Shown here one piece after another: positions 1 through 64,000 of a stretch of DNA of 64,000 nucleotides (position 1 is its first letter; every line of letters begins with the position of its first letter). The DNA lies in IMG/VR virus record IMGVR_UViG_3300035670_000160, positions 1 to 64,000 of that record. One strand, given 5' to 3'. The notes beneath the pieces are model-generated. The model was not told the origin of the DNA, ran no database searches, and was given only the letters and a program-made list of their open reading frames with translations. Source of the stretch: a virus. Made by a program: the position numbers and the translations under genes.

Positions 1-378
1 GGTGACCCATTTCAGCCATATAGTGGCAGGTCGCTACCCTTAAATATCCCTCACCCTACTCTTTTAGATACTTGTGTAATTAAATCCTTAATAGAGAGGG
101 AGACTGATGATGGTTCAGTCTTTGTGTCTGCTACTGTGGTTGGTGAGGGAGTAGCCTTCAAGTGCTACTTTAATGAGTCTAATTATACGAGGGCTACTAT
201 CGTAGCACAAGATTTACGGAAGCCTGAAGTTAAAGACTTATTGCAGGAAGTTCAATTTCGCTATAGTATCCCAATTGGGCTTACTTCCCAAGAGGCAGTA
301 GCGGAGGCGGTTTGCTTTGAGGGTGTTGAGGGTAAGACACTTGTTGCGTGTCTTAACAAGTCTCTTCGTCGCAAATAA
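1..378 (+). CDS. Hypothetical protein, C-terminal part only
   Basis: The frame is open from base 1 (GDPFQPYSGRSLPLNIPHP...) to a TAA at 376-378, so this is the last 125 residues of a gene that starts outside the window. No start codon with a ribosome binding site is seen inside, so internal starts near 124 are not favoured. The sequence is mixed hydrophilic with a basic end (NKSLRRK). I do not recognise the family. Confidence 0.6.
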   Translation, partial: GDPFQPYSGRSLPLNIPHPTLLDTCVIKSLIERETDDGSVFVSATVVGEGVAFKCYFNESNYTRATIVAQDLRKPEVKDLLQEVQFRYSIPIGLTSQEAVAEAVCFEGVEGKTLVACLNKSLRRK

Positions 379-470
379 ACGCTTATACTCTTAGGTTATA
401 AGAGGGTCGTTCAGGGTTTTTAGGGGATATTAGAAATAAAGCTGACTTTAAGTTGGCGTAGGTCTATTCA

Positions 471-480
471 TCTGATATAT
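471..480 (+). promoter_or_regulatory. TCTGATAT box, putative promoter element
   Basis: TCTGATATAT lies about 45 bases before the start at 522 and is followed by a direct repeat of TGATATATA near 497. The same box precedes other genes at 23825, 43950, 46151, 47128, 62939 and 63502. Probably an extended -10 element; no convincing -35 is visible. Confidence 0.4.
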
Positions 481-521
481 AGGGTATTATCATGTGGTGA
501 TATATACATTTGGAGTTTGAA

Positions 522-1181
522 ATGGGCAGACAGAAGATTAGTTATGATTCAGTAGCTTTGGCAGAAGCGGTTTCCTCTGGAAAGAGCTATGCGGAGTTAA
601 CTGATTATTTTAGAGTCTCGATGGGGACACTCAAGAAGTGGTTGATTGAGAACAATCTTGAGGTTTCCGAGAAGTGGAGGAAGGGTCCTCGTTTAACTGA
701 CCGAGATATAAAGTGTAGAGTCTTAAGGGAAGAGGGTAAGACTCTACAAGAGATAGGAGACTCCTTAGGGATTACGCGAGAGGCGGTAAGGCAGTCCTTG
801 AATAAGCAAGGAGTCGAACCTCGTCGTCATCTATCAGAAAAGGTTAAAATTGCGAGAGTTGCGCGGTTATCTGCGCTAAGGGATATTTCTGAGAAATATC
901 TTCAAGATATAGAGGCGATGTTAAAGTCGGGTTCTTCTGTAAGTGAAGTTAAAAAATGTTTTAATCTCACCTCTCAACAGGTGAAAGATTTGGGTTTGGG
1001 TTCTTTAAAAGCCTCTTACGATGAATCTCGTTTGAAGGAGATTGTTGATTTGTACGAGAGCGGTTTAAGTATGTCAAAAGTCTCAGAGGTTACAGGCTAT
1101 CATATTCAGAGTATCTTGAGGATATTGAAGAGGCGTGGAGTGCCGCGTAGGGCTAGGCATAGATGGAATCAGGTTAGCTAA
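522..1181 (+). CDS. Multi-helix-turn-helix DNA-binding protein
   Basis: 219 residues starting at the ATG preceded by TTGGAG at good spacing; an in-frame TTG at 510 is less likely. Four helix-turn-helix-like units can be read: residues 22-45 (SYAELTDYFRVSMGTLKKWL), 72-97 (TLQEIGDSLGITREAVRQSL, like sigma region 4), 133-157 (SVSEVKKCFNLTSQQVKDL) and 177-207 (SMSKVSEVTGYHIQSILRIL). The C-terminus is very basic (RRGVPRRARHR). Such serial HTH modules usually bind long or repeated DNA sites. Role as a transcription regulator or genome-organising protein is inferred. Confidence 0.6.
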   Translation: MGRQKISYDSVALAEAVSSGKSYAELTDYFRVSMGTLKKWLIENNLEVSEKWRKGPRLTDRDIKCRVLREEGKTLQEIGDSLGITREAVRQSLNKQGVEPRRHLSEKVKIARVARLSALRDISEKYLQDIEAMLKSGSSVSEVKKCFNLTSQQVKDLGLGSLKASYDESRLKEIVDLYESGLSMSKVSEVTGYHIQSILRILKRRGVPRRARHRWNQVS

Positions 1182-1197
1182 TAAAAGTTTTATAAGC

Positions 1198-1224
1198 CTC
1201 CTTCTTCTCAAAGGGCAGAAGGAG
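1198..1224 (+). promoter_or_regulatory. Hairpin sequestering the RBS of the next gene
   Basis: CTCCTTCT (1198-1205) pairs perfectly with AGAAGGAG (1217-1224) around an 11-base loop. The 3' arm is the Shine-Dalgarno sequence of the gene starting at 1230. Confidence 0.6.
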
Positions 1225-1229
1225 TCAAG

Positions 1230-3152
1230 ATGAGTGTCTTATCAAAAACCATAAAATTAGCTTACGCAGAGCCTGATCTACGCTCCGTTTTACTTCCCTT
1301 AATTAAGGAAGAGTTAGGTACATATAAGTTAAGAGTTTTATTAAGCAAAAGGGCATCTGAACCTGAGAGGGTAGATGAAGATAAGGCGAAATCTCTTTGG
1401 GAAAAAATGTTTGGACCCACAGTCACCGCGAAGGAGTTTCGTACATATTATGTGAATGACCCTGAGGGGGTCATACTAAACGCCAATAGGCAGGGTGCTG
1501 TTTATGAAGACCCAGACACGGGCAAAAAGAATACCCTTTCAACTGTGTATAAAAAAGCGATAGGGGAACAGGATTGGGCTTTGGAGATAATAAATGAGCT
1601 TTATGAGAAGAAATTTCTAAAGTGGATTAGAGAAAATACAAGTCACGATGAAAAGAAACGTCTTGTTAAAGAAGATTCTGTGCGTATTAAGGAAGAACTA
1701 GCGGCTATGTCCTTGAGCCAATATCAGGATTTTAGACAACGACTATCTGAGGTAGATTGGTCTCAGGTCGAAGAAGAGATAAAAGCGGAACTATTAAAAA
1801 TTACAAAAGAGACGCGTGGCGAAATGACAGTAGGCAGCCTTCTTGAGAGAAACGGGACTTTCCAAGGAGTCAAAAGAGCTGTTGACGGGTTTCTCTTAGG
1901 ATCTTCCGCTCGTGGTGAAAGGTTACTTTCTCTCGGAGTTGGTTCTGTAGATCAATTTTTGTTCTGGGGTAAGGCGACGTTTACGGGCAACGAGGATACT
2001 ACGACTCCCTTGACTGATGTCGTAAGTTTTTTTAATGCTCTTTATTTGGAGGTTAAGTTATCTAAGATAGAAGGTTTAGACGACGATGTTGTAAAGGCAG
2101 AAGTGCGTAGGCAACAGCAAGAAATTGAAAAAGGTATAAAAAAGGCTATTGGTGAAGATTCATTAAAAGAATTTATCGCAGAGGAACTTGCTCATCAGAC
2201 TATGAAACTTTTATGCGAGGGATCTTTCAAAGCAATAGGTATGGATGATGCACTTACTAAAGTATTAGTGAAAACACTAGACACTCTTAATATTCCTTTA
2301 CCCGACTTAACTCCTTTTGTAAGTAACTATTTGCTAGACAAAAAAACTGATGCTTTAATGGAGGTCACAGGGGCGAATAAGGTTTATAAGGCTGCGACAG
2401 AGGCTTTACTAGGTGCGTTAGAAAACGCAGGTCACCAAGGCACCGCTGATATTATTCGCCAATATTTTTCTGAGCTTGCACAAATGAAAGAAGGAGAAAG
2501 AGGGAAGACGCAAACAACTTCTGATATTAATGAGAGATTTCAAGGTGAAATGACAGACCTTTTGAAACAGGTGACGTCCGCAACTTCTAAGGAAGAACTT
2601 ACGGAATTAGCAAGAGACATCAACGATAAGACTAGGGAATACTTCAGTCAAGGTGTTAAGGAGTTGCTAAAAACTAGAGAAAGATATTACCTTACGAATA
2701 GGCTTGAACGCCTGAATCCTGTAAAAGAGAAAAGCTCTCTCTTAAGTAATTTGGTTAAAGACAAAGAATCTCTATTCACAGAATTGCCAGATCGTCCAAA
2801 GAAGACTGCTTCTGAATCTGATGATTGTTTTGAGAATGCCTTTAAGATGTGGAAATTAGGATCTGTTTTAATTCAAAATAGTATGTTGCAGATGCTTCTT
2901 GCTGAGAATCAAGATAAAATTATGAAAGAATTTAAACGGCAACTACCTAAGATTCAGGATATTTCGGGAGGGGATGTAAAAGAAGGGTTGCTCAAAGCAT
3001 TAGATACTATTAAAGATAACTCAAAGGGAGACAAGGGTTCAAAGGGAGATAAGGGTTCAAAGGGAGACAAGGGTTCAAAGGGAGATAAGGGTTCAAAGGG
3101 AGACAAGGGTTCAAAGGGAGACAAGGGTTCAAAGGGAGATAAAGGGCGATAG
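1230..3152 (+). CDS. Probable virion protein with collagen-like C-terminus
   Basis: 640 residues; ATG preceded by AGGAG. The N-terminus carries KLAYAEPDLRSVLLPLI (about residues 9-25), a motif shared with the genes at 7055 and 40857. The long middle is charged and helical with no family I recognise. The C-terminus is seven exact SKGDKG units, i.e. Gly at every third position, so a collagen-like triple helix is likely. Collagen-like ends are known in phage fibres and other virion proteins. Trimeric assembly is inferred. Confidence 0.5.
   Translation: MSVLSKTIKLAYAEPDLRSVLLPLIKEELGTYKLRVLLSKRASEPERVDEDKAKSLWEKMFGPTVTAKEFRTYYVNDPEGVILNANRQGAVYEDPDTGKKNTLSTVYKKAIGEQDWALEIINELYEKKFLKWIRENTSHDEKKRLVKEDSVRIKEELAAMSLSQYQDFRQRLSEVDWSQVEEEIKAELLKITKETRGEMTVGSLLERNGTFQGVKRAVDGFLLGSSARGERLLSLGVGSVDQFLFWGKATFTGNEDTTTPLTDVVSFFNALYLEVKLSKIEGLDDDVVKAEVRRQQQEIEKGIKKAIGEDSLKEFIAEELAHQTMKLLCEGSFKAIGMDDALTKVLVKTLDTLNIPLPDLTPFVSNYLLDKKTDALMEVTGANKVYKAATEALLGALENAGHQGTADIIRQYFSELAQMKEGERGKTQTTSDINERFQGEMTDLLKQVTSATSKEELTELARDINDKTREYFSQGVKELLKTRERYYLTNRLERLNPVKEKSSLLSNLVKDKESLFTELPDRPKKTASESDDCFENAFKMWKLGSVLIQNSMLQMLLAENQDKIMKEFKRQLPKIQDISGGDVKEGLLKALDTIKDNSKGDKGSKGDKGSKGDKGSKGDKGSKGDKGSKGDKGSKGDKGR
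3021..3146 (+). repeat. Seven tandem 18-bp repeats encoding SKGDKG
   Basis: Seven 18-base units of the type TCAAAGGGAGACAAGGGT with only C/T or A/G third-position changes. They encode the collagen-like tail of the preceding gene. The near identity suggests recent expansion and likely length variation. Confidence 0.9.
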
Positions 3153-3317
3153 AGGGTTTTGACTCAGGGATAGTTAAAATAACCGAGTGCCGAAAATGAA
3201 CACCAGAGTATCTTGGTCATGAAATCCGTACCCACATGAATAACTAAATTTAAGAGAAGTTGTTCTTATGTGGTATAAGGATAACGAGGTTGTTAACGAA
3301 ACTTAAAGGAGAATAAG

Positions 3318-4346
3318 ATGGAGTTTAAAAAAGGAACTTTTGTGTCTCTTGAAGCTCAGACTCAGTTGCACTTGGGTCGCTTGGAGAAGAACCTATCCAA
3401 AGGCGATGTTGTTGAGTATGATGGGTACACCTTAAAGATGGGTTCTACGGAAGTAGTGATGCCTGAGCTTCGTGGTGGCGTTAAGAGAGGTTGGTTAAAA
3501 GTAGTTTCAGCTCCTACGCAGAGTGTTGCACCTGCGCCTGTAGCTGCACCTGCTCCTGTAGTCGCTCCTGCAAAAGAGACTAAGGTGGAGAATGTCTATG
3601 ACGAAGAGCGGATTATTTCTAATCTGAGAAATAAGACGGCGGTGGAGGAGACTCCTCTTAAGAAGTTTCCTCTTAAGGTGGAATCAAAAGATGATGACGA
3701 GATTTCGGTTTCTCGCGTCAATGGTAAGAGTGGTGCCTCTATTTCATCAACTTCCTCGGCAGAGTTGGCAGGTGGAGGGATTGCTGAGTCGCAGGGAGCT
3801 GAGTCTGTGGCTACGATTAAGCTAAAGACCGCGAGTAAGCAGAAGTTGATTATTTCTGACGGGGCTCAGATTAGTGAGGAGATGAGTAAGTTAGAGAACT
3901 TGAGTCGTGACGCGACACCTAGTAAGAAGGTGGCTAGACAAGTTCCTTCTTCAAGAGAAGAGATAGATCTAGAGGAGGTCGTGGGTGTTGAAGAAGAGCC
4001 TGCTTTGGATTCAGGTCTTGATTTGAGTGACGAGGCTTTTGACGAGCTTGAGGGCTTTGACGAGCCTGTAGAGGAAGACTCGTTTATTAAAGAGGCTTCG
4101 ACTATTTTAGAAGTTTTGGATGCTCCCGTACCTCCAGCTCAGGGGGCAGTTGCAGTAGGCAAGAGTGACTCTAAGGTGGTCACACTTCCTTGCGGAGTGG
4201 ATTGGGATATGTCGCTTCAATGGAAGAAGCGTGCAAATCTCGCAGTTGAGCAGTATGGTCAGCATCCAGAGATTTTAGCAGATATTCTTGCGGTAGAGGC
4301 TTCGGGGGTGGTGAACTTTATTACTAAGTGGCAAGAGTCTCAATAA
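3318..4346 (+). CDS. Hypothetical acidic protein with Ala-Pro linker
   Basis: 342 residues with a good RBS (AAAGGAGAATAAGATG). An N-terminal folded region of about 70 residues (FVSLEAQTQLHLGRLEKNL) is followed by an Ala-Pro-Val linker (about 72-90), a long Ser/Glu/Asp-rich, probably disordered segment, and a C-terminal helical domain of about 60 residues (VDWDMSLQWKKRANLAVEQY). The layout resembles scaffold or linker proteins that connect two modules. It lies in a virion-like block. Function unknown. Confidence 0.45.
   Translation: MEFKKGTFVSLEAQTQLHLGRLEKNLSKGDVVEYDGYTLKMGSTEVVMPELRGGVKRGWLKVVSAPTQSVAPAPVAAPAPVVAPAKETKVENVYDEERIISNLRNKTAVEETPLKKFPLKVESKDDDEISVSRVNGKSGASISSTSSAELAGGGIAESQGAESVATIKLKTASKQKLIISDGAQISEEMSKLENLSRDATPSKKVARQVPSSREEIDLEEVVGVEEEPALDSGLDLSDEAFDELEGFDEPVEEDSFIKEASTILEVLDAPVPPAQGAVAVGKSDSKVVTLPCGVDWDMSLQWKKRANLAVEQYGQHPEILADILAVEASGVVNFITKWQESQ
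3613..3634. repeat. Tight inverted pair of the octamer
   Basis: TTATTTCT, six bases (AATCTG), then AGAAATAA: a perfect 8-bp stem with a 6-base loop inside a coding region. Confidence 0.8.
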
Positions 4347-4365
4347 TAATACTTCTATATTTACG

Positions 4366-4393
4366 CCCCTCTGATAAGTTAAACTCAGAGGGG
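4366..4393 (+). promoter_or_regulatory. Hairpin sequestering the RBS of the next gene
   Basis: CCCCTCTGA (4366-4374) pairs perfectly with TCAGAGGGG (4385-4393) around a 10-base loop. The 3' arm holds the GAGGGG ribosome binding site of the start at 4401. Confidence 0.65.
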
Positions 4394-4400
4394 ATGTAAT

Positions 4401-5009
4401 ATGCTCAAGTTATCAGCAGAAGCTAAAATAGAAGTTCGAGAGCAAGTCTTAGAGGTAGCTTCTCTTGCTTTAGATAAAATAAAGCAAGACGCAGAGGCTG
4501 ATTTAGTGCGAATTTTAAGTAAATATTATATAAGTTTGATTAAGTTTGATGTTCGACCCAACTTCTATGAAAATATATATATACGCTGTAATAAGCAATG
4601 TTCAAGCGTCCCTCGCGTTGGTCGTAAAGGCACAACTCTGGCTAAATATTTGTCTGAAGCTAAAAGCACCACTATAAGAGATGAGAAGTTGTTGAATAAG
4701 GATCTAGAACTTTGGGAACTAGATTATGGTGCGATGTTATTAGCGAGTGTGGGGGATAAAACCGATATAAATATTTTAGAGTTAAGGGGAAGAGCCGAGA
4801 AGTTGAGGTTGAGGCGGAAGTTCGTAAAAGTAGCTCGTTATTTAGCTTTAGCTGTTGGGACAGTAGGACTTATACCAGCCTCTTTATTTTTTATAGGTCT
4901 TTCTATTCTTCAGTTGAACCCAATTACTGTGACAAAAAAAATGTTTGAAGGAATCAAGGAATTTCCATCTCTATTCAAAAAGGAACTAGAAGAAATCAAT
5001 AAGCTATAA
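4401..5009 (+). CDS. Hypothetical membrane-anchored protein
   Basis: 202 residues. A hydrophilic helical N-terminal part is followed by one long hydrophobic stretch (about residues 148-175, YLALAVGTVGLIPASLFFIG), perhaps a hairpin or one membrane helix, and a short charged tail. The RBS is inside a hairpin. Not recognised; its neighbours look like virion proteins. Confidence 0.5.
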   Translation: MLKLSAEAKIEVREQVLEVASLALDKIKQDAEADLVRILSKYYISLIKFDVRPNFYENIYIRCNKQCSSVPRVGRKGTTLAKYLSEAKSTTIRDEKLLNKDLELWELDYGAMLLASVGDKTDINILELRGRAEKLRLRRKFVKVARYLALAVGTVGLIPASLFFIGLSILQLNPITVTKKMFEGIKEFPSLFKKELEEINKL

Positions 5010-5018
5010 GGAGTCAGT

Positions 5019-5459
5019 ATGAGAAATAAGAGAGCGTCAAGTCAAGCGTCTTGGTCAATTTTAGCGGGTGGTGTCTCAGAAGCGAGGGTAGAGGCATATC
5101 GTCTTCATTTAGCCATCAATCAAATGATAGAGGCTTTGAAGACTTCGCCCGCGATAGAAGAGATTTACCGACTTACAGGAGATAACTTTTTAACTATCCC
5201 TGAAGCCCTTGCGAATATAGAGCGTCATCTTGATAGGACAAACTATGCGTTAATCACGATGGGTAGTGATTTCTATCGTCAGAGATTACCTCATAGTGAC
5301 AGAGAAATGGTGGACCTTGTGTCCAAGTATAATCCCGCCCCTTCTGCTGCTCGTTATAAGAGTTCCGCTAGATTAGCATCTGAGATGAGGGAAATGAGAG
5401 AGAGAATTACACGCCTTACAAGAACTGCCGAGTATATTCATCTTAGAAATAATAGGTGA
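5019..5459 (+). CDS. Hypothetical helical protein
   Basis: 146 residues, 9 bases after the previous stop with its own AAGGAG, so probably in the same operon. Mostly alpha-helical with a basic end (MREMRERITRLTRTAEYI). No family recognised. The octamer covers the start codon region and the stop region. Confidence 0.5.
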   Translation: MRNKRASSQASWSILAGGVSEARVEAYRLHLAINQMIEALKTSPAIEEIYRLTGDNFLTIPEALANIERHLDRTNYALITMGSDFYRQRLPHSDREMVDLVSKYNPAPSAARYKSSARLASEMREMRERITRLTRTAEYIHLRNNR

Positions 5460-5500
5460 TTGATTCTCTATATAGACCGCCTCTTTTAAAGAGGAGATTT

Positions 5501-7033
5501 ATGATGTATAGAGAATCCGCACTTCAATCAGAAATAAAACAGATAGAAGCTGTTTTAGCCTCTTCACAAGGTGCGCCTCTTAGAGTCTTTAAGAAATACA
5601 TTCAAACTTCTTATTTCTTCACTCAGCTGAGAGAGCGCAACCCTAGAGGCTGGGAGCTTGCAGTTAAAGAATGTTATTTTCAGATATTCAGTAGTACAGG
5701 GTTGCGAATGGCTGGTGTACAGCCTTTTCAAGATTTAGCGGGTGTTCAGACTTGGGTGACAAAGACACGCCAAGATGGTGTGGAGAATGACACGAGGTCT
5801 CCTGAGAAATCTCGTATGGATTATGAGGATGGGAAGCCTCAGAGGGATAGGGTACTGCCCTTACCCGATGGACACCCCAAAGGCAGGGATGAATATAGAG
5901 CTGGTCCTCCTGTTTTAAACACTCCCTCAGATAGTAGCGGTTCGCCTACTACATATAGCGTCAGAAATAATCCAAATGCGATACCGAATCAGCCCGATGG
6001 GAAGCCATTACATCAAAGACCGAGGTCATCGGGCTTACCCGGAGATCAATATGGAGTGCCTTATATAGATGCTTCTAAGACAACAGGGCTCTCTCGACGC
6101 ACAATGACTGCAAAAGCGATACCTAGTGCTCGTATTCGTTATACAGCTCCGAGAAAGAGACAACGCTCTTGGAAGGGTCAGGTTAAGAGAGACTATCAGA
6201 AACGCAAAATTAGGCTTCGTGTAAGAAATAAATCATTATTGAGAGCTTATCGAAAGAGATATTACGCTAAGAATAAGCACAAAATCTTGAGGTATCAGGC
6301 ACAGTATAGAAAGCATAAAAATCTTCATAAGAGGCTAAATGGAGGGGGTATTTCGACGAGAAGGCAAAAGAATATAAGAGATAAGAAGATAAGGAACTTA
6401 CGCGCAAGTCTCAAGAGGTTGGCTGTTAAATCTGTTATTTCTCGGATGTATAAACATTTTATATTTAAGACGATGAATACGAAACAGATAGAAAGGCGTG
6501 ATACTATGCAAGCAAATCTTTGGGCAGAACTTTTAGGACTTCCTACTAGAACACGCGGTCGGAGGGTGGCTTCTTCACAGGCTTATGATATGGCGACTTT
6601 GCAGGTTTTATTAGCTGTTTTAAGGGGCGCGCATTGGGCACATTGGACTTCTCATTGGCAGGTCAGGGGGGAGAACTCATATGGTGATCATCTTTTGATG
6701 CAGAGGCTATATGAGGGTGTTATTGAGGAGATAGATACATTAGCTGAGAAGATAGCTGGCACATATGGTTCGGAAGCGTTGAACCCTGTGGAACAAGCGC
6801 AGATTATGGCGAACAAGTTACTACCGATAGCGGAGGTTCAATCTGAGGGTGACCCGATAGAGAGGGCGCTCTTTGTAGAAGAGGCTTTGCAGAAGATATT
6901 TAAGGTCATCTATTCAAATCTGAAGAAGCGAGACGCACTAACGCTGGGTCTTGATGACTTTATTATGGCTACTGCTAATCAGCATGAGACATATCTGTAC
7001 CTCTTACGACAAAGAACCTCTAACCGCAACTAA
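5501..7033 (+). CDS. Basic virion-type protein with C-terminal ferritin/Dps-like domain
   Basis: 510 residues from ATGATG behind AGAGGAG; the frame is open upstream to 5456 but without an RBS. Residues about 1-80 are helical. Residues about 100-190 are a low-complexity Pro/Gly/Asp region (VLPLPDGHPKGRDEY, LPGDQYGVPY). Residues about 200-310 are extremely Arg/Lys rich and probably bind DNA or RNA. The last 140 residues (ATLQVLLAVLRGAHWAHWTS, then LYEGVIEEIDTLAEKIAGTY) look like the helices of Dps/ferritin-like proteins. The Dps match is by pattern only. Confidence 0.5.
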   Translation: MMYRESALQSEIKQIEAVLASSQGAPLRVFKKYIQTSYFFTQLRERNPRGWELAVKECYFQIFSSTGLRMAGVQPFQDLAGVQTWVTKTRQDGVENDTRSPEKSRMDYEDGKPQRDRVLPLPDGHPKGRDEYRAGPPVLNTPSDSSGSPTTYSVRNNPNAIPNQPDGKPLHQRPRSSGLPGDQYGVPYIDASKTTGLSRRTMTAKAIPSARIRYTAPRKRQRSWKGQVKRDYQKRKIRLRVRNKSLLRAYRKRYYAKNKHKILRYQAQYRKHKNLHKRLNGGGISTRRQKNIRDKKIRNLRASLKRLAVKSVISRMYKHFIFKTMNTKQIERRDTMQANLWAELLGLPTRTRGRRVASSQAYDMATLQVLLAVLRGAHWAHWTSHWQVRGENSYGDHLLMQRLYEGVIEEIDTLAEKIAGTYGSEALNPVEQAQIMANKLLPIAEVQSEGDPIERALFVEEALQKIFKVIYSNLKKRDALTLGLDDFIMATANQHETYLYLLRQRTSNRN

Positions 7034-7054
7034 TAAGAAATGGGAGGGGTGACA

Positions 7055-8239
7055 ATGACAATAAAAGAGTATTTATCTCAGCAGTCTAATTTGAGTCCCC
7101 AGATAGTCACTATGCTTGAGCATAGTGATAGGTTTGCTTCTGCGTCTTCATCGTTAGAGGGCAGATTTATCCGCCTTGCGTATGTAGAGCCTAAGTATAG
7201 ACCCCTGATATTGCCTTATTTCAAGCTAAAATTGGCTGCCGACGGTTCCATTCGTAAAAGATATGAGAATGAGGCTTTTGATTTGGGTGATAGGGAGGGA
7301 CTAAGTATAAACACGGTTTTAAGCTATTCGTATGACTCTCGTTCACCTGTACACAAAGAGGCACAAAGGCTAGTTCGAGAACTTCAGCAGAAAATGATTC
7401 GGGAGCGCGCCAAGAAACAAGCTGACAAGTTGAATCCTTCATTGACTGAAAAAATTAGAGATGGTGTAAATGCGGTAGGTAGAAAAGCATTCAGAGAAGT
7501 GGGTTATGGTATAGAAGCTGTTGCAGATAAATTTGATTTCGGAAGTCCCCAACAATCTTTTGTTGAAACCTTTGGCAAAACGGTGGATGTCGCAGCTGAT
7601 GTTGCCGAGCTTATGGGGGGTAAGTTATACAAAAGTCTTTGGGATTCTGTAAAAGACACAAAGGTAGCGGATGAGAAGCGATTTAAAGATTATGTGACCT
7701 GTGGTGCAAAAGTAGCAGCTAAGTCAGGTGCTGCTATTCTTGGTTCTGTGGGTGTTTTGGGATTGCAGGCGGGGACAGTCGCGGCGAGCGTGCCAATAGG
7801 AATTGTAGGAGGTGCGATAAGCGGGGCAGGTACTGCATTAGGAAATCTCGCAGGGTTTGGTATGAATAAGCTAGGGAAAGTCTTTGAGTGGGTTGGGAAA
7901 GAGCCAAAGGGTGGTAAAAAAGCCTCGGATAGAAAGAAAGAACTTGGGGAGAAGCTGAAAACCACTATTTTGGATATGCTCTCTAGCATAGACCCTACTA
8001 CCGTAGAGGCGTTAGAGCAATTTGTGGACTTAGAGGGGAACTTTAGAGAAGACTTGTTTGAAAAAGACTTGGAGAATGCGACTGAACAGATGAAGAGAGA
8101 TTTAATAAAGTCTTTTAAGAAAATCAAAAAAGATTCTGAGGGTGAAGCAGAAACAGAAGAAAAGGAAGAAGAGGAGACTAAGGGTTCAAATAAGAAAGAC
8201 TCCGATGTTTTATTCAGCGCAAAGACTGCTTCTTTCTAA
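7055..8239 (+). CDS. Probable virion protein with LAY-P-LR motif and hydrophobic core
   Basis: 394 residues. The ATG at 7055 follows GGGAGGGG; the in-frame start at 7040 lacks an RBS. The N-terminal motif FIRLAYVEPKYRPLILPYF (about residues 37-55) matches motifs at 1230 and 40857. A Gly/Ala/Val-rich stretch (about 212-262) could insert into membranes. The end is highly charged (Glu/Lys). A protein injected with the genome or lining the capsid is one possibility. No family assigned. Confidence 0.5.
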   Translation: MTIKEYLSQQSNLSPQIVTMLEHSDRFASASSSLEGRFIRLAYVEPKYRPLILPYFKLKLAADGSIRKRYENEAFDLGDREGLSINTVLSYSYDSRSPVHKEAQRLVRELQQKMIRERAKKQADKLNPSLTEKIRDGVNAVGRKAFREVGYGIEAVADKFDFGSPQQSFVETFGKTVDVAADVAELMGGKLYKSLWDSVKDTKVADEKRFKDYVTCGAKVAAKSGAAILGSVGVLGLQAGTVAASVPIGIVGGAISGAGTALGNLAGFGMNKLGKVFEWVGKEPKGGKKASDRKKELGEKLKTTILDMLSSIDPTTVEALEQFVDLEGNFREDLFEKDLENATEQMKRDLIKSFKKIKKDSEGEAETEEKEEEETKGSNKKDSDVLFSAKTASF

Positions 8240-8322
8240 GATTTTTTGCTCCAAAAGTATTAATAAAAGTAAGCTAGTAGCTTTCTAAGGTAATGTTAGG
8301 GCACTCATCTTAAGGTGTTCTT

Positions 8323-8598
8323 ATGCGCTTCTTTTTTCTCACTCTGTTGTTCTACCTCTCGGCTTGTTCTTCCTCTCCAAGAGTACCTGTAATATCCTGT
8401 TCTATGTTAGAGGAGGAGAGGGCAGACCTTATTTGGTTGCTTCAAGATTATAAGCCAAGCTCATTAGAGTTCAAACGTGTCACCGCACAGATTGAGCAGA
8501 TGACTCATTTAATTTTTCGTTGTTATTATCCAGAACAAAGTGACTTTTCCCCTGAAGAAGAGTTTTATTTCCCTGACGAGGGTGGTTTTACCTGCTAG
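8323..8598 (+). CDS. Putative small lipoprotein
   Basis: 91 residues. A hydrophobic signal (MRFFFLTLLFYLSAC) ends in a lipobox LSAC with Cys15, so processing by signal peptidase II and lipid anchoring are expected in a Gram-negative host. The mature part is acidic with three further cysteines. It precedes the cyclase gene. Possible roles are superinfection exclusion or outer-membrane lysis, both inferred. Confidence 0.55.
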   Translation: MRFFFLTLLFYLSACSSSPRVPVISCSMLEEERADLIWLLQDYKPSSLEFKRVTAQIEQMTHLIFRCYYPEQSDFSPEEEFYFPDEGGFTC

Positions 8599-8648
8599 AT
8601 AGTGGTTTTTAAGATTATATTTCTTATAGGGAGAAGATATATGACTGC

Positions 8649-9521
8649 ATGAGGTGGAGTATGTCCAATCCCCTATACGATGTAAAAATGAGAGAGAGGT
8701 ATCTTGCGATAGTTCTTTTGGATTTAATTGGTAGCACCTCATATGTCCAAAAGTATGGCGCTCGAAAAGCTGCGATTCATTTTCAAACACATGACAGAAT
8801 GGCTCGTAGTTTATTATATAAGTTCCGAGGTAGGGAAATAGATAGGTCAGATGGTTTTCTATGTTCTTTTGAGTCCGTATTAGACGCGGTTAATTTTGCC
8901 CTTCACTATCAATCAAGCATACCAAAAAAGGTCAAGATAGACGCTCGGATAGGCATACATTGGGGGATTATTGTAGAAGTTCATCAAGACGAGTTGTTTG
9001 TAGCAAATAATGCAAAGCGCATTGAGCTAGAAGGACTCTCTAAAAATATAGCAGCCCGCACAATGAGTCTGTGTCAGGCGGGTCAGGTTTTACTCACCGA
9101 GGAAGCCTTTAAAATCATACGAAATAGGACTAACTCTGAAACTCCCAAAGGAACTATGTTCTCTTGTGTCGGTGTTTATCGCTTCAAAGGAGTCTCAGAA
9201 CCTCAAGTCATATATGCAGTCGGGAGTACTGTAGATAGTCTTCAGCCCCCCCCTTCTTCAGAGAAGGTCAAAAGACTTGGCGGCCCCGAAAAAATTAAAG
9301 TTCGCCTAAGAGATAGGCAAATCAAAGATGTCCTTCGTTGGGTTTATTGGAAACTCGCGGTCGCTTCTGTGTTTATTTGGATAGGTATTTTTTATTTCAT
9401 TGTTTCTTATGAACTCTTGCGGTTCATGCTTGGTTTAGAATGGTTCTCTTGGGTGGACTCTCTCAACTATTATATCCCCTTAATCATAGAGGAGGCGATG
9501 AGGAGATGTCGGATAAAGTAA
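8649..9521 (+). CDS. Class III nucleotidyl (adenylate/guanylate-type) cyclase with C-terminal membrane segments
   Basis: 290 residues. The catalytic domain spans about residues 15-195: metal-binding DLIGST (Asp25), GREIDRSDGF (Asp68), IDARIGIHWG and the late NIAAR motif (Asn133, Arg137) usual for catalysis. A linker with a C8 homopolymer leads to two hydrophobic segments (about 238-262 and 268-285). Such enzymes make cAMP or cGMP, and in Pycsar defence cCMP or cUMP; the product cannot be told from sequence. The start is uncertain (8649 or 8661). The stop overlaps the next gene by 16 bases, so the two are probably co-translated. Confidence 0.8.
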   Translation: MRWSMSNPLYDVKMRERYLAIVLLDLIGSTSYVQKYGARKAAIHFQTHDRMARSLLYKFRGREIDRSDGFLCSFESVLDAVNFALHYQSSIPKKVKIDARIGIHWGIIVEVHQDELFVANNAKRIELEGLSKNIAARTMSLCQAGQVLLTEEAFKIIRNRTNSETPKGTMFSCVGVYRFKGVSEPQVIYAVGSTVDSLQPPPSSEKVKRLGGPEKIKVRLRDRQIKDVLRWVYWKLAVASVFIWIGIFYFIVSYELLRFMLGLEWFSWVDSLNYYIPLIIEEAMRRCRIK

Positions 9522-9967
9522 ATTTTTCAGAGTCTGAGAAAGCAAAAAGAGGATGGTGGGCAAGTGTAGTCTTTATGGGACTTATTGTTGCTCTCATCAT
9601 TTTTCTCTCTTATGTACAGATAGTCGAGGACAATAGAGATATTCTGATAGGGATAGTCGGTGTCCTTACAGGGTCTATCTCAAGTATGCTCGCTATCGCG
9701 AGCGGGCGTGACCCAAGCGAAGTAGACGCTCTTAAGGATAAGCTAGGGGCAGCTAATGCAGACCGCGCCGCCCTCATTGCTCGCTTAAGAGATGCTCAGA
9801 TACAACTTCAACTTCTACGCGAGCAGATGTTTCAACTACAGAGCGCGGTCATCAACAAGCTGTCTGTCTTTGTGGGTGAAAACCCCATCAAGACTCAGAA
9901 AGAAGATGATATTGTTCTCCCTAAGATTGTAGATGAATGGACACCTAAAGAGGACAACGAGAAATAA
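9506..9967 (+). CDS. Small membrane protein with coiled coil, partner of the cyclase
   Basis: 153 residues; the start overlaps the end of the cyclase gene. Two membrane segments (about residues 15-38 and 46-66) are followed by a heptad-rich region (ALKDKLGAANADRAALIARL) and an acidic tail. No cyclic-nucleotide-binding fold is evident. The shape is holin-like or effector-like. Coupling to the cyclase suggests a joint membrane function. The stop codon forms part of the octamer. Confidence 0.5.
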   Translation: MSDKVNFSESEKAKRGWWASVVFMGLIVALIIFLSYVQIVEDNRDILIGIVGVLTGSISSMLAIASGRDPSEVDALKDKLGAANADRAALIARLRDAQIQLQLLREQMFQLQSAVINKLSVFVGENPIKTQKEDDIVLPKIVDEWTPKEDNEK

Positions 9968-9972
9968 TTATT

Positions 9973-10464
9973 TCAATCTTCAATAGAGTATGTAGAGACC
10001 GGTGTAGAAATAAAGCGGTCGCAGTTCAAGTGGTCACGAATAAAATCTTTAATCTTAGTAGTCATATGGGTCTTAGAAACATACTTGGGGATATATGGGG
10101 AACGCAAGACACCCTTCACAATCAAGTCACCCTCTTCGGTCTTATAGACACCTAAGATGTCGGTCTTGTATTGCTTTGGCGTATTAAGAGGACGAAAAGG
10201 ATTATTTCCCTCAAGTGAGGCTAGGGTTGAAGGGATGAGTCCATAACAAGAGTCGGAGTTTGTTCCATAAAGAGCCAAGTTAACCTCTTGCTCTGTAACA
10301 TTCTCAAAACCCTCAAAAGTTCGGAGGTACTCAGTTGCAGACTGCAAAGAGTGTTGCTCGGTGAAGTTTATAAACTTTGCGTAGTTCGCCTGAAGCACCG
10401 TTCCATAAGTGATCGTAGGGTCAATCTTGACCTGCTCATTATTTCTGAGTGTCGCTAAAATCAT
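9973..10464 (-). CDS. Hypothetical protein
   Basis: 163 residues starting at MILATLRNNEQ behind GAGAGGG; the longer start at 10497 has no RBS. Soluble, mixed composition, with YIPKYVSKTHMTTKIKDFI near the end. Convergent with the gene at 9506, five bases between stops. No family recognised. Confidence 0.5.
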   Translation of the reverse strand: MILATLRNNEQVKIDPTITYGTVLQANYAKFINFTEQHSLQSATEYLRTFEGFENVTEQEVNLALYGTNSDSCYGLIPSTLASLEGNNPFRPLNTPKQYKTDILGVYKTEEGDLIVKGVLRSPYIPKYVSKTHMTTKIKDFIRDHLNCDRFISTPVSTYSIED

Positions 10465-10511
10465 CAGTACCCTCTCTTTTTTCAAGTTTAACATCATCGG
10501 GTAGTCTTGTC

Positions 10512-10519
10512 ATATCAGA
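10512..10519 (-). promoter_or_regulatory. TCTGATAT box upstream of a minus-strand gene
   Basis: ATATCAGA on the given strand reads TCTGATAT towards the gene ending at 9973, about 50 bases from its start. It shows the box also serves minus-strand genes. Confidence 0.35.
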
Positions 10520-10582
10520 AACGACAAGTTATTTCCGATTTATTTCTTATTTTATTTCTTATTTCTCAGGAGGTGTTTGATT

Positions 10583-12091
10583 ATGAGTAAGAATGTGCCT
10601 GTGGATAAGAAGCTGTGGGCAGAAATACAGGCTCTCGCTAAGGGTGAGTCTGACAAGCCTGTGAAGAGGGGTCAGAACTCAGTCAACCCTGTGAACGAGG
10701 GTAAGGGTTTTAAGACATTTCCTTCTGCTTACGCGAATGGATGGGCGTTAGCTCAGTACAAGCGTCTTGGGGGTAAATGGAAAAAAGAGGGGTCTGAGTA
10801 CGAGATGCCTCGTAAGTGGGACAAAGAGCATTGTGAGTCTAAGACTTGTGATGAGATGGGGTTTTCTGAGAAGGCTTCTTGCAGACCTTACAAGAACTGC
10901 TATAGCAAGTCAGCGGGTCGAGTCGTAGAGAGATACGCGGCCAAGAGAGATGACCCTAAGATGAAGAACACAGGTAAGGGAGGGTTAGGTACTTGGTTTG
11001 CGGGTCATGGCGGAGGAAACCCTGATGACAGGGCGACATGGGGAGATTGGATAGCGGTTACTCCTGTAAAGCATACAATAACGAAAGAAGACGGAGAGAA
11101 GAAGACCTATGAACCCGGAGACATTGTTGGCCCATGTGCCGTATCTAGTGAGAAGGAGTGGGCAGATGTCACAAGCGGGGGAAAGAAACCACTCAAGTGT
11201 ATGCCACGAGAGAAGGCTTGGGGAATGTCAAAAGAAGAGCGCGCACAACTCGCCAAAAAGAAGCGTAGGGAAGAGGCGAAACATCGTGGGCAAAAGCCTG
11301 TTAATACTCCGACTTTTAGTGAGGAAGCTAAAGAGATTACTAAGAAGGCTAGACTAAAAAAGTCAGACTTTTTTAGAGAGGTCACACCACCAGATGAACT
11401 AACAAGTTTTTCAAATGGGACACCTATTTCAAAAGACACCGACATAAGAGGGCAAACGCATAGCTCACTTCCAAATGGAGAGACTGCTAGAAATATAGGC
11501 AGACCCTCACCAGACTCACCTAACTTGAAGTATAAGAATTTGGATAGGTCTGAGTCATATGGGAGGACACCTGCGGAGGGTCAAGATTTTGGTTATGTTC
11601 ATGATAGTGGGAGTGGTTCGGCTAGGGTCATTCCTTATGATTCAGGTTTTGCCAATAACTCATCTGTTTATCGAAGTGCCTCTGGCAGATATGTCTATCA
11701 TGGTTCGCCCTTTAAGCTGGCAGAAATAACACCTAAACTTCATTATTTAAGTAATAAGCCCTTAGTGTTTGGTTCAAGCTCTTTTACGATAGCTTTGACT
11801 CTTATAGCTTCTTGGGATGATTCAGAGATAGAGTTAGGCGAGGTAGATAAAGACACGCCTTATTTGATGGAGAAATATAAGGGGGCTTTTGATGATATTT
11901 TCAGAGGAACTAGCGGTTATATTTATACTTTAGACGCAAGGGGTTTCCGAAGCGCCTTAACTAAGTTTGAGATGGTTTCAACTGAGACACCCAAAATAAA
12001 GTCTCGTGTTTATATCCCCGATGTTTTACAAGCTCTAAAAGAGTCAGAGATACAGCTAATTAGCTTTGATGATAGTTTTTACACAATTTAG
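10583..12091 (+). CDS. DUF6321-like protein with C-terminal YHGSP domain
   Basis: 502 residues; ATG at 10583 behind AGGAGGTG. The N-terminal ~220 residues hold features I associate with DUF6321/DUF5872 phage proteins: TFPSAYANGWALAQYKRLGG, GLGTWFAGHGGG, GDWIAVTPV and conserved cysteine patches (CESKTCDEMG, KNCYSK). A basic linker follows. The C-terminal domain starts at YVYHGSPFKLAEI and contains VFGSSSF, a pattern seen in ADP-ribosyltransferase-like or related phage domains. Biochemical role unknown. Three octamers lie in tandem just upstream (10529-10567). Confidence 0.5.
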   Translation: MSKNVPVDKKLWAEIQALAKGESDKPVKRGQNSVNPVNEGKGFKTFPSAYANGWALAQYKRLGGKWKKEGSEYEMPRKWDKEHCESKTCDEMGFSEKASCRPYKNCYSKSAGRVVERYAAKRDDPKMKNTGKGGLGTWFAGHGGGNPDDRATWGDWIAVTPVKHTITKEDGEKKTYEPGDIVGPCAVSSEKEWADVTSGGKKPLKCMPREKAWGMSKEERAQLAKKKRREEAKHRGQKPVNTPTFSEEAKEITKKARLKKSDFFREVTPPDELTSFSNGTPISKDTDIRGQTHSSLPNGETARNIGRPSPDSPNLKYKNLDRSESYGRTPAEGQDFGYVHDSGSGSARVIPYDSGFANNSSVYRSASGRYVYHGSPFKLAEITPKLHYLSNKPLVFGSSSFTIALTLIASWDDSEIELGEVDKDTPYLMEKYKGAFDDIFRGTSGYIYTLDARGFRSALTKFEMVSTETPKIKSRVYIPDVLQALKESEIQLISFDDSFYTI

Positions 12092-12852
12092 TCGTCAAAT
12101 AGAGGCATTTGGTCATGTGTAATATGGGTTTTGATTCTCTCTTGCGCCATTTTTGTGTAAGAAGGAGACAGCTCAATTCCAATATAGTCTCGGTTATTGT
12201 TTATTGCGGCGAGAGCAGTCGTCCCTGACCCCATAAACGGGTCTAAAACCACCTGCCCTGTTGTGGAAGCCACACACCGATTTGCAAAAGCGAGTGGGAA
12301 AGGAGCAGGGTGTTCATTTTTCATTTCTTGAGTGAACTCCCAAATGTCACCGAAAGCGTTGGCTTTGGGGGCAAGTTTGAATTCAGGCTTCGTGATTAGA
12401 TAAATCACCTCGTAGGTTGGAAGGAAGTATCCGGAGTTAAAGTTAATACCGCCTTTCCGTTGCCAAATAATAATCTGACGGACGGGAAAACCCTGAACGA
12501 TGTCACTTCGGTCTTGTAGTAAACCTCCTTGGACTCTCCACTTATGGTTATAAAAGATGGCTCCTGTTGGTTTGAGAACTCTGAACATTTCAGTTAGACA
12601 GGCGCGTTGCCAAAGCACATATTCGTCATGGGGCATTGCGTCGTTATGATTGTCATAGCCCTCTATAAGTCGTGCGTTTGACCACTTGCCGCCTCGACCA
12701 TCTTTCATGCCGTTCCCTGTTGAGTTCTTCAGGTTATATGGTGGTGAAGTTACGATGGTATCTACACACTCATCGGGTAGAAGGCGCATTGTCTTAACTG
12801 CGTCACCTGTGGTGATTTGATTAAGAAAAGGTTCTAGTTGTTTTGATGTCAT
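12088..12852 (-). CDS. DNA methyltransferase, N6-adenine/N4-cytosine (N6_N4_Mtase)
   Basis: 254 residues. Catalytic motif TSPPYN (about residues 35-40) comes first and the SAM-binding motif DPFMGSGTT near residue 208 later, the order of beta-class enzymes. No endonuclease gene is adjacent, so it is an orphan enzyme, as is common in phages for evading restriction or marking DNA. SPPY enzymes may modify A or C; the target cannot be read here. Its end overlaps the convergent gene by 4 bases. Confidence 0.9.
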   Translation of the reverse strand: MTSKQLEPFLNQITTGDAVKTMRLLPDECVDTIVTSPPYNLKNSTGNGMKDGRGGKWSNARLIEGYDNHNDAMPHDEYVLWQRACLTEMFRVLKPTGAIFYNHKWRVQGGLLQDRSDIVQGFPVRQIIIWQRKGGINFNSGYFLPTYEVIYLITKPEFKLAPKANAFGDIWEFTQEMKNEHPAPFPLAFANRCVASTTGQVVLDPFMGSGTTALAAINNNRDYIGIELSPSYTKMAQERIKTHITHDQMPLFDD

Positions 12853-12955
12853 CTACATCCCCTAATCGAAAGAGAATACCCTTTAGGGTATTTATATCGG
12901 AATCTCTCACTTGGTTGGAGGGTATAATAAAGAGTCTTTTTGAAAGGAGTTCAAA

Positions 12956-13969
12956 GTGATTTTAGCTGAGTATATTTGGATAGACGGGAGTTGTCCTACG
13001 CCTAGAGTGCGTTCTAAGACGAAGGTTTTGTCTCAGGGGCAAAGCCTTCCGCAATGGTCTTTTGATGGCTCTTCAACAAATCAGGCGGAAGGCGCAAACT
13101 CTGATTGTGTTTTGAATCCTGTATTGGTCACACCTGACCCCATACGCGGAGGGGAGAATATCTTGGTTTTATGTGAGGTGTTTTTACCTGATGGTGAGAC
13201 ACCACATCCTTCAAATACAAGGGCGAAGCTGAGAGAGGTTTTATCTGAGGTGGACTTGGAAGCATGGGTGGGTTTTGAGCAAGAGTACACTCTTTTTGAT
13301 GGTTCTAAACCTTTGGGTTTTCCATCTGAGCGTCGTTTCCCACCCGCACAGGGTCCTTATTATTGTGGTGTAGGCGCGGATGAGGTTTCGGGTAGAAATC
13401 TCGTGGAGGCTCATTTAACTGCGTGTTTGACCGCACGACTTCCTATAACGGGTATCAATGCAGAGGTGATGCCCGGTCAATGGGAGTTTCAAGTAGGCGG
13501 ACCTCACATAGATGTGTTAGCTGCCTCAGATTATCTTTGGGTGGCGAGATGGCTTCTCTATCGTATTGGGGAAGAGTTTGGTATTTCTGCAACACTCGAC
13601 CCTAAGCCTGTTCCCGGAGATTGGAATGGGGCAGGTATGCACACCAACTTCTCAACCCGACAAACTCGTGAGGAGGGTGGCTTTTCCGCGATAGTGTCAA
13701 TTTTAGATGTCTTGAGTCGAAATGTTTCTCGTCACTTACAGGCATATGGTGATGGTTATGAGATAAGACTCACAGGACATCACGAAACTTGCCGATATGA
13801 TAACTTTAAATGGGGTGTTTCAGATAGAACCGCAAGTATTCGAGTGCCTCTTCAGACACAGAGAGAAGGAAAGGGTTACTTTGAAGACCGGAGACCCAAT
13901 GCAAACGCAGACCCCTATCGGGTGTCCAAAGAGATGATTATTTCTGCGCATGAGGCTTTGGGGGGTTGA
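12956..13969 (+). CDS. Glutamine synthetase, type II (eukaryote-like GSII)
   Basis: 337 residues from a GTG behind AAAGGAG. GSII signatures are in order: YIWIDG, WSFDGSSTNQAEG, FEQEYTLF, GINAEVMPGQWEFQVG, GAGMHTNFS, EIRLTGHHE, and SDRTASIRVP followed by YFEDRRPNANADPY. The length matches compact eukaryotic/GlnII enzymes, not the ~470-residue bacterial GSI, and the adenylylation tyrosine region of GSI is absent. It would join glutamate and ammonia using ATP. All visible active-site motifs are kept, so it is probably active. Likely an auxiliary metabolic gene for nucleotide synthesis during infection. Confidence 0.95.
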   Translation: MILAEYIWIDGSCPTPRVRSKTKVLSQGQSLPQWSFDGSSTNQAEGANSDCVLNPVLVTPDPIRGGENILVLCEVFLPDGETPHPSNTRAKLREVLSEVDLEAWVGFEQEYTLFDGSKPLGFPSERRFPPAQGPYYCGVGADEVSGRNLVEAHLTACLTARLPITGINAEVMPGQWEFQVGGPHIDVLAASDYLWVARWLLYRIGEEFGISATLDPKPVPGDWNGAGMHTNFSTRQTREEGGFSAIVSILDVLSRNVSRHLQAYGDGYEIRLTGHHETCRYDNFKWGVSDRTASIRVPLQTQREGKGYFEDRRPNANADPYRVSKEMIISAHEALGG

Positions 13970-13984
13970 TAAGGGGTAAATACT

Positions 13985-14017
13985 TATATCCTCTAAAAAG
14001 GGAAAGTAGAGGATATA
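13985..14017 (+). promoter_or_regulatory. Perfect 10-bp hairpin abutting a start codon
   Basis: TATATCCTCT (13985-13994) pairs with AGAGGATATA (14008-14017) around a 13-base loop. The ATG at 14018 follows at once and the AGAGGA ribosome binding site is in the stem. Confidence 0.65.
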
Positions 14018-14212
14018 ATGGAAAACGATTCAAAGGTGTACCCGATAATATTAATGGGGGTGGATAGAAAAGAGGGTTTAGGTTTCAATCGCCTAAAAGT
14101 CGTACATGAACAAGCACAGGGGAAGAAAGAAGAAATCTTTGAGGGTGTTATTTCTGTACAGATGGTGAACGACTTATTGATTATATATGTTAAAGAGCAA
14201 GACTCAAAATAA
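14018..14212 (+). CDS. Small hypothetical protein
   Basis: 64 residues, beta-rich by eye (VYPIILMGVD, VISVQMVNDLLIIYV). It lies just before the tail module with its RBS in a hairpin. No family recognised. Confidence 0.45.
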   Translation: MENDSKVYPIILMGVDRKEGLGFNRLKVVHEQAQGKKEEIFEGVISVQMVNDLLIIYVKEQDSK

Positions 14213-14221
14213 GGAGTTAAG

Positions 14222-15328
14222 ATGTTTCACCATTTGACATTAGCTGTCCGAGATCGTGTGATTAGAGAGTTGAGAGACTTTTGGTCTAATCACCCTAGAT
14301 ACCCTGACTTTGCTAAGAATATACAAGGTAAATACTCATTTGATGAGCGCCCTCAGTTCGGCATGATTGTGAGAACAGGAGGGGCAAGCAATGTGGTTTT
14401 GAGCCCCGATAACTTCATAGGAACTGTAGAAGGTTATGTGTCTTTAGCGAAGTTTCCGGGGAAACCATTTCTAGGTTCGGTGGAGTGGGTTCGTGAAGAC
14501 CCTTACGCGCAACCTCTAGCGGGAGTCTATCACTTAAAGGTGTTTGAGGGTCAAGGGTCTGACCCAAACATCAAAGAATATGATGTGTATCACACAAGAT
14601 ATAGAAAGATGTCCGAATCTAACCTTAACTTTATTTCTACGACAGAAATAATATTAGGGGGTGAGGCGATGGAGGGTTCTGTATCTATCCATGAGCTACC
14701 CTCAAGACGAAAACTTGCAAGCTCTGAATATCAAGTAGAAGGGAACAAAGTGACTTTAACAGAGCCTTTACCAAGAGGGCTGAGTTTAATTATTTCTTAT
14801 ACAGAGGATTTAGGTCAGCAAGGTCCTTTTAGAGTGAAGCCTGCGCGCGCTTATCGGGATATTATCGAGGGGGTGACTATTGTTTTCGGGCGTAGGCTTC
14901 AAGAGGGGGATGAGATGGCGATTCTTGTAGCAGAACAACGAGAAGAAGTTTCTCAAGAATATGGAGGTCGTTGGGATGTGTCTGTGGAGATGGATTTAAT
15001 TGCAAGAGATGTACATTCACAGGCGGACATCGCAGACCAAACTGTGGTGTGGATATGGTCAACTCTTAGACCGAAGTTAGCGAATATGGGATTAGAGTTA
15101 TCAGATGTTTCATTGGGAGGCGAAGCAGAAGAAGTTTATGACGATAACGGGGATGATTATTTCTACACCGCAAGTATCAGTTTTTCTCTTCAAGTAGATT
15201 GGTTTATTCATTTTCCTCTATTTCAGCAGGTGAACAACATCTCGTTAGCGGGCATACAATTGAGTCCAATAGAAGCTCCTGTGACGGGTATTGGTAACGA
15301 TACTGAGTTTATCCAAAGGCTTCTCTAA
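14222..15328 (+). CDS. Probable tail terminator/neck virion protein
   Basis: 368 residues, RBS AAGGAG. The C-terminal third (WDVSVEMDLIARDVHSQADI, then LELSDVSLGGEAEEVYDDNG and YTASISFSLQVDW) is the kind of alpha/beta domain found in tail-completion proteins. A middle part carries beta-sandwich-like repeats (TEIILGGEAMEGSVSIHELP). It sits directly before the sheath gene, the usual place for neck or tail-terminator proteins. The specific assignment is by context. Confidence 0.45.
   Translation: MFHHLTLAVRDRVIRELRDFWSNHPRYPDFAKNIQGKYSFDERPQFGMIVRTGGASNVVLSPDNFIGTVEGYVSLAKFPGKPFLGSVEWVREDPYAQPLAGVYHLKVFEGQGSDPNIKEYDVYHTRYRKMSESNLNFISTTEIILGGEAMEGSVSIHELPSRRKLASSEYQVEGNKVTLTEPLPRGLSLIISYTEDLGQQGPFRVKPARAYRDIIEGVTIVFGRRLQEGDEMAILVAEQREEVSQEYGGRWDVSVEMDLIARDVHSQADIADQTVVWIWSTLRPKLANMGLELSDVSLGGEAEEVYDDNGDDYFYTASISFSLQVDWFIHFPLFQQVNNISLAGIQLSPIEAPVTGIGNDTEFIQRLL
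14631..14651. repeat. Tight inverted pair of the octamer
   Basis: TTATTTCT, five bases (ACGAC), then AGAAATAA: a perfect 8-bp stem within coding sequence. Confidence 0.8.
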
Positions 15329-15380
15329 TAAAGAAGCTGATAATCCTTTGATATTAAATCGCTTAAACATGGAGGTTAGT

Positions 15381-15803
15381 ATGCCAATTCTGAAGTATTT
15401 GTGTTCAACTTGTGGTTTGAAGTTTTCAAAGAGAACTTCAGCCGACACACAGACATCAACGTGTTCGTGTGGTGCAATTGCACAGGTTGAGACACAGGGG
15501 CTTTCTTTGGGTTTTACAGGAAGTGTCTCTAATTCAATGAAAGCTCAGACGACAGGGTTGGAGTCTTTTGATTTAAACTTTGACCGCGTTGTTGGAGAAG
15601 ACTCACGAGAAAAGTGGGAAGTCATCTACCAACGCAGAAGAGATAAATGGGACTTGATGGCGCAACACAACGCTCAAGGTAAAGACTTAATAAGAATGGA
15701 AGACCAGACTTATAAAGTCATACCCGACATGAGCAATGCGTTACGCTCTAATCGTCTAACCGCTATGGATACACTAAAACCAAGTAGCTCAGAGGAGAAA
15801 TAA
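15381..15803 (+). CDS. Zinc-ribbon protein upstream of the tail sheath
   Basis: 140 residues from the ATG behind TGGAGG; the frame extends upstream to 15291 inside the previous gene without an RBS. The N-terminus YLCSTCGLKF...CSCGA holds CxxC and CxC pairs of an FmdB-like zinc ribbon. The rest is hydrophilic (WEVIYQRRRDKWDLMAQHNA). It ends one base before the sheath start, so it is coupled to sheath expression. Similar ribbons occur at 37150 and 39465. Confidence 0.55.
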   Translation: MPILKYLCSTCGLKFSKRTSADTQTSTCSCGAIAQVETQGLSLGFTGSVSNSMKAQTTGLESFDLNFDRVVGEDSREKWEVIYQRRRDKWDLMAQHNAQGKDLIRMEDQTYKVIPDMSNALRSNRLTAMDTLKPSSSEEK

Positions 15804-15804
15804 G

Positions 15805-18800
15805 ATGGCAATTAGAGGTGGTTATGCTCCCCCCGGAGTTTATACAGAGTCTGTGTTTGAGTCTCCCACACCAACAGCAGGGGTTACAGGTCGTATCCCT
15901 TTGTTTATTGGTACAGGCGCAGATTCTGTTTCTGCAAAAGCACTCGTTGTTGTAAGAGGTTCCTCTGCAACAATTGACCAACAAATCGTAGAAGAAGACG
16001 CTGACGGCAGAATCGTCACAGGTGTCTTACCTAATGGTTCTTATACATTAGGCTCTTATAATGGAGTTCTCCGTCAAATCAGAACCCGCTTATTTCCCAT
16101 CGTTACGGGAGATGGTTCGGGTACTACTGCGCGGAACTCCTCCTCGATTAGCGTCACCATTAATGGTCAGAGTGTTGTTGTCGTCGCTCTAGATGCCGCA
16201 CAAGGACTCTTAACTCTCTCACAAGCCCCTAAAGCTAATGATGATGTAAGAGTCTCTTATTTCTTTAAGAGAACTGACACATTTATTTCTGCGGAAGATG
16301 CCTCTCATCAGGTGTCCACCTCTCCTTCGGTGCTTTATGGAAGCTCAGGGAGCATGGCGATTACTTCGACTACCCGTACGCTCTTAGTGACTGTTGATGG
16401 GAGTCCTTATTCTGTGACTTTGCCGATTAAGTCCACAGATGTCGCCCGCGAGGATCACCTTTCTGCGATTATCTCTAAGATTAACTCCTCTGCTTTGGGT
16501 TCCCTTGTTGCGTCTACATATACAGACCAAAAAGGAACTCTAAACCTTAAGCTCTCCGCGAGTGGCTCGATTTTAATCGGGAGCGGAGCTGCAAATGACG
16601 CTCTCGGTCTAATCCCAAATCAGACAGGCTCGGCTAGAAATACATCTATCTATACTGCATATAGCCCCATCGTAGATGGTTCTAACGCAGGTCGCACTAC
16701 CACAGAAATAACTGATGTGCGTGTTTTAGTAGATGATGTAGAGGCTGTTATTTCCTCGGTGGATGGAGCTAATGGCGAGATTGTCTTAGCAACCCCGCCA
16801 AAGATTGGTCAGACTGTAAAAGTCTCCTATCACTATAACGCCTTCAAAGATAACTTTGACTATATCCCTGCACGAAATGTCGTGTCTGTAGATAGAGTCT
16901 CTCTTGTTCCTGCCGGTGGTGGTGCAAGCTCTCTCTTTATTGAAGGAGTTGATTGGGTTCAGAAGCAGGATAAGATTTATTGGGGAACTTTCGCAGATGT
17001 CTCTGTGGGGGGTACTCAGGAAGGACAGATTGCATTTGGTCCTACTCAAGTCTCAACCGCACTTAAAGATGAGAAGATTTATAACGCTCTCTGTACGCCC
17101 TTTACGGACACCTCTGTTGTTCCCCCTCGCGTCTTAGCCAATAAGTTTGTATTACCCTTCCAGCCTACAGATGGAACGGGTTCTGCACTTCCTACATCTA
17201 GAACAGACTTGGTTAAAGTGCGTGTGGGTGTGTCTATTTCTGATGCACTCTCTCGCCCTGAGGTAGCTGTTGCGAGAGTTAATCCTTCAGATTCAACTAT
17301 CGTACTGACAAACCCAATTCCACAGGGCTATTCAGTCTATGCAACCTTCTTCTATAATAACATTCAAGACCAATTCGTTGATGCAGGGGGTGGTTATTCC
17401 CTCGCAGTTCGTTCTGTAGGTGCCTCAAACATCGGTACTTATACTCTGTCAAAGGGTGGTGTTGTACAGCTTGCTCCTAAGTACACGAGCAAGGGTTCTG
17501 CACTTACTCTTACAGACATTATATTCCCCTCTGGGACTGAACTTATTTCTGATGTTCGTATTGGAGCGGGGGTGCCCGTAGAGGAAGTCGCTACGATTAC
17601 ATTTAGCTCTTTTGAGCCAACACCCGCGATTTACACCTCAAACCTTCCTAGTCCGTATCGCTTTATTGAGGGCGAGTCAGATAGTCTAGAGCTTGACGTA
17701 GATAATGGTGTAGATAAGTCAAAATCGGTACTCTTTTCAGACCCCACAGGATTGGGTTTTGAAGGATTCCTCGTTTCTGTCGTATCCGGTCCTTTCGTAT
17801 ATACGGCAGCCTCAGACAATTCAAACTTGGGTGATTCAGTCTCAGGTGACTTGTTCCTGAACATTGATGGTGCTTCAGTTTCTATTTCTGACACCTTCTT
17901 AAATGCCACCGCAGAAGATATAGCGGACGCTTTAAATACTGCATCTCAGTCTGTCCCCGCAACATATACTGCTATGACTGCCATGAACGCCCTCGCCATC
18001 GTAGCAGGGTCTTATGACGAGTTAAGCGTTCGTTATGTAGGAAATAATACGGGTGCTGTGACATATACACTCACAGTAACAGACCAAGCCTATTCTTCTG
18101 TGAACGCTTTAGCGAGCGAGGTTGAGGATCAGCTTGGGGCTCTGATTGCGGCAGACCTTGACCCGAATAGACAAGACATCGTGATTGGAGTGACTTCAGA
18201 TTTAAATCGCTTGAAGTTCACCCTCTCGACTTTGGCAACAGGGGACGACTACGGGTATGTTGAGTTCGTTGAGCAGGCTGACCCAGAGACAGACTTCGCT
18301 TTGATAGCGGGTATAGATGTAGATAGCGCAGATGGCGCACAGACAAAGTTCGGCATCCTTCCCATCGCAGAGGCTGTTTCTACAGATTTAAGCACCGAGA
18401 ACAACGCGCTCAAAGACCGCTTGATCATCAGAAATAGAACCCTTCTTGGAAATAACTATTATCCTTCAGTGGAATTAGGTGTTGAAGTAGTAAGTGGTTC
18501 TCTTCTAACTGAGTTTGGTTTGACCGCACAGAGTGTAGTTGCTCAGAAGAAGGCTGTCGTATCACCTGCAACTCTTCTATTAAGGGCGGGTTGGTCAGAG
18601 CAGTCAGAGACTACCTCTGCGCCAGCAATTGTATTCTATGACGGGACAGGTGATGAGGCCGCCAACAATGTACTGAATCTAGATATTTCTGGCAATCTAT
18701 ACTCAGTTGAGTTCGCCGCTTCTGCATCAGGCACAACCACCGACCTCTTTTCAGATGGTTTAGGTGTGGGAGGTAGCGTTCAAGGTCAGCTAGGGGCGAT

Positions 18801-20631
18801 TTTGTTAGGTGGCGGGTACTCTGTTAAAGTAGAGGGCGCGAACCTTCGTGTTGTGAGCGGAACGACTGATGACGACTACATCGCAGTCTTAGAGGGTTCT
18901 GCTAATGAAGTCTTAGGTATTTCTGAGGGTGTTGTAAGGACTCCTTCTCTTGTAGGAGCAGACGCTCTAGTCTCTGCCTTACTTGCTAGTGGTGAGTTTA
19001 TTTCTACTGAAGCGTATTTGTTTGAGCCTAGCTCAGTTGCGGGTACGAGCTTCAGAGCAGATGCGATTGCTTATCCTACGACCAACACGATTGGTCAGAA
19101 ATATGTGACCTTTGAGTCTTTGACTACAGGTTTATCCTCTATCTTGGACTTTACAGGTGGTAGCTCTATCACGACTGTGGGTACAGGTTTTGGAGTGACG
19201 ACCTCGGATGGGGCTGTGGGTGAAGGTTCTTATCAGGGCTTCTATGTCACCTCAAGCAATCCGAAGGGTTCTGGCTCAATCAATACTTCGACCTTAAATG
19301 ACGGGACAGGTCAAGATGGTGTTGTAGGTCAGACATATGTGGATAGCGTAACAGGCTTAACCTTCACTATCCTTGAGAGAGAGGGAGGTCAGACATATCC
19401 TACAGGCGCAAATGCTACGCTTACTTTTAAGGTGTCCAAGACGATTGTAGCGAATGCTAATATCCCTGTCTCTGTAATCCCCGGTGTTCAGTTAACTGTG
19501 GCGAATACGATTGGAACAGAGGTAGGGGATACTGCGATTGTAGAGACTTACAATAAGTCGGGTTCTGAGCCTAGTAATGGTTCAGAGTACTACATGGACA
19601 TTACGAGGAGAAAGTCTAGCTACGCGACACAGGTCTTCACGAGTATTTCTGATGTAGTGGCTCAGTTTGGTGATATTTCTCCTGAGTCTCCTTTATCATT
19701 AGCCGCGTACATCGCCTTCCAAAACGGGACGGGTGCGATTGCTCTTAAGCAGATACCTTTAGAGGCGGGTCAGACAGAGCCAACAACGGCGCAGTTTGCG
19801 GTAGCTCTTACAGAGACTGAGGGTCAGATTGCAGATGACTTATTCCCATCTGTGATAGTGCCGTTAATTCCTGCTTCTAGTCAGCTTTTGTTGGATTTGT
19901 CTTCCCATTGTGACCTTCAATCTAGCATACGCTTCCGCGCGGAGCGTACTGCGATTGTTGGTGTCGCAGCGGGTACAATCCCTCAAGAAGCCGCAAGTTT
20001 GGCACTTGGTGTGAGGAACGCTCGTGTGAGACTTGTGTATCCCGATATAGCCAGCGTCTCTGTGACGAACTTAGTTGGTTTGACTCAGACTTTCATCGTA
20101 GATGGTCGTTATTTAGCTGTGGCTACCGCCTGTGCTACAACGAGGTCAACAGTAGACGCAGCTACGCCTTGGACGAACACAGTCGTACAGGGCTTTAGTG
20201 GACTTCTTCGTACCTTAGACGCAGTTGACGCAAATAAGACTGCGAATAGTGGTGTGACGATTATCCATCAGCAGGCAGGTGAGATTAAGATTCGACATGG
20301 TTTGACCACAGATATGAGTTCGATTTTAACTCAAGTTCCGACTGTGGTTCAGATTGCAGACTTTGTCCATGTATCTGCAAGAGACCTTCTTAACCCCTTC
20401 ATAGGTTTGAAGTATTTACCTAGCGTAACGGGTCAGATAGAGGGTCGTGTGAACCAGATGTTCAAGAACCTTGTGTCTGAGCAGATTATTGATTCATATG
20501 CGAACTTGTCGGTGACAACTGACCCGAATGACCCAACCTCGTTGTTGGTGAATGTCTTCTATAAGCCCGTCTTCCCTCTACTCTATATTCAGTTCACTTT
20601 TAATATCACGAGCGCGATAGCCACCGCTTAA
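15805..20631 (+). CDS. Contractile tail sheath protein, giant form
   Basis: 1608 residues. The start GGYAPPGVYTESVFESPT is a sheath N-terminal arm. The C-terminal ~270 residues (SSIRFRAERTAIVGVAAGTI, RNARVRLVYPDIASVSV, FVHVSARDLLNPFIGLKYLP and a final beta strand) are the conserved sheath core that polymerises on the tail tube. Known sheaths are usually about 400-700 residues. Here about 1000 residues of repeated beta-rich domains lie between arm and core and should decorate the outside of the tail. RBS GGAGAAATAAG contains the octamer. Anti-sense open frames inside are shadows. Confidence 0.9.
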   Translation: MAIRGGYAPPGVYTESVFESPTPTAGVTGRIPLFIGTGADSVSAKALVVVRGSSATIDQQIVEEDADGRIVTGVLPNGSYTLGSYNGVLRQIRTRLFPIVTGDGSGTTARNSSSISVTINGQSVVVVALDAAQGLLTLSQAPKANDDVRVSYFFKRTDTFISAEDASHQVSTSPSVLYGSSGSMAITSTTRTLLVTVDGSPYSVTLPIKSTDVAREDHLSAIISKINSSALGSLVASTYTDQKGTLNLKLSASGSILIGSGAANDALGLIPNQTGSARNTSIYTAYSPIVDGSNAGRTTTEITDVRVLVDDVEAVISSVDGANGEIVLATPPKIGQTVKVSYHYNAFKDNFDYIPARNVVSVDRVSLVPAGGGASSLFIEGVDWVQKQDKIYWGTFADVSVGGTQEGQIAFGPTQVSTALKDEKIYNALCTPFTDTSVVPPRVLANKFVLPFQPTDGTGSALPTSRTDLVKVRVGVSISDALSRPEVAVARVNPSDSTIVLTNPIPQGYSVYATFFYNNIQDQFVDAGGGYSLAVRSVGASNIGTYTLSKGGVVQLAPKYTSKGSALTLTDIIFPSGTELISDVRIGAGVPVEEVATITFSSFEPTPAIYTSNLPSPYRFIEGESDSLELDVDNGVDKSKSVLFSDPTGLGFEGFLVSVVSGPFVYTAASDNSNLGDSVSGDLFLNIDGASVSISDTFLNATAEDIADALNTASQSVPATYTAMTAMNALAIVAGSYDELSVRYVGNNTGAVTYTLTVTDQAYSSVNALASEVEDQLGALIAADLDPNRQDIVIGVTSDLNRLKFTLSTLATGDDYGYVEFVEQADPETDFALIAGIDVDSADGAQTKFGILPIAEAVSTDLSTENNALKDRLIIRNRTLLGNNYYPSVELGVEVVSGSLLTEFGLTAQSVVAQKKAVVSPATLLLRAGWSEQSETTSAPAIVFYDGTGDEAANNVLNLDISGNLYSVEFAASASGTTTDLFSDGLGVGGSVQGQLGAILLGGGYSVKVEGANLRVVSGTTDDDYIAVLEGSANEVLGISEGVVRTPSLVGADALVSALLASGEFISTEAYLFEPSSVAGTSFRADAIAYPTTNTIGQKYVTFESLTTGLSSILDFTGGSSITTVGTGFGVTTSDGAVGEGSYQGFYVTSSNPKGSGSINTSTLNDGTGQDGVVGQTYVDSVTGLTFTILEREGGQTYPTGANATLTFKVSKTIVANANIPVSVIPGVQLTVANTIGTEVGDTAIVETYNKSGSEPSNGSEYYMDITRRKSSYATQVFTSISDVVAQFGDISPESPLSLAAYIAFQNGTGAIALKQIPLEAGQTEPTTAQFAVALTETEGQIADDLFPSVIVPLIPASSQLLLDLSSHCDLQSSIRFRAERTAIVGVAAGTIPQEAASLALGVRNARVRLVYPDIASVSVTNLVGLTQTFIVDGRYLAVATACATTRSTVDAATPWTNTVVQGFSGLLRTLDAVDANKTANSGVTIIHQQAGEIKIRHGLTTDMSSILTQVPTVVQIADFVHVSARDLLNPFIGLKYLPSVTGQIEGRVNQMFKNLVSEQIIDSYANLSVTTDPNDPTSLLVNVFYKPVFPLLYIQFTFNITSAIATA

Positions 20632-20642
20632 ATTTAAGGGCA

Positions 20643-22628
20643 TTAAGCCTGTACGATTGTAAGATATTCTTTACGGGGCTGGTAAATATCAGCCTCGGTA
20701 AATTTCACATCTCTTGTTTGGTTTAGTCGGTCAAGAGTTTTCAAATGCTCTCTGCTGAGAGCTTTGCTTTCTTTCTTGCGGACTAGACCTTCTTCAATAA
20801 TCTTAAAACCTTGTGTTGTGCAGGTTTTACGGATTACTGCATTTATTTCTTCCGCGTGAGGGTAAATGTAAGTGTCCTCATCTAGCTGATGTCCAAAGCG
20901 AGATATATTTATATTAATATATTCGTCATCTCTTGTAGAGAGCTTCAAAAGACTTGCGGGTTCTCCTATGCTGTTTTTTATAGCAATCTTAATATTTTCT
21001 ACGAGGCTTTCGACTTTCTTTGCGAGCTTAAACTTCTCAGGCGAAGCATCCACTTGAACTTTCTTGTTTGTGTGCTTCGCAATCAAAGCAGCTGCTAGAT
21101 TAGGTGCTTTCTTTGTGTCTGTATTTAGCACCGCCGCCATGATTGCGAGCGCGTCTTTATTTAGAACTATCGTGTTTGAAAGCACTCGATAAATAGGAAG
21201 ACCCGTATTCATTTCTATCTGAGCAGATATTTCATAACTTGCGTCAATCTCCTCAAACATCTCCTTCAGCTTCTGACCAATCTGGTCTGCTGTAGTTCCA
21301 AAGACTGCTTTTGTGGCATTTTCTAGCCACTCGTCAACCAACTTTAAGTCATTTGTGTCCGCTGTATCATTTCCTATGGCAGAGGTTTTTACCTCTAGGT
21401 AGTTACGCAAGCGTCCTATTGTCTTAGATAAGTTTTCCCAACCGACTAACACATCGGATACCGAGTTAGGTGATGGGAGCTTATCTAGAGTCTGCTTGAT
21501 GTCTAGTTCTTTCCCGTACTGATGATAAATCTTATTATAACTCACCCCAAAGAAAGGAATACTCCCGTCATATCCCGAAGAGACATTTCCTGCGAGAGAC
21601 TCTAATGAATCCCTAATAAGTTTCTGAGTGGCGCTGTCTGTTCCTTGTGGGTAAATGACATTTACCTGTTGATTGCCAAACTCAAAGTCTAGCTTGATAG
21701 ATACTCTTCTGGGGACTCTTTGTTTTATGATTTGAATGACATCAGACTTGAAGTTTTCTTCCTCTATGAAGGATAGTTTTTCTTTGAGGGTGTTAAAAGA
21801 TTTCTGAGAAAACGAAAAGAATTCTTCCGAAGGTTTGGTCGAGATAGGTTCAGGGGCGAGTGCCGCATCTTCTTCAACAGCTTTCGGAATAACTTGCTTC
21901 TTGGCTTTTTGAAGACCCGCCGCCTGCTCTGCCTCCCTAAGCCTAATAATTATTTCTTTCTTTTTTCGACCGAGGTCAGAAATATCAACCTTTAGAGTTT
22001 TCGCTCTCTCGCGGAGCATAGCAAGAGTGACTACATTTTCAGGAGTCTCCTCTGTTTCTCTAATTGTAGTCTTCACACTCTCTAAATCTTCCTTTTTAGA
22101 CTCCTTCAACTCGTCTATCTTCTCAACAACCTGAACCACCCTTTTCTTAGTGGGGTTCTTCTGTACATTTGCTTTCTCAGATGTGTGTTCTTTCAGCGAT
22201 AGAGGGAACTTACGAATGTAGCGGGTATAGACTTCGCGAGCTATCTCATTGGCTTTCTCGGTAAGTTTTCTCTGAGCCTCTTCAGTCTTGCCCCTTCTCC
22301 CTAAAGAAATATACTCAGCTAGGGAGCTGTTACTAAATCCATGTGTATGGACTTGGAAGAAGTAAAGTGCGAATAGCTTAGGGGACAACATAGTGTATGT
22401 TGTGTTGTCCTCTGCGCTCAACTTAGTCATCGCCTTAACATCAAGCGTTAGAAATCTCTTCCAAACGCTGTCTGCTAAAGCATTTAGCTTTAAGATAACT
22501 GCTTCTTTTTTCTCAGGTGTGTCTGCTTTTCTCGCTTTTGAGACTAGACTTTTGACAGAAGTCTTAGATAATCCTAAGCGATTAATTTGGTCAACTATAA
22601 TAAATAGAACGGAAGCGTGTGGCTGCAT
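20643..22628 (-). CDS. Large hypothetical protein with SAP-like segment
   Basis: 661 residues from the ATG behind AAGGGG; a longer frame to 22661 lacks an RBS. A helical N-terminal part (about 1-160) is followed by a charged linker. A SAP-like helix pair (about 215-250: TLAMLRERAKTLKVDISDLG then KKKEIIIRLREAEQ) suggests DNA or chromatin-type binding. A C-terminal ~400-residue part mixes alpha and beta (IKLDFEFGNQQVNVIYPQG). Convergent with the sheath gene, 11 bases apart. Function unknown. Confidence 0.5.
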   Translation of the reverse strand: MQPHASVLFIIVDQINRLGLSKTSVKSLVSKARKADTPEKKEAVILKLNALADSVWKRFLTLDVKAMTKLSAEDNTTYTMLSPKLFALYFFQVHTHGFSNSSLAEYISLGRRGKTEEAQRKLTEKANEIAREVYTRYIRKFPLSLKEHTSEKANVQKNPTKKRVVQVVEKIDELKESKKEDLESVKTTIRETEETPENVVTLAMLRERAKTLKVDISDLGRKKKEIIIRLREAEQAAGLQKAKKQVIPKAVEEDAALAPEPISTKPSEEFFSFSQKSFNTLKEKLSFIEEENFKSDVIQIIKQRVPRRVSIKLDFEFGNQQVNVIYPQGTDSATQKLIRDSLESLAGNVSSGYDGSIPFFGVSYNKIYHQYGKELDIKQTLDKLPSPNSVSDVLVGWENLSKTIGRLRNYLEVKTSAIGNDTADTNDLKLVDEWLENATKAVFGTTADQIGQKLKEMFEEIDASYEISAQIEMNTGLPIYRVLSNTIVLNKDALAIMAAVLNTDTKKAPNLAAALIAKHTNKKVQVDASPEKFKLAKKVESLVENIKIAIKNSIGEPASLLKLSTRDDEYININISRFGHQLDEDTYIYPHAEEINAVIRKTCTTQGFKIIEEGLVRKKESKALSREHLKTLDRLNQTRDVKFTEADIYQPRKEYLTIVQA

Positions 22629-22632
22629 AGTA

Positions 22633-22658
22633 TCCCCTTTGAGTGTTATCAAAGGGGA
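22633..22658 (-). promoter_or_regulatory. Hairpin sequestering the RBS of a minus-strand gene
   Basis: TCCCCTTTG (22633-22641) pairs perfectly with CAAAGGGGA (22650-22658). On the minus transcript the 3' arm carries AAGGGGA, the ribosome binding site of the start at 22628. Confidence 0.65.
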
Positions 22659-22674
22659 CACATCAATAAAAACT

Positions 22675-23235
22675 CTATTTCAGAAGAAATCTCTTTCTAG
22701 AAATAGGCGCGTATCCAAAACCCGGATCAATAGAGTTACCCTCCGTTATCTGTTTTCCAAACTCATCAATCTTCATATTAAAAGTCGCCCTAACTGCAAC
22801 CTCACTCTCTACACAGAAAGTACCTATTGTCTCAATCTCATCAGACCATGCCATCAAATAGGTGCTACCCTCAAAAGGTTCTCCTTTAAAGTCAGTCCTT
22901 AAGCCATATGCAAATACGGGAATCTGAAGACGATCCACGATTTTTGTTAAGCCCAAGACTTGAGACCGACTTAAGAATTGAGATTCATCTACAAACACAA
23001 CTTTAACTGCGCTTTGATTCTCTATCCAAGTAAAAGGACACTCATCTTCTCTTAAAGAGTACGCCTCTTGTGTAAACCCCACTCTAGAGGCTACCTTTGA
23101 GATAGAATCTCTTGCAGAGGCTATATAAGGCACTATCACTCGATACTCTATGTTCCTCTCAAAACAAGAGTGCGCCCTCATGATCAGATTTGCGCTTTTC
23201 CCCGAATTAACTGTAGAGTAAATAAACTTTAACAT
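22675..23235 (-). CDS. tdk: Thymidine kinase, TK1 type
   Basis: 186 residues, close to the usual ~190. P-loop STVNSGKS (residues 7-14), Walker B-like DESQF (83-87) and the lasso-side pattern YGLRTDFKGEPFEGS (110-124) are kept. It phosphorylates thymidine to dTMP in the salvage pathway. The zinc-binding part is unusual: only Cys141 remains where the family normally has CxxC-type pairs, so the structural zinc is probably lost. Its ATG overlaps the stop of the upstream sigma-like gene (TAATG), implying coupling. Confidence 0.9.
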   Translation of the reverse strand: MLKFIYSTVNSGKSANLIMRAHSCFERNIEYRVIVPYIASARDSISKVASRVGFTQEAYSLREDECPFTWIENQSAVKVVFVDESQFLSRSQVLGLTKIVDRLQIPVFAYGLRTDFKGEPFEGSTYLMAWSDEIETIGTFCVESEVAVRATFNMKIDEFGKQITEGNSIDPGFGYAPISRKRFLLK

Positions 23236-23840
23236 TAAATCCCACCTAATGCGATTCTCTTGATTTCTTCAATGTGTCGTGAGACACGACGAGCATCTAG
23301 ACTTCTGATTTTTGAAATCTGACTCACCTTTACTCCGTCTAAAAGGTCTTTAAATACAATCTTTGCATCTCCTTTTAGCTTTTGGTATATCTCCTCAATA
23401 TTGAGGTCGGCGGTTGTATCCAGATTAGAGGGCAATCCTAAGAGATAAGGCTCGTTTTCTATCGAGTCCTCTTGACCATGCTTCTCTACTACATTTCTAG
23501 CGCCATACTTATTAACATAGTTGATGGTTACACACTTTGCAACCATCACTACATATGTTGAGAAAGCAGACTTACTAGGGTCGTAAGGACACTCCCCATT
23601 ATTTCTAATCAGTATCCCTTTGTAAACTTCTTGTAAGACCTCTTCAGGGTCACACTTATTTTCAATGCACATCTTTGCACATTGCGCCATAAATAACTTT
23701 TTGACCTCATGGAACCTCTTGTTTAAGTCTACACCAAGTTTAGGCTTTTTCACAGCCTGTGGCTTCTTGAAACTGAACTCTGAAAGGGCGATAACTCCAA
23801 GCTGCCAAATTTTCCTGTCAGATTTCTGATATGTCTGCAT
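23235..23840 (-). CDS. Sigma-70-family-like factor (ECF-like)
   Basis: 201 residues. The start is the ATG six bases after AGAGGAG; an ATG at 23846 is too close to the RBS. The middle (DPEEVLQEVYKGILI, then DPSKSAFSTYVVMVAKCVTI) matches region 2 of sigma-70 factors, which binds core polymerase and the -10 element. The C-terminal part (YQKLKGDAKIVFKDLLDGVK, then KIRSLDARRVSRHIEEIKRI) looks like a region 4-type HTH. It could direct host polymerase to phage promoters such as the TCTGATAT set. Confidence 0.65.
   Translation of the reverse strand: MQTYQKSDRKIWQLGVIALSEFSFKKPQAVKKPKLGVDLNKRFHEVKKLFMAQCAKMCIENKCDPEEVLQEVYKGILIRNNGECPYDPSKSAFSTYVVMVAKCVTINYVNKYGARNVVEKHGQEDSIENEPYLLGLPSNLDTTADLNIEEIYQKLKGDAKIVFKDLLDGVKVSQISKIRSLDARRVSRHIEEIKRIALGGI
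23825..23832 (+). promoter_or_regulatory. TCTGATAT box upstream of the gene at 23910
   Basis: TCTGATAT lies inside the start region of the divergent sigma-like gene, about 80 bases before the plus-strand gene at 23910. Confidence 0.35.
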
Positions 23841-23909
23841 GGACATCTCCTCTATAGGTGTTTGTCGCTTCGGTGTATTTCTTTAACCCTCTCTTAGGAA
23901 AGCTGTCAA

Positions 23910-24929
23910 GTGGAACTCTTTAATATAATTAACAAGCTCTCTATCTTGGAGTCTGAAGGGATATTAAACCCCTCAGATATTTTCAAGCGTCACTCCTTCT
24001 CTCATGTTGAATCCGTCTTGGTCTGTTATGAGACTGCTCTCCGTTATGGAGTCCCCTCAAGCCAAGCCCAAGAGATTCTCTCTTCCCTAGAGATTATTTC
24101 TAAGCCTGAGATTATTTCTAATCCTGAGGATGTTTCTAAGCCTGAGGATGTTTCTAAGCCTGAGGATGTTTCTAATCCCCTTGCTGATGAGTACCCCATT
24201 CTTAATCAGGTCATCACTAAGAATCTCAAAGCTCTTTGGCAGAGTAAGCCTTTCTTATTGACTCCTAAAGACATCTCCCGCCTCGCGAACATAGAACTCA
24301 CTAGAGAGCTATCGGCAGGGATTACAGCCTACTTCAGAGATACCCATAATATCATGGGTTCTTTGGTTGTGGATTATACTCGTCCTGCAAAAACTCGTAC
24401 TCGTGAGTATCTTGTATCATTCAAGCAGGATATGAGAGAGCTTTGGTCTAACTTGTCGGGACTTCCTCAGTCTCCACAAGGTTTACCTATCTTAATTTTT
24501 GACTACCTTGATGGTACGGAAGATGGCTTTCGTTGGTTCAAGAATGGGGAAGAATTTTATATTCAGATTGACCACAAGGAGTTATACTTCTTTAAAGAAA
24601 AGCTGAGTGAGTGTTTTCAGCTTGCGTATGGGACTCCGCTCTTTGGGGATTTAATTCCCAATACCCCCTTTAACAAGTATCTTTTAGACCTAGCATTTAA
24701 AGCCACTTTCCCCCCTGTTTCTCTGAAGTCTTTTGTTCGTGACCGCGCGCCTTTGAGGACAGAAGAGAAATACGCGAAGCTGGAGACCCTGTTAAAAGAG
24801 GCTCATGGGAGTATGACTTTTACGCAAGGGGTTATTTCTGAGCCTCATAAGTTGAACTCAACTTTCTGTGGTTTCTCTTATCTAGTGCTTGCAACTTTGT
24901 TTGGATACCTTATAGATGAGATACACTAA
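23910..24929 (+). CDS. Hypothetical protein with PED/SKP repeats
   Basis: 339 residues from a GTG preceded by AGGAAAG. An N-terminal ~60-residue helical domain is joined by an 18-bp-repeat linker (SKPEIISNPEDVSKPEDVSK) to a ~260-residue mixed domain (LSGLPQSPQGLPILIFDYLD, FPPVSLKSFVRDRAPLRTEE). It ends 18 bases before the small gene at 24948 and lies upstream of the primase core, so it may belong to replication. No family recognised. Confidence 0.5.
   Translation: MELFNIINKLSILESEGILNPSDIFKRHSFSHVESVLVCYETALRYGVPSSQAQEILSSLEIISKPEIISNPEDVSKPEDVSKPEDVSNPLADEYPILNQVITKNLKALWQSKPFLLTPKDISRLANIELTRELSAGITAYFRDTHNIMGSLVVDYTRPAKTRTREYLVSFKQDMRELWSNLSGLPQSPQGLPILIFDYLDGTEDGFRWFKNGEEFYIQIDHKELYFFKEKLSECFQLAYGTPLFGDLIPNTPFNKYLLDLAFKATFPPVSLKSFVRDRAPLRTEEKYAKLETLLKEAHGSMTFTQGVISEPHKLNSTFCGFSYLVLATLFGYLIDEIH
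24093..24178 (+). repeat. 18-bp tandem repeat, about five units
   Basis: Units of the form ATTATTTCTAAGCCTGAG and GATGTTTCTAAGCCTGAG in a row encode a Pro/Glu/Ser linker. The first two copies contain the octamer. Confidence 0.8.
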
Positions 24930-24947
24930 GACACAAGGAGAAATAAG

Positions 24948-25130
24948 ATGGCTATGATGAAGACAGGGAATCCGATACCGACAGCACCGACCGAGAAGGT
25001 TCAGGGTTATTTAGACGCTATGGCAGACAAGCCTGCTGCGAACCAAAATGACCCTGTTTATATGTCGGGTTATCATCTCGCCCAACGAGTCAAGAAGGGC
25101 GAAGAGACCGCACCTGTATGGGCAATGTAA
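24948..25130 (+). CDS. Small hypothetical protein
   Basis: 60 residues with a strong RBS (AAGGAGAAATAAGATG). Hydrophilic, with VQGYLDAMADKPAANQNDPV. It overlaps the primase-like gene by 13 bases and is probably co-translated with it. Not recognised. Confidence 0.5.
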   Translation: MAMMKTGNPIPTAPTEKVQGYLDAMADKPAANQNDPVYMSGYHLAQRVKKGEETAPVWAM

Positions 25131-25795
25131 ATGATTGGTTGAGTAAGGGGTTTTCACCTCCTTCTCAACATCAATCTTATCTCCGTTCTCGTGGAGTCTA
25201 TGAGAAAACATCTCTTGAGTTCTTCTCTTGGACACCCCCCGATTCGGGAAGCCCTTGCCCTAAGTTTGCGAGTCACTTTGGGGCTTTAGGGCTTCGACTA
25301 AAAGAACACTTGATTATACCTGTGCGAAGCCCTCGTGGGAACATACTAGGTTTTGAAGCCAGATTGATAGAGGCGGATGGCTCTAAGAAGGTCAATCAAT
25401 ATCGCACAGCACAAGCGGAGTGGAACCCTTATTTCTTAGGTGCGGAGAAGGCGTTTGAAGCCTTATGGCAAGGGGCAGATATTTGGATTGTTGAGGGTGC
25501 TTTTGATATGGTAGCTCTTGAAAGAGTAGTGCCCTCTTGTGATGCCGTTATTTCTACCCTTCGTGCGGGCATGGATGTGTTGAGTATAGAGATGATTTCT
25601 CGTTTCTATACCGCTCACTCAACCATTCATATCTGTTATGATAATGATGAGACAGGCAGAAATAAAGCCACATCTCTATACCACACTCTTAAGAAACAAG
25701 GGCTGAGAGTGACCTTGCCCAAATATAGAGGAAAAGACCCTAATGAAGTGTGGAAAGCTGGCGGAGATTCTCTATTAAGGCGTTATTTCTTGTAA
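25118..25795 (+). CDS. DnaG-type primase catalytic core (TOPRIM) without zinc finger
   Basis: 225 residues. The first ~75 match the RNA-polymerase-side subdomain (LKEHLIIPVRSPRGNILGFE). The TOPRIM domain follows, with VEGAFDMVAL (metal/nucleotide Glu), YDNDETGRNKA (DxDxxG variant) and RGKDPNEVW. The N-terminal zinc-binding domain and C-terminal helicase-binding domain of DnaG are absent. It would make RNA primers for lagging-strand synthesis; the missing template-binding domain may be supplied by another protein. Confidence 0.8.
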   Translation: MGNVNDWLSKGFSPPSQHQSYLRSRGVYEKTSLEFFSWTPPDSGSPCPKFASHFGALGLRLKEHLIIPVRSPRGNILGFEARLIEADGSKKVNQYRTAQAEWNPYFLGAEKAFEALWQGADIWIVEGAFDMVALERVVPSCDAVISTLRAGMDVLSIEMISRFYTAHSTIHICYDNDETGRNKATSLYHTLKKQGLRVTLPKYRGKDPNEVWKAGGDSLLRRYFL

Positions 25796-25797
25796 GA

Positions 25798-26712
25798 TTA
25801 TCTAGCGTAATATAGAGCGCGCGCAGTCTGCCGATACATCGCAGACCTCTGACCTGCGAACTTGAAACCCATAGAGGAGAAGAGATTTCCTGTTTTACGG
25901 GCTAACCAAACTAAGATGCTCTTACCTAAAATAACAGCCAGCACTCCAAGAAGAACCGCAGGGTTCATCGCACTAAGTGCAAATAGCGTAAAACTAGACC
26001 CAAAACCTAGAATTGCTGCGGTAACTCCCGTTGCTCCCGCGAATCCGCCAATTGCGGACATGATACCAAGCACAATAGACACCACGACAGTAGCCTTAAC
26101 TAGACCTAATACTATTTGCAAAGGACTTAGGTTAAAGAAATCAGCCAAACTCTCAAAGAACGACCCAATCTTACCAAATAACTTGGAAAATATCCCGCGA
26201 GGTGCTTTGTTTGTATCTAAGAGTACGCGAGCTTCGTATAACAAATAGAGACTCTCAAAATTAGCTAAGGTCTCCTTAGCTTTTGGATTAGCTTTTATCT
26301 CTGAGGATAACCTATTTCTCAGGTCTTTAAATGAGTACTGACCGCCCGCATAAGTGAACATTGTTTTATTAAGGTCTTTTACATGAGAACCTCTTGCGAT
26401 TATCCCATATGATTCAAGATTTTTAAGAACATCCACATACTTATAATCAATTAGTTCCACAGACTCTTTATACTTTTCTAATGCCGACTGCTTGAGTTTC
26501 TTCTCAGCCTCCGCTACCTCGCGGGCATCTGGTCCTGTTGCGTCGGCAGGATCGCTATTCTTCTTCCAAAAGTCAAATAATCCCGCCTGCTTCTTTAAAA
26601 TCTGGGTGGACTTAACAAAGAAGCGTTCGACGTCTTCGGCGTTCGCAAAGCGAATTCCATGACGGGTGAGATATTTAGCTGTAATTTTAGCTATACGAAC
26701 TTGATTATTCAT
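25798..26712 (-). CDS. Membrane protein, paralogue family A
   Basis: 304 residues. The N-terminal ~35 residues (YLTRHGIRFANAEDVERFF) and the membrane region (about 180-270: KIGSFFESLADFFNLSPLQI and following Gly/Ala-rich helices) match genes at 41796 and 43187. It ends MYRQTARALYYAR. Three or more membrane helices are likely. The N-terminal segment is soluble and helical. Function unknown; a membrane-interacting virion or replication-compartment protein is possible. Confidence 0.55.
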   Translation of the reverse strand: MNNQVRIAKITAKYLTRHGIRFANAEDVERFFVKSTQILKKQAGLFDFWKKNSDPADATGPDAREVAEAEKKLKQSALEKYKESVELIDYKYVDVLKNLESYGIIARGSHVKDLNKTMFTYAGGQYSFKDLRNRLSSEIKANPKAKETLANFESLYLLYEARVLLDTNKAPRGIFSKLFGKIGSFFESLADFFNLSPLQIVLGLVKATVVVSIVLGIMSAIGGFAGATGVTAAILGFGSSFTLFALSAMNPAVLLGVLAVILGKSILVWLARKTGNLFSSMGFKFAGQRSAMYRQTARALYYAR

Positions 26713-26794
26713 GAGAGACTCCCTCTGTGGTAGTTAATTTATATACAACCATTCTTAGGTGTCTATCTACAAACTATTAACAGGAGAAATAAGA

Positions 26795-27205
26795 ATGGAA
26801 AGAACGGCAATGGATTTGTTAAGAAACTTAGAAAGAAGAGTAGCAAGGTTAGAGTCACCTTACCCTGTCGCGTTCAACATCCTTTCCAACAAAACTGATT
26901 TGTTAATCATTAAGACTCCTTATGCTGACGAACTCAAATCCGAACTCTTCACTTTTGTTTCTCACCAATTAAGAAATATTAGCCCTGAATTCCGAGCCGA
27001 ACATTACACAAATCTCTATAATATAGAGAGGGTCATAACAACTGATGAAGGTCATTTTAAGATTGTTGGGGCTCGTCAACTTTTTGGTCGTGACACAAAG
27101 AGTTTGAGGGATTTTCAGGAAGACTTTGATCTTTGTCTGCGAGAGTGGGCTTTCCATACCGGAGGCGAAATCGCTGGCGAGGAAGGTGTTTGGTACACTA
27201 AGTGA
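26795..27205 (+). CDS. Hypothetical protein with N-terminal coiled-coil tag
   Basis: 136 residues; the ATG at 26795 follows CAGGAGAAATAAG. The N-terminus LLRNLERRVARLES is a short coiled coil resembling those at 44221 and 60238. The rest is a compact alpha/beta domain (VAFNILSNKTDLLIIKTPYA). It is followed by a strong terminator. Not recognised. Confidence 0.5.
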   Translation: MERTAMDLLRNLERRVARLESPYPVAFNILSNKTDLLIIKTPYADELKSELFTFVSHQLRNISPEFRAEHYTNLYNIERVITTDEGHFKIVGARQLFGRDTKSLRDFQEDFDLCLREWAFHTGGEIAGEEGVWYTK

Positions 27206-27213
27206 TTTAAAGA

Positions 27214-27262
27214 CAAAGGGGGGAGAGATGGCTCTCAAAGATTGCCATCTCTCCCCCCTTTG
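27214..27262. terminator. Very strong bidirectional hairpin terminator
   Basis: A perfect 19-bp stem (27214-27232 with 27244-27262) with six consecutive G-C pairs and an 11-base loop. It lies between the plus gene ending at 27205 and the minus-strand tRNA. The U-tract is short (CCTTTAG), so it may also be an RNA-stability hairpin. Confidence 0.75.
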
Positions 27263-27320
27263 CCTTTAGCCACGACCGCCCTTAAGGGAGGCTCTGCACC
27301 TACACCATGTAGGTTCAGAT

Positions 27321-27393
27321 TGCCGCCTACAGGACTTGAACCTGTGACCTCCTGTTTACAAGACAGGTGCTCTACCAACTGAGCTAAGGGGGC
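27321..27393 (-). tRNA. tRNA-Thr (anticodon UGU)
   Basis: Minus strand: acceptor GCCCCCT pairs with AGGCGGC (one C-C mismatch). The D-arm is TAGCTCAGTTGGTAGAGCA, the anticodon stem CCTGT/ACAGG with loop CTTGTAA, and the T-arm ACAGG-TTCAAGT-CCTGT. Discriminator A at 27321; CCA is not encoded. An extra 7-bp hairpin (ACCTACA/TGTAGGT) lies just downstream and may guide 3' processing. Confidence 0.9.
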
Positions 27394-27429
27394 TTCTAGA
27401 GGTAGGTTTAACAGATATTCACGAATCGG

Positions 27430-28494
27430 TCAAGAAATATTTTGTAGGTGTCTTTTAATAGCGTCTGTAAATGCGATTGAGATTTGAGTGGGAACTGCGT
27501 TACCTATTTGGAGGTTCTTCTCACTTCGACTACCACAGAAGACATAATCATCTGGGAAACCTTGTATGCGCGCGCCCTCTCTTGTAGTGAGTGCCCTCTC
27601 TACAAGGGGGTGGATACACCTTGCTGATGAAGGTGTGCCGAAGTTGCGTGTGATTGTCGAACAAGGTCTATCCCACCAAAGTCGGGCATATCCATTAGGA
27701 AAAGACTTCCCGATTAGGTCATCTGCCGAGGGTACATCTTTACGAGAACCCCCAATCGGTAGAGCTTTCATGTAAGAAATAAAATTGCTGTTATGTCGAG
27801 GTGCTTCTTGGTCTAGTAAGAGAGAAGGAGCGTTTTTACGCATTACTTTTTGATATTCATTTTGGGGTGGTGTCGCATACTGATAGGCGACTTCGCCTGA
27901 CTTGACTAGAGGTAGGTCACTTAGTGCCTCAGACAGAGTGATGGCTTTCGTGTGTGTAGGCGAAGGAAATAAGAAAGGTTTTTTTGAACCCACTAGAAAT
28001 ATGCGTTCTCTTATCTGAGGACTTCCGAAATCAGTCGCTTTTAACAACTGATAACTTGTTATATAACCAAGCTCCTCTGCCTTAGAAATAATCTCCGCTA
28101 AGAGTTCCCCGCCTTGTATAGAAATAAGTCCCTTTACATTTTCAAACAGAAATAATTTTGGATTAAGTTCTTTTACGAGTCTGAAGTATTCATGGAAAAG
28201 AACTGCTCTGGGGTCATTTTCGGCTCTTTTACCTGAAGTTGAGTAGGCTTGACAAGGAGGTCCGCCGATGAGGACATCAACTTGGCTGACTTGGAAATCT
28301 TTTATGAGGTCATCTACACCGAAGTGTTTTATATCTTTCACATAGACTTTAGTGTGTGGGTGATTAAGAGAATAAGCCTTCGCCATATTTGGCAGTATCT
28401 CGTTAGCCGCGAGAATAACAAAATCATCATCGTGAGCGAAGCCATAGCTTAGTCCACCAACACCACAGAACAAATCTACTACACGATAGGTCAT
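27430..28494 (-). CDS. dcm: DNA (cytosine-5) methyltransferase, complete
   Basis: 354 residues. Motif I DLFCGVGGLSYGF (residues 7-19), IV GGPPCQAYS with catalytic Cys (about 78-86), VI ENVKG, VIII QIRERIFLVG, IX-like RIQGFPDDY and X QIGNAVP are all in the usual order. It transfers methyl from SAM to C5 of cytosine. The recognition site cannot be read. There is no adjacent nuclease. A divergent 56-base spacer separates it from the gene at 28551, and the two ribosome binding sites can partly pair. Confidence 0.95.
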   Translation of the reverse strand: MTYRVVDLFCGVGGLSYGFAHDDDFVILAANEILPNMAKAYSLNHPHTKVYVKDIKHFGVDDLIKDFQVSQVDVLIGGPPCQAYSTSGKRAENDPRAVLFHEYFRLVKELNPKLFLFENVKGLISIQGGELLAEIISKAEELGYITSYQLLKATDFGSPQIRERIFLVGSKKPFLFPSPTHTKAITLSEALSDLPLVKSGEVAYQYATPPQNEYQKVMRKNAPSLLLDQEAPRHNSNFISYMKALPIGGSRKDVPSADDLIGKSFPNGYARLWWDRPCSTITRNFGTPSSARCIHPLVERALTTREGARIQGFPDDYVFCGSRSEKNLQIGNAVPTQISIAFTDAIKRHLQNIS

Positions 28495-28550
28495 ATTATC
28501 CTTCTCTCATATATGTCTCAGTAAGAACTCACATAAGAGAGGAGTTTACC

Positions 28551-29000
28551 TTGCTAGTTGCGTTTATTTCTGAAGAGGTCACAGCCCTAGATAAAGACCT
28601 AGCGCGAGCCTCAAAGTTAGGAGTGTTTCTTACGAGTAAAGGACACTCCCTTATCACACGAGGGGACACCGAGCAGGAACGCGCTTTTGTAGAAAGTTCG
28701 CCCACAAGTCTTGTCACTCTCTTGCCTCGAAAGACTAATTATTTTCCCATTTCTGAGGGAGCTATCTTAGCTCTAGAAAGAGCGTATCCTCAGGTCAACG
28801 AAATGAAAGGGATAGACATCTCAGACAGGGTGCGTGCTTACTTGCTAGGAGAGCGCGCAGATGTGGTTGTGTATAGAGGGGAGAATACTGAGATTGCTTT
28901 AGCTCTGAGTGTCGGTAGAAAGAGCTTCGATATAAGTAAAGACCAGCTCAGACTTGCTGAGTGGCTCAAAGGACTCCCCCCATGCTTAAAAAGTTTTTGA
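28551..29000 (+). CDS. Possible SLOG/DprA-like Rossmann protein
   Basis: 149 residues from a TTG behind GAGAGGAG. The pattern VAFISEEVTALDKDLARASK, LTSKGHSLITRGDTEQERAF and the following ALERAYP resembles SLOG-fold proteins (DprA/LOG-like) that bind nucleotides or DNA. No clear catalytic signature is visible. The end overlaps the next membrane-protein gene by 19 bases. Assignment is tentative. Confidence 0.4.
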   Translation: MLVAFISEEVTALDKDLARASKLGVFLTSKGHSLITRGDTEQERAFVESSPTSLVTLLPRKTNYFPISEGAILALERAYPQVNEMKGIDISDRVRAYLLGERADVVVYRGENTEIALALSVGRKSFDISKDQLRLAEWLKGLPPCLKSF

Positions 29001-29572
29001 GGTCACTAGATAGCTTTGACTCATTTCTGAAGTGGCAACTCGTCATAGGCTTCGTGTGTTCTGTATCTTGGGCGCTGACGATTCCTGTTATCCACAAGCT
29101 ACAAGGTTTGTATTGGACAACCGCCTACATTTCTATCGCGCACATAGTGAATAATAGCGCAGGTTTGGTGGTTCCTTTGCTCAAGGGAATATCTCTGCCC
29201 CACCTAATGCTTATTTATATAGGGGTCTCCCTAGTGTATGTGTTAAGCCTATTTCTCTACTTCATAGACCTACAAGTTTTTATTCTTGCGGAGGCTCTTA
29301 TAAGTGTCAGCTTCTCTATCACATACCCCCTACTGAATATCGCATGGGAGGTGTATGTGATTAAGAAATATGGGGTAGAAGTGTTTGAAGACTTTCGTTA
29401 TTGGGAGGGGGTTAGGTCAAGCGCGGGGCATATTTTTGGAGCCAGCCTTGTGGCGGTTGTCTCTACTTACTTCGATATGGACACAGCTCTTAAGCTGTTG
29501 GGGTGCGCGCTCTGTCTGATGTTAACCCTTGAAGGAATAAATTGGTTCAAGTTCTATAGAAATATGAAGTGA
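28982..29572 (+). CDS. Polytopic membrane protein
   Basis: 196 residues, overlapping the end of the previous gene; there is no clear RBS, so translation is probably coupled. A GTG at 28961 is an alternative start. Four to five hydrophobic segments: LVIGFVCSVSWALTIPVI, a second near 45-65, LMLIYIGVSLVYVLSLFLYF, a fourth near 100-120, and GASLVAVVSTYF near the end. No transporter motif. Possibly modifies the host membrane. Confidence 0.5.
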   Translation: MLKKFLRSLDSFDSFLKWQLVIGFVCSVSWALTIPVIHKLQGLYWTTAYISIAHIVNNSAGLVVPLLKGISLPHLMLIYIGVSLVYVLSLFLYFIDLQVFILAEALISVSFSITYPLLNIAWEVYVIKKYGVEVFEDFRYWEGVRSSAGHIFGASLVAVVSTYFDMDTALKLLGCALCLMLTLEGINWFKFYRNMK

Positions 29573-29580
29573 GATAGTAC

Positions 29581-29853
29581 TTATTGGTACTCAATAAGAG
29601 TGTATACAGGGGCAAGAGCGTTTGCAATTAAAGCTAAATCATAGCTGTTCACTTTGATTGAGCGTAAAGGGTTTTCAGAAAGACCTAAACTTCCAGATTG
29701 TAGGCTTGCTTTGAAACCTGCGTTTGTGAGAAGATAAATAATGTTTTGAGTTTCGGACTGCATGACAATCAGTTCCGCTCCCCGATTAGATGGGATGACT
29801 AAGACAGGTGCTCTAAAAGACTTGAGATTACGGGCAGCTGCTAATCTTCTCAT
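29581..29853 (-). CDS. Small hypothetical protein
   Basis: 90 residues. A basic N-terminus (MRRLAAARNLKSF) is followed by an alpha/beta pattern (APVLVIPSNRGAELIVMQSE). The RBS is weak. Convergent with the membrane protein at 28982. Not recognised. Confidence 0.4.
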   Translation of the reverse strand: MRRLAAARNLKSFRAPVLVIPSNRGAELIVMQSETQNIIYLLTNAGFKASLQSGSLGLSENPLRSIKVNSYDLALIANALAPVYTLIEYQ

Positions 29854-29928
29854 GGTAGCACTCTTTATTTTGTTATTTTATTTCAATAAACAGGTCTTGG
29901 TATAGACAAGATATTAGGAGGTGTTGAT

Positions 29929-30132
29929 ATGAGTTTTGAAGCAAAGATGAGAGTTTTAGAGTTCTCTTATAGAGTACTTCAAGAAAATCAAAATCCACCG
30001 ATTACCATAGAAGAGGTTTTAAAGGTTGCTAAAAAGATTGAACGCCATATTTTGAGAGGAGACTCGTTAGATACGCCTGCGTTGATTCCTTATTTCTCAA
30101 AACGCATTGAAGAACCCTCAAACAATGATTAA
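29929..30132 (+). CDS. Small helical protein, similar to the gene at 44830
   Basis: 67 residues, strong RBS TAGGAGGTG. The core EFSYRVLQENQ...EEVLKVAKKIERHIL ends RGDSLD and resembles LAIQYFQALSV...STAKAIEDYFYDYLDGD of the gene at 44830, suggesting small paralogues. Its stop overlaps the next start. Confidence 0.45.
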   Translation: MSFEAKMRVLEFSYRVLQENQNPPITIEEVLKVAKKIERHILRGDSLDTPALIPYFSKRIEEPSNND

Positions 30133-30481
30133 GATTAGTCATGATAGAGAGCAGACTGAAATAAGGCAGTATTTACAACCTGCTTTTATTTCTGAGGGTC
30201 TTCTTTATCGGTGTCTTTGTCTATCTACCCCAAAGGGTAAAGGAGATTGTGTTCGTACAACTCAAAAGGGAGTCTATGAATTGAAGTTTAGCACCTCGAA
30301 AAAAGAACATAAAGCCGAGGTGTCTTTTGAACTGACTGACAAAGAAGAGATTGTCATGGATTTAGTAGAGTGTACAGGAAAGATGATAAAGATAACTTTA
30401 TTTCTGAAGGGTTCTTTGGGCGGGGGAGTTCATTGGGAGTCGGGCGAAACAAAAAAGAAGACTAAAACTAAGACTAAATAA
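30125..30481 (+). CDS. Hypothetical protein
   Basis: 118 residues starting at the ATG that overlaps the preceding stop (AATGATTAA). A beta-rich domain (LYRCLCLSTPKGKGDCVRTT) ends in a Lys/Thr tail (KKKTKTKTK). Its end overlaps the convergent virion gene by 8 bases. Not recognised. Confidence 0.45.
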   Translation: MIKISHDREQTEIRQYLQPAFISEGLLYRCLCLSTPKGKGDCVRTTQKGVYELKFSTSKKEHKAEVSFELTDKEEIVMDLVECTGKMIKITLFLKGSLGGGVHWESGETKKKTKTKTK

Positions 30482-31370
30482 AGTTTCGAGGGCTAAGTAC
30501 ACCACGACCCACATGGGGACCGAAGGCAGAACGAATACCAATACCATACTTCGGTTGGGATAGCCCTAAGACGAACTTCGTAGTACGAGCTTTAGCTTCT
30601 ACGCTAGACTGCCACATTGACTCAGCGGTGGACTTGAGTCCTTCGTACTTAGAGGACTTGTCAAGACTAAGAGATATGCCTCCGATAGAGTAGTCAAACT
30701 CATCTACAATCCAATTTGCTTGAAGTGCCATCGCTGCAAACTGAATAGCTCCTTGAAGGACTGCTGTTCTCCAAGCGGGCTTCTTCGTGACTAGATTTTC
30801 CAAAGTGCCTAGATTTTCAGTCTCTGGTGGTTGCATATTCCACCAATCGAGTGCGCGCTCAATATACTCTAAGAACTCTGCGTCTTCCCAAACTTGACCA
30901 AAAACTCGATTATAGTTATTAATATTCGCCTCATGCTCAGGCGGACGGAAGTGATAATAGCGGTCAGGGTTTTGGTCTCTTAAAAGTAATCTGAGTTTAT
31001 CTACCATCTGTTTTTCTGCTGCACTCAGAGATACGCTCAGACTCACATCACCTGATACGATGGCGAACTCTTGGACCACCGTTTGAATCGGACTATTGAC
31101 GAGTTCTCTTAAAGACCATCTTATACGATAAGATCCATATGAAGCAGTAGAGGGGATTCTGACGCTTGCATAATACTCCCCTATAGATGGATTTTCGGGG
31201 ATACGGGCAGGGTCTCCGATTAGTACTTCTGTCTCTGGTGGGGCGGGGTCTACATAGTAAAGCGCATATGTTATTTCGGCTGCGTTCGCTATATTTCCAC
31301 TAGAGTTTGTAAGAAATATATCCAAGTCTCCTCTACCTAAGACTTGAGAGCGTTTAAAGACGACTGACAT
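30474..31370 (-). CDS. Probable virion (neck/head-completion) protein
   Basis: 298 residues, RBS AAAGGAG. The N-terminal ~110 residues are an Ig-like beta domain (DLDIFLTNSSGNIANAAEIT). The second part (MVDKLRLLLRDQNPDRYYHF, QVWEDAEFLEYIERALDWWN) is a helical domain of a type often seen in large-phage neck or connector proteins. It ends a block of minus-strand virion-like genes. Exact position in the particle is not known. Confidence 0.45.
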   Translation of the reverse strand: MSVVFKRSQVLGRGDLDIFLTNSSGNIANAAEITYALYYVDPAPPETEVLIGDPARIPENPSIGEYYASVRIPSTASYGSYRIRWSLRELVNSPIQTVVQEFAIVSGDVSLSVSLSAAEKQMVDKLRLLLRDQNPDRYYHFRPPEHEANINNYNRVFGQVWEDAEFLEYIERALDWWNMQPPETENLGTLENLVTKKPAWRTAVLQGAIQFAAMALQANWIVDEFDYSIGGISLSLDKSSKYEGLKSTAESMWQSSVEAKARTTKFVLGLSQPKYGIGIRSAFGPHVGRGVLSPRNFI

Positions 31371-31472
31371 ATCGCACTCCTTTCAGAACAAGATGTCTCT
31401 ACCGCCAACCGATAACATATTTATCTGAGACTCAGTGCTTTGATAATGTTTCATGTGAAACATATTAAATCT

Positions 31473-32399
31473 TTAGATGCGCTTCTTGTGAGCTAAGAGT
31501 TTGAGGTATCGAGAGGCTACTCTTTGTGCGTGGCTAGATGCGGTGCGTATATTAGTGACCTCAAAAGAACCATCTTCTTCAAAGAACCCTAGTTGTTTGA
31601 CTTCAAAAGAACATACACCTTTTCCTTCAAAGGTTTTCTCTGAGCCTAAGAAGTCGCAATCTTCGGGGACTAAATAAAGTGTGATTTTCTTAGCCTCAAA
31701 GTCATAGACGAGTTGAGAACTTGTGAACATATTGTCTGTTCTTCGCACAACATTTAAGGGGTCCTCAATATTTTTCCCGCGCGCTGAGTATAGCTCCTCA
31801 ATAAGTTCATCAGGAGATTTTGCTTTACTGAAGGCTTTTTCTACTTTACTCATTCTAGCCTTTGAGGATTCTAGATTTTCACCTGAGGTATATCCCGCGC
31901 TAGGGTATTTTACTCCGTGGTTAGAGCGAACAGTCGCGTTCTTCATATCTAGAGGGGTGACATGAGCTTTATGTTTAGCGGTATGTTCTACTACATGACC
32001 TGCTTTTCCATCTGACACGATGGTGTGTCCTCTGATACCTCCGAGGTAATACACGATATTTTCTAAGGCTGTCTCTAGGTCTTTGCTTTCAAGAGCTTTT
32101 AAGACTCTCTCTGCGTCTTTAGAACCGACTCTCCCTAATGTAGCGGCATCTGCTGACTTAGACCCTTCTTTCTCATCCCATAGAACTAAGAGGGCTGAGT
32201 TCGCAACCGCTATCCCATACTGATTAATACCCTCTACCCAACCGGTGTTTTCGTCTTTGAAATAGACCATCTCCACACCATTTCTTTTGGTGTGATACAC
32301 TTTAAGTTCAGGGATATAGTTCCTATCCCTATTCTTAAATAAGTACTTTTTACCGCCTAAGTCTCCAAAAGCGATAACACAGCCTTTTTTATTGTGCAT
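31473..32399 (-). CDS. Ntn-hydrolase, acyltransferase/peptidase C45-like
   Basis: 308 residues. The N-terminus MHNKKGCVIAF has a Gly-Cys pair where C45 enzymes self-cleave to expose the catalytic Cys (Cys7). KNRDRNY (about 22-28), TGWVEGINQYGIAVANSALL and IRGHTIVSDGKAGHVVEHTA follow the acyl-CoA:6-aminopenicillanate acyltransferase-type pattern. Such enzymes cleave or transfer amide-linked acyl groups. In a phage it might act on host signal molecules, peptidoglycan amides or lipids; the substrate is unknown. It overlaps the upstream gene by 11 bases. Confidence 0.7.
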   Translation of the reverse strand: MHNKKGCVIAFGDLGGKKYLFKNRDRNYIPELKVYHTKRNGVEMVYFKDENTGWVEGINQYGIAVANSALLVLWDEKEGSKSADAATLGRVGSKDAERVLKALESKDLETALENIVYYLGGIRGHTIVSDGKAGHVVEHTAKHKAHVTPLDMKNATVRSNHGVKYPSAGYTSGENLESSKARMSKVEKAFSKAKSPDELIEELYSARGKNIEDPLNVVRRTDNMFTSSQLVYDFEAKKITLYLVPEDCDFLGSEKTFEGKGVCSFEVKQLGFFEEDGSFEVTNIRTASSHAQRVASRYLKLLAHKKRI

Positions 32400-33801
32400 A
32401 ATAGACCCTGCTTATTTGTGGTTGAGTCCTCAAGATGAAGTCTATCTCAAGAGAGGCTTTCTTCTTGAATACTGTTCGCACACTATTCGCAAGTTCAGAA
32501 CTGAACTCTTTCGCACTCTCTACAAGCTGTTGAGCTTTCATTTTTGCGAAGCCGAGTGCTTTTGCGATGTCTTCAATAACACCCGCACCGAACACAGGCA
32601 GAAAAAGCATCAGCTTCTTCATAATATATGTTGTGGAAGAAATGCCTAAAATCAAACAAACTGTTGCTAATATTCCGATGGTCTTTAAAATACCCGCACC
32701 CACAATAGCAGGCGCAGTTTTCATTAATATCGCTAGTATAGATACTTTTAAAATAGTTAAACCGACTTTTACAATCAGGAACTTCCAATCTGGGAGATTT
32801 ACTACTTTTTGATTTAACCCCTCCCATTTGGAAAATAAGAACCCTCTTTCATCGCCTTCATAGCCGAAAGATTTAGCTAGAACACCAATTGAAATTCCTG
32901 ATACATTCGCTAACTCTTGTGGGGTACTCGCATTAAGTAGTGCGCTTATCCTGTTCAGAATGCTAGAATGTCCTTTGATTGCATTAAAGGACTTTTGCAA
33001 TGCCTGCTCAAATAGAGTTTTAGGGTTAGACCCAATCAGTTCTCCGACTTGACCTAATAAACCACGCTCTTTAAGTATCACTCTGATTTCAGAGAGCGCC
33101 TTAGACGAAGCACTAGAAATATTTGAAACCATATCCTTTATGTACTGAGTGAAATAGAGTCCGCCCAACTCTTTATTTAGTTCACCCATTTCAGGGGAAG
33201 ACTCGTTTGCGAAATGTCTTGTAAAGTCCCTGAGCTGGTTTGATGCAATACGACCCTCAGACCTTAAGAGATTTCCATATACTCTCATATGTTCTTGGTA
33301 CTCAGGAAACTGCTCAAAAGCGAGGATTGCTCTCTTTAGCTTCTTGTTTAAGAGATAAGTCTCAGTTAGGTCACTTGCACTTTTGCTAAAGTGTTTCTTA
33401 TTCCAAGACTGCCACTTCTTATGTTGTGGGCTAGACTTGAGTGAGGGGTCGTGACCCCAATTTTTTAGGCTAATCTCCCACTTTGACATCTTACTATCTC
33501 CTACAGGGTCGCCGGGTTTCCCTCCCAGCATTCTTGAGTTGAAACCAATTTCCTGCTTGGCGTTGGTGAAGTCATCCGCAGACCAATCCTTAAAAGCCTT
33601 TTCTTTTCTCCGCTTTATTCTATGAAAAGAATCATAGCCAGATTGAATCTTCCCACTATCCTTAGCTTCTTCTCTGTTTAAAGAAGCTAATAATCTATCA
33701 TCATCTTTAGCCCAATTGTCTAAAGATGTTTGACTCATATTAATGAGGTCATGCCACTTCTTATATACTTCTTTTTTTTCTTCGTCTGTCATCGCCGCCA
33801 T
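32389..33801 (-). CDS. Membrane-associated protein, likely virion or envelope
   Basis: 470 residues. A long hydrophilic N-terminal part (about 1-330; SQTSLDNWAKDDDRLLASLN) is followed by two to three hydrophobic segments (about 350-415: LTILKVSILAILMKTAPAIV, then a second run ending near SSTTYIM) and a helical tail ending ISRVYYAQ. The layout resembles the membrane family at 25798, 41796 and 43187, but sequence similarity is weak. The RBS lies in the loop of a GC-rich hairpin. Confidence 0.45.
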   Translation of the reverse strand: MAAMTDEEKKEVYKKWHDLINMSQTSLDNWAKDDDRLLASLNREEAKDSGKIQSGYDSFHRIKRRKEKAFKDWSADDFTNAKQEIGFNSRMLGGKPGDPVGDSKMSKWEISLKNWGHDPSLKSSPQHKKWQSWNKKHFSKSASDLTETYLLNKKLKRAILAFEQFPEYQEHMRVYGNLLRSEGRIASNQLRDFTRHFANESSPEMGELNKELGGLYFTQYIKDMVSNISSASSKALSEIRVILKERGLLGQVGELIGSNPKTLFEQALQKSFNAIKGHSSILNRISALLNASTPQELANVSGISIGVLAKSFGYEGDERGFLFSKWEGLNQKVVNLPDWKFLIVKVGLTILKVSILAILMKTAPAIVGAGILKTIGILATVCLILGISSTTYIMKKLMLFLPVFGAGVIEDIAKALGFAKMKAQQLVESAKEFSSELANSVRTVFKKKASLEIDFILRTQPQISRVYYAQ

Positions 33802-33838
33802 AGCACGCTCCTTGTTTATCTGCGCGCTTATAAAACAT

Positions 33839-34087
33839 TTATTTGGCTCTTAAATTGATAATCAAACCTTTTAGTTCTTTAACGGCATTTGTAAACTCTA
33901 GCGCGACAACCTTAGACTCTCCCTTAAAGTACTCTTTCTTTAGGTTTCCAATGTCTAGGGTATAGCTGAACACAAAGAACACGCTAGAACGATGCTCATT
34001 TTCTGCTATTTCAGCCCCTAAAAACGGAACATCTGCAACTTTGAAATAAGCGGCTAGATATAAATCCGTTGTCTTAAATGTCTTCAT
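33839..34087 (-). CDS. Small hypothetical protein
   Basis: 82 residues; start overlaps the upstream stop by four bases (ATGA-type coupling). Mixed alpha/beta (TTDLYLAAYFKVADVPFLGA) with a helical end. It lies between virion-like genes. Not recognised. Confidence 0.4.
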   Translation of the reverse strand: MKTFKTTDLYLAAYFKVADVPFLGAEIAENEHRSSVFFVFSYTLDIGNLKKEYFKGESKVVALEFTNAVKELKGLIINLRAK

Positions 34088-34299
34088 ATTTCTGAGAAGA
34101 ATGTCTCTTGGACTTTTCGTACACCTTTGTCATTGCTCTCAGTCTTTTTTAAAAGACCCCCCTCCCAATAAGCAATGATTGGCTTGTCTCCCCAAGTTGC
34201 CCTTAAAATATCTCCTGTTGAGATTAAGACTCTGCCCTCATATGGTTTTCTCTCTTTGAGAGCAGAAATCGCTTTTTTATCTTGAAGGGCAACTTTCAA
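34084..34299 (-). CDS. Small hypothetical protein, SH3-like by eye
   Basis: 71 residues. RVLISTGDILRATWGDKPII followed by AYWEGG suggests a small beta barrel. It overlaps the next gene by four bases and follows the paralogue array by four bases. Not recognised. Confidence 0.4.
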   Translation of the reverse strand: MKVALQDKKAISALKERKPYEGRVLISTGDILRATWGDKPIIAYWEGGLLKKTESNDKGVRKVQETFFSEI

Positions 34300-34303
34300 T
34301 CAA

Positions 34304-34963
34304 TTACTCCGCTATCGTACCATCTGCGAGATATACTACCACGAGAGGGTCTAATACAGCACCTGTACGAGAGACTCGACTAGAGATCGCCTTCCGTAGC
34401 TGACCTCTAGCCAGAGACAACCAAAAGCTAGAGTCCTGATCGTTTATAGGGGAATAAACATCAGAATCAAACAAAGCCTCTTGCTGTGCCTCAGTCAGAT
34501 AAGCATCATCTACATCAGTCCCTACAGGTACTACGAACTTCGCACCACCGAGGATAGCGAGAATGTTCCCTACTGTGGCGGTGGAGTTTCCTGTCCCGAC
34601 AATGCCTGCTCCCGGAACAACACCATCAAGGATGTCGTTGAGGTCTGCTTCCGCAAGTGCATCTCCCGCTCTCATGGCGGTGATGATTGCGTCAGCCGCT
34701 TCTTTGGCTTGAGCACCTGTGAAGTTGGCTCCGTCTGCGTCAACGGTGACTAAGAGATAAGCGGCAAGACCACTTACTTCTCTAGCCACAGCTAAAGCAG
34801 TTACCACAGGAAGGGTATTCTCAGGCTGACGAAGGTATCTAGGTCCCTGAGGGGCAGGGTCAACCACAGGGTTTGCCTGTGAACGAGATGGCCAAAAGTC
34901 TGTGATTTGGAAGACGCTATTAGCGACACTCGCATCACGAATACAGATTACAGGGTTGCTCAT
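34304..34963 (-). CDS. Virion-type paralogue 3 of a tandem trio
   Basis: 219 residues. It shares a fixed plan with the two genes upstream: QITDFWPSRSQANPVVDPAP near residue 18, a helical block (ADAIITAMRAGDALAEADLN) near 85, GTGNSTATVGNILAILGGAK near 125, and a C-terminal beta segment (GQLRKAISSRVSRTGAVLD). Abundant small residues and an exposed-loop style suggest a particle surface or decoration protein. The function is inferred from context only. Confidence 0.5.
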   Translation of the reverse strand: MSNPVICIRDASVANSVFQITDFWPSRSQANPVVDPAPQGPRYLRQPENTLPVVTALAVAREVSGLAAYLLVTVDADGANFTGAQAKEAADAIITAMRAGDALAEADLNDILDGVVPGAGIVGTGNSTATVGNILAILGGAKFVVPVGTDVDDAYLTEAQQEALFDSDVYSPINDQDSSFWLSLARGQLRKAISSRVSRTGAVLDPLVVVYLADGTIAE

Positions 34964-34974
34964 TTCTTATTTCC

Positions 34975-35688
34975 TTACTGAATGAGGGTGCCGTCGTCTG
35001 CATAACAGACAACATAGGGTGCCTTATTTCCATTCGCGTCTCTGCGAGTCTGAGCCTTCTTGAGCTGACCGCTCTTCGCAGAAATATAGAAGGTCCCTGT
35101 GAAGTTTGACCAAAGGCTCGCCACATCCGCAGGGTCTGTAAAGAACCCATCAACAGCGGGAGCCTCGAAAGCATCATCTGCGGTTTCGTCAGCTATTGAA
35201 GTTCCATCAGGAAGGGTGAATACCTTATAGCCAGAAATAATCTGAAGTATCTGCAACACAGTCGCTGTTGAGTTACCGATACCGATACCATTCTCACCAC
35301 CGGTACGATTAGCAATCTCAGCATTAATGACTTCCTCAGTAAGAGGCTCGCCTGCCTCCATGATAGCGATTAAGTCATTAGCAATATTAACTGCTTGAGC
35401 TGCGGTGAGGGCGATGTTATTAACATCAGCGGAGTTTTCGATGGTGGCGAGAATATAAGCGGCAAGACCGCTCACATCACCATCAACATCAAAATTTGCA
35501 TCCAATACAGGTGTCGCTGTAATCGCTCTGCTGTGAGCGTAGATGTAAGTGGGTCCTTGAAAGCGAGGAGTTAAGACAGCGTTGGACTGAGTCTTATGGG
35601 GAAATAAGTCAGTAATCTGAAGAGACACTCCCTGAGGAGAACCTGAGGAAGACCCATTCACGATTCGAGGTGTACAGACGAAGGGCAT
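34975..35688 (-). CDS. Virion-type paralogue 2 of a tandem trio
   Basis: 237 residues. Corresponding blocks are QITDLFPHKTQSNAVLTP, NDLIAIMEAGEPLTEEVINA, GIGNSTATVLQILQIISGYK and SGQLKKAQTRRDANG. The insertions differ from its neighbours, so the duplication is old. It is separated from paralogue 3 by 11 bases. Overlapping short frames on both strands are shadows. Confidence 0.5.
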   Translation of the reverse strand: MPFVCTPRIVNGSSSGSPQGVSLQITDLFPHKTQSNAVLTPRFQGPTYIYAHSRAITATPVLDANFDVDGDVSGLAAYILATIENSADVNNIALTAAQAVNIANDLIAIMEAGEPLTEEVINAEIANRTGGENGIGIGNSTATVLQILQIISGYKVFTLPDGTSIADETADDAFEAPAVDGFFTDPADVASLWSNFTGTFYISAKSGQLKKAQTRRDANGNKAPYVVCYADDGTLIQ

Positions 35689-35705
35689 AGTTAGTCTCCT
35701 ATTTC

Positions 35706-36359
35706 TTAGGCGTAGAGAGCGCCGGTGGTGGCGATATAGACGGAAATAATCTGACGAGAGACTAATCCGCCAATTGAACCTTCCTCAAAAGAGATAACCC
35801 AAGAGGAATCGCCATCCACAGGGTGTCTCACATCAGATTGGAAACAGCTGTCTGCATTGAGGTCAGGGACAAACGCGCCTGCATCCTCAATCTGAGTGCC
35901 TGCGGGTACGAGATAAGTCTCGCCTGCAAGGACACGAAGGAGGTCAGAAATACTTCCTGTAGAGGTATTAGCTGTAAGGGTTGCGCCCGCAGCACCAGAT
36001 GCGAGGTCTGTGTTGATGTTTGCGAGTGTTAAAGCACCCCCAGCACGAACACGAGTAACGAGAGCATTAGCGGCTGTCGTAGCTTCTGCGACTGTGAAGG
36101 CAGGTCCGGCAGCGCCAACTTGGATATTCTTAAGAAGATAGGGGACTAGACCTTTAGCCGCGCGAGTAAAAGACCCGCCTGATACGACAGCGCGGAAGGG
36201 TCCGATGACACCTAACTCAATCTGACGAACATATATTGGACCAGCACCTGCGGGTTCAATTGAGCCGTTACGCTGGCTTTCGCTAGGGAATAGGTCTGTA
36301 ACTTGTACAGTACCATTTTGGACATTAGCCGACTTTGCAACTAAATACACCTGTGTCAT
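35706..36359 (-). CDS. Virion-type paralogue 1 of a tandem trio
   Basis: 217 residues. Blocks are QVTDLFPSESQRNGSIEPAG, NALVTRVRAGGALTLANINT, NTSTGSISDLLRVLAGETYL and a final SVYIATTGALYA. This is the most divergent copy at the C-terminus. It is first in the minus-strand direction with an AAGGAG that can pair weakly with an upstream TCTCTT. Confidence 0.5.
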   Translation of the reverse strand: MTQVYLVAKSANVQNGTVQVTDLFPSESQRNGSIEPAGAGPIYVRQIELGVIGPFRAVVSGGSFTRAAKGLVPYLLKNIQVGAAGPAFTVAEATTAANALVTRVRAGGALTLANINTDLASGAAGATLTANTSTGSISDLLRVLAGETYLVPAGTQIEDAGAFVPDLNADSCFQSDVRHPVDGDSSWVISFEEGSIGGLVSRQIISVYIATTGALYA

Positions 36360-36421
36360 TGCGGTTCTCCTTTAAGAGTGTCTCTATCTAAGAGAGCGAC
36401 TGATAAAAGAAATAAAACCGA

Positions 36422-37147
36422 TTAACCTTTATTTACGATTCCACAACGAAGTGTAAATAAAACCTCATCTGTGTCGCCACCCACATAAAGGTCAGGTGCT
36501 GTCACACCTGTGAGCCCAATCTCTTCGCCCGGTCTAAGAATCGAAGGGTTCATACCCGGAGAGAATGAGTAATAGAGAGAAGACCCTCCGTCTGCTTCAA
36601 GGTTCTTTAAGTTAAGAGTTTGGCTGAAGTTGAGCAGGCTAAGGTTTAGACTGCCTTGATCGAGGGTATCGGGGATTACGCCCGCCGTATTGAGATTGGG
36701 GGCAGTAGCGATACAAGTGAAAACAGGGATTGTGACAGAGAGAAAGTCATATGGTGGGATTGCTGTGATTGGACCGAAGTCTGTGAGGTCACCCCCTTGA
36801 AGGACACCTCTGAGTCTGAGATATATAATCTCGCCATCGTTAGGTATTTTAGTTTCACCTAAAGCGGGAACTGTGGCATAGTCATCTAGGTTTATGAATA
36901 TTCTAGTGCTATCTCTTTTTGTGTCCTCTTGTGCTTTATATTTAGAAGCAATCAGAGAGGGGGACATGAAGGCTTTACCTGCTCTTGCGGTGAACATCAA
37001 ACGAGGGTTTGTGAAAGCCGCATCTACATTTGAAGCACCATAGACTTGAAGAGAAATAAGATTTCTCTGAGAAAGGTTGGGGACACTAAAATCAAGTACT
37101 CCCTTATTTCTATAGTTGAGGCTAGGTATCAGTCTTCCACGCATCAT
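36422..37147 (-). CDS. Probable virion protein, beta-rich
   Basis: 241 residues. Beta-sandwich-like (NLISLQVYGASNVDAAFTNP, IINKDDYATVP-like strands, LLNFSQTLNLKNLEADGG). It sits one base after the zinc-ribbon gene and 62 bases before the paralogue trio, all in one direction, so it is probably part of the same virion operon. No family recognised. Confidence 0.45.
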   Translation of the reverse strand: MMRGRLIPSLNYRNKGVLDFSVPNLSQRNLISLQVYGASNVDAAFTNPRLMFTARAGKAFMSPSLIASKYKAQEDTKRDSTRIFINLDDYATVPALGETKIPNDGEIIYLRLRGVLQGGDLTDFGPITAIPPYDFLSVTIPVFTCIATAPNLNTAGVIPDTLDQGSLNLSLLNFSQTLNLKNLEADGGSSLYYSFSPGMNPSILRPGEEIGLTGVTAPDLYVGGDTDEVLFTLRCGIVNKG

Positions 37148-37149
37148 GA

Positions 37150-37542
37150 TTATTTACCTTTCGAGAGGGTTTCTTTCTCAACTAGGGCGTTATAAGACTC
37201 TCCACTCTTGCCTTTAGACTTTGCGAGCTTTTGGGCTTCTCCCCAAGAGTCCACTTTCTCACCATCTACATTAGGTACGAGTCTTCCGCCGATTTTTGTG
37301 TCTCTCATTTGCTCGTTTTGTTTAGCATCGAGGCGTTTATTTTTTTCAGCCATTTGCTGTTTAACTCTTAAGTTCTTTCCCGCCCAACCATCACCAACTA
37401 AAATAAATTGTGGGAGTGAAGGTACTCTTTGTCCAACCTCGCCACACTCAGGGCAGGGGACAGGTGTGTCTCTTTCAGACATTTTGAGGATTTTGGTGTA
37501 GCGATTTTCACAGGAAGAACAAGCATAGTCATATGTAGGCAT
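37150..37542 (-). CDS. FmdB-like zinc-ribbon protein
   Basis: 130 residues. The N-terminus MPTYDYACSSCENRY...CPECGEV is a classic FmdB/CxxC...CxxC zinc ribbon, followed by a coiled, charged helix (LRVKQQMAEKNKRLDAKQNE) and a tail. Small phage zinc-ribbon proteins of this kind are found near structural genes; the role is unknown. Similar N-termini occur at 39465 and more distantly at 15381. Confidence 0.65.
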   Translation of the reverse strand: MPTYDYACSSCENRYTKILKMSERDTPVPCPECGEVGQRVPSLPQFILVGDGWAGKNLRVKQQMAEKNKRLDAKQNEQMRDTKIGGRLVPNVDGEKVDSWGEAQKLAKSKGKSGESYNALVEKETLSKGK

Positions 37543-37545
37543 ATT

Positions 37546-37920
37546 TCAGGCTCCGAAAAATTGTTTTAACACAGCATACGAGTGCTTACAGACTCTATTT
37601 TGTCCATTAGGGTCACGCTGTGTTGGAGGGGTGATAGACCCCTTAGGTTTACCGAGTAAATATTTATTCTGATAGGCGTGATATTCAGGTCCTTGAAATA
37701 TCCACGCTTTACAGGTACAAGAAATAAAGAGGTCAGGATTAGATTTCTTACCAGAAGCCTTTACAATGACTTGATATTCCCCCACCTGAAAAGTCATGGG
37801 TTTCTTTAAGAGTCCTTTTGAGTACTCTTTTGCTACAACAGAAATAGACGAAACCTGTCCCGAAATGTCGGGAGACAAGCCTTCTACTATTTGTTTAGCT
37901 GTCAGAGCTGTTTTGTGCAT
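37546..37920 (-). CDS. SWIM-type zinc-finger protein
   Basis: 124 residues. ISCTCKAW then, about 45 residues on, VCKHSYAVLK gives the CxC...CxH pattern of SWIM domains, which bind DNA or proteins. The insertion between the halves is longer than usual. The RBS lies within a 7-bp hairpin. Partner unknown. Confidence 0.6.
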   Translation of the reverse strand: MHKTALTAKQIVEGLSPDISGQVSSISVVAKEYSKGLLKKPMTFQVGEYQVIVKASGKKSNPDLFISCTCKAWIFQGPEYHAYQNKYLLGKPKGSITPPTQRDPNGQNRVCKHSYAVLKQFFGA

Positions 37921-37925
37921 GAGAG

Positions 37926-37945
37926 ACTCCTTCTCTTAAAGGAGT
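37926..37945 (-). promoter_or_regulatory. Hairpin sequestering the RBS of the SWIM gene
   Basis: ACTCCTT (37926-37932) pairs with AAGGAGT (37939-37945). On the minus transcript the second arm is the AAGGAG ribosome binding site of the start at 37920. Confidence 0.55.
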
Positions 37946-37958
37946 TCTCATAAAGGCA

Positions 37959-38060
37959 CTATTTCTCAGATTCAGAGTAGTGTCTGTAGGCACAGGTGAG
38001 TATCAAACAGTATGTTGCGAGACTAGATAGCGTCATTACAAAAACTGCGAGCGTCGTCAT
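37959..38060 (-). CDS. Tiny single-span membrane protein (33 aa)
   Basis: Minus-strand frame of 33 residues: MTTLAVFVMTLSSLATYCLI then LTCAYRHYSESEK. One hydrophobic helix with a charged tail. AGAGG lies eight bases before the ATG, and the frame fills a gap otherwise without a gene. Coding status is plausible but unproven. Confidence 0.45.
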   Translation of the reverse strand: MTTLAVFVMTLSSLATYCLILTCAYRHYSESEK

Positions 38061-38123
38061 TTTTAGAGCCTCTTATGATATGCACTCGTTGTGCAAAGAC
38101 TCTCTAACGAGCGAGAAATAAAA

Positions 38124-38564
38124 ATGCAAACTTTTGTGCCTTTTGCAGACATAAAAAAGTGTGCGGAGGTTCTAGATTTGAAGAGACTTGGGAAACAACG
38201 CTCAGAATCGAAGATTATCTTACAGACTTTAGCGAAGAAAGCGACCGCCCCTGAGTCAGCTAAGATAGGCTGGAAAAATCACCCCGCAGTTTTGATGTGG
38301 GAGGGGCATGAAGATTTCTTAAGACTCTACTCAATTTCGATATGTACTGAGTGGATTTCTAGAGGCTGTATGGACACGACTCTTAGTTGGTTCATTGAAG
38401 GCTTTTCATGGGATTACAAACCGACACCCCCTTTATGGTGGGGTGACGAGAGAGTGCATGAGAGTCATCGCTCCAAGTTGCTCTCTAAAAACCTAGACCA
38501 CTATGGTACTTATTTCTCTAGCACACCTTCAGACCTTGATTACTTTTGGCCCATCACTAAGTGA
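38124..38564 (+). CDS. MSMEG_6728-like protein (possible DNA glycosylase-type fold)
   Basis: 146 residues from MQTFVPFADIKKCAEVLDLK. The features KRLGKQRSE, GWKNHPAVLMWEGHEDFLRL, DERVHESHRSKLLSKNLDHY and a final YFWPI match the MSMEG_6728 family, related by sequence to pyrimidine-dimer glycosylases such as T4 endonuclease V. A base-excision role is possible. The start is chosen over an upstream one because it matches the family N-terminus exactly. Confidence 0.65.
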   Translation: MQTFVPFADIKKCAEVLDLKRLGKQRSESKIILQTLAKKATAPESAKIGWKNHPAVLMWEGHEDFLRLYSISICTEWISRGCMDTTLSWFIEGFSWDYKPTPPLWWGDERVHESHRSKLLSKNLDHYGTYFSSTPSDLDYFWPITK

Positions 38565-38980
38565 GAAAAAACATGACGAAGTCAGATATCGCAACCCAAA
38601 TCATCCGTATCAAGTCTCTCCAAGAGGCGCTTGAGAACGAGGTCAAACAGCTCCGCGCTCAACTTGATGTCGGTGATGAACTCGTTGTCCCAGAGGGTCA
38701 GGTTTCTTTGAATTCTCGTACTCGTAGAGATTTTGATGAGAATAAGCTCTTGCTCGCTGTTCTTGCTCAGGGTCTTGACCCAAATACACTCGGTAGTGTG
38801 GTCTTGTCTGTGGATAGAAATAAGCTCAATACAGCAGTCACCTCAGGTCTTATTTCTGAAGACTTTTTGGAGAAGAACTCGTCATTATATACATATGATG
38901 CGCTTGTGATTAAGCCTAATGCGGAGACAAAGCAGGAGGGTTTTAATAAGGTGTCCTCGCTTTTAGGAGTGGGGAAGTGA
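38561..38980 (+). CDS. Hypothetical coiled-coil protein
   Basis: 139 residues from a GTG overlapping the previous stop (GTGA); an ATG at 38573 is the alternative. An N-terminal coiled coil (IIRIKSLQEALENEVKQLRA) and a compact C-terminal domain (LLLAVLAQGLDPNTLGSVVL). Coupled on both sides by GTGA overlaps. Function unknown. Confidence 0.45.
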   Translation: MRKNMTKSDIATQIIRIKSLQEALENEVKQLRAQLDVGDELVVPEGQVSLNSRTRRDFDENKLLLAVLAQGLDPNTLGSVVLSVDRNKLNTAVTSGLISEDFLEKNSSLYTYDALVIKPNAETKQEGFNKVSSLLGVGK

Positions 38981-39471
38981 TAGATGCAGAAAAGCTCGTA
39001 TTTATAGCGCAATGTAGCGTCATGATGGTCAAGGGACACTTCCAGAAAATCAAGACTTTAGACTTCTTTGATTATTCGGAGTTTCCTGACCATGTCTCTA
39101 CAATCATTCCATTGAGCGAGGAATCTTTGGGTTTTGAGTCTCCTCAAATCTTGCTAGAGAAGCCTAATTGGTTGTCGTCTAATATAAGAGAAGTTTATGC
39201 AGGTCTTATACTTCCCATAGATTGGGCGAACTATGCCTCCTATCGCTGTTCTTTGATTAGTAAATCTTTAGGGTGTGTTTTTTGGGGCATTCACAAAGAT
39301 AACAATATCTATATTTTGGTGAAGGTCACAGGTTCTGCTCCTCTCTGTATGTCTTGCGGAGAGGACTTCCAAGACCTGTCTTATGTGTTTTTAGGAGACA
39401 TCTCGCCTGATTGTGCGTTAGGCTTCGCTTTATCTGAGTTGAACGACTACGATATAAATACCCCTCAGTAA
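38977..39471 (+). CDS. Hypothetical protein
   Basis: 164 residues from GTG in a GTGA overlap. Alpha/beta with a CMSCGEDFQDLSYVFLGDIS segment near the end, which could hold a small metal site. The last of three coupled genes (38124-39471). Convergent overlap of seven bases with the small zinc-ribbon gene. Not recognised. Confidence 0.45.
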   Translation: MIDAEKLVFIAQCSVMMVKGHFQKIKTLDFFDYSEFPDHVSTIIPLSEESLGFESPQILLEKPNWLSSNIREVYAGLILPIDWANYASYRCSLISKSLGCVFWGIHKDNNIYILVKVTGSAPLCMSCGEDFQDLSYVFLGDISPDCALGFALSELNDYDINTPQ

Positions 39472-39644
39472 CCTCCTGTATTAAACCATCCGCTTCCCTT
39501 TAAGACAAACGAAGACTGCGCTATCGCCCGCTCTGTTTCCCCCTTACATTTTTCACAGGCTGGTGGTGGGTCAGAGTACTTTTGATTTTTCGTCTGCTTG
39601 TGTCCACAGGACTCAGACTTACACTTGAAAACATAAGTGGGCAT
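39465..39644 (-). CDS. Small FmdB-type zinc-ribbon protein (59 aa)
   Basis: 59 residues: MPTYVFKCKSESCGHKQTKN followed by a CEKCKGE pair and FVLKGSGWF. The cysteine pairs and the GSGWF end are those of FmdB-family regulatory-type ribbons and resemble the N-terminal part of the gene at 37150. Its ATG overlaps the stop of the gene upstream (TAATG), so the two are coupled. Confidence 0.65.
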   Translation of the reverse strand: MPTYVFKCKSESCGHKQTKNQKYSDPPPACEKCKGETERAIAQSSFVLKGSGWFNTGGY

Positions 39645-39886
39645 TATTTCTTCTCCTTTATTTCTTGTTTGGACTTGTACTCGTCAGCGCGTTGTTTACG
39701 AGCCATATCTTCTGCGAGTCCTAAAAGCCTTGTCATCTCATTGGTCAATCTCTCAACTTCCCTTGAGAGTGGAGAACCCGCATAAACAGAGTCTTGATTA
39801 TTTCTGCTGTACCTATTTTGAAGAGATTTGAGTAAACTTCTACTCTCTTCTAAACGAGATAAAACAAATCTCATTTCGTCAGACAT
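39644..39886 (-). CDS. Small coiled-coil protein
   Basis: 80 residues from MSDEMRFVLSRLEESRSLLK, whose ATG follows GGAG by eight bases. Helical, heptad-like (EVERLTNEMTRLLGLAEDMA) with a Lys-rich end. The stop codon lies inside an octamer. Not recognised. Confidence 0.45.
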   Translation of the reverse strand: MSDEMRFVLSRLEESRSLLKSLQNRYSRNNQDSVYAGSPLSREVERLTNEMTRLLGLAEDMARKQRADEYKSKQEIKEKK

Positions 39887-39895
39887 AAGCAAAAC

Positions 39896-39903
39896 TCCGA
39901 TAT
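39896..39903 (+). promoter_or_regulatory. TCCGATAT box upstream of the gene at 39945
   Basis: A one-base variant of the TCTGATAT box, 42 bases before the start codon, with ATTAGGG after it. Same spacing class as at 43950 and 62939. Confidence 0.35.
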
Positions 39904-39944
39904 ATTAGGGTGTCACTTCTCTACAATACCCAAAAGGTTCTCAA

Positions 39945-40313
39945 ATGGTTCAGGATTCAGAAATCGTAAAAGCTCTAGAAGTTGGTGTCTCTTGTCTTAA
40001 GAACATTCTGTATTTAATACACCCAAAGAACCCTAACTTTGAGAACGCTCCTTGTTTTATCCTTCCTTATGATAAGGACTCGCAAGTAGTTCGTATCAAA
40101 GAGGGCGGGGTTTGCCCCCCGAACAAGTGGGGGTTTCAGCAAGGTATTTTTCTAGAACCTACACAAGATGGTTATTTAGTGTCGTATTTAGAGGAAGGGT
40201 ACAGCTGGGATATGTTTCAAGGATACCCCTCTTTAAATGAGGGGGTTCTAAGGTTTCCCGTACCCTCTTATCAAGGTTTTTCAAAAGAGCCTGATGAGAT
40301 TATTTGTCACTAA
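39945..40313 (+). CDS. Hypothetical protein
   Basis: 122 residues, beta-rich with loops (NAPCFILPYDKDSQVVRIKE, LVSYLEEGYSWDMFQGYPSL). RBS AAAAGG. It overlaps the convergent 2H-phosphoesterase gene by 14 bases. Similar in style to the gene at 50060. Not recognised. Confidence 0.4.
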   Translation: MVQDSEIVKALEVGVSCLKNILYLIHPKNPNFENAPCFILPYDKDSQVVRIKEGGVCPPNKWGFQQGIFLEPTQDGYLVSYLEEGYSWDMFQGYPSLNEGVLRFPVPSYQGFSKEPDEIICH

Positions 40314-40857
40314 TCTCTACAGGTACCTCAAACATATCAGCCCCACCAGAGAAATAACCAACTTTGAGTTCTAAACTCCCACGAGCGGGTATGAGATTAG
40401 AACTCTCAATAAGCTCGTTTGAGTAAGCTGGGGAAGTGCCTTTATTGACAGCCACCGTGATGTGTGGGTGCTTGTTCTTAGAGGGCAGACCCGAAGGTAG
40501 GTCTAAGACGACTGCGATTGCCTTGTCGTCTGCGACATAACCTTTAATTTTAACATTGAAAGTCTTGCCTATAATATTCTTGTAGGGCTTTAGGTTCTCA
40601 GCACTTCCTTTATTTCCAAAGAACTCAATCGTCATATGGTGAGCTTTAATATCCCATCCTGTAAGAGAGGGTGCGTTTGTTTGCTGTGACAGCCAATTAG
40701 TAAGAATTTCTGGTTTCTCTAATACGGCTTCCGCAAAGACAACACTTTTCTTCGCGGCGACTTTGATTTGTGTGTTCGTCACGAGAGGGAGGATTTTGTC
40801 TCTTAAGTCAGGACGTGTATAGGCGAGTCTGATGAGTTTTCCGCGTAAGCTATTCAT
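40300..40857 (-). CDS. 2H phosphoesterase-like protein with LAY-P-LR N-terminal motif
   Basis: 185 residues. The first 26 carry KLIRLAYTRPDLRDKILPLV, the motif also found at 1230 and 7055. The remainder holds two HxT elements, HHMTIEF (His74, Thr76) and PHITVAV (His132, Thr134), the catalytic pairs of 2H phosphoesterases. Relatives are tRNA-repair phosphodiesterases, and the fold also includes anti-CBASS Acb1. Substrate unknown. A virion tag plus an RNA or cyclic-nucleotide hydrolase would suit delivery at injection, which is inference. Confidence 0.65.
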   Translation of the reverse strand: MNSLRGKLIRLAYTRPDLRDKILPLVTNTQIKVAAKKSVVFAEAVLEKPEILTNWLSQQTNAPSLTGWDIKAHHMTIEFFGNKGSAENLKPYKNIIGKTFNVKIKGYVADDKAIAVVLDLPSGLPSKNKHPHITVAVNKGTSPAYSNELIESSNLIPARGSLELKVGYFSGGADMFEVPVEISDK

Positions 40858-40868
40858 TCTAGTATTCC

Positions 40869-41708
40869 TTATAGTGCTTCGAAGGTGGCTTGAGGTTCAG
40901 CTGCGGGTGCGGGGGCGGGTGCTTTTTTACCTTTTCCTTTATTCAGGATAATCTCCATAAATTCTTTTTGTTCTTTGGGGTCCATGTTTTTCATGCGTTC
41001 TTTGACTTCAGGGCTTGCTTTGTCCATAAAGTTCTTTAGCTTTTCGGCATCGTTTTCTTTCTTGCCCTTAAATTCTTTTAGCCTAGTGCCTAAATCCTTT
41101 TCTTCTTTGTCTTTTTTCTTACCCTTCTCTTCTTTCTTAGCCAAGCCCATTAGAGGAAGAACGAAGTTCTTAAAAGTTAACTCTTTCCTATCCTCTTTAG
41201 GGAGAGAATTGAACTTAACCTCTCTGCCTCTTTCATTTTTGAACTTGCCTTGTTGCTTTTCTTGTCTCCACTTCATAGTTAAACCCTTGATTTGAGGCTT
41301 TTTGCTTTTAGGAACTAAACCTTTCAGTCTCTTAATTTGCATCTGTGGTTGTTCATCGCTTTTCCATGCTTTGATGATTTGCTGAATTTTAGATTTCTTA
41401 TCTTTTCCTTCTGTCTTTTTATTCAACTTCTTAGCCCCCCCAGATAGGGGCTTATTTTGCCGTTTACTCATGGCTTTGGTTTGCTGCCTAATATCAGCTT
41501 TTAAGTCGTCTGCGAGCTTTACCCAAAGTCTAAAACCCTCTCTCCAAAAAGTAGGTCTTTCAGAGGAACTCGCAATACGAAGTCGAGATGACATCGCCTC
41601 AATTTGAGCTTCATTTGAGAGAAACTCTGTTAGGACACCCGCATACTTCAGAAAGTCTCTTTCTGAAGTCGCCGCTTTATACATCAATAACGCAACATGA
41701 TCTTTCAT
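40869..41708 (-). CDS. Lysine-rich hypothetical protein
   Basis: 279 residues. A helical N-terminal ~90 residues (FLKYAGVLTEFLSNEAQIEA) then a highly basic, Lys/Glu-rich region likely to be extended or DNA-binding, ending in an Ala-Pro stretch (KKAPAPAPAAEPQATF). This resembles internal-head or histone-like proteins only in composition. RBS AGGAG on the minus transcript. Confidence 0.4.
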   Translation of the reverse strand: MKDHVALLMYKAATSERDFLKYAGVLTEFLSNEAQIEAMSSRLRIASSSERPTFWREGFRLWVKLADDLKADIRQQTKAMSKRQNKPLSGGAKKLNKKTEGKDKKSKIQQIIKAWKSDEQPQMQIKRLKGLVPKSKKPQIKGLTMKWRQEKQQGKFKNERGREVKFNSLPKEDRKELTFKNFVLPLMGLAKKEEKGKKKDKEEKDLGTRLKEFKGKKENDAEKLKNFMDKASPEVKERMKNMDPKEQKEFMEIILNKGKGKKAPAPAPAAEPQATFEAL

Positions 41709-41795
41709 AATCTTCTCCTAAAGTAGCTACTCCTTGTAGTTCTCCATAAACTATTTATTACGCGCAGTCCTCGTTATTTGCTGAAGGAGTACAAA

Positions 41796-43190
41796 ATGAG
41801 AAATAGATTGGCTACTGAAGTAGACCCTGACTTTTTAATGCGTGTTGATAAAGCAATACGGAAACTTAAGAGAGACCCAAGTCTAGACCCGACAGGAAAG
41901 AATCTTGAAGTAGCCGAAATGCTTTTTCAGAGAGCTGTTAGTGGCACATTAAGACAAAACGATGATTTTGTTCTTATCTCGCTTGAGGAAGTAATGAACC
42001 GCACACTTCCGAAGTCCCCTGCTTCTGTAGTAACTCCTAACCCTGTCTCTCAGACTTCTATCACCAATCCTATTCTCAATAGATTGGATGAAATCCTTAA
42101 GAATAATCCCAATCAGTTTATTGAGTCTCTACGAAATCAGGTATTAAGAGGAAGGCGACTTTCTCAGAAACAGCTTGATGCGATAGAGAAGTTTGAAAAA
42201 CCCCAAACATCGGGTGTTGTTGATGAGGAGCTACTCGGTCGTATTGACACGCTCAGGTCAAGTATTGAGAACCCCTTCTTAGAGTCCGTTCGACAACAGG
42301 TGGCTAGGGGAAGGAAGTTAAGTCAGAAACAGCTAGACGCGATAAGTCGCTTTGAAACAACCCGCTCTAGAAAGGCTTCAGCTCTTTTCTGCGCTAAGTC
42401 TCTAACGAGTGCAGGTTTCCGTATTTTTTCCGTGCAAGATATTTCTCACTTTCTTTCAATGACGAGTCGTACTCTCAAGAGAGCTTCTACTGCTGTCCTT
42501 GAGACCGCCCCTGACGCAAAAGAGGTAGCTAAAGCAACTGCCCGTCTTGACGCTAAGATAGAGAAAGAAAGCCACTCTACAGATAAGTCTGTGTGGGAGA
42601 AGGTCTTTGAGATTTCTAAGAAACTAGAGACTTTCGGTTATATTACAAATATCTCAAAGAGAGAATCAGGTCGCTTTGATTTGAATAAGGTTGAGTTCTA
42701 TATCTTGAGTTCAGGTGAATCTATTAGTTTTGAGGAACTCGTAGAACTCTCAAATCGCAACCCTCGTTTAAGAAAACAATTAAATGCTCTGCATGGTTTT
42801 CATAACTTTGCTAAGAGTATGTATACAGGAGAACTTAACCCTACCCTCAAGAATGCTTTATTAGGTAAGTTTGCGGGTATCTTTGAATCCATCGCAAACT
42901 TTTTTAGAAGACCTCTTGTAAACATAATCCCCGCATTAGTAGGGGGTGCTACAATAGCTACCGCTCTGCATACATTTTTTTATGGGGCAACGGCTGATGT
43001 CTCCGCTATCACTACAGGAGTAATTGCGAGTATTCTATTTATACTCGGACCTCATGTACTTAGATGGCTTGCCTCTAAAGCTCAAGGTGCTTTCAATAAG
43101 CTGAAGTTTAAGCTCGCTTCCGATAAAGCCCAAGCCTACAAGACAGCGTATCTTTCGTTTCTGTCATTTCAGAAAGGTCGTGTACTATGA
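41796..43190 (+). CDS. Membrane protein, paralogue family A, with LSxxQLxAI repeats
   Basis: 464 residues from the ATG behind GAAGGAG. Residues about 105-175 hold two copies of a short helical repeat (FIESLRNQVLRGRRLSQKQL and FLESVRQQVARGRKLSQKQL). Residues about 195-460 match the genes at 25798 and 43187, including SAGFRIFSVQDISHFLSMTS and FAGIFESIANFFRRPLVNII followed by membrane helices. The next gene overlaps by four bases (ATGA). Function unknown; a fusion of a repeat module with the membrane family. Confidence 0.55.
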   Translation: MRNRLATEVDPDFLMRVDKAIRKLKRDPSLDPTGKNLEVAEMLFQRAVSGTLRQNDDFVLISLEEVMNRTLPKSPASVVTPNPVSQTSITNPILNRLDEILKNNPNQFIESLRNQVLRGRRLSQKQLDAIEKFEKPQTSGVVDEELLGRIDTLRSSIENPFLESVRQQVARGRKLSQKQLDAISRFETTRSRKASALFCAKSLTSAGFRIFSVQDISHFLSMTSRTLKRASTAVLETAPDAKEVAKATARLDAKIEKESHSTDKSVWEKVFEISKKLETFGYITNISKRESGRFDLNKVEFYILSSGESISFEELVELSNRNPRLRKQLNALHGFHNFAKSMYTGELNPTLKNALLGKFAGIFESIANFFRRPLVNIIPALVGGATIATALHTFFYGATADVSAITTGVIASILFILGPHVLRWLASKAQGAFNKLKFKLASDKAQAYKTAYLSFLSFQKGRVL

Positions 43191-43924
43191 GCGAAATAGT
43201 CTTAGCTAAAATCTTCAAGAGAGCGGGTCTCTCATTTAAGTCATCTGAGGAAGCTGCCCTGTTTCTTCCTGTGTTGACACAATCTATTAGAAAAGTCTCT
43301 CGCGCTACCGCAGAGCTATCCCCACAAGAGATTAACTCTGTTCGTAATAATTTTATCAAAGCTGCGGAAGACGATAAGCAGAACACTATTATAATGTTGG
43401 AAAAGAAAGCACAGGCTTTGTTTGAAAAAGTGCGTGAACAAGGAGTTTATCTACCACTTGAAATCACGCTTTCAAATTTCCACACTTTTGAAGTGCCTAC
43501 TCAGATGACTCAGAGGTCTGGGAAAGTCTATAAACTTTATCAGGAAATCATGGTACTCCATGACACCTATGCGATAGTCATGGGGAAGACTAAGAGTAAT
43601 ATTATAAAGTTCTTGTTTCAGAAAGTATCCTCGCTCTTTGAAGCCCTAGCAAATGTCATAGGAACAAATTTGATGACAGTCGTGTTAGCTTTAGTCGGCG
43701 GCTCGGCTATCTATACAGCCTACGCTCAAGGTGGTAGTGGTCTTCCTGTCTCCACTATCCTCTACACCCTTCTGGCTCTCTCAAGTCAGCACTTCCTCCA
43801 TGTTATTTTAAAACTGACCGGCTCTTATTTTAAAGGTAAGAGCCGATTTCATACAGATGTTTCAAGGGTAGCGTCTAACAACTACTTAAGAAGTGTTAAG
43901 ATGTTAGAGCGAACTTTTATTTAG
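43187..43924 (+). CDS. Membrane protein, paralogue family A
   Basis: 245 residues, coupled to the previous gene by ATGA. It begins KIFKRAGLSFKSSEEAALFL, parallel to the family domain at 41796. Membrane part is KVSSLFEALANVIGTNLMTV then VLALVGGSAIYTAYA and a second hydrophobic run. It ends with a basic helix containing SRVASNNYLRSVKM. No octamer lies in this gene or its partner. Confidence 0.55.
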   Translation: MSEIVLAKIFKRAGLSFKSSEEAALFLPVLTQSIRKVSRATAELSPQEINSVRNNFIKAAEDDKQNTIIMLEKKAQALFEKVREQGVYLPLEITLSNFHTFEVPTQMTQRSGKVYKLYQEIMVLHDTYAIVMGKTKSNIIKFLFQKVSSLFEALANVIGTNLMTVVLALVGGSAIYTAYAQGGSGLPVSTILYTLLALSSQHFLHVILKLTGSYFKGKSRFHTDVSRVASNNYLRSVKMLERTFI

Positions 43925-43949
43925 AGAGAGCTTTTCAAAAATACCGAAC

Positions 43950-43957
43950 TCTGATAT
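43950..43957 (+). promoter_or_regulatory. TCTGATAT box upstream of the gene at 43982
   Basis: TCTGATAT followed by GTGG, 25 bases before the ATG at 43982 and 26 bases after the previous stop. Confidence 0.4.
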
Positions 43958-43981
43958 GTGGTATTCCAAAAAGGAGTTAAA

Positions 43982-44167
43982 ATGATTCTCTTACTTGTTT
44001 TGGAATGTCTATCTACTATAGCCGCTATTTTCCAGAGTTTTAATCTCGCCGTCAAGTATGACGAGGTTCTTGAGGCACCTCGTTTATTTCTATATGGTTC
44101 TGTACTTGTACCTATTTATATGCTTTTAGCATATAGTGTACACACTCTGTTTGGGGTATTTCTCTAG
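43982..44167 (+). CDS. Small two-span membrane protein
   Basis: 61 residues from the ATG behind AAGGAG. Two hydrophobic helices (MILLLVLECLSTIAAIF and YGSVLVPIYMLLAYSVHTLF) joined by a short charged loop. Holin-like in size but without further support. Preceded by a TCTGATAT box. Confidence 0.5.
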   Translation: MILLLVLECLSTIAAIFQSFNLAVKYDEVLEAPRLFLYGSVLVPIYMLLAYSVHTLFGVFL

Positions 44168-44178
44168 TCATTTATTTC

Positions 44179-44219
44179 TTTATGTTCTCTCTCTCTCTCG
44201 GATAAAGAAGGAGAACATA
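44179..44219 (+). promoter_or_regulatory. 11-bp hairpin abutting the start of the next gene
   Basis: TTTATGTTCTC (44179-44189) pairs with GAGAACATAAA (44209-44219). The ATG at 44221 is one base on, and the AAGGAG ribosome binding site is partly in the stem. Confidence 0.65.
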
Positions 44220-44220
44220 A

Positions 44221-44760
44221 ATGGCTGCCCTAACACCACCACATCGTATCACTCGTTTAGAGGATTTGACCTTACAACATCTAAAGTTGATTATTCCAAA
44301 TTGTTATGTTTTGACTTGGACTCCAAAATATGACTCGTCTTACTTGAGGTTATCAACATCTTTAAATATGGCTACCTGTATTTCTCACATCTTGATAGAG
44401 CAAAATATAGGTTCTTATTTATTTCATGTGAAATACGAATTAAGAGACAGCTTTAACAAATATCAAAGTGAAGGTAGATTCAGTTTTTCAATAACTGAAA
44501 GCCTTCCCTCTGAAGCAGTACGCAAGATGTGTCAAACTCTAAATGAGTTCATTTGGGAGAATGAGTCAGGCTATCAAGAGCACCTATCAAAAATTCAGGC
44601 GCGCGTTAAAGCAGAAAAACAAAAAGAGGAGAGGTCTGGTTTTTTTGGTTTTTTCCGTTTCGCCACAGAAAGTCGCTTAAAAGCTCTAGAAGACAAGATT
44701 TCTCGCCTAGAGAGAAATGCTTCTCTTAAGAGATATAGAGCTAGAAATAAGACCCTCTAA
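44221..44760 (+). CDS. Hypothetical protein with C-terminal coiled-coil tag
   Basis: 179 residues. An alpha/beta domain (about 20-130, PNCYVLTWTPKYDSSYLRLS) is followed by a basic helix and a heptad segment RLKALEDKISRLERNASLKR, similar to short coiled coils at 26795 and 60238. Its stop codon lies in the loop of a 16-bp hairpin. Not recognised. Confidence 0.5.
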   Translation: MAALTPPHRITRLEDLTLQHLKLIIPNCYVLTWTPKYDSSYLRLSTSLNMATCISHILIEQNIGSYLFHVKYELRDSFNKYQSEGRFSFSITESLPSEAVRKMCQTLNEFIWENESGYQEHLSKIQARVKAEKQKEERSGFFGFFRFATESRLKALEDKISRLERNASLKRYRARNKTL

Positions 44761-44780
44761 AATCTCTTATTTCTAGCTCT
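44737..44780. terminator. 16-bp hairpin containing inverted octamers, terminator-like
   Basis: AGAGCTAGAAATAAGA (44737-44752) pairs perfectly with TCTTATTTCTAGCTCT (44765-44780); the loop holds the stop codon of the gene at 44221. A T-rich TATTTCTTAT follows. It parallels the use of paired uptake sequences as terminators in Neisseria and Haemophilus. Confidence 0.65.
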
Positions 44781-44829
44781 TATTTCTTATCTCGGTATAT
44801 TCCCATATCCCTTCCATAATGGAGTTGAT

Positions 44830-45051
44830 ATGAGAGATACAGATATGCCCTTAATCGAAGAGACTTATGACTTGGCAAGTGGTCAAATATTTCCGATTAA
44901 AGACCGCGCAATTCGCCTTGCAATTCAATACTTCCAAGCTCTCTCTGTCACGACACCCAACCCTGAGCTTCTTATTTCTACTGCAAAAGCGATTGAGGAT
45001 TATTTCTATGATTATTTAGATGGGGACTCAAGCGAGGACTTAGGGGAATAA
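44830..45051 (+). CDS. Small acidic helical protein
   Basis: 73 residues. The helical core RLAIQYFQALSVTTPNPELL then STAKAIEDYFYDYLDGD resembles the 67-residue protein at 29929. The start codon and RBS lie in an imperfect hairpin (CATATC...GATATG with TTCCA/TGGAG). It overlaps the convergent gene end by 12 bases. Confidence 0.45.
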   Translation: MRDTDMPLIEETYDLASGQIFPIKDRAIRLAIQYFQALSVTTPNPELLISTAKAIEDYFYDYLDGDSSEDLGE

Positions 45052-46065
45052 CGCTCTGATTTCGGCTTTGTAGTCGTTCGGGTCTAAAGGCAGACCTAAT
45101 CTGTGAGCGAACTTCTTATGACTCTTATAGAAAACGTGTCTCAGAGTTTTTGACTCATTAGGGTCTAGCTCCATACCTGATTGAAGTTTCTTCAAGAGAT
45201 GTGAAATAATAAAGCTCTCTTGTGCTGAAGGATAACCTAAGTTCAGCACCTTTGTTAAGAATCCCACTTGGTTATTTGGAGAAATAACAGGGGGGAGTGC
45301 TTTAGGTGCTTTAACAGGTTCGTTTTCAATCTTTTCAAGAACACTCATCTGTCTAGGAGAGAGAGCCTTCCCTGACTGAATCTGCTTGAGGAGTCCTTCT
45401 AAGAAGCTAGTCTTAGACTTCTCAAGAGCTACCTGAACACGAGCTTCAAGTTCTTTATCAGGACTTGGTGTCTGTGTGAACTTACGAAGAGCCGCGAGCT
45501 GTCTTGCACTCAAAGACTTGCCCATAGCGACTTGTTTCGCAAGACTCTCTAAGAAAGGATGTCCGGGGGCGACTTTAAGAGCCTCTTGTATTTCAGACTC
45601 TAGAGGACTCATAGTGACCATCTGAGTCCTGAGGCTTGGATTGTGAGTCATAACACCCTGTAGCTGAGAAGAAATCTGAGCTTCAATCTTTTCAATCGCA
45701 GCTAACTGATTGGGGTGGAGAGGCTTCCCCGCGTTAACGATTGCAATCATTCCAATCACAAAACGATTGTTAGGATAGACATCAATGATGTTAGTCAGAC
45801 GTCTTAACATCTCATGGTCAATCGGAGGGGTTAAAAGCCCGCCTAAAAGTCTTTCGACATGGGCTTGTACTTTGCGAAGGTCAGTCTTGCCGAGAACCTC
45901 AACCTTCACCTCTGTTGACGAGGGAGAAATTGCGCTGAGAGTCAGGGTGAAGGGGATGAAACCCTGAACTTCAGTCTTATTTCTCTTAACGCCGAACAGT
46001 CTTTTGATTGCTGTAATGGAGGCGTATGCGACAATCACAGAGGTTTCGATTTTTTTAGCTCTCAT
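45040..46065 (-). CDS. Helical-repeat protein with LSxRQLxxLxKxE modules
   Basis: 341 residues. Residues 1-80 are beta-rich (GFIPFTLTLSAISPSSTEVK). Then come at least four versions of a ~35-residue helical hairpin: MIAIVNAGKPLHPNQLAAIE, FLESLAKQVAMGKSLSARQL, FLEGLLKQIQSGKALSPRQM and LLKKLQSGMELDPNESKTLR. Two better-matched copies are in the membrane protein at 41796. Such modules often mediate protein contacts. RBS TGGAG on the minus transcript. Function unknown. Confidence 0.5.
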   Translation of the reverse strand: MRAKKIETSVIVAYASITAIKRLFGVKRNKTEVQGFIPFTLTLSAISPSSTEVKVEVLGKTDLRKVQAHVERLLGGLLTPPIDHEMLRRLTNIIDVYPNNRFVIGMIAIVNAGKPLHPNQLAAIEKIEAQISSQLQGVMTHNPSLRTQMVTMSPLESEIQEALKVAPGHPFLESLAKQVAMGKSLSARQLAALRKFTQTPSPDKELEARVQVALEKSKTSFLEGLLKQIQSGKALSPRQMSVLEKIENEPVKAPKALPPVISPNNQVGFLTKVLNLGYPSAQESFIISHLLKKLQSGMELDPNESKTLRHVFYKSHKKFAHRLGLPLDPNDYKAEIRALFP

Positions 46066-46150
46066 AAGTACTCCATTCTAAACTAGAACTTCTCATCTTG
46101 GAAAGAAACATATAAAGAACTTACAAAAAAATTGGAAAACAGGGTATAAC

Positions 46151-46158
46151 TCTGATAT
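46151..46158 (+). promoter_or_regulatory. TCTGATAT box before the tRNA cluster
   Basis: TCTGATATATAGAGAG lies 12 bases before tRNA-Glu, so transcription of the four tRNAs probably starts here. A TATAAC also lies just upstream. Confidence 0.45.
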
Positions 46159-46169
46159 ATAGAGAGTAC

Positions 46170-46242
46170 CTTCCCATCGTCTAGAGGTCTAGGACACCGC
46201 CCTTTCAAGGCGGGTACACGGGTTCAAATCCCGTTGGGAGGA
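46170..46242 (+). tRNA. tRNA-Glu (anticodon UUC)
   Basis: Acceptor CTTCCCA/TGGGAGG with one G-U pair, a D-arm typical of tRNA-Glu (TCGTCTAGAGGTCTAGGACA), anticodon loop CTTTCAA in a CCGCC/GGCGG stem and T-arm ACGGG-TTCAAAT-CCCGT. CCA not encoded. Confidence 0.93.
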
Positions 46243-46246
46243 CTAA

Positions 46247-46319
46247 GGGTTGTTAGCTCAGTAGGTAGAGCAGCGGACTTTTAATCCGTTGGTCTGGGGT
46301 TCGAGCCCCCAACGACCCA
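46247..46319 (+). tRNA. tRNA-Lys (anticodon UUU)
   Basis: Acceptor GGGTTGT/ACGACCC, D-arm TAGCTCAGTAGGTAGAGCA, anticodon loop CTTTTAA in a GCGGA/TCCGT stem, and a T-arm containing GGTTCGAGCC. Starts four bases after tRNA-Glu. AAA is likely a common codon in this A+T-rich genome. Confidence 0.95.
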
Positions 46320-46325
46320 TTACTT

Positions 46326-46408
46326 GCCGATATGGTGGAATAGGTAGACACAGGGGACTTAAAATCCCCCGACCAAAAGTCTTGCGGGTTCAAGTCCCGC
46401 TGTCGGTA
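46326..46408 (+). tRNA. tRNA-Leu (anticodon UAA)
   Basis: Acceptor GCCGATA/TGTCGGT, anticodon loop CTTAAAA in a GGGGA/TCCCC stem, a long variable arm (class II) and T-arm GCGGG-TTCAAGT-CCCGC. It reads UUA, a codon used very often here. Confidence 0.93.
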
Positions 46409-46412
46409 GTTT

Positions 46413-46494
46413 GCTCAGATGGCGGAATCGGTAGACGCGGCGGATTCAAAATCCGTTTCCTTCGGGAGTGTGGGTTCAAGTCCCATTCTGAGTA
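46413..46494 (+). tRNA. tRNA-Leu (anticodon CAA)
   Basis: Acceptor GCTCAGA/TCTGAGT, anticodon loop TTCAAAA in a GCGGA/TCCGT stem, a long variable arm TTTCCTTCGGGAGT and T-arm GTGGG-TTCAAGT-CCCAT. It reads UUG and complements the neighbouring UAA tRNA. Confidence 0.93.
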
Positions 46495-46500
46495 CTCAAA

Positions 46501-46535
46501 GAAACCCCCTAAGACCCCCCCTCTTAGGGGGTTTC
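46501..46535. terminator. Terminator after the tRNA cluster
   Basis: GAAACCCCCTAAGA (46501-46514) pairs perfectly with TCTTAGGGGGTTTC (46522-46535), then TTCTTCTTCC. In the other direction the hairpin also ends the minus gene, whose stop codon is within the stem. Confidence 0.85.
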
Positions 46536-46766
46536 TTCTTCTTCCTCTGCGTCTTCCAAAATCTCAATCAAATCACTATTTCTACCCTGCCTCGCTAGAT
46601 TAGAAAAAATAAAGTAAGAAATAAACCCAAGACCCATCCACTCAAAGCTACCTTCTAAGGGCATACACGCGATATATAAAAGCGCGGCTATGACCAAAAG
46701 ATAGAAGTTATTTCTCAGTCTGCTTTGTAGCTGTTTCGCTTTTATTAGAGACTTATTTCTAGCCAT
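46524..46766 (-). CDS. Small membrane protein with acidic tail
   Basis: 80 residues. A basic N-terminus (RNKSLIKAKQLQSRLR), two hydrophobic segments (NFYLLVIAALLYIACMPL and GLGFISYFIFSNLA) and an acidic tail (EEEEETP). The TAA lies in the stem of the shared terminator. Its start overlaps the divergent GIY-YIG frame. Function unknown; holin-like topology is possible. Confidence 0.5.
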   Translation of the reverse strand: MARNKSLIKAKQLQSRLRNNFYLLVIAALLYIACMPLEGSFEWMGLGFISYFIFSNLARQGRNSDLIEILEDAEEEEETP

Positions 46767-46797
46767 GTTAAAAACCTCCTGCGAGAAAGATAAAAGT

Positions 46798-47115
46798 ATG
46801 TGGGTCGTGTATGTTCTTCAGAGTCAAATCCCAAGACTATCTTCTAAAGGGAAGCCTCTAGAGGGCTTTTTCTATGTGGGTTCGACCACAGATGTACATA
46901 GAAGACTCCGCCAACACAACGGAGAAATAAAAGGCGGCGGGAAATACACATCTAAACACAGACCTTGGGCTTTAATGTGTGTCTATGGGACTTTTGAAAA
47001 TCGTTCGGAAGCGATGAAGGCTGAAATGGCTGTTAAGAAACTAAGAGGGAAGGCTCGACTCTCTTGGGACTCCAATAGAATTATTTCTCAAGCTCAAGAA
47101 CTGACTCAGAACTAG
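46798..47115 (+). CDS. GIY-YIG nuclease, UPF0213/YhbQ-like
   Basis: 105 residues from MWVVYVLQS; a start at 46765 would sit over the divergent gene's start and lacks an RBS. GIY-YIG elements are VVYVL and FFYVGSTTD (Tyr-Val-Gly), with VHRRLRQHN (Arg) and the family end SEAMKAEMAVKKLRGKARL. Stand-alone GIY-YIG domains of this type are small nucleases. Role in recombination, repair or homing is unknown. Confidence 0.8.
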   Translation: MWVVYVLQSQIPRLSSKGKPLEGFFYVGSTTDVHRRLRQHNGEIKGGGKYTSKHRPWALMCVYGTFENRSEAMKAEMAVKKLRGKARLSWDSNRIISQAQELTQN

Positions 47116-47127
47116 CGATACTCACAT

Positions 47128-47135
47128 TCTGATAT
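47128..47135 (+). promoter_or_regulatory. TCTGATAT box upstream of the DnaJ-like gene
   Basis: TCTGATATGAAC is followed directly by CTCCT, which can pair with the RBS AGGAG (47151-47155). The ATG is at 47167. Confidence 0.4.
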
Positions 47136-47166
47136 GAACCTCCTGTCAAAAGGAGATGTAAATATC

Positions 47167-47631
47167 ATGCCTCAAATTTTAATCTGCACATCTTGCAATC
47201 TGCCCCATATTTCAGAGTACGCTAAGAAATGTCTTGTTTGTTGGAAGCGCGCGTCTGGCTTTGATTTAAGCAAAGCAGATTTAGCTCATGAGAGATTGGC
47301 TCAGGCTTTCTCAGAAGTTCTGAGTCAGTCTCAAAACACAACCTCTACTTCAAACCCAAATCTTCAAGCAGAGATAAATAAACTTCAAGCCGAAAATAAG
47401 AAGTTGGATGCCGAGAAATATGCTCTCATGATGCAGATTTCTCAGCTAAATGTCAAGATTTACACTATGGAGCATGAGGTGCGTGCCTTGAGGAATAACC
47501 CGCCCTCAAGCTCTGCCCTTCCTCAAGATAAGATTAAAGACCTTATTTCTTTGTGTCATCCTGACCGACATGGAAATAGCGCACTTGCTACTCAAGTCAC
47601 GCAATGGTTGCTATCTATCCGCAAGAAATAA
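47167..47631 (+). CDS. Zinc-finger/coiled-coil protein with J-domain-like end
   Basis: 154 residues from MPQILICTSC; the start at 47134 is too early for the AAGGAG. An N-terminal CxxC...CxxC pair (CTSC, CLVC) is followed by a coiled coil (INKLQAENKKLDAEKYALMM) and a C-terminal segment DLISLCHPDRHGNS with the His-Pro-Asp of DnaJ domains. Only helices around HPD are present, so it is a partial J-domain that may recruit host DnaK. The stop lies next to an octamer. Confidence 0.6.
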   Translation: MPQILICTSCNLPHISEYAKKCLVCWKRASGFDLSKADLAHERLAQAFSEVLSQSQNTTSTSNPNLQAEINKLQAENKKLDAEKYALMMQISQLNVKIYTMEHEVRALRNNPPSSSALPQDKIKDLISLCHPDRHGNSALATQVTQWLLSIRKK

Positions 47632-47664
47632 GGGTATAATCTTAATAATCTTCTCACCACAAAT

Positions 47665-49101
47665 ATGGAGTCTTATGTGGATAATTCCCAAGAACTTACA
47701 CACATCTCACTTTGTGCAGGATACGGAGGAATTGATATCGGACTTACAAGAGCAATCCGAAATGTGCGAACAATCGCTTTTAGTGAGATCGAATCCTTTG
47801 CCTGCGCGAACTTGGTTGCGAAAATGGAAGCAGGACTCTTGGACCCAGCTCCTATCTGGACGGATCTTAAGACCTTCCCATGGGGAGCTTTTCGTGGGAA
47901 AGTGGACATCTTGTCAGGAGGCTTCCCTTGCCAGCCATTTAGCACAGCAGGCTCTCGCAGAGGAGACGAAGACCCCCGACACCTCTTCCCCCATATCTTA
48001 CGAGGACTCCGAGAACTTGGAGGACCTCCCCTTGTTTTCCTCGAAAATGTCGAGGGAATACTCTCCTCAAAGCTCGCAGGAGAAGGGTGGAACGACCCAC
48101 AAGGCACTCCCGTTTTGCTTCATGTCCTTAGAGAGTTGGAACGATTGGGTTATAGCGCGACGGCAGGAGTATTCTCAGCGGCTGAAGTGGGTGCGCCACA
48201 TCAAAGAAAAAGAATCTTTATTCTTGGAGTCCGAACAGATATTGGAGATGAGGGGAGAAGGAGAGTCAACGAACTTTTGGCGCACTCCAACTGCCCAAGA
48301 GAGCGGACAAGAGGAGAACTTAACGGACAAGGATGGGTTGCCTTGGATGGGTCAGGGTCGTGCGTATCGGGCGAATGGAACCTTCAAGAGTATGACATTA
48401 AATCTACAGGTAGCCGCAGATGCGAAACTATGGGGGACTCCGAGAGTAGGGCTTTCAGCGGGAGGGGGGGGCAATCCCAACAGCAAAGAGTTTCCTTGCA
48501 GGCTAGAGAACCAAGTGCAGATGGCATGGCCGACTCCTACAACACAGGAGATTCCGCACTACGAGATGACGCTAACGCCAACGGGGAGGCGCGCAGGGGT
48601 GAGCGAGGGTGCGACGAGCCACGGCTTGAACTTATGGGACGCCGCGAGAACAGACCCGACTACTCAGAATTGGGCGACTCCAACGACAATGGATTATCTG
48701 CCACCGAGGGCAACGGAAGCATTAGTGCGTCAAGCGACAGGGTCGAGGAAGGGGAGGACTGCTCCATGTACTCTGAGAGAGCAAGTAGATCCCACCAGCT
48801 TAGAGATATACTCTTCTCTACTCAATGGTCCGCAGGAAGAGGATCACCTCAGTACTCTTGGGAACCCCCAAGAGTCACACCAAGAGGAAGTGACTCAGAC
48901 TCAGACTCAGACGGAGAAGGGATTCTTGAATCCTCGTTGGGTGGAAACCCTGATGGGGCTTCCTGTGGGATGGGTTATGCCCTCTTGTGCGTCAGTTTGG
49001 ACTCCAGAACTGATGAACTCAGACTTCTTGGGAACGGAGTCGTCCCCGCAACAGCAGAACGAGCCTTCCGAACTTTATGGCACTCCTTGTGTGGAGTCTG
49101 A
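47665..49101 (+). CDS. DNA (cytosine-5) methyltransferase, frame A
   Basis: 478 residues. Motif I LCAGYGGIDIGL, IV GGFPCQPFS (catalytic Cys), VI ENVEG, VIII HQRKRIFILG and, after a ~230-residue low-complexity Ser/Asp/Arg-rich target-recognition region, X LRLLGNGVVPATA. The ATG at 47665 has no RBS; a GTG at 47677 lies six bases after ATGGAG and is perhaps the true start. A second frame is open over the whole gene. A G8 run at 48474-48481 could shift translation into it. No octamers occur here, unlike the flanks, suggesting recent acquisition. Confidence 0.85.
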   Translation: MESYVDNSQELTHISLCAGYGGIDIGLTRAIRNVRTIAFSEIESFACANLVAKMEAGLLDPAPIWTDLKTFPWGAFRGKVDILSGGFPCQPFSTAGSRRGDEDPRHLFPHILRGLRELGGPPLVFLENVEGILSSKLAGEGWNDPQGTPVLLHVLRELERLGYSATAGVFSAAEVGAPHQRKRIFILGVRTDIGDEGRRRVNELLAHSNCPRERTRGELNGQGWVALDGSGSCVSGEWNLQEYDIKSTGSRRCETMGDSESRAFSGRGGQSQQQRVSLQAREPSADGMADSYNTGDSALRDDANANGEARRGERGCDEPRLELMGRRENRPDYSELGDSNDNGLSATEGNGSISASSDRVEEGEDCSMYSERASRSHQLRDILFSTQWSAGRGSPQYSWEPPRVTPRGSDSDSDSDGEGILESSLGGNPDGASCGMGYALLCVSLDSRTDELRLLGNGVVPATAERAFRTLWHSLCGV

Positions 49102-49441
49102 GGATGTGAAAAATTGGGCGACACCTACTACGAGAGATTATAAAGATGCTTCAAATCATCGTGCAAGAAGTCCGAGTAAGAATGGTGTTTGGGAGAGAAA
49201 CAACTCTCTTCCTACGCAAGTAGGCATGACAGAGAACTACTCTGGGGCATTAAATCCACGCTGGGTAGAGACTCTGATGGGGCTTCCTGTGGGGTGGACT
49301 ATGCCCTCCGCCAATTTAGAACCCCCCCCTCAAAGAACAACAGAAATAAAAAACACCAAGTCAACAGAAATAAAAAAGAATAAAACCAAGAAATCTCAAC
49401 ACTTAGACGGGCTACAGGGTCTATTTGAAGACGAGGATTGA
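47675..49441 (+). CDS. Overlapping frame B: second protein over the methyltransferase gene
   Basis: 588 residues from ATG 47675, two bases before the GTG of frame A (ATGTG); the frame is open further upstream to 47570. An N-terminal half reads TWLRKWKQDSWTQLLSGRIL, DLPLFSSKMSREYSPQSSQE and SLESWNDWVIARRQEYSQRL. The C-terminal half has WPTPTTQE, NWATPTTRDYKD and two copies of NPRWVETLMGLPVGW, motifs I associate with C-terminal parts of phage-type Dcm proteins. No stop occurs in over 1.8 kb. Of ten differing codons in the flanked duplication, all but one are synonymous in this frame. It has no catalytic motifs of its own. Confidence 0.6.
   Translation: MWIIPKNLHTSHFVQDTEELISDLQEQSEMCEQSLLVRSNPLPARTWLRKWKQDSWTQLLSGRILRPSHGELFVGKWTSCQEASLASHLAQQALAEETKTPDTSSPISYEDSENLEDLPLFSSKMSREYSPQSSQEKGGTTHKALPFCFMSLESWNDWVIARRQEYSQRLKWVRHIKEKESLFLESEQILEMRGEGESTNFWRTPTAQESGQEENLTDKDGLPWMGQGRAYRANGTFKSMTLNLQVAADAKLWGTPRVGLSAGGGGNPNSKEFPCRLENQVQMAWPTPTTQEIPHYEMTLTPTGRRAGVSEGATSHGLNLWDAARTDPTTQNWATPTTMDYLPPRATEALVRQATGSRKGRTAPCTLREQVDPTSLEIYSSLLNGPQEEDHLSTLGNPQESHQEEVTQTQTQTEKGFLNPRWVETLMGLPVGWVMPSCASVWTPELMNSDFLGTESSPQQQNEPSELYGTPCVESEDVKNWATPTTRDYKDASNHRARSPSKNGVWERNNSLPTQVGMTENYSGALNPRWVETLMGLPVGWTMPSANLEPPPQRTTEIKNTKSTEIKKNKTKKSQHLDGLQGLFEDED
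48926..49308 (+). repeat. Two direct 59-bp copies, 324 bases apart
   Basis: 48926-48984 and 49250-49308 differ at about nine or ten of 59 positions. Both encode NPRWVETLMGLPVGW in frame B. Differences are almost all synonymous in frame B but change residues in frame A. The first copy overlaps frame A; the second lies beyond its stop. Confidence 0.8.
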
Positions 49442-49459
49442 TTATTTAGTGGTTATTTC

Positions 49460-49488
49460 TTGACACACTCTGTCGGTTCGGATATGAG
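49460..49488 (+). promoter_or_regulatory. Sigma-70-type promoter TTGACA-17-TATGAG
   Basis: TTGACA at 49460-49465, 17 bases, then TATGAG at 49483-49488, overlapping a CGGATATGAG box. It shows that the GATAT box coincides with a -10 element. The start at 49529 follows. Confidence 0.55.
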
Positions 49489-49528
49489 TTATACGCTAGA
49501 GCGATTATTTCTCATAAAGGAGAGACAG

Positions 49529-49762
49529 ATGTCGAATACACCGAGAGTGCAGTCCAATCGTTTTCATTCGGAGATAGAGTACACTCGTGCGAACGGCGAG
49601 GGAGTTCATTCAGATTTGATGGGTGGGGATTTTTCAAAGATGGTGTTGGACTCGGAGGCTCGTCAGATGTTGCATGACGCTTTGGATGAGTGGTTGAATA
49701 ACTCTAATGGGACAGGTCATTTTGTGATTTCTTCGGAGAAGTCTCCGATTTTGGAGGATTGA
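49529..49762 (+). CDS. Small hypothetical protein
   Basis: 77 residues from MSNTPRVQSNRF, the ATG behind AAAGGAG; upstream in-frame codons lack an RBS. Soluble, with LDSEARQMLHDALDEWLNNS as a helix. First gene after a TTGACA promoter. Not recognised. Confidence 0.5.
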   Translation: MSNTPRVQSNRFHSEIEYTRANGEGVHSDLMGGDFSKMVLDSEARQMLHDALDEWLNNSNGTGHFVISSEKSPILED

Positions 49763-49764
49763 CT

Positions 49765-50070
49765 TTGAGTGAGGATAAGAAAGACCCAAAGTGGGATGAG
49801 GAGCGAGTACTACTCGTTGTGAACCTGCTTCAGTTGCAAGTGTCAGCGCGCAAAGCGATAGATAATCACTTTAATGCGTCTATTTTTTTCGGTGTCATCT
49901 CGCTATTGATAGCCACTACGGGGGATTTGACCAGCGTGTTCTCGCTGTTCTTGTTAGTGTCCTTCATCTTTCTAGGGGTAGTGCATACTTATCTTTACGA
50001 GAAGCAGACCCAACATTTTCAAGACCTTCAGCAGAAGCTACGAGAGGAGATTTCAAAAGATGATGAGTAG
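49765..50070 (+). CDS. Two-span membrane protein, holin candidate
   Basis: 101 residues from a TTG six bases after GGAGG; a TTG at 49759 is the alternative. Two adjacent hydrophobic helices (ASIFFGVISLLIATTGDL, SVFSLFLLVSFIFLGVVHTY) and a charged coiled end (QHFQDLQQKLREEISK). It is two genes before the endolysin, which together with topology makes it a holin candidate. No specific family match. Confidence 0.45.
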   Translation: MSEDKKDPKWDEERVLLVVNLLQLQVSARKAIDNHFNASIFFGVISLLIATTGDLTSVFSLFLLVSFIFLGVVHTYLYEKQTQHFQDLQQKLREEISKDDE

Positions 50071-50461
50071 CCTCTACTCTAACTTGCTAGAGGGAGTCTG
50101 TGCGATTCTTATTAACAAGAACGCGCCTCCTATTTCTGAGATGCCTCCTGTGTTTTTTAAATATCAACATAGTGAGGACTCTATAAGAGTTTATGGGTTC
50201 AGTATTCTTCCTGAGTCAGATTGGAATGATTTTGTAACGACAGAAGTGTGTAAAGATACTTCTGATGGTTTTATTGTCTGTGCTACTCTGCGTGTAGATG
50301 ATAGACCTGAGCCTTATTTCTCAATGTCTGTGTTTGGTGAGTCTATGCAGGGGCAGGGGAGTTTCATATTTCCGCTTAGACAGATTGGTTGTTCAGATTG
50401 TCGGTACACAGATTTTGATATACGGGATATTTGGCATGATTTTGATTTGGTGCGTCACTAG
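50060..50461 (+). CDS. Hypothetical protein
   Basis: 133 residues overlapping the previous gene by 11 bases. Beta-rich (IRVYGFSILPESDWNDFVTT) with a CSDCRYTDFDIRDIWHDF end. Similar in style to the genes at 39945 and 38977. Between the membrane protein and the endolysin. Not recognised. Confidence 0.45.
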   Translation: MMSSLYSNLLEGVCAILINKNAPPISEMPPVFFKYQHSEDSIRVYGFSILPESDWNDFVTTEVCKDTSDGFIVCATLRVDDRPEPYFSMSVFGESMQGQGSFIFPLRQIGCSDCRYTDFDIRDIWHDFDLVRH

Positions 50462-50465
50462 ATGA

Positions 50466-50510
50466 TTTATTTCTCCTTCTTGGGTGAGTCACCTAAGAAG
50501 GAGAAATAAA
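50466..50510 (+). promoter_or_regulatory. 21-bp hairpin sequestering the endolysin RBS
   Basis: Positions 50466-50481 pair perfectly with 50495-50510 (16 bp) and an inner stem of five pairs brings the loop to three bases. The AAGGAG and the base before ATG 50511 are in the 3' arm, and both arms contain an octamer. T4 lysozyme gene e has a comparable hairpin that silences early read-through transcripts. Confidence 0.8.
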
Positions 50511-50954
50511 ATGGCAACGCCACTATCCAAAGACCAAAAGACGAATGTAGAATGCACAAAGAACTTCAAGTATTCGGAGCTTGAGTTTTATGATGTGATT
50601 CCACCAGAGTTTATGGCGAACGCGACAGCTCTTTTAGAGAACTTGCAGGTGATAAGAGACGCGGCGAACGCTCCTATAACAATCATCAGTGGGTATCGTT
50701 CAGCCGCGCGTAATGCAGCAGTTGGTGGGAAAGACAAGTCCCTTCATCTTCAGGCAGCCGCTGCGGATATTAAGATTAAGGGTATGACCTCTACACAGGT
50801 GCATACCCTTATCAGTAAGCTGATAAAAGAGGGTAAGGTATATAATGGGGGGTTGGGGGTCTATGACGATTTTTGTCACTACGATGTCAGAAGTGAGGCT
50901 ACGGGGCATAAGCAGGGCGCTCGTTGGGATGAACGTTCGGGTGCTGTAAAATGA
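50511..50954 (+). CDS. Endolysin, peptidase M15 (D,D-/L,D-carboxypeptidase-like)
   Basis: 147 residues. ITIISGYRSAARNAAVGG, SLHLQAAAADIKIKG (His, Asp zinc ligands) and FCHYDVR (third His) are the Peptidase_M15_3 pattern used by phage endolysins to cleave peptidoglycan peptides. No signal peptide, so release needs a holin. The ATG at 50511 directly follows a 21-bp hairpin. Overlaps the next gene by four bases. Confidence 0.85.
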   Translation: MATPLSKDQKTNVECTKNFKYSELEFYDVIPPEFMANATALLENLQVIRDAANAPITIISGYRSAARNAAVGGKDKSLHLQAAAADIKIKGMTSTQVHTLISKLIKEGKVYNGGLGVYDDFCHYDVRSEATGHKQGARWDERSGAVK

Positions 50955-51868
50955 GAAGAAGGGGGGGGTTAGTAAAGCCTCCAAAAGAGCTTACCGAAAA
51001 GATAATTGCATGGGCAATATCTAGGGTAAGTAATTATATAATAGAGGCTTTAAACGAGCGTAAAAAACTTACGGAAAAGCCTATTGAGTTAAAACACATA
51101 AAGCGTTTGATTGATGATTTTAAGCCTTATAAAAAAAGATTAATGAGCAAGGCTTTCAAAAAATCTTTCCCTATAGCTTTAGGGAAAGATTGGTACATGA
51201 GCCAATCTGCTTTTAATAGACGCTTAAAAGAGCTTCGAGAAGAAGGGACTCAATTTTCTATTAATGCACTTGATTGGGGGGAGATAAAGGTGATTATAGA
51301 ATTTGGGGACTCTCATGGGGGAGTTTGGTTAGGGCAAGACTTTACTCTAAAAATCATTATTCCAGACTATCGGGTTCAGATATTAGATGGTTTATATTAT
51401 TCAGCTCAAGGAGTTTACAATCAAATCGCACACACCATTCACCATGAAATGGTCCACGCGACCCAAAGTATCTTATCTTTTATAAAGCTGAGAAGGAAAA
51501 ACTATGAATTGGGTCTTCCCTCATTAAGACTGCAAACCAAGACCGAAAAGTATCAAGAACCAAACATATCAAGGGAAGAGTTAATAAAACGCCATACTCT
51601 TAACGATATTGAGTTCTATGCAAATTTGAGAACTGCAATAGATGAGTTCAAGTACATTTTGCAAACTCGTGAGATACAATCTTTACAGCAAAAGAATAGA
51701 GTTCTCAGCTTTGATGAAAAGAGTCTGCTCTTCAAGAGTTTCATCGGGATGGAGCGAGGTTCTTCAAGTCTAGTCCAACCTCCCGATTTCTTTTGCATAT
51801 TAAAGCGATATGCACCTCAGAAGTGGAAAAAAGCGGTGTCCGAGGCGTATGTAGAGTTATTCAGGTAA
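50951..51868 (+). CDS. Putative zinc metalloprotease (HExxH)
   Basis: 305 residues, ATGA-coupled to the endolysin gene. The zincin motif is HHEMVHA (His165, Glu166, His169) in a helix after a hydrophobic strand. A clear third ligand is not obvious; candidates lie around NDIEFYAN. Helical flanks. A G8 run 8 bases after the ATG (50961-50968) could switch the gene on and off by slippage. Possible role in lysis or in virion-protein processing. Confidence 0.6.
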   Translation: MRRRGGLVKPPKELTEKIIAWAISRVSNYIIEALNERKKLTEKPIELKHIKRLIDDFKPYKKRLMSKAFKKSFPIALGKDWYMSQSAFNRRLKELREEGTQFSINALDWGEIKVIIEFGDSHGGVWLGQDFTLKIIIPDYRVQILDGLYYSAQGVYNQIAHTIHHEMVHATQSILSFIKLRRKNYELGLPSLRLQTKTEKYQEPNISREELIKRHTLNDIEFYANLRTAIDEFKYILQTREIQSLQQKNRVLSFDEKSLLFKSFIGMERGSSSLVQPPDFFCILKRYAPQKWKKAVSEAYVELFR

Positions 51869-52126
51869 ATTTTCATTCTTTTCTTTTTCGAGTCTGCGTT
51901 TAGTTGCTTCTTCTTTTTGTTTCTTAAGGGTTATCCTAGTCTTAGGGGCATATGTTTTCGTAGTACGCTCAAAGTAGCCTGTGGCTTTGCGGATATGGTA
52001 CAAGCATTTCGCGCAAAGACCTGTCCCATCTTCCCAAATGAGCCCCCAACCAAGTCTTGACTGTGGGAGTTCCTTCCCACAACCTGTACAATGACCGAGT
52101 TTTCGTTCTTTTTTAGCTAAATCCAT
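51857..52126 (-). CDS. Zinc-ribbon protein
   Basis: 89 residues. CTGCGKELPQSRLGWGLIW then CAKCLYHIRKATGYF gives two CxxC pairs of a treble-clef or ribbon. The C-terminal half is basic and helical (TLKKQKEEATKRRLEKEKNE). Convergent overlap of 12 bases with the metalloprotease gene. Role unknown. Confidence 0.6.
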   Translation of the reverse strand: MDLAKKERKLGHCTGCGKELPQSRLGWGLIWEDGTGLCAKCLYHIRKATGYFERTTKTYAPKTRITLKKQKEEATKRRLEKEKNENLPE

Positions 52127-52181
52127 ATATGTCCTCCCACGTTAGACTTGCCACATCTTACACTAAACGACGGAGTTGCAG

Positions 52182-52505
52182 ATGATCTTTCTACTTACTT
52201 TGAACCTTTATTTCTCAACAGAGTATAGCGCAGAGCAAGCCACAGCGGAGAGGGTGCGCTTCACAAGTCTCAGGAACTTGGCAGTCGCGTCTGCTCGTAG
52301 GTATTCTTGTGGGGAGTTGACACAACTCGATGAGTACTTGGAGAGAGCTAGACACACCTATGACCGCTTGGAAGGTGAAACCAATAAAGTAGCTTTGTTA
52401 TTTCTCAACAACTACTTTTTTTATATGGTCTATAAGATAAATGAGGAGAGCAACAAGTTGTTCTGCGGGGAGTGTTGGGAAGGAGACTGTTTATCTGAGA
52501 GATGA
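52182..52505 (+). CDS. Small, possibly exported protein
   Basis: 107 residues from MIFLLTLNLYFSTEY behind GGAG. The short hydrophobic N-terminus may act as a signal or anchor. The rest is helical (FTSLRNLAVASARRYSCGEL) and ends with CGECWEGDC, three cysteines. ATGA overlap with the next gene. Not recognised. Confidence 0.4.
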   Translation: MIFLLTLNLYFSTEYSAEQATAERVRFTSLRNLAVASARRYSCGELTQLDEYLERARHTYDRLEGETNKVALLFLNNYFFYMVYKINEESNKLFCGECWEGDCLSER

Positions 52506-52960
52506 CTATGAAGTGGTTATTGTTGAGCGCAATCTTATTTTATCCTTTTGAGCTTTTGGCGACTCCGCCTTATTTCACAGAGGGGGAGATACGACATCAG
52601 AGACTTCAGAAGGGTGAGGGTTTGAGTTCTGAAGAAATGTTTGAGGAAGCCTTGAGTTATCGGCTCAGGTTTCCTGCTCTCTTAAAGAGCGCGCGGGGAC
52701 TTGTTGAAGATGAGATGACCGCCATCATGTGTGCTTATTTACCCTATCGCGGATTGCGTAAAGAAATAGAGAACGCGACACAGAAATATCGTCTGCTTTT
52801 GAGTTCTCTAATCTTAGAGGATAAAGATAAAGTGTTGTACTTGTATGCGGATTTCTTTGTTTCTTTGAAGAGAATCTATGATTTGTTTGATGTGATTTAT
52901 GAGTGTGTGCCTTGTGAGGGTGGCGGGTGTTTGTACCAATATTCATCTTATGGGCTTTGA
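52502..52960 (+). CDS. Exported protein (signal peptide)
   Basis: 152 residues. A signal peptide MTMKWLLLSAILFYPFELLA with cleavage likely after residue 20-21; the mature part is helical (EEMFEEALSYRLRFPALLKS) with a Cys-rich end (YECVPCEGGGCLYQY). It would reach the periplasm. Coupled to the previous gene, perhaps as a pair. Function unknown. Confidence 0.5.
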   Translation: MTMKWLLLSAILFYPFELLATPPYFTEGEIRHQRLQKGEGLSSEEMFEEALSYRLRFPALLKSARGLVEDEMTAIMCAYLPYRGLRKEIENATQKYRLLLSSLILEDKDKVLYLYADFFVSLKRIYDLFDVIYECVPCEGGGCLYQYSSYGL

Positions 52961-52986
52961 GGTGATATTTTATCTATCTGTATAAT
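52957..52986 (+). promoter_or_regulatory. Sigma-70-type promoter TTGAGG-18-TATAAT
   Basis: TTGAGG at 52957-52962, 18 bases, then a perfect TATAAT at 52981-52986. The -10 box lies in the loop of an inverted repeat (TCTATCTGT/ACAGATAGA), so only read-through RNA would form that hairpin. Confidence 0.55.
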
Positions 52987-53017
52987 CAGAGGAAATAACA
53001 GATAGAAGGAGACCGCT

Positions 53018-53725
53018 ATGAGTTGCTTATTAACTGACTCTTCCGTAGTTGTTAAAGAGGGTAAGGTTTGGGTGATAGACGGCAAATATCGGGTAAAGAA
53101 GTTATCTGAGTGTCAAATAGTGGGTGGGGAAAAGGAAGACTCCGCACCAGAGGTTGTAGTTGAGCAACCTCAAGCAGCAGTTATTTCTGCACCACCTCCA
53201 GCTCCCGTAGTACCTCAAGCAACAGTTGGGGTGCCCACACATACGACTCCTTCAGAGAATCAGGAGTTCATAGAGCTATTTAAGCTAGTGGGTGGAAACG
53301 CATGGCTTGCATTAGTGGTTGTCGTTTATGTGTTGGGTAAGAAATATTTAGAGAAGATGGATTTAGCTCAGGCGAGTCAAGCCAAGCTGAAAGAAGAGAT
53401 TTCAAAGCAAGCCTCTGAGACAAACACGAAGATTGAAGGAGTTTCTAGTAAGTTAGACTCTGTTGTCTCGGTGAAAATAGAACAGAATAAGACAGAGGTT
53501 TTAGGTCAGATAAGAGACACGAAGACTGAGATTTCAAAAGAGCTGGATGTACTAAGGAGAGATTCTGCGAAGGAGATTGACTCCTTGAAAAAGGAGTCAA
53601 AAGTGTTAGTTGATTCACTTGAGAAGAGAGTTCTTGGGTTAGAAATGGAGGTCAAGTATCTCTCAGGTAATAAGGGAACTCCTTCGGGGCGCGGCAAGAA
53701 GACCACCTCAAACGAAGAGGATTGA
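53018..53725 (+). CDS. Membrane protein with long coiled coil
   Basis: 235 residues. A small beta-like N-terminus (GKVWVIDGKYRVKKLSECQI), a Pro/Ala/Val linker (about 50-80), one membrane helix (NAWLALVVVVYVLGKKYL, about 95-112) and a coiled coil of ~100 residues (TEISKELDVLRRDSAKEIDS). The end is basic. It may bridge envelope layers, as spanins do. First of a cluster of envelope genes. Confidence 0.5.
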   Translation: MSCLLTDSSVVVKEGKVWVIDGKYRVKKLSECQIVGGEKEDSAPEVVVEQPQAAVISAPPPAPVVPQATVGVPTHTTPSENQEFIELFKLVGGNAWLALVVVVYVLGKKYLEKMDLAQASQAKLKEEISKQASETNTKIEGVSSKLDSVVSVKIEQNKTEVLGQIRDTKTEISKELDVLRRDSAKEIDSLKKESKVLVDSLEKRVLGLEMEVKYLSGNKGTPSGRGKKTTSNEED

Positions 53726-53815
53726 TTTTGTTATTCTGCGAATACTCTGAAGAGCTATTGGTTTGCATTTGTTATTGGGTGGAGTGGGCGTTCGTTTAAC
53801 CTTTTATTAAAGAGT

Positions 53816-53844
53816 CCTTTTGATAAGTACTGCTTGTCATAAGG
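53816..53844 (+). promoter_or_regulatory. 12-bp hairpin overlapping an RBS
   Basis: CCTTTTGATAAG (53816-53827) pairs with CTTGTCATAAGG (53833-53844) with one mismatch and a five-base loop. The 3' arm overlaps AAGGAG of the start at 53854. Confidence 0.6.
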
Positions 53845-53853
53845 AGATATGAA

Positions 53854-54159
53854 ATGAGCGAACAACAATCTGATGAGGAACAGCTTGTCTTTAAACTTAA
53901 GACAAAGCATATAGAAATCGCTATTGTCATATTGACTTTGTTGCTTTTGCCCTTGATCTTTTGGGCTTCAAATATGGCTTATACAATAAGAGATAATGAG
54001 CTAAAAGTAAAGACTTTAGAGCAAGATTTAGAGTCCTTAAAGGATAAACTACAGAAGATTGAAACGGATACAGCCGTTAATAAGCAGTCTATTACGGGGA
54101 TAGACAAACAGCTTGATGGCGTGTCTAAGACGCTCTCCGGCATTCTAGATAAGCTCTAA
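53854..54159 (+). CDS. Single-span membrane protein, inner-membrane-spanin-like
   Basis: 101 residues. A cytoplasmic N-terminus, one membrane helix (IAIVILTLLLLPLIFWASNM, about 23-43) and a periplasmic coiled coil (VKTLEQDLESLKDKLQKIET). This is the layout of i-spanins. The next gene, overlapping by its leader, encodes an exported partner. Assignment by topology only. Confidence 0.5.
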   Translation: MSEQQSDEEQLVFKLKTKHIEIAIVILTLLLLPLIFWASNMAYTIRDNELKVKTLEQDLESLKDKLQKIETDTAVNKQSITGIDKQLDGVSKTLSGILDKL

Positions 54160-54173
54160 TGGAGGTCTCCCTC

Positions 54174-54509
54174 ATGAAATCTGCAATAGTTTATACACTA
54201 ATCTTTTCAATGAGCATAATCTTGGCGGTATTTCCGTCACACTCAAAAGAGCCGAAAAAGAAGACTGCGGTGTTAGGTGTGTGGGGCGTGGAAGAAACTA
54301 AATCTTTAAGACAGCAAGATGATACGAATAAACCAAAAGCGGATGACTTGACTCTCTTGGTAAACTGCAACGCCAATAAGAGTGTAGATTGTCTTCGGCA
54401 CAAGATATACTTATTAAAGCAGGCAAGTGAACTATTGAAGAGCAGACTAGCTCAGACAGGAAATAAAAATGGCGACCAGCAAAAAAATGGGAAGTCTAAC
54501 GGAAACTGA
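54174..54509 (+). CDS. Exported protein (signal peptide), possible spanin partner
   Basis: 111 residues from the ATG behind ATGGAGG. The signal MKSAIVYTLIFSMSIILAVF is followed by a basic, hydrophilic mature part (HSKEPKKKTA, NANKSVDCLRHKIYLLKQAS). No lipobox Cys at the cleavage site, so not a typical o-spanin. Overlaps the next gene by 41 bases. Confidence 0.45.
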   Translation: MKSAIVYTLIFSMSIILAVFPSHSKEPKKKTAVLGVWGVEETKSLRQQDDTNKPKADDLTLLVNCNANKSVDCLRHKIYLLKQASELLKSRLAQTGNKNGDQQKNGKSNGN

Positions 54510-54744
54510 GGTCAACTCTTTTAAGTCTGCCAAGGCGCGCGCTAATCAGATGCTCAATCGCTTGGGCGTGTTAGAGTTGGAGAAGGCACGCATCGTGGCA
54601 GACTTGAAGCAGAATGAGGTGAACACTCAGAATATGTTCGAAGGCGTTCGGACTCGGTTAAACATTGATAATAATACTGCTTGGCAGATTATGGAAGACG
54701 GCTCTGTGTTTGTCCTCTCTGATGAGGAGGCGACTCAGAGCTGA
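54469..54744 (+). CDS. Small helical hypothetical protein
   Basis: 91 residues, start in the end of the previous gene behind AGGAAATAAAA. One long helical segment (RANQMLNRLGVLELEKARIV) and an acidic end (IMEDGSVFVLSDEEATQS). It precedes the virion gene at 54763 by 18 bases. Not recognised. Confidence 0.45.
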   Translation: MATSKKMGSLTETEVNSFKSAKARANQMLNRLGVLELEKARIVADLKQNEVNTQNMFEGVRTRLNIDNNTAWQIMEDGSVFVLSDEEATQS

Positions 54745-54762
54745 GAAAGCACATGGTGATAT

Positions 54763-56121
54763 ATGGTCGCAGGCTGGTACAAGAAACGCTCCGCATATCC
54801 CCTTCCACCTTTGACGGCGACTGCGACCTCGCCCTATCAGAAGAACAAGATAGATATTCGGTGGGATAACCCTTCCAATCGGCATGAAAATGAGGGGTGG
54901 TTGATTAGAGGGGTGAATATTTATCGGTCTTTCTCTTCCGATAGAGGTCCTTACCATAGGATAAATCTGATTCCAATTGGGGGGACATTTTTCAGAGACC
55001 AAAATCGAACACAGACTATACACAATGAGGTTGTGTCGAGTTGGATTTCCTTCGGTGACCAAGCGGAAGACCCTTTTCGCTTCGTCACTAAACACCCTAT
55101 TTCAAGCACGCACGAGTTGGGGACTCCCTCAGTATCTCCTGCCGATGTTGTTGTGACAATCAATGGTGTTGTTGTCCCTGTTCATCGAGTTATCGGAGAA
55201 ATAGGTCAAGTCTCTCTCTTAGAGTTCTATGAGGTTAATCCAATCACAGGGAATTGGGAGGTCAACGCCTCTCCCACCGAAGATGCAGAAGTCTTAGTGA
55301 GCTATATTTCTTATTTCCCTTCAGACAGAGTTCGATTAGGGGTCAATAAGCGGGATTATTATAGGATAGCTACTGTAGCTGAAGACCCCTCAACAGGGGA
55401 ACTCTATGAGACACCTCTAGAACAATGTGCGCCTTTCTCTGATAGAGAAATAGAGGTTGTGGACTATATGTGGCGTGAGGGGATACGCAGAAATAATTGG
55501 ATATTAGATCAAGGAGGGGAGCGCGTTAAGTTATTCATCAGGAAGGTGTCGGGAGAGCCTTGTGCGTGTGCTGACTTTGACAGAGAGACACTTATTTATG
55601 CGAAGCAACCAGACTCTATCTGTAAGGGCTGTTTTGGAACGGGCATAAGGGGAGGTTATGATGGTCCTTATGACATAATAGTAGGGCCAGATGAGGGGGA
55701 GCAGGCGGTGACTCAGGAAATGCAGGGTAGGAGAAAGACTCATAACTATGGAGTCTGGATAGGACCGACTCCCGTAGTGGGTCAGAAAGACTTTATCGTT
55801 AAACAGAACAACGACCGATACTCAATCGGTCCGGTGACGATTTCTTCAAACCGAGGAAATATACTCCACCAAGCCTTCAATATTTCTTATCTTGATTCAA
55901 CGGATATTCGTTATAGCGTTCCGATTTTAGGTGTTCCTGTGACATGGGGAGATGTGAACTACACATATAACCCAACACGAGATACTTATGATGCGCGCTC
56001 GGACGCGAAATACCCAGTTACACCAGATACTGCGTACCCAATGGGAAGTGGAAGGGCGGATAAGCCTGATGAGTTCGAGGTTAAGGGTAGGACAGGGACT
56101 TTTGAAAATCATCACTCATAG
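54763..56121 (+). CDS. Virion protein with FN3-like domain and Cys-rich knuckle
   Basis: 452 residues. The N-terminal part (PLTATATSPYQKNKIDIRWD, WLIRGVNIYRSF) is fibronectin-III-like. The middle contains strands and DRVRLGVNKRDYYRIATVAE. A CACADFDRETLIYAKQ to CKGCFGTG stretch forms a probable zinc knuckle. The C-terminal part (KDFIVKQNNDRYSIGPVTIS) is beta-rich. This combination looks like a baseplate or tail-tip component; the position is inferred. RBS weak. Confidence 0.5.
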   Translation: MVAGWYKKRSAYPLPPLTATATSPYQKNKIDIRWDNPSNRHENEGWLIRGVNIYRSFSSDRGPYHRINLIPIGGTFFRDQNRTQTIHNEVVSSWISFGDQAEDPFRFVTKHPISSTHELGTPSVSPADVVVTINGVVVPVHRVIGEIGQVSLLEFYEVNPITGNWEVNASPTEDAEVLVSYISYFPSDRVRLGVNKRDYYRIATVAEDPSTGELYETPLEQCAPFSDREIEVVDYMWREGIRRNNWILDQGGERVKLFIRKVSGEPCACADFDRETLIYAKQPDSICKGCFGTGIRGGYDGPYDIIVGPDEGEQAVTQEMQGRRKTHNYGVWIGPTPVVGQKDFIVKQNNDRYSIGPVTISSNRGNILHQAFNISYLDSTDIRYSVPILGVPVTWGDVNYTYNPTRDTYDARSDAKYPVTPDTAYPMGSGRADKPDEFEVKGRTGTFENHHS

Positions 56122-56130
56122 GGATAACAG

Positions 56131-56724
56131 ATGAAAAAGCCTTTTATTTTAAAAAAGCTAAGACCCTCACCCCCTCGTGGGGTACCTAGAGATGTGTACG
56201 AGAAATACAAGTCTCAAGAGGTACTAGAGATATTTGCAGAACATATTTTATATGAGATTAAACAACAAGCTGTCAGAGCTTCTCATTTAGGGAGACACGT
56301 ACCTCGTTCATCTGAGTTTCTATCCTCGTTCAGATTTGAGGTGACTGAAGACTTGCAGATAAAAGTGACACTTGATTACGACCCAAAGTGGGCGTGGGTG
56401 TCTAAATATTTAGAGGGTAGAGAACCCTATCGGATGGATTGGCTGACCAAACAGCGAATGAAACAACGCAAAGTGATTCCGATAAGAGACCATAAATCTG
56501 GAGAAGTTGTTTTTAGAAGGGTTCCTTTGACGACTAAGCAGGCTTGGATTCACCCCGCCGTAGAGAAATACACTTTTATAGATATGGGTGTGAAGAGAGG
56601 TTTGATGAGGGCATATCCCAAAGTAGTTAAGAAGATTATGTTGGCGGATTCTAGAGAGAGCAAAAAAGTCACTCCGAGAAAAAGACCTAGTGTGTTCAGA
56701 CAAAAGAAGGGCGAAGAGAAATGA
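56131..56724 (+). CDS. Probable virion protein (tail/neck), basic
   Basis: 197 residues, nine bases after the FN3-like gene. An alpha/beta middle (FEVTEDLQIKVTLDYDPKWA, WVSKYLEGREPYRMDWL) resembles tail-completion folds, and the C-terminus is very basic (KKVTPRKRPSVFRQKK). ATGA overlap with the metalloprotease gene, so co-translated. Function from context. Confidence 0.4.
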   Translation: MKKPFILKKLRPSPPRGVPRDVYEKYKSQEVLEIFAEHILYEIKQQAVRASHLGRHVPRSSEFLSSFRFEVTEDLQIKVTLDYDPKWAWVSKYLEGREPYRMDWLTKQRMKQRKVIPIRDHKSGEVVFRRVPLTTKQAWIHPAVEKYTFIDMGVKRGLMRAYPKVVKKIMLADSRESKKVTPRKRPSVFRQKKGEEK

Positions 56725-57758
56725 GCATTACAAGAAAGCCCTCTGAGATATTGACCTCCTTAAAGGCGCTTTTTGATAATCAGGTTTACGAGGGTATTCC
56801 TGATTATCTATGGGCAGACCAAGTGTTAGAGATGGAGCAAACTCTCTCGGAAGAGGTCTTAGAAAGTGTTTTATTTCTATCTGAAGACCAGCCAAATGTC
56901 TTTAAGGCTTTTAAAGAGAATCCCGCTAGAGAGAGACTCTCAAAGTGTCTAAAAGAACTCGCGCAAGAACAGACGACATGGCCGGTTGTTTCTAAAGCAT
57001 GGGAGAACTATATAGAGGAAGCCAAGAAAATAGAGGACACCTCTTTAGAAATAAGAGTTGAGAAGTTTACTTATAGAGGTTTTGAAGTTTGTACGATACA
57101 GACCCCGCCTCATGTCTTAGACATATTCAAGAAGGCGATAGACTTCTTGATAGAGTTGTTCAAGACGAAAGAAGTGCAAATCGATCTGCACACGATAATC
57201 AATCGGTTTGAATTCAGACCGAACCATAAAACCGATAAATTGCCTCGTCAACTAGGTTATGCGGGAGGCTATTATCGCGATGGGGTAGTGTCTTTGTTTT
57301 GGGGGTCTCGGAGTCCTCTATCACCTTCCGAAAATGCGAAGATAAGAGGTCAGTTATTTAATCTCGTACATTATGTGATAGTGCATGAGGTGGCTCATGC
57401 CATTTATTTCAGAGCTTTGTCGCCAGAGGCGAGGAAGTTTTGGGTTTCTGATTGGGTCAGACTTCAAGTTGAGATAGATGACTTAGAGGATGTGATAGAC
57501 CCCGATATGAACTACACCGAAGTCCTTAAAGAACTCGGTATCCCTACTCAGTATGGACACATGAATCCTAAAGAAGACTTCGCTGAGACTCTGACACACT
57601 ACATATTAGACAACGATTCTTTAGCTCCCTACGCCAAGAATCGTTTATTAGGCACTCTCAATCATGAGTCTAACTCCAGCAGAATTTTTAAGTCTGCTAG
57701 TGTCTTTAGGAGAACGAGAGCTGTACGCCCTTCAATACGCCATCCTCATAAGATTTAA
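56721..57758 (+). CDS. Putative zinc metalloprotease, gluzincin-like
   Basis: 345 residues. VHYVIVHEVAHAIYF contains HEVAH (His222, Glu223, His226), and about 75 residues on MNPKEDFAETLTHYIL gives a plausible third ligand Glu. A helical N-terminal ~115 residues may bind a partner. It lies in a virion-gene run and could process structural proteins or digest the cell wall. Its end overlaps the convergent gene by 53 bases. Confidence 0.65.
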   Translation: MSITRKPSEILTSLKALFDNQVYEGIPDYLWADQVLEMEQTLSEEVLESVLFLSEDQPNVFKAFKENPARERLSKCLKELAQEQTTWPVVSKAWENYIEEAKKIEDTSLEIRVEKFTYRGFEVCTIQTPPHVLDIFKKAIDFLIELFKTKEVQIDLHTIINRFEFRPNHKTDKLPRQLGYAGGYYRDGVVSLFWGSRSPLSPSENAKIRGQLFNLVHYVIVHEVAHAIYFRALSPEARKFWVSDWVRLQVEIDDLEDVIDPDMNYTEVLKELGIPTQYGHMNPKEDFAETLTHYILDNDSLAPYAKNRLLGTLNHESNSSRIFKSASVFRRTRAVRPSIRHPHKI

Positions 57759-59037
57759 TCTGAACGAAGACACCCTCTCCAACCTCAATAGATGAAGACT
57801 TGATTGAATCAATCACCACCATTGACCCTGCGCTGAGAGTGACCTCAAAGGAGTCAAAGAGAACCTTGCCCTTAAGACAACGAGTTGTCTCAATAGGTGT
57901 AGGAGTCTCTTCCTCAAGAGAGGTGAGGTCTTCAGAAACTTCCTCTTGAGGAGACAAGAGAATACCGCAGTACTTGTCTGCGATACGGCTATGCCACAAA
58001 TCGCGAGAATACTTATGAAGCCTGCCCATCGTTGTAATAGAGGGGTCTGCCTTAAGTACATCTTGCGCCCAGCGATACTTAACATCTTGCCACTCAGCCA
58101 AAGAGCGATGCCAATTCTTGGTCTTAAAGTTGTGTCTAATCTCAGAGAGAACCTCTTCAAAGTCCTCTAAGGAGTAGGACAACTCTTGCGCGGCGTGTAT
58201 CTCTGAGGGTTCTGCGAAAAGATAACCCAATACTTGGAAAGGGCGCTCTTTGATATCTTGAAAGATTTTCTCTTTGTTGTTGTTCAAGACAACCTCCGCT
58301 TCTGCACTCAAGACAACCTCCGATAAGGTTTCGGGTTTTTCAAAGAGCTTGTTAAACTCTTCGGGGTAGTAGCCAAAGAGCATATTATACACACGCTCAA
58401 AACTTTTCTGCTCTTTGAAGGAACAAGCGTTTTCAATTCCCCAAGAAAAAAGAACGCTTTTGATTTCCTCTGAGATTTGATTATCTCTCTTAATCAGAGA
58501 GCGATAAGAATCAAACAGACTCTCAAGTCGCTCACGACCCCAACTCAAGGGGGTTTGGGTATCCAAAGAGCTTAAGTAGTTTTGGAACATAGACCGAATA
58601 GCTCCTCTCCGAGAGCCTATCTTGTCTACATCAACCATGAAGTTTTCAATGGACTCTGAGAATGTAAGGTGGGTTTGATAATCCATGCTTGAAAACGAAT
58701 TTCTCAATGAGGTTTCCACTAACTCTTGTGGTTGGTCCTCTGGTGTAATCTGAAGAACATGGCGCAGACCATCAACACCCACCGCTATCTTCTGAGATAC
58801 CTCGCAGAACTTTACATTCTTAAGGCGCGCAGAAGCTCTCGCCCAATCTCTCTGCTTATGGCTCACCACATCTTTAAGAACAATCACCACATCGCACAAG
58901 GGGATGTCCCCACGCGGAACAGCATCCCAATTTCTGTGACCGACCATGTTAAGCTCAATACCATGATTGTTCGCTTTAGAAATAAAGGTTTGGGCGTAAG
59001 TCTTTTCGCCACCCACCAAAAATGCGTTGATTGTCAT
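57706..59037 (-). CDS. Hypothetical protein with N-terminal DUF2325-like domain
   Basis: 443 residues. The first ~90 (INAFLVGGEKTYAQTFISKA, then IPLCDVVIVLKDVVSHKQRD and VKFCEVSQKI) follow the Rossmann-like DUF2325 pattern. The middle 250 residues are helical with regular hairpins. The C-terminal ~75 (LFDSFEVTLSAGSMVVIDSI) form a beta domain. RBS AAGGAAAGGA lies between CAATC/GATTG arms. Function unknown. Confidence 0.45.
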   Translation of the reverse strand: MTINAFLVGGEKTYAQTFISKANNHGIELNMVGHRNWDAVPRGDIPLCDVVIVLKDVVSHKQRDWARASARLKNVKFCEVSQKIAVGVDGLRHVLQITPEDQPQELVETSLRNSFSSMDYQTHLTFSESIENFMVDVDKIGSRRGAIRSMFQNYLSSLDTQTPLSWGRERLESLFDSYRSLIKRDNQISEEIKSVLFSWGIENACSFKEQKSFERVYNMLFGYYPEEFNKLFEKPETLSEVVLSAEAEVVLNNNKEKIFQDIKERPFQVLGYLFAEPSEIHAAQELSYSLEDFEEVLSEIRHNFKTKNWHRSLAEWQDVKYRWAQDVLKADPSITTMGRLHKYSRDLWHSRIADKYCGILLSPQEEVSEDLTSLEEETPTPIETTRCLKGKVLFDSFEVTLSAGSMVVIDSIKSSSIEVGEGVFVQIKSYEDGVLKGVQLSFS

Positions 59038-59154
59038 CTCAATCCTTTCCTTGATTGGAAATCAAAATCTAATCTCTTTATTTCTCTAGATGATGAGGTG
59101 TCTCCCTCACCCCTCATACGATATACACATATATCATAAAAGCAAGGAGTTGTC

Positions 59155-60234
59155 ATGTTTATTTCTAAAAATAAGCATTTAGCTGTGTTAAGTTATTGTT
59201 TTTTCGGTGTTTTTTTGGGGGGTGTTGTTCATCAGATGTGGATGTCAAGCAAGATTGAAAGTTTACAGCGGGTGATAGAGGAGCAACTAGAGGGTACTTT
59301 GACAGAGAACGCGCGCGCGTTATCGAGCTTAAGAGATGATATTAAGACTGCTCAAGCTCAGATGGTGTCTCCTTCAGAGATGAGAGAAATAAGTAAGGGA
59401 GTGTTGAGTGAGTATGACTCACAGACTCAGACAGCTATTTCCAAGTTTAAGGAAGAGACAGGGGCTCAGATAACGAGTATAGCTCAGAGATTCTCATCTA
59501 TGGAAATAAGACTAAGTAGAGGTCGTTCTGAGGTGGGGCAGGGGACACCGACAAAACCAGCACCTGAGAAGTGGCAGGGGATAAAAGCAGACCAAGTAGG
59601 TTGGTGTATTTCTTCGCCTTCAAGTTGTGAGGTACTTCCATTTACTTGGAACTCAGAGAATCAAGTAAATGGACAGAGTGTAGCGAGTTTTGAGGCGACT
59701 AACTTTTGGGAACAAAACTTTAACTTGAAGTTAAACTTGATGTTTAAAGTACTGACCATAGGATTTAGTGAGGCTGATGGTGAGGGAGCCGTTCAGAATC
59801 AGGGGGTACACATACAAGCTGGTTATTTTGACAAAGAGGGTCGTTTTGTAGTCTTATCTGAGGATAAGATGTTAAAGGGCGACTCTAGGATAGACCCGAA
59901 GTTCTTTTACACGCCCAGAGTGTCGCCAAACAATATAAAAACTGCAACACTAGGCTTCTTCTCACCCACTTTTGTTGTGGGTGTCGGATATAGCCTTTTA
60001 AGGCATGATATAGGATTGTTAATTGGGGGGGGCTTGCTCAATTTCAAGCGAGGAGACTTCCGCTTAGGTGCTAACGCATTTATAAATGCCGAACAGATAA
60101 GCGGAGGTATTTTTGGGTCATATCACCCAAGATTTGCAAATCGTTCTTTGAATGTAGCCCCGATGTTGGGGGGGTTGGTCAATAAAGACCTGAATTGGTC
60201 TTTGCAATTTGGATTATTATTTCAGGTGTGGTAA
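59155..60234 (+). CDS. Envelope-spanning protein: membrane anchor, coiled coil, beta-barrel-like end
   Basis: 359 residues. One N-terminal membrane helix (LAVLSYCFFGVFLGGVVHQM), a ~100-residue coiled coil (IESLQRVIEEQLEGTLTENA), a Pro-rich joint, then a C-terminal ~200-residue region of alternating strands (VVGVGYSLLRHDIGLLIGGG, LRLGANAFINAEQ-like) ending in QFGLLFQVW, an aromatic end like outer-membrane proteins. It might link inner and outer membrane. A G8 run (60025-60032) lies in the strand region. Confidence 0.5.
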   Translation: MFISKNKHLAVLSYCFFGVFLGGVVHQMWMSSKIESLQRVIEEQLEGTLTENARALSSLRDDIKTAQAQMVSPSEMREISKGVLSEYDSQTQTAISKFKEETGAQITSIAQRFSSMEIRLSRGRSEVGQGTPTKPAPEKWQGIKADQVGWCISSPSSCEVLPFTWNSENQVNGQSVASFEATNFWEQNFNLKLNLMFKVLTIGFSEADGEGAVQNQGVHIQAGYFDKEGRFVVLSEDKMLKGDSRIDPKFFYTPRVSPNNIKTATLGFFSPTFVVGVGYSLLRHDIGLLIGGGLLNFKRGDFRLGANAFINAEQISGGIFGSYHPRFANRSLNVAPMLGGLVNKDLNWSLQFGLLFQVW

Positions 60235-60237
60235 TTC

Positions 60238-61032
60238 TTACCACTCATAACCACCGAAGTCTTTGGGGTACTGCATTAACTTAGCGATGTCTTTGCGCGC
60301 TTTGCTTCTCTTCGCGCCAATCTTTTCCGCGATGAAGTCAAGGCGAGCCGCGAGACCCTGTAGCTGTTCATCTCTGCTAGAGCCTGTTACGATACCTGTG
60401 AGAGTGCCATAAGGCTCGCTTGTGAGATAAGGACCCTTCATCATAAACTTTAGTGCGCTAGGGGTACACCTTACAGTAAAGACATACTCGTCACCCTTGA
60501 ACTCATTGTCTTTTGTACGATTCCATTTTGCACCAAGATACCCACTATATCTGGAGTTCTTGGACTTAGAACCATTTAACAGGTAATACACATCATCATA
60601 TGTGGGGGTTAACTCAATCAGCTCCATGCCAACTTCTTCGTTACCCCAATCAGCAACCTCTAAAGACCTCTCCTTAATCATGTTCAAGACATCTTCAAAC
60701 TTGTATGTGAAGGAGCTACCCCCTTGAGGGTACTCAATCTCATAACCCTGATCGTTTAAGAAAATATAAAAGCGGGGCTGTAAGACAATTACAGGATTAT
60801 CGCCTACATACTTAATCTTGGCATCAAGGAAGCCGTTTCTTCTAGCAAACTGAACTAAATCTGAAGCGTCCTTCTCCATGTCTAGGATAGTACGATCTCC
60901 TAGCTTGCGAGGGCTTCTCCTTGAGTCATACGCGGGAGGGGGTGTAGGGACGCGGCGAGGGCGGGGGGCGGCGGTACGCTCTAGATAGCTGATACGCTCT
61001 TCAAGGTTCATCAAAGATGAATAAGACATCAT
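60238..61032 (-). CDS. Hypothetical protein with N-terminal coiled-coil tag
   Basis: 264 residues; the second ATG (61029) has better RBS spacing to GGAGAG. The N-terminal MNLEERISYLERTAA is a short coiled coil followed by a Pro/Arg linker (PRPRRVPTPPPAYDSRR). The folded remainder includes ASDLVQFARRNGFLDAKIKY and YVFTVRCTPSALKFMMKG. A strong 11-bp hairpin is upstream. Not recognised. Confidence 0.5.
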   Translation of the reverse strand: MMSYSSLMNLEERISYLERTAAPRPRRVPTPPPAYDSRRSPRKLGDRTILDMEKDASDLVQFARRNGFLDAKIKYVGDNPVIVLQPRFYIFLNDQGYEIEYPQGGSSFTYKFEDVLNMIKERSLEVADWGNEEVGMELIELTPTYDDVYYLLNGSKSKNSRYSGYLGAKWNRTKDNEFKGDEYVFTVRCTPSALKFMMKGPYLTSEPYGTLTGIVTGSSRDEQLQGLAARLDFIAEKIGAKRSKARKDIAKLMQYPKDFGGYEW

Positions 61033-61039
61033 TCTCTCC

Positions 61040-61077
61040 TATATCACAGGGTCTGAGACTAAGACTCCTGTGATATA
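61040..61077 (-). promoter_or_regulatory. 11-bp hairpin upstream of a minus-strand gene
   Basis: TATATCACAGG (61040-61050) pairs perfectly with CCTGTGATATA (61067-61077), with a further GTCT/AGAC inside. On the minus transcript it ends just before GGAGAG of the gene starting at 61032. Confidence 0.65.
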
Positions 61078-61089
61078 AAAGAAATAAAA

Positions 61090-61314
61090 TCAAGGCTGGA
61101 TGTTGAAGTCCGACCTCGAAATAGCTCTTGCGTTGAGTTGGTTACCCTCTACAAATACCTCAAAGAATCCGTCAAACTTTAATATGTTGCCTTTGAGGTC
61201 TGTAATCTTCAAACTTATGACTTTAGAAGGTTCTTTTGTGGGTACTTCTAAAGACTCAACTTCGAAACACTCTGCTAACAGAGAGAAGTCACACCACTTG
61301 TCATTTTCAATCAT
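61090..61314 (-). CDS. Small hypothetical protein
   Basis: 74 residues from MIENDKWCDFSLLAECFEVE, ATG behind AAAAAGGA. Beta-rich (VISLKITDLKGNILKFDGFF). The upstream in-frame extension covers the octamer palindrome and lacks an RBS. Not recognised. Confidence 0.4.
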   Translation of the reverse strand: MIENDKWCDFSLLAECFEVESLEVPTKEPSKVISLKITDLKGNILKFDGFFEVFVEGNQLNARAISRSDFNIQP

Positions 61315-61345
61315 TCTATGTTCCTTTTTGCCTAGATTCAACACG

Positions 61346-61363
61346 AGAAATAATATTATTTCT
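61346..61363. repeat. 18-bp perfect palindrome of two octamers
   Basis: AGAAATAATATTATTTCT: two octamers in inverted order with a two-base centre, upstream of the minus gene at 61314. It is the tightest pair in the window and a good candidate for a dimeric protein site. Confidence 0.85.
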
Positions 61364-61410
61364 GTGTTTGGCAGAAACATAAATGAGATTTATAGAGGCT
61401 GCAAGTTTTT

Positions 61411-61596
61411 TTAGCGAACACGCTCCCAAAGGTTTTGAGCGATTTCGACCTTAACAACTTGGATGTTTGTCTCTGAATTCTCTAGGAGCTTCTTTGCTTC
61501 CCTCGCCTTTGAACGAGACTCGAAAAAAGAACCTGACTGTGTCTTGATAAGATTATTGCTTGAGTCCATGAGTGTGTAGATCGTTGTGGTCTTCAT
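61411..61596 (-). CDS. Small hypothetical protein
   Basis: 61 residues, RBS TAGGAAATAAT. Beta-alpha-beta pattern (TTIYTLMDSSNNLIKTQSGS, KAREAKKLLENSETNIQVVK). Possibly a small regulator. Not recognised. Confidence 0.4.
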   Translation of the reverse strand: MKTTTIYTLMDSSNNLIKTQSGSFFESRSKAREAKKLLENSETNIQVVKVEIAQNLWERVR

Positions 61597-61639
61597 ATTA
61601 TTTCCTACGGGTTGAGGGGGATGGATAGAGAATATACCA

Positions 61640-62023
61640 TCAAGGTTGATAGTTTATGTAAAGACTGAGATTAGATTTATCAAACCCGTATTTCCAATAA
61701 TACTTATTGAGAAGAGTGTGGTGGTATTCACCTTCTAGAGAACAGAATACTATGGCTTTCATGACTTCTCCAGAGTCTGTTACAACCTCTAACATCTTAT
61801 GTTTGTTTTGATATGTCTTAGTGATTTCATGGAGTATTTCATCATCTATTGTATATAAGAGTCCTTCTACGAAACCATTAAGGACAGGCGTTAAGACTGA
61901 CCCTCTCTTTGTAGGTAGTAGTTGATACCCTTTCAGATATGCGAACTTAAATATCTGTGCATTAGGGTATGACTCGTAAAACGAGTTTTGGTCTAGATGA
62001 CATAAGTAAGTGAAGTATTTCAT
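61640..62023 (-). CDS. Gamma-glutamylcyclotransferase (GGCT)-like protein, tentative
   Basis: 127 residues. MKYFTYLCHLDQNSFYESYP, FKFAYLKGYQLL and GFVEGLLYTIDDEILHEITK follow the order of GGCT/AIG2 folds (YxxYGSNL, gYxL, GxLY-I/L). The first motif is degenerate (YLCHLD), and the catalytic Glu is not certain. An enzyme of glutathione or gamma-glutamyl-amine turnover would be the family role; it may be inactive. Confidence 0.45.
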   Translation of the reverse strand: MKYFTYLCHLDQNSFYESYPNAQIFKFAYLKGYQLLPTKRGSVLTPVLNGFVEGLLYTIDDEILHEITKTYQNKHKMLEVVTDSGEVMKAIVFCSLEGEYHHTLLNKYYWKYGFDKSNLSLYINYQP

Positions 62024-62080
62024 ATTTCTCCTTTATCATTGGAGCGTTCTACCAAGACGCTGAAATGAATGGAGGAGTAT

Positions 62081-62449
62081 ATGGGAGCAGGTTTATTATT
62101 TCTAAATGCGGGTAGAGCTTTAGTGTTAAAGCGAGCGGATACGGGTCTTTGGAACTTCCCCGGAGGGAAATCAGAAGACTTTGAGTCTCCTTTAGAGACC
62201 GCGTATCGAGAAGCGAGTGAAGAGATTGGTTTTTTGCCTTCTTGTAGAGTGCAAGGACACCATGAACAATTAGGTTATGTTTTATTTTTCGCTCATTGTA
62301 AGAACGCTTTTGCGCCTGTTCTAAACAAAGAACACACCGAGTATCGGTGGATACCCCTACAGGAGTTGGCTTTCTTGAGACTCCATCCGCGAGAAATAAG
62401 AGGAGTAGATTATCTATTAAGGACTCTCAATACACCGAAAAAGAGGTAG
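62081..62449 (+). CDS. Nudix hydrolase
   Basis: 122 residues from the ATG behind GGAGG. A perfect Nudix box GGKSEDFES...REASEEIGF spans about residues 27-49 (Gx5Ex7REUxEExGU). MutT-like enzymes hydrolyse nucleoside diphosphates linked to another group. The substrate is not readable; in phages these clear oxidised dNTPs or alter NAD/cap metabolites. The next gene starts nine bases on. Confidence 0.9.
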   Translation: MGAGLLFLNAGRALVLKRADTGLWNFPGGKSEDFESPLETAYREASEEIGFLPSCRVQGHHEQLGYVLFFAHCKNAFAPVLNKEHTEYRWIPLQELAFLRLHPREIRGVDYLLRTLNTPKKR

Positions 62450-62457
62450 CTTATATC

Positions 62458-62934
62458 ATGTCACAAGATGTTCAGAAAGTTCGGAGGATTGTTTTTGATT
62501 TGGTTGAAATAGCACACGAAGAAATATTGAGCTATTTGACCCAGAGTAAAGACCCTTTAGTGAAGTTGATTGCGCTAAGAAAGTTTAAATATGGGTATGG
62601 ACTCCCTTCGGGGGTGTCGAAATATTCGAGAGAGTTTAAAGCATTAGGTGACTTGTATGCTCGAAAGAAAAAAGACTACGATAAGATTAGAGTTTTCTAT
62701 GAGCAAGACCGCAAGTTGATCACCCGATACCAAGAGGCAGAAATAAATACGCTTGTGGTAGAAGCCATGAAATGGGCACACACCTATTGGAGTGCGATTT
62801 TCATGGCTCGTCTGTTAGTGAGGGTGGGCGATGAACAGAAAATTATTTCTATACGAAAAGAGTTAGCTCTTTTCCCAAAGAAAAGATTAGACCCGCCCTA
62901 CGCTAACTTAATAGAAATTCTCTTTGAGGAGTAA
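62458..62934 (+). CDS. Hypothetical helical protein
   Basis: 158 residues from MSQDVQKVRRIVFDLVEIAH, ATG eight bases after GAGG. Fully helical (LYARKKKDYDKIRVFYEQDR, KWAHTYWSAIFMARLLVRVG). An in-frame start near 62347 would overlap the Nudix gene and lacks an RBS. Not recognised. Confidence 0.45.
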   Translation: MSQDVQKVRRIVFDLVEIAHEEILSYLTQSKDPLVKLIALRKFKYGYGLPSGVSKYSREFKALGDLYARKKKDYDKIRVFYEQDRKLITRYQEAEINTLVVEAMKWAHTYWSAIFMARLLVRVGDEQKIISIRKELALFPKKRLDPPYANLIEILFEE

Positions 62935-62946
62935 ATAATCTGATAT

Positions 62947-62972
62947 AGCTCTTTCTGGCAACAAAAGGAGCT
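62947..62972 (+). promoter_or_regulatory. TCTGATAT box and hairpin sequestering an RBS
   Basis: AGCTCTTT (62947-62954) pairs with AAGGAGCT (62965-62972) with one G-U pair; the 3' arm is the AAGGAG site of the gene at 62980. A TCTGATAT box at 62939-62946 directly precedes the first arm, so the hairpin would sit at the very 5' end of that RNA. Confidence 0.6.
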
Positions 62973-62979
62973 GTGTTAG

Positions 62980-63309
62980 ATGAGTTTCACATCTAAAGAT
63001 TTGAGAGAGTTGATGTCTCAGCCTAAGCCGAGACATGGAGACTTCTTGTATATCATTCAAGCCAAACAAAGTGGTCATCTCAAGATAGGTAGGACTAAAG
63101 ATGTCCCCACTCGACTTAGAAGTCTCCAAACGGGAAATAGTGATGAACTCAGACTTATAATGAGCTTTGAAGGTTGGGGGTGGCGAGAAAGACGCATACA
63201 TGAGGACTTAAAGAAGTGGAGATTGAAGGGTGAATGGTTTTTAGCTGAATGTATAGACCATTTGCCTATTGACATATATGAGCTGATTGACCTCACTCTA
63301 TTAGACTAG
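62980..63309 (+). CDS. GIY-YIG nuclease, T5orf172/MUG113 type
   Basis: 109 residues. GDFLYIIQAKQSGHLKIGRT is the degenerate GIY-YIG start (LYII...KIGRT), with DVPTRLRSLQTGN and then RERRIHEDLKKWRLKGEWF, the conserved helix and KGEWF end of T5orf172 proteins. Stand-alone nucleases of this type are common in phages. Function in DNA processing is inferred. Confidence 0.8.
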   Translation: MSFTSKDLRELMSQPKPRHGDFLYIIQAKQSGHLKIGRTKDVPTRLRSLQTGNSDELRLIMSFEGWGWRERRIHEDLKKWRLKGEWFLAECIDHLPIDIYELIDLTLLD

Positions 63310-63416
63310 ATTTCATCTCATCTTCAGAGGGCTTTGAGCTCTCCGACGGCGAGATTAATATATTTCTTTTTGTCTTAGTACGCCCCCCCGTTTTAGCAGA
63401 AATATAAATTCACGAA

Positions 63417-63434
63417 GCGAGCAACTCGCCTTTT
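63417..63434 (+). terminator. Short GC hairpin followed by T-run
   Basis: GCGAG-CAA-CTCGC (63417-63429) is followed by CTTTTAT, fitting a small intrinsic terminator in the 235-base gap 63310-63544. I see no convincing gene in that gap. Confidence 0.4.
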
Positions 63435-63501
63435 ATCGGCATATCTCTGTGCCACTCTCCTTATTTCTAGTTTAGCTTGGTTATAAAACCACTAAACACT
63501 T

Positions 63502-63509
63502 TCTGATAT
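63502..63509 (+). promoter_or_regulatory. TCTGATAT box before the helicase gene, with upstream inverted repeat
   Basis: TCTGATATGAG, 36 bases before the ATG at 63545. Just upstream, GTTTAG..TGGTT-ATAA-AACCA.CTAAAC (63472-63497) forms an imperfect inverted repeat that could be an operator or the binding site of the activator. Confidence 0.45.
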
Positions 63510-63544
63510 GAGTCGGGACTCCCTCAACTTGCAAGGCGGTACAT

Positions 63545-64000
63545 ATGGAGAATGATAAGCTCTTAGCGACGATTGAGAAACTTCGTCAGGTGCGTATAAA
63601 AGACGACCTTAAGGCTCCCCCCTCAAACATTTTAAAGACGACCCTAGACAACGGCAATCCGTTGACCCTTAGGCAGTATCAGATTCAGGGCATACTTCAC
63701 CTTTTGGCGATGCCCCGCTTCGTCTTAGGTGATGATACGGGCTTAGGGAAGACACTCCAAACAATCGCGGCGCTGTCTTATTTATGGGATAAGAACCCAA
63801 ATATCCCCGCTCTTATCTGCACCACCAAGAGCGCGGTGGGTCAATGGGAGTCAGAGTTTGACCGGTTTACTAACGGCGTAAAGGTCTTCAAAGTGTTGGG
63901 GACTAAGCCTAAGCGTCAGAAGACTATTTCTGAGTTTAAGACTGCGACTGGTCCGAAAGTCCTTATATTAGGGTATAGAACTGCGGTGATGGACTTCGAC
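63545..64000 (+). CDS. SNF2-family helicase, N-terminal part
   Basis: 152 residues to the window edge. TLRQYQIQGILHLL matches the Q-motif region, LGDDTGLGKTLQTIAAL is Walker A (motif I), ICTTKSAVGQWESEF motif Ia and LILGYRTAV motif Ib. SNF2-like ATPases remodel DNA-protein complexes; in phages they often work in replication or recombination. The start has AAGGCGG upstream. The rest lies outside the window. Confidence 0.9.
   Translation, partial: MENDKLLATIEKLRQVRIKDDLKAPPSNILKTTLDNGNPLTLRQYQIQGILHLLAMPRFVLGDDTGLGKTLQTIAALSYLWDKNPNIPALICTTKSAVGQWESEFDRFTNGVKVFKVLGTKPKRQKTISEFKTATGPKVLILGYRTAVMDFD

Follow-up and report, generated by a model that had tools for sequence, protein, structure and literature searches.

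A viral cytosine methyltransferase gene with motif IX and putative target-recognition modules in a second, overlapping reading frame

The multispecific methyltransferases of Bacillus phages SPR and phi3T carry several target-recognition modules in tandem between motifs VIII and IX; they are single-frame, single-chain enzymes whose targets have been tested. In M.AquI, the catalytic and recognition halves are placed on two chains, the smaller of which carries motifs IX and X. A different division is found in M.EcoHK31I and M.EaeI, where the genes for the two chains overlap, that for the small chain being in an alternative frame. The large (alpha) chain of M.EcoHK31I has motifs I–VIII and X together with the predicted target-recognition domain (TRD), and motif IX resides in the small chain (PMC3404938). 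Here we analyze a gene from a stretch of viral DNA of 64,000 nucleotides (hereafter, the window), which is part of the 70,956-base IMG/VR virus record IMGVR_UViG_3300035670_000160. The gene very probably encodes a 5mC methyltransferase split into alpha and beta chains in a manner resembling M.EcoHK31I, the beta chain holding motif IX and a shuffled array of several target-recognition modules.

Two frames, A and B, run through the gene on the plus strand. Frame A, the alpha chain, extends to 49101 from either 47665 (an ORF of 478 aa) or the GTG at 47677, which is probably its better-conserved start. Its match to Pfam PF00145 (E 3e-34) is confined to residues 12–193. Motif I (AGYGGIDIG), motif IV with the catalytic Cys (GGFPCQPF, 47917–47940), motif VI (ENVEG, 48043–48057) and motif VIII (APHQRKRIF, 48193–48219) are followed by motif X near the C-terminus (LGNGVVP, 49027–49047). 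Frame A lacks motif IX, and the gene thus departs from canonical single-chain C5-methyltransferases, in which all motifs share one ORF. Frame B, the beta chain, is the +1 frame (47675–49441, 588 codons), which combines an array of W-x-T-P modules with motif IX and has a B-only tail past A's stop. Consistent with the long open frame reported in the initial annotation, the +1 frame is free of stops from 47492 to 49441; the conserved start of B is the ATG at 47675. Four W-x-T-P modules, which are putative target-recognition modules, occupy positions 48278–48922 of frame B (starting at about 48278, 48431, 48527 and 48671), and frame A reads this stretch as a weakly constrained linker. The array is followed by LNPRWVETLMGLPVGW (48926–48973), by a fifth module (YGTP.../NWATPTTRDYKD..., 49088–49249), which lies nearly entirely past A's stop, and by a second copy of LNPRWVETLMGLPVGW (49250–49297), found in frame B only. 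Based on the pattern L-x-P-R...M-G-x-P, the distance of about 25 codons to motif X in frame A and the matches to same-frame relatives, we read LNPRWVETLMGLPVGW as the missing motif IX. The initial annotation had correctly noted both occurrences of LNPRWVETLMGLPVGW, as well as WPTPTTQE and NWATPTTRDY, in B, but it had missed that motif IX is present in B and lacking in A. Since B carries the motif that A lacks, the two frames appear to represent complementary halves of one enzyme.

A Shine-Dalgarno-like GGAG (47667–47670) is placed to serve the starts of both frames. It is followed by the twin start ATGTG (47675–47679), in which B's ATG overlaps A's GTG, just as had been proposed initially. About 75 homologous loci share the twin start, either as ATGTGGAT, with overlapping ATG for B and GTG for A, or as ATGACATGG, in which the ATG of B comes first and the ATG of A next. 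Moreover, the N-terminus of frame B, W-I-L-P-K-Q-L-H-T, is nearly invariant among these loci. Retention of both the twin start and the constant N-terminus suggests that B is most likely translated from the 5' end of the gene.

When compared by motif layout as described, the window gene is similar to M.EcoHK31I (and M.EaeI) in having an alpha chain with motifs I–VIII and X but without IX, the latter being located on a second chain. However, M.EcoHK31I has its predicted TRD in the large chain, whereas the module array of the window lies in B and is conserved in B. Furthermore, window B starts at the 5' end of the gene, with a twin start, and has a second module and a further motif IX past the end of A. 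As in M.AquI, a catalytic half and a recognition half occupy two chains; however, motif X of the window is in frame A, and only some relatives have it on B. The M.AquI-like layout, with motifs I–VIII in A and modules, IX and X in B, is seen in Float294 (62/61), Upyo (54/53) and Camerico (38/39) and in viral loci L046, L056, L105 and L110. In these four loci and in L089, all of the window's own family, A stops soon after motif VIII; no motif X was recognized in L089. The closest annotated counterparts of the nesting are Paenibacillus Shelly gp55/gp56 (‘g55 internal gene’), Escherichia K1H ORF29/ORF28 (‘Mte8-like’) and K1ind2, which have the same +1 nesting, with motif IX in the inner and X in the outer frame. 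Unlike in the window, B starts internally in these phages, after motif IV, and the twin start is absent; their records annotate the nested genes and state no mechanism. In the window gene, modules lie in tandem, and are shuffled among relatives, between VIII and IX, in the manner of the SPR and phi3T enzymes; they may likewise be multiple TRDs.

When A's codons are shuffled synonymously with the A protein kept (500 shuffles), the +1 frame of the window gene is expected to contain 7.9 stops, yet none is seen, and the minimum among the shuffles is 2. In 11 further long ORFs of the window and in its second methyltransferase (12 ORFs in total) there is no such depletion, which together with the missing stops excludes chance. 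Relatives were collected by scans with A as the query, which yielded 104 viral loci and 80 loci in bacterial genomes, and public phages were added. The initial annotation had named stops in the B frame of homologous genes from related phages as a finding that would speak against its proposal. In 73 viral loci, with regions set by A's motifs and not by B's limits, 9 stops were found in the +1 frame versus about 355 expected: 5 versus 180 in the region of motifs I–VIII and 4 versus 174 between VIII and X. The number of +2 stops equals the expectation, and single-frame relatives, used as controls, display no +1 depletion. Thus, the stop depletion supports the initial proposal that two genuine frames overlap within a single cytosine methyltransferase gene.

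The second C5-methyltransferase of the window (27430–28494, minus strand, 354 aa) is an ordinary single-frame enzyme with canonical motifs IX (TTREGARIQGFPDD) and X and has 23 stops in its +1 frame, as expected. It is adjoined by a tRNA-Thr gene (27321–27393). Four more tRNA genes (Glu, Lys, Leu, Leu) lie in a row at 46170–46495, upstream of the two-frame methyltransferase; an ORF at 46289–46603 that runs over three of these genes is probably their shadow. The ORF just upstream of the two-frame gene (47134–47631) is Cys-rich at its N-terminus and contains HPDRHG, a motif resembling that of J-domain proteins.

The location of selection along the gene was followed in pairs of homologues >80% identical, which are not mutually independent. 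Across motifs I–VIII, substitutions per site at the first, second and third codon positions of A are.07,.04 and.15; between VIII and X they are.26,.15 and.18; and from motif X on.19,.12 and.58. The peak thus falls on A third positions in I–VIII, moves to A first positions, which are B third positions, at the end of VIII, stays there through IX and returns to A third positions from X. In the 30 nucleotides holding most of motif IX, A first positions reach.26 and the other two are at zero, i.e. variation occurs only at B third positions. Between VIII and X, changes that are nonsynonymous in A and synonymous in B amount to.22–.30 versus.06–.15 for those nonsynonymous in both, B-silent, A-altering changes being two to three and a half times commoner than changes altering both. 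This pattern supports B-frame constraint across the VIII-to-IX stretch and agrees with the initial claim of purifying selection on frame B. In the I–VIII region, the codon-phase analysis reveals little constraint on the B residues themselves; that B nevertheless remains open beneath A's motifs would be explained by its translation from the 5' end. Synonymous divergence of A is.15–.31 in I–VIII versus.52–.58 after motif X, and in several of the same pairs it is also below that of flanking genes (about.4–.5). The low values concern L002, L008, L016, L019 and their relatives and could result from dual constraint or from recombination.

The A-B-A profile of codon phases would also fit programmed frameshifting, in which the ribosome shifts +1 from A into B after motif VIII and back before X to make one full-length methyltransferase. 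A natural in-frame A-to-B fusion does exist, in Paenibacillus alkaliterrae (L181:2489–3403), where motifs I–VIII are joined to B-type modules and IX, without X. Nevertheless, we consider frameshifting unlikely. Two shifts would be required, and each frame would be needed on its own side only, whereas both frames are open on both sides. Frameshifting leaves unexplained the near absence of B stops upstream of VIII, the openness of A across the modules in nested loci and the conserved B start codon beside that of A.

Selection on B had initially been deduced from a 59-bp repeat, whose two copies were said to differ almost only at B-synonymous sites while A residues change. The former part stands: of 9 differing sites, 7 are B third positions, all synonymous in B, and the other 2 form one codon (GTT/ACT), with P about 0.008 for the phase alone. 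The latter part does not, as copy 2 lies downstream of A's stop (49101); the copies therefore show that B is kept where A is absent, which is weaker evidence than was claimed.

Cutting at W-x-T-P-like anchors divided 128 B chains into 401 modules, 205 of which fall into 38 recurrent clusters. One and the same module type is found at differing positions and in arrays of differing length, and several types are also present in B-only tails, where no frame A overlaps. The fourth module of the window belongs to the largest cluster (23 members), of which the members in L002, L005, L089 and L105 are located past A's stop. The natural reading is that the array is a shuffled set of target-recognition modules.

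Whether relatives come from IMG/VR, from named phages or from bacterial genomes, their frame B is almost always the +1 frame. A strict motif classifier placed motif IX in the +1 overlap in 71 viral loci, 49 genome loci and 10 of 13 phages, where counts include duplicates and refer to loci, not to independent events. The classifier found motif IX in the +2 frame in two copies only, and at least one of these (L018) is frameshifted. In L018, the N-terminal frame of B continues into the frame of A's motif X, possibly due to a sequencing error or decay. Single-frame, nested and tandem-split relatives all occur. Mycobacteriophage ShiLan gp70 and several Streptomyces genes (L173–L197) have all motifs in a single frame, and in nested relatives from Paenibacillus, Lacticaseibacillus, Bacteroides and enterobacterial phages B starts inside A, after motif IV. 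In a Bacteroidetes genome, the methyltransferase is immediately followed, in A's frame, by another B-like ORF bearing motif IX (L161:3644–4210), in addition to the nested B. In Acidovorax phage Alfacinha3, the annotated methyltransferase gp46 (L031:2493–3659) is B and not the A frame bearing motifs I–VIII, an annotation error caused by the overlap. With frame B as the query, the search for close relatives in IMG/VR returned no matches, whereas frame A succeeded, the modules being too variable. L253 was the sole candidate for a standalone B gene on viral contigs, and its A frame appears to be interrupted or to contain an insertion.

B might instead function on its own, for instance in DNA binding or anti-restriction, without needing the methyltransferase, its overlap with which would be incidental. 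Indeed, B extends past A in several loci and forms a recurrent family of its own, phrog_1008 (‘DNA methyltransferase’), which matches window frame B with E 2e-13 and also takes in other B proteins (L171, E 6e-48; L008, 2.5e-24); the label is silent on its members being the other frame of a methyltransferase gene. However, B holds the motif IX missing from A, and single-frame relatives have B-type modules, IX and X inside the methyltransferase chain. Moreover, a scan starting from B found an overlapping frame A with motif IV in 69 of 73 viral loci, and 3 of the remaining 4 have motifs I, VIII and X. Independence of B is therefore even less likely than frameshifting.

An HMM built from nested B chains matches window B with 110.6 bits. 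The same HMM scores 36–57 bits against ShiLan gp70, whose recognition region lies in the frame of the other motifs, and against Toaka 82, Float294 61 and Upyo 53, which are the second genes of their pairs. That B is a compositional shadow of conserved A, or the gene a decaying frameshifted relic, is most improbable and largely refuted: part of the N-terminal similarity of B among relatives is imposed by A, and the HMM weakly matches 188 of 2000 shadow frames made with the A protein kept, but the best of these reaches 29.3 bits, with no shuffle among the top rows, the stops predicted by synonymous shuffling are missing, VIII–X evolves on B codons, A does not extend over the tail of B, and conservation of the state spans phyla.

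Pfam and NCBIfam did not recognize the IX region, even in single-frame relatives, and the B profile found no relative among solved structures. An A-to-B fusion, constructed with one four-letter frame-shift word (GTCA=V) at 48265, was modeled with AlphaFold; only the A part folded, and pLDDT is about 30 over most of B. VIA-align set the whole fusion model on M.HhaI, and the resulting placement of motif IX was discarded because pLDDT is <50 there. For the B chain of relative L184 modeled alone (67-row alignment), mean pLDDT is 61 and pTM 0.26. Given the low confidence of the B models, AlphaFold gives no support for a target-recognition fold.

The alpha/beta split reading is based on computed results, namely, the maintenance of both frames, the location of selection, the complementarity of motifs, the homology between B and the target regions of same-frame relatives, and the shuffling of modules. 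From these we infer the translation of B, the assembly of alpha with beta, target specificity and use against restriction. One ribosome-binding site and the overlapping twin start codons would initiate both chains. Alpha would bind AdoMet and perform catalysis with motifs I–VIII, also contributing motif X, and beta would recognize DNA through the module array and provide motif IX, the two chains assembling into one active enzyme. The first ~150 residues of B, beneath A's motifs, and A's linker, beneath B's modules, would be passenger stretches, kept open by the need for alpha to reach X in frame A and for beta to extend from the 5' end. The phage would use the enzyme to mark its own DNA against host restriction, and swapping of modules among phages could alter the methylated sites and thereby allow escape from other restriction enzymes.

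From the sequences collected, the arrangement appears to be common to hundreds of phages and prophages, and previous descriptions of it seem to be mostly isolated annotations. Literature searches, in which subscription journals were mostly outside coverage, found no paper on the nested-frame class; its undescribed status is therefore provisional. A broader proposal falls just short of being probable: the gene may represent a large class of 5mC methyltransferases, found in phages and prophages and dual-coded over nearly the whole gene, with shuffled recognition cassettes in the hidden frame, and the second module and motif IX past A's stop in the window may be an alternative recognition half for the same catalytic chain. 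Gene finders usually keep one of two overlapping frames, so that half of a common phage enzyme is lost or labeled hypothetical, and target specificity cannot be predicted from the kept frame alone. If confirmed, the arrangement would be among the longest and most widespread cases of same-strand dual coding in phages, with both frames contributing to a single enzyme. The arrangement would likewise supply natural, ready-made recognition modules for sequence-specific cytosine methylation and account for the speed with which phages could change their methylation pattern.
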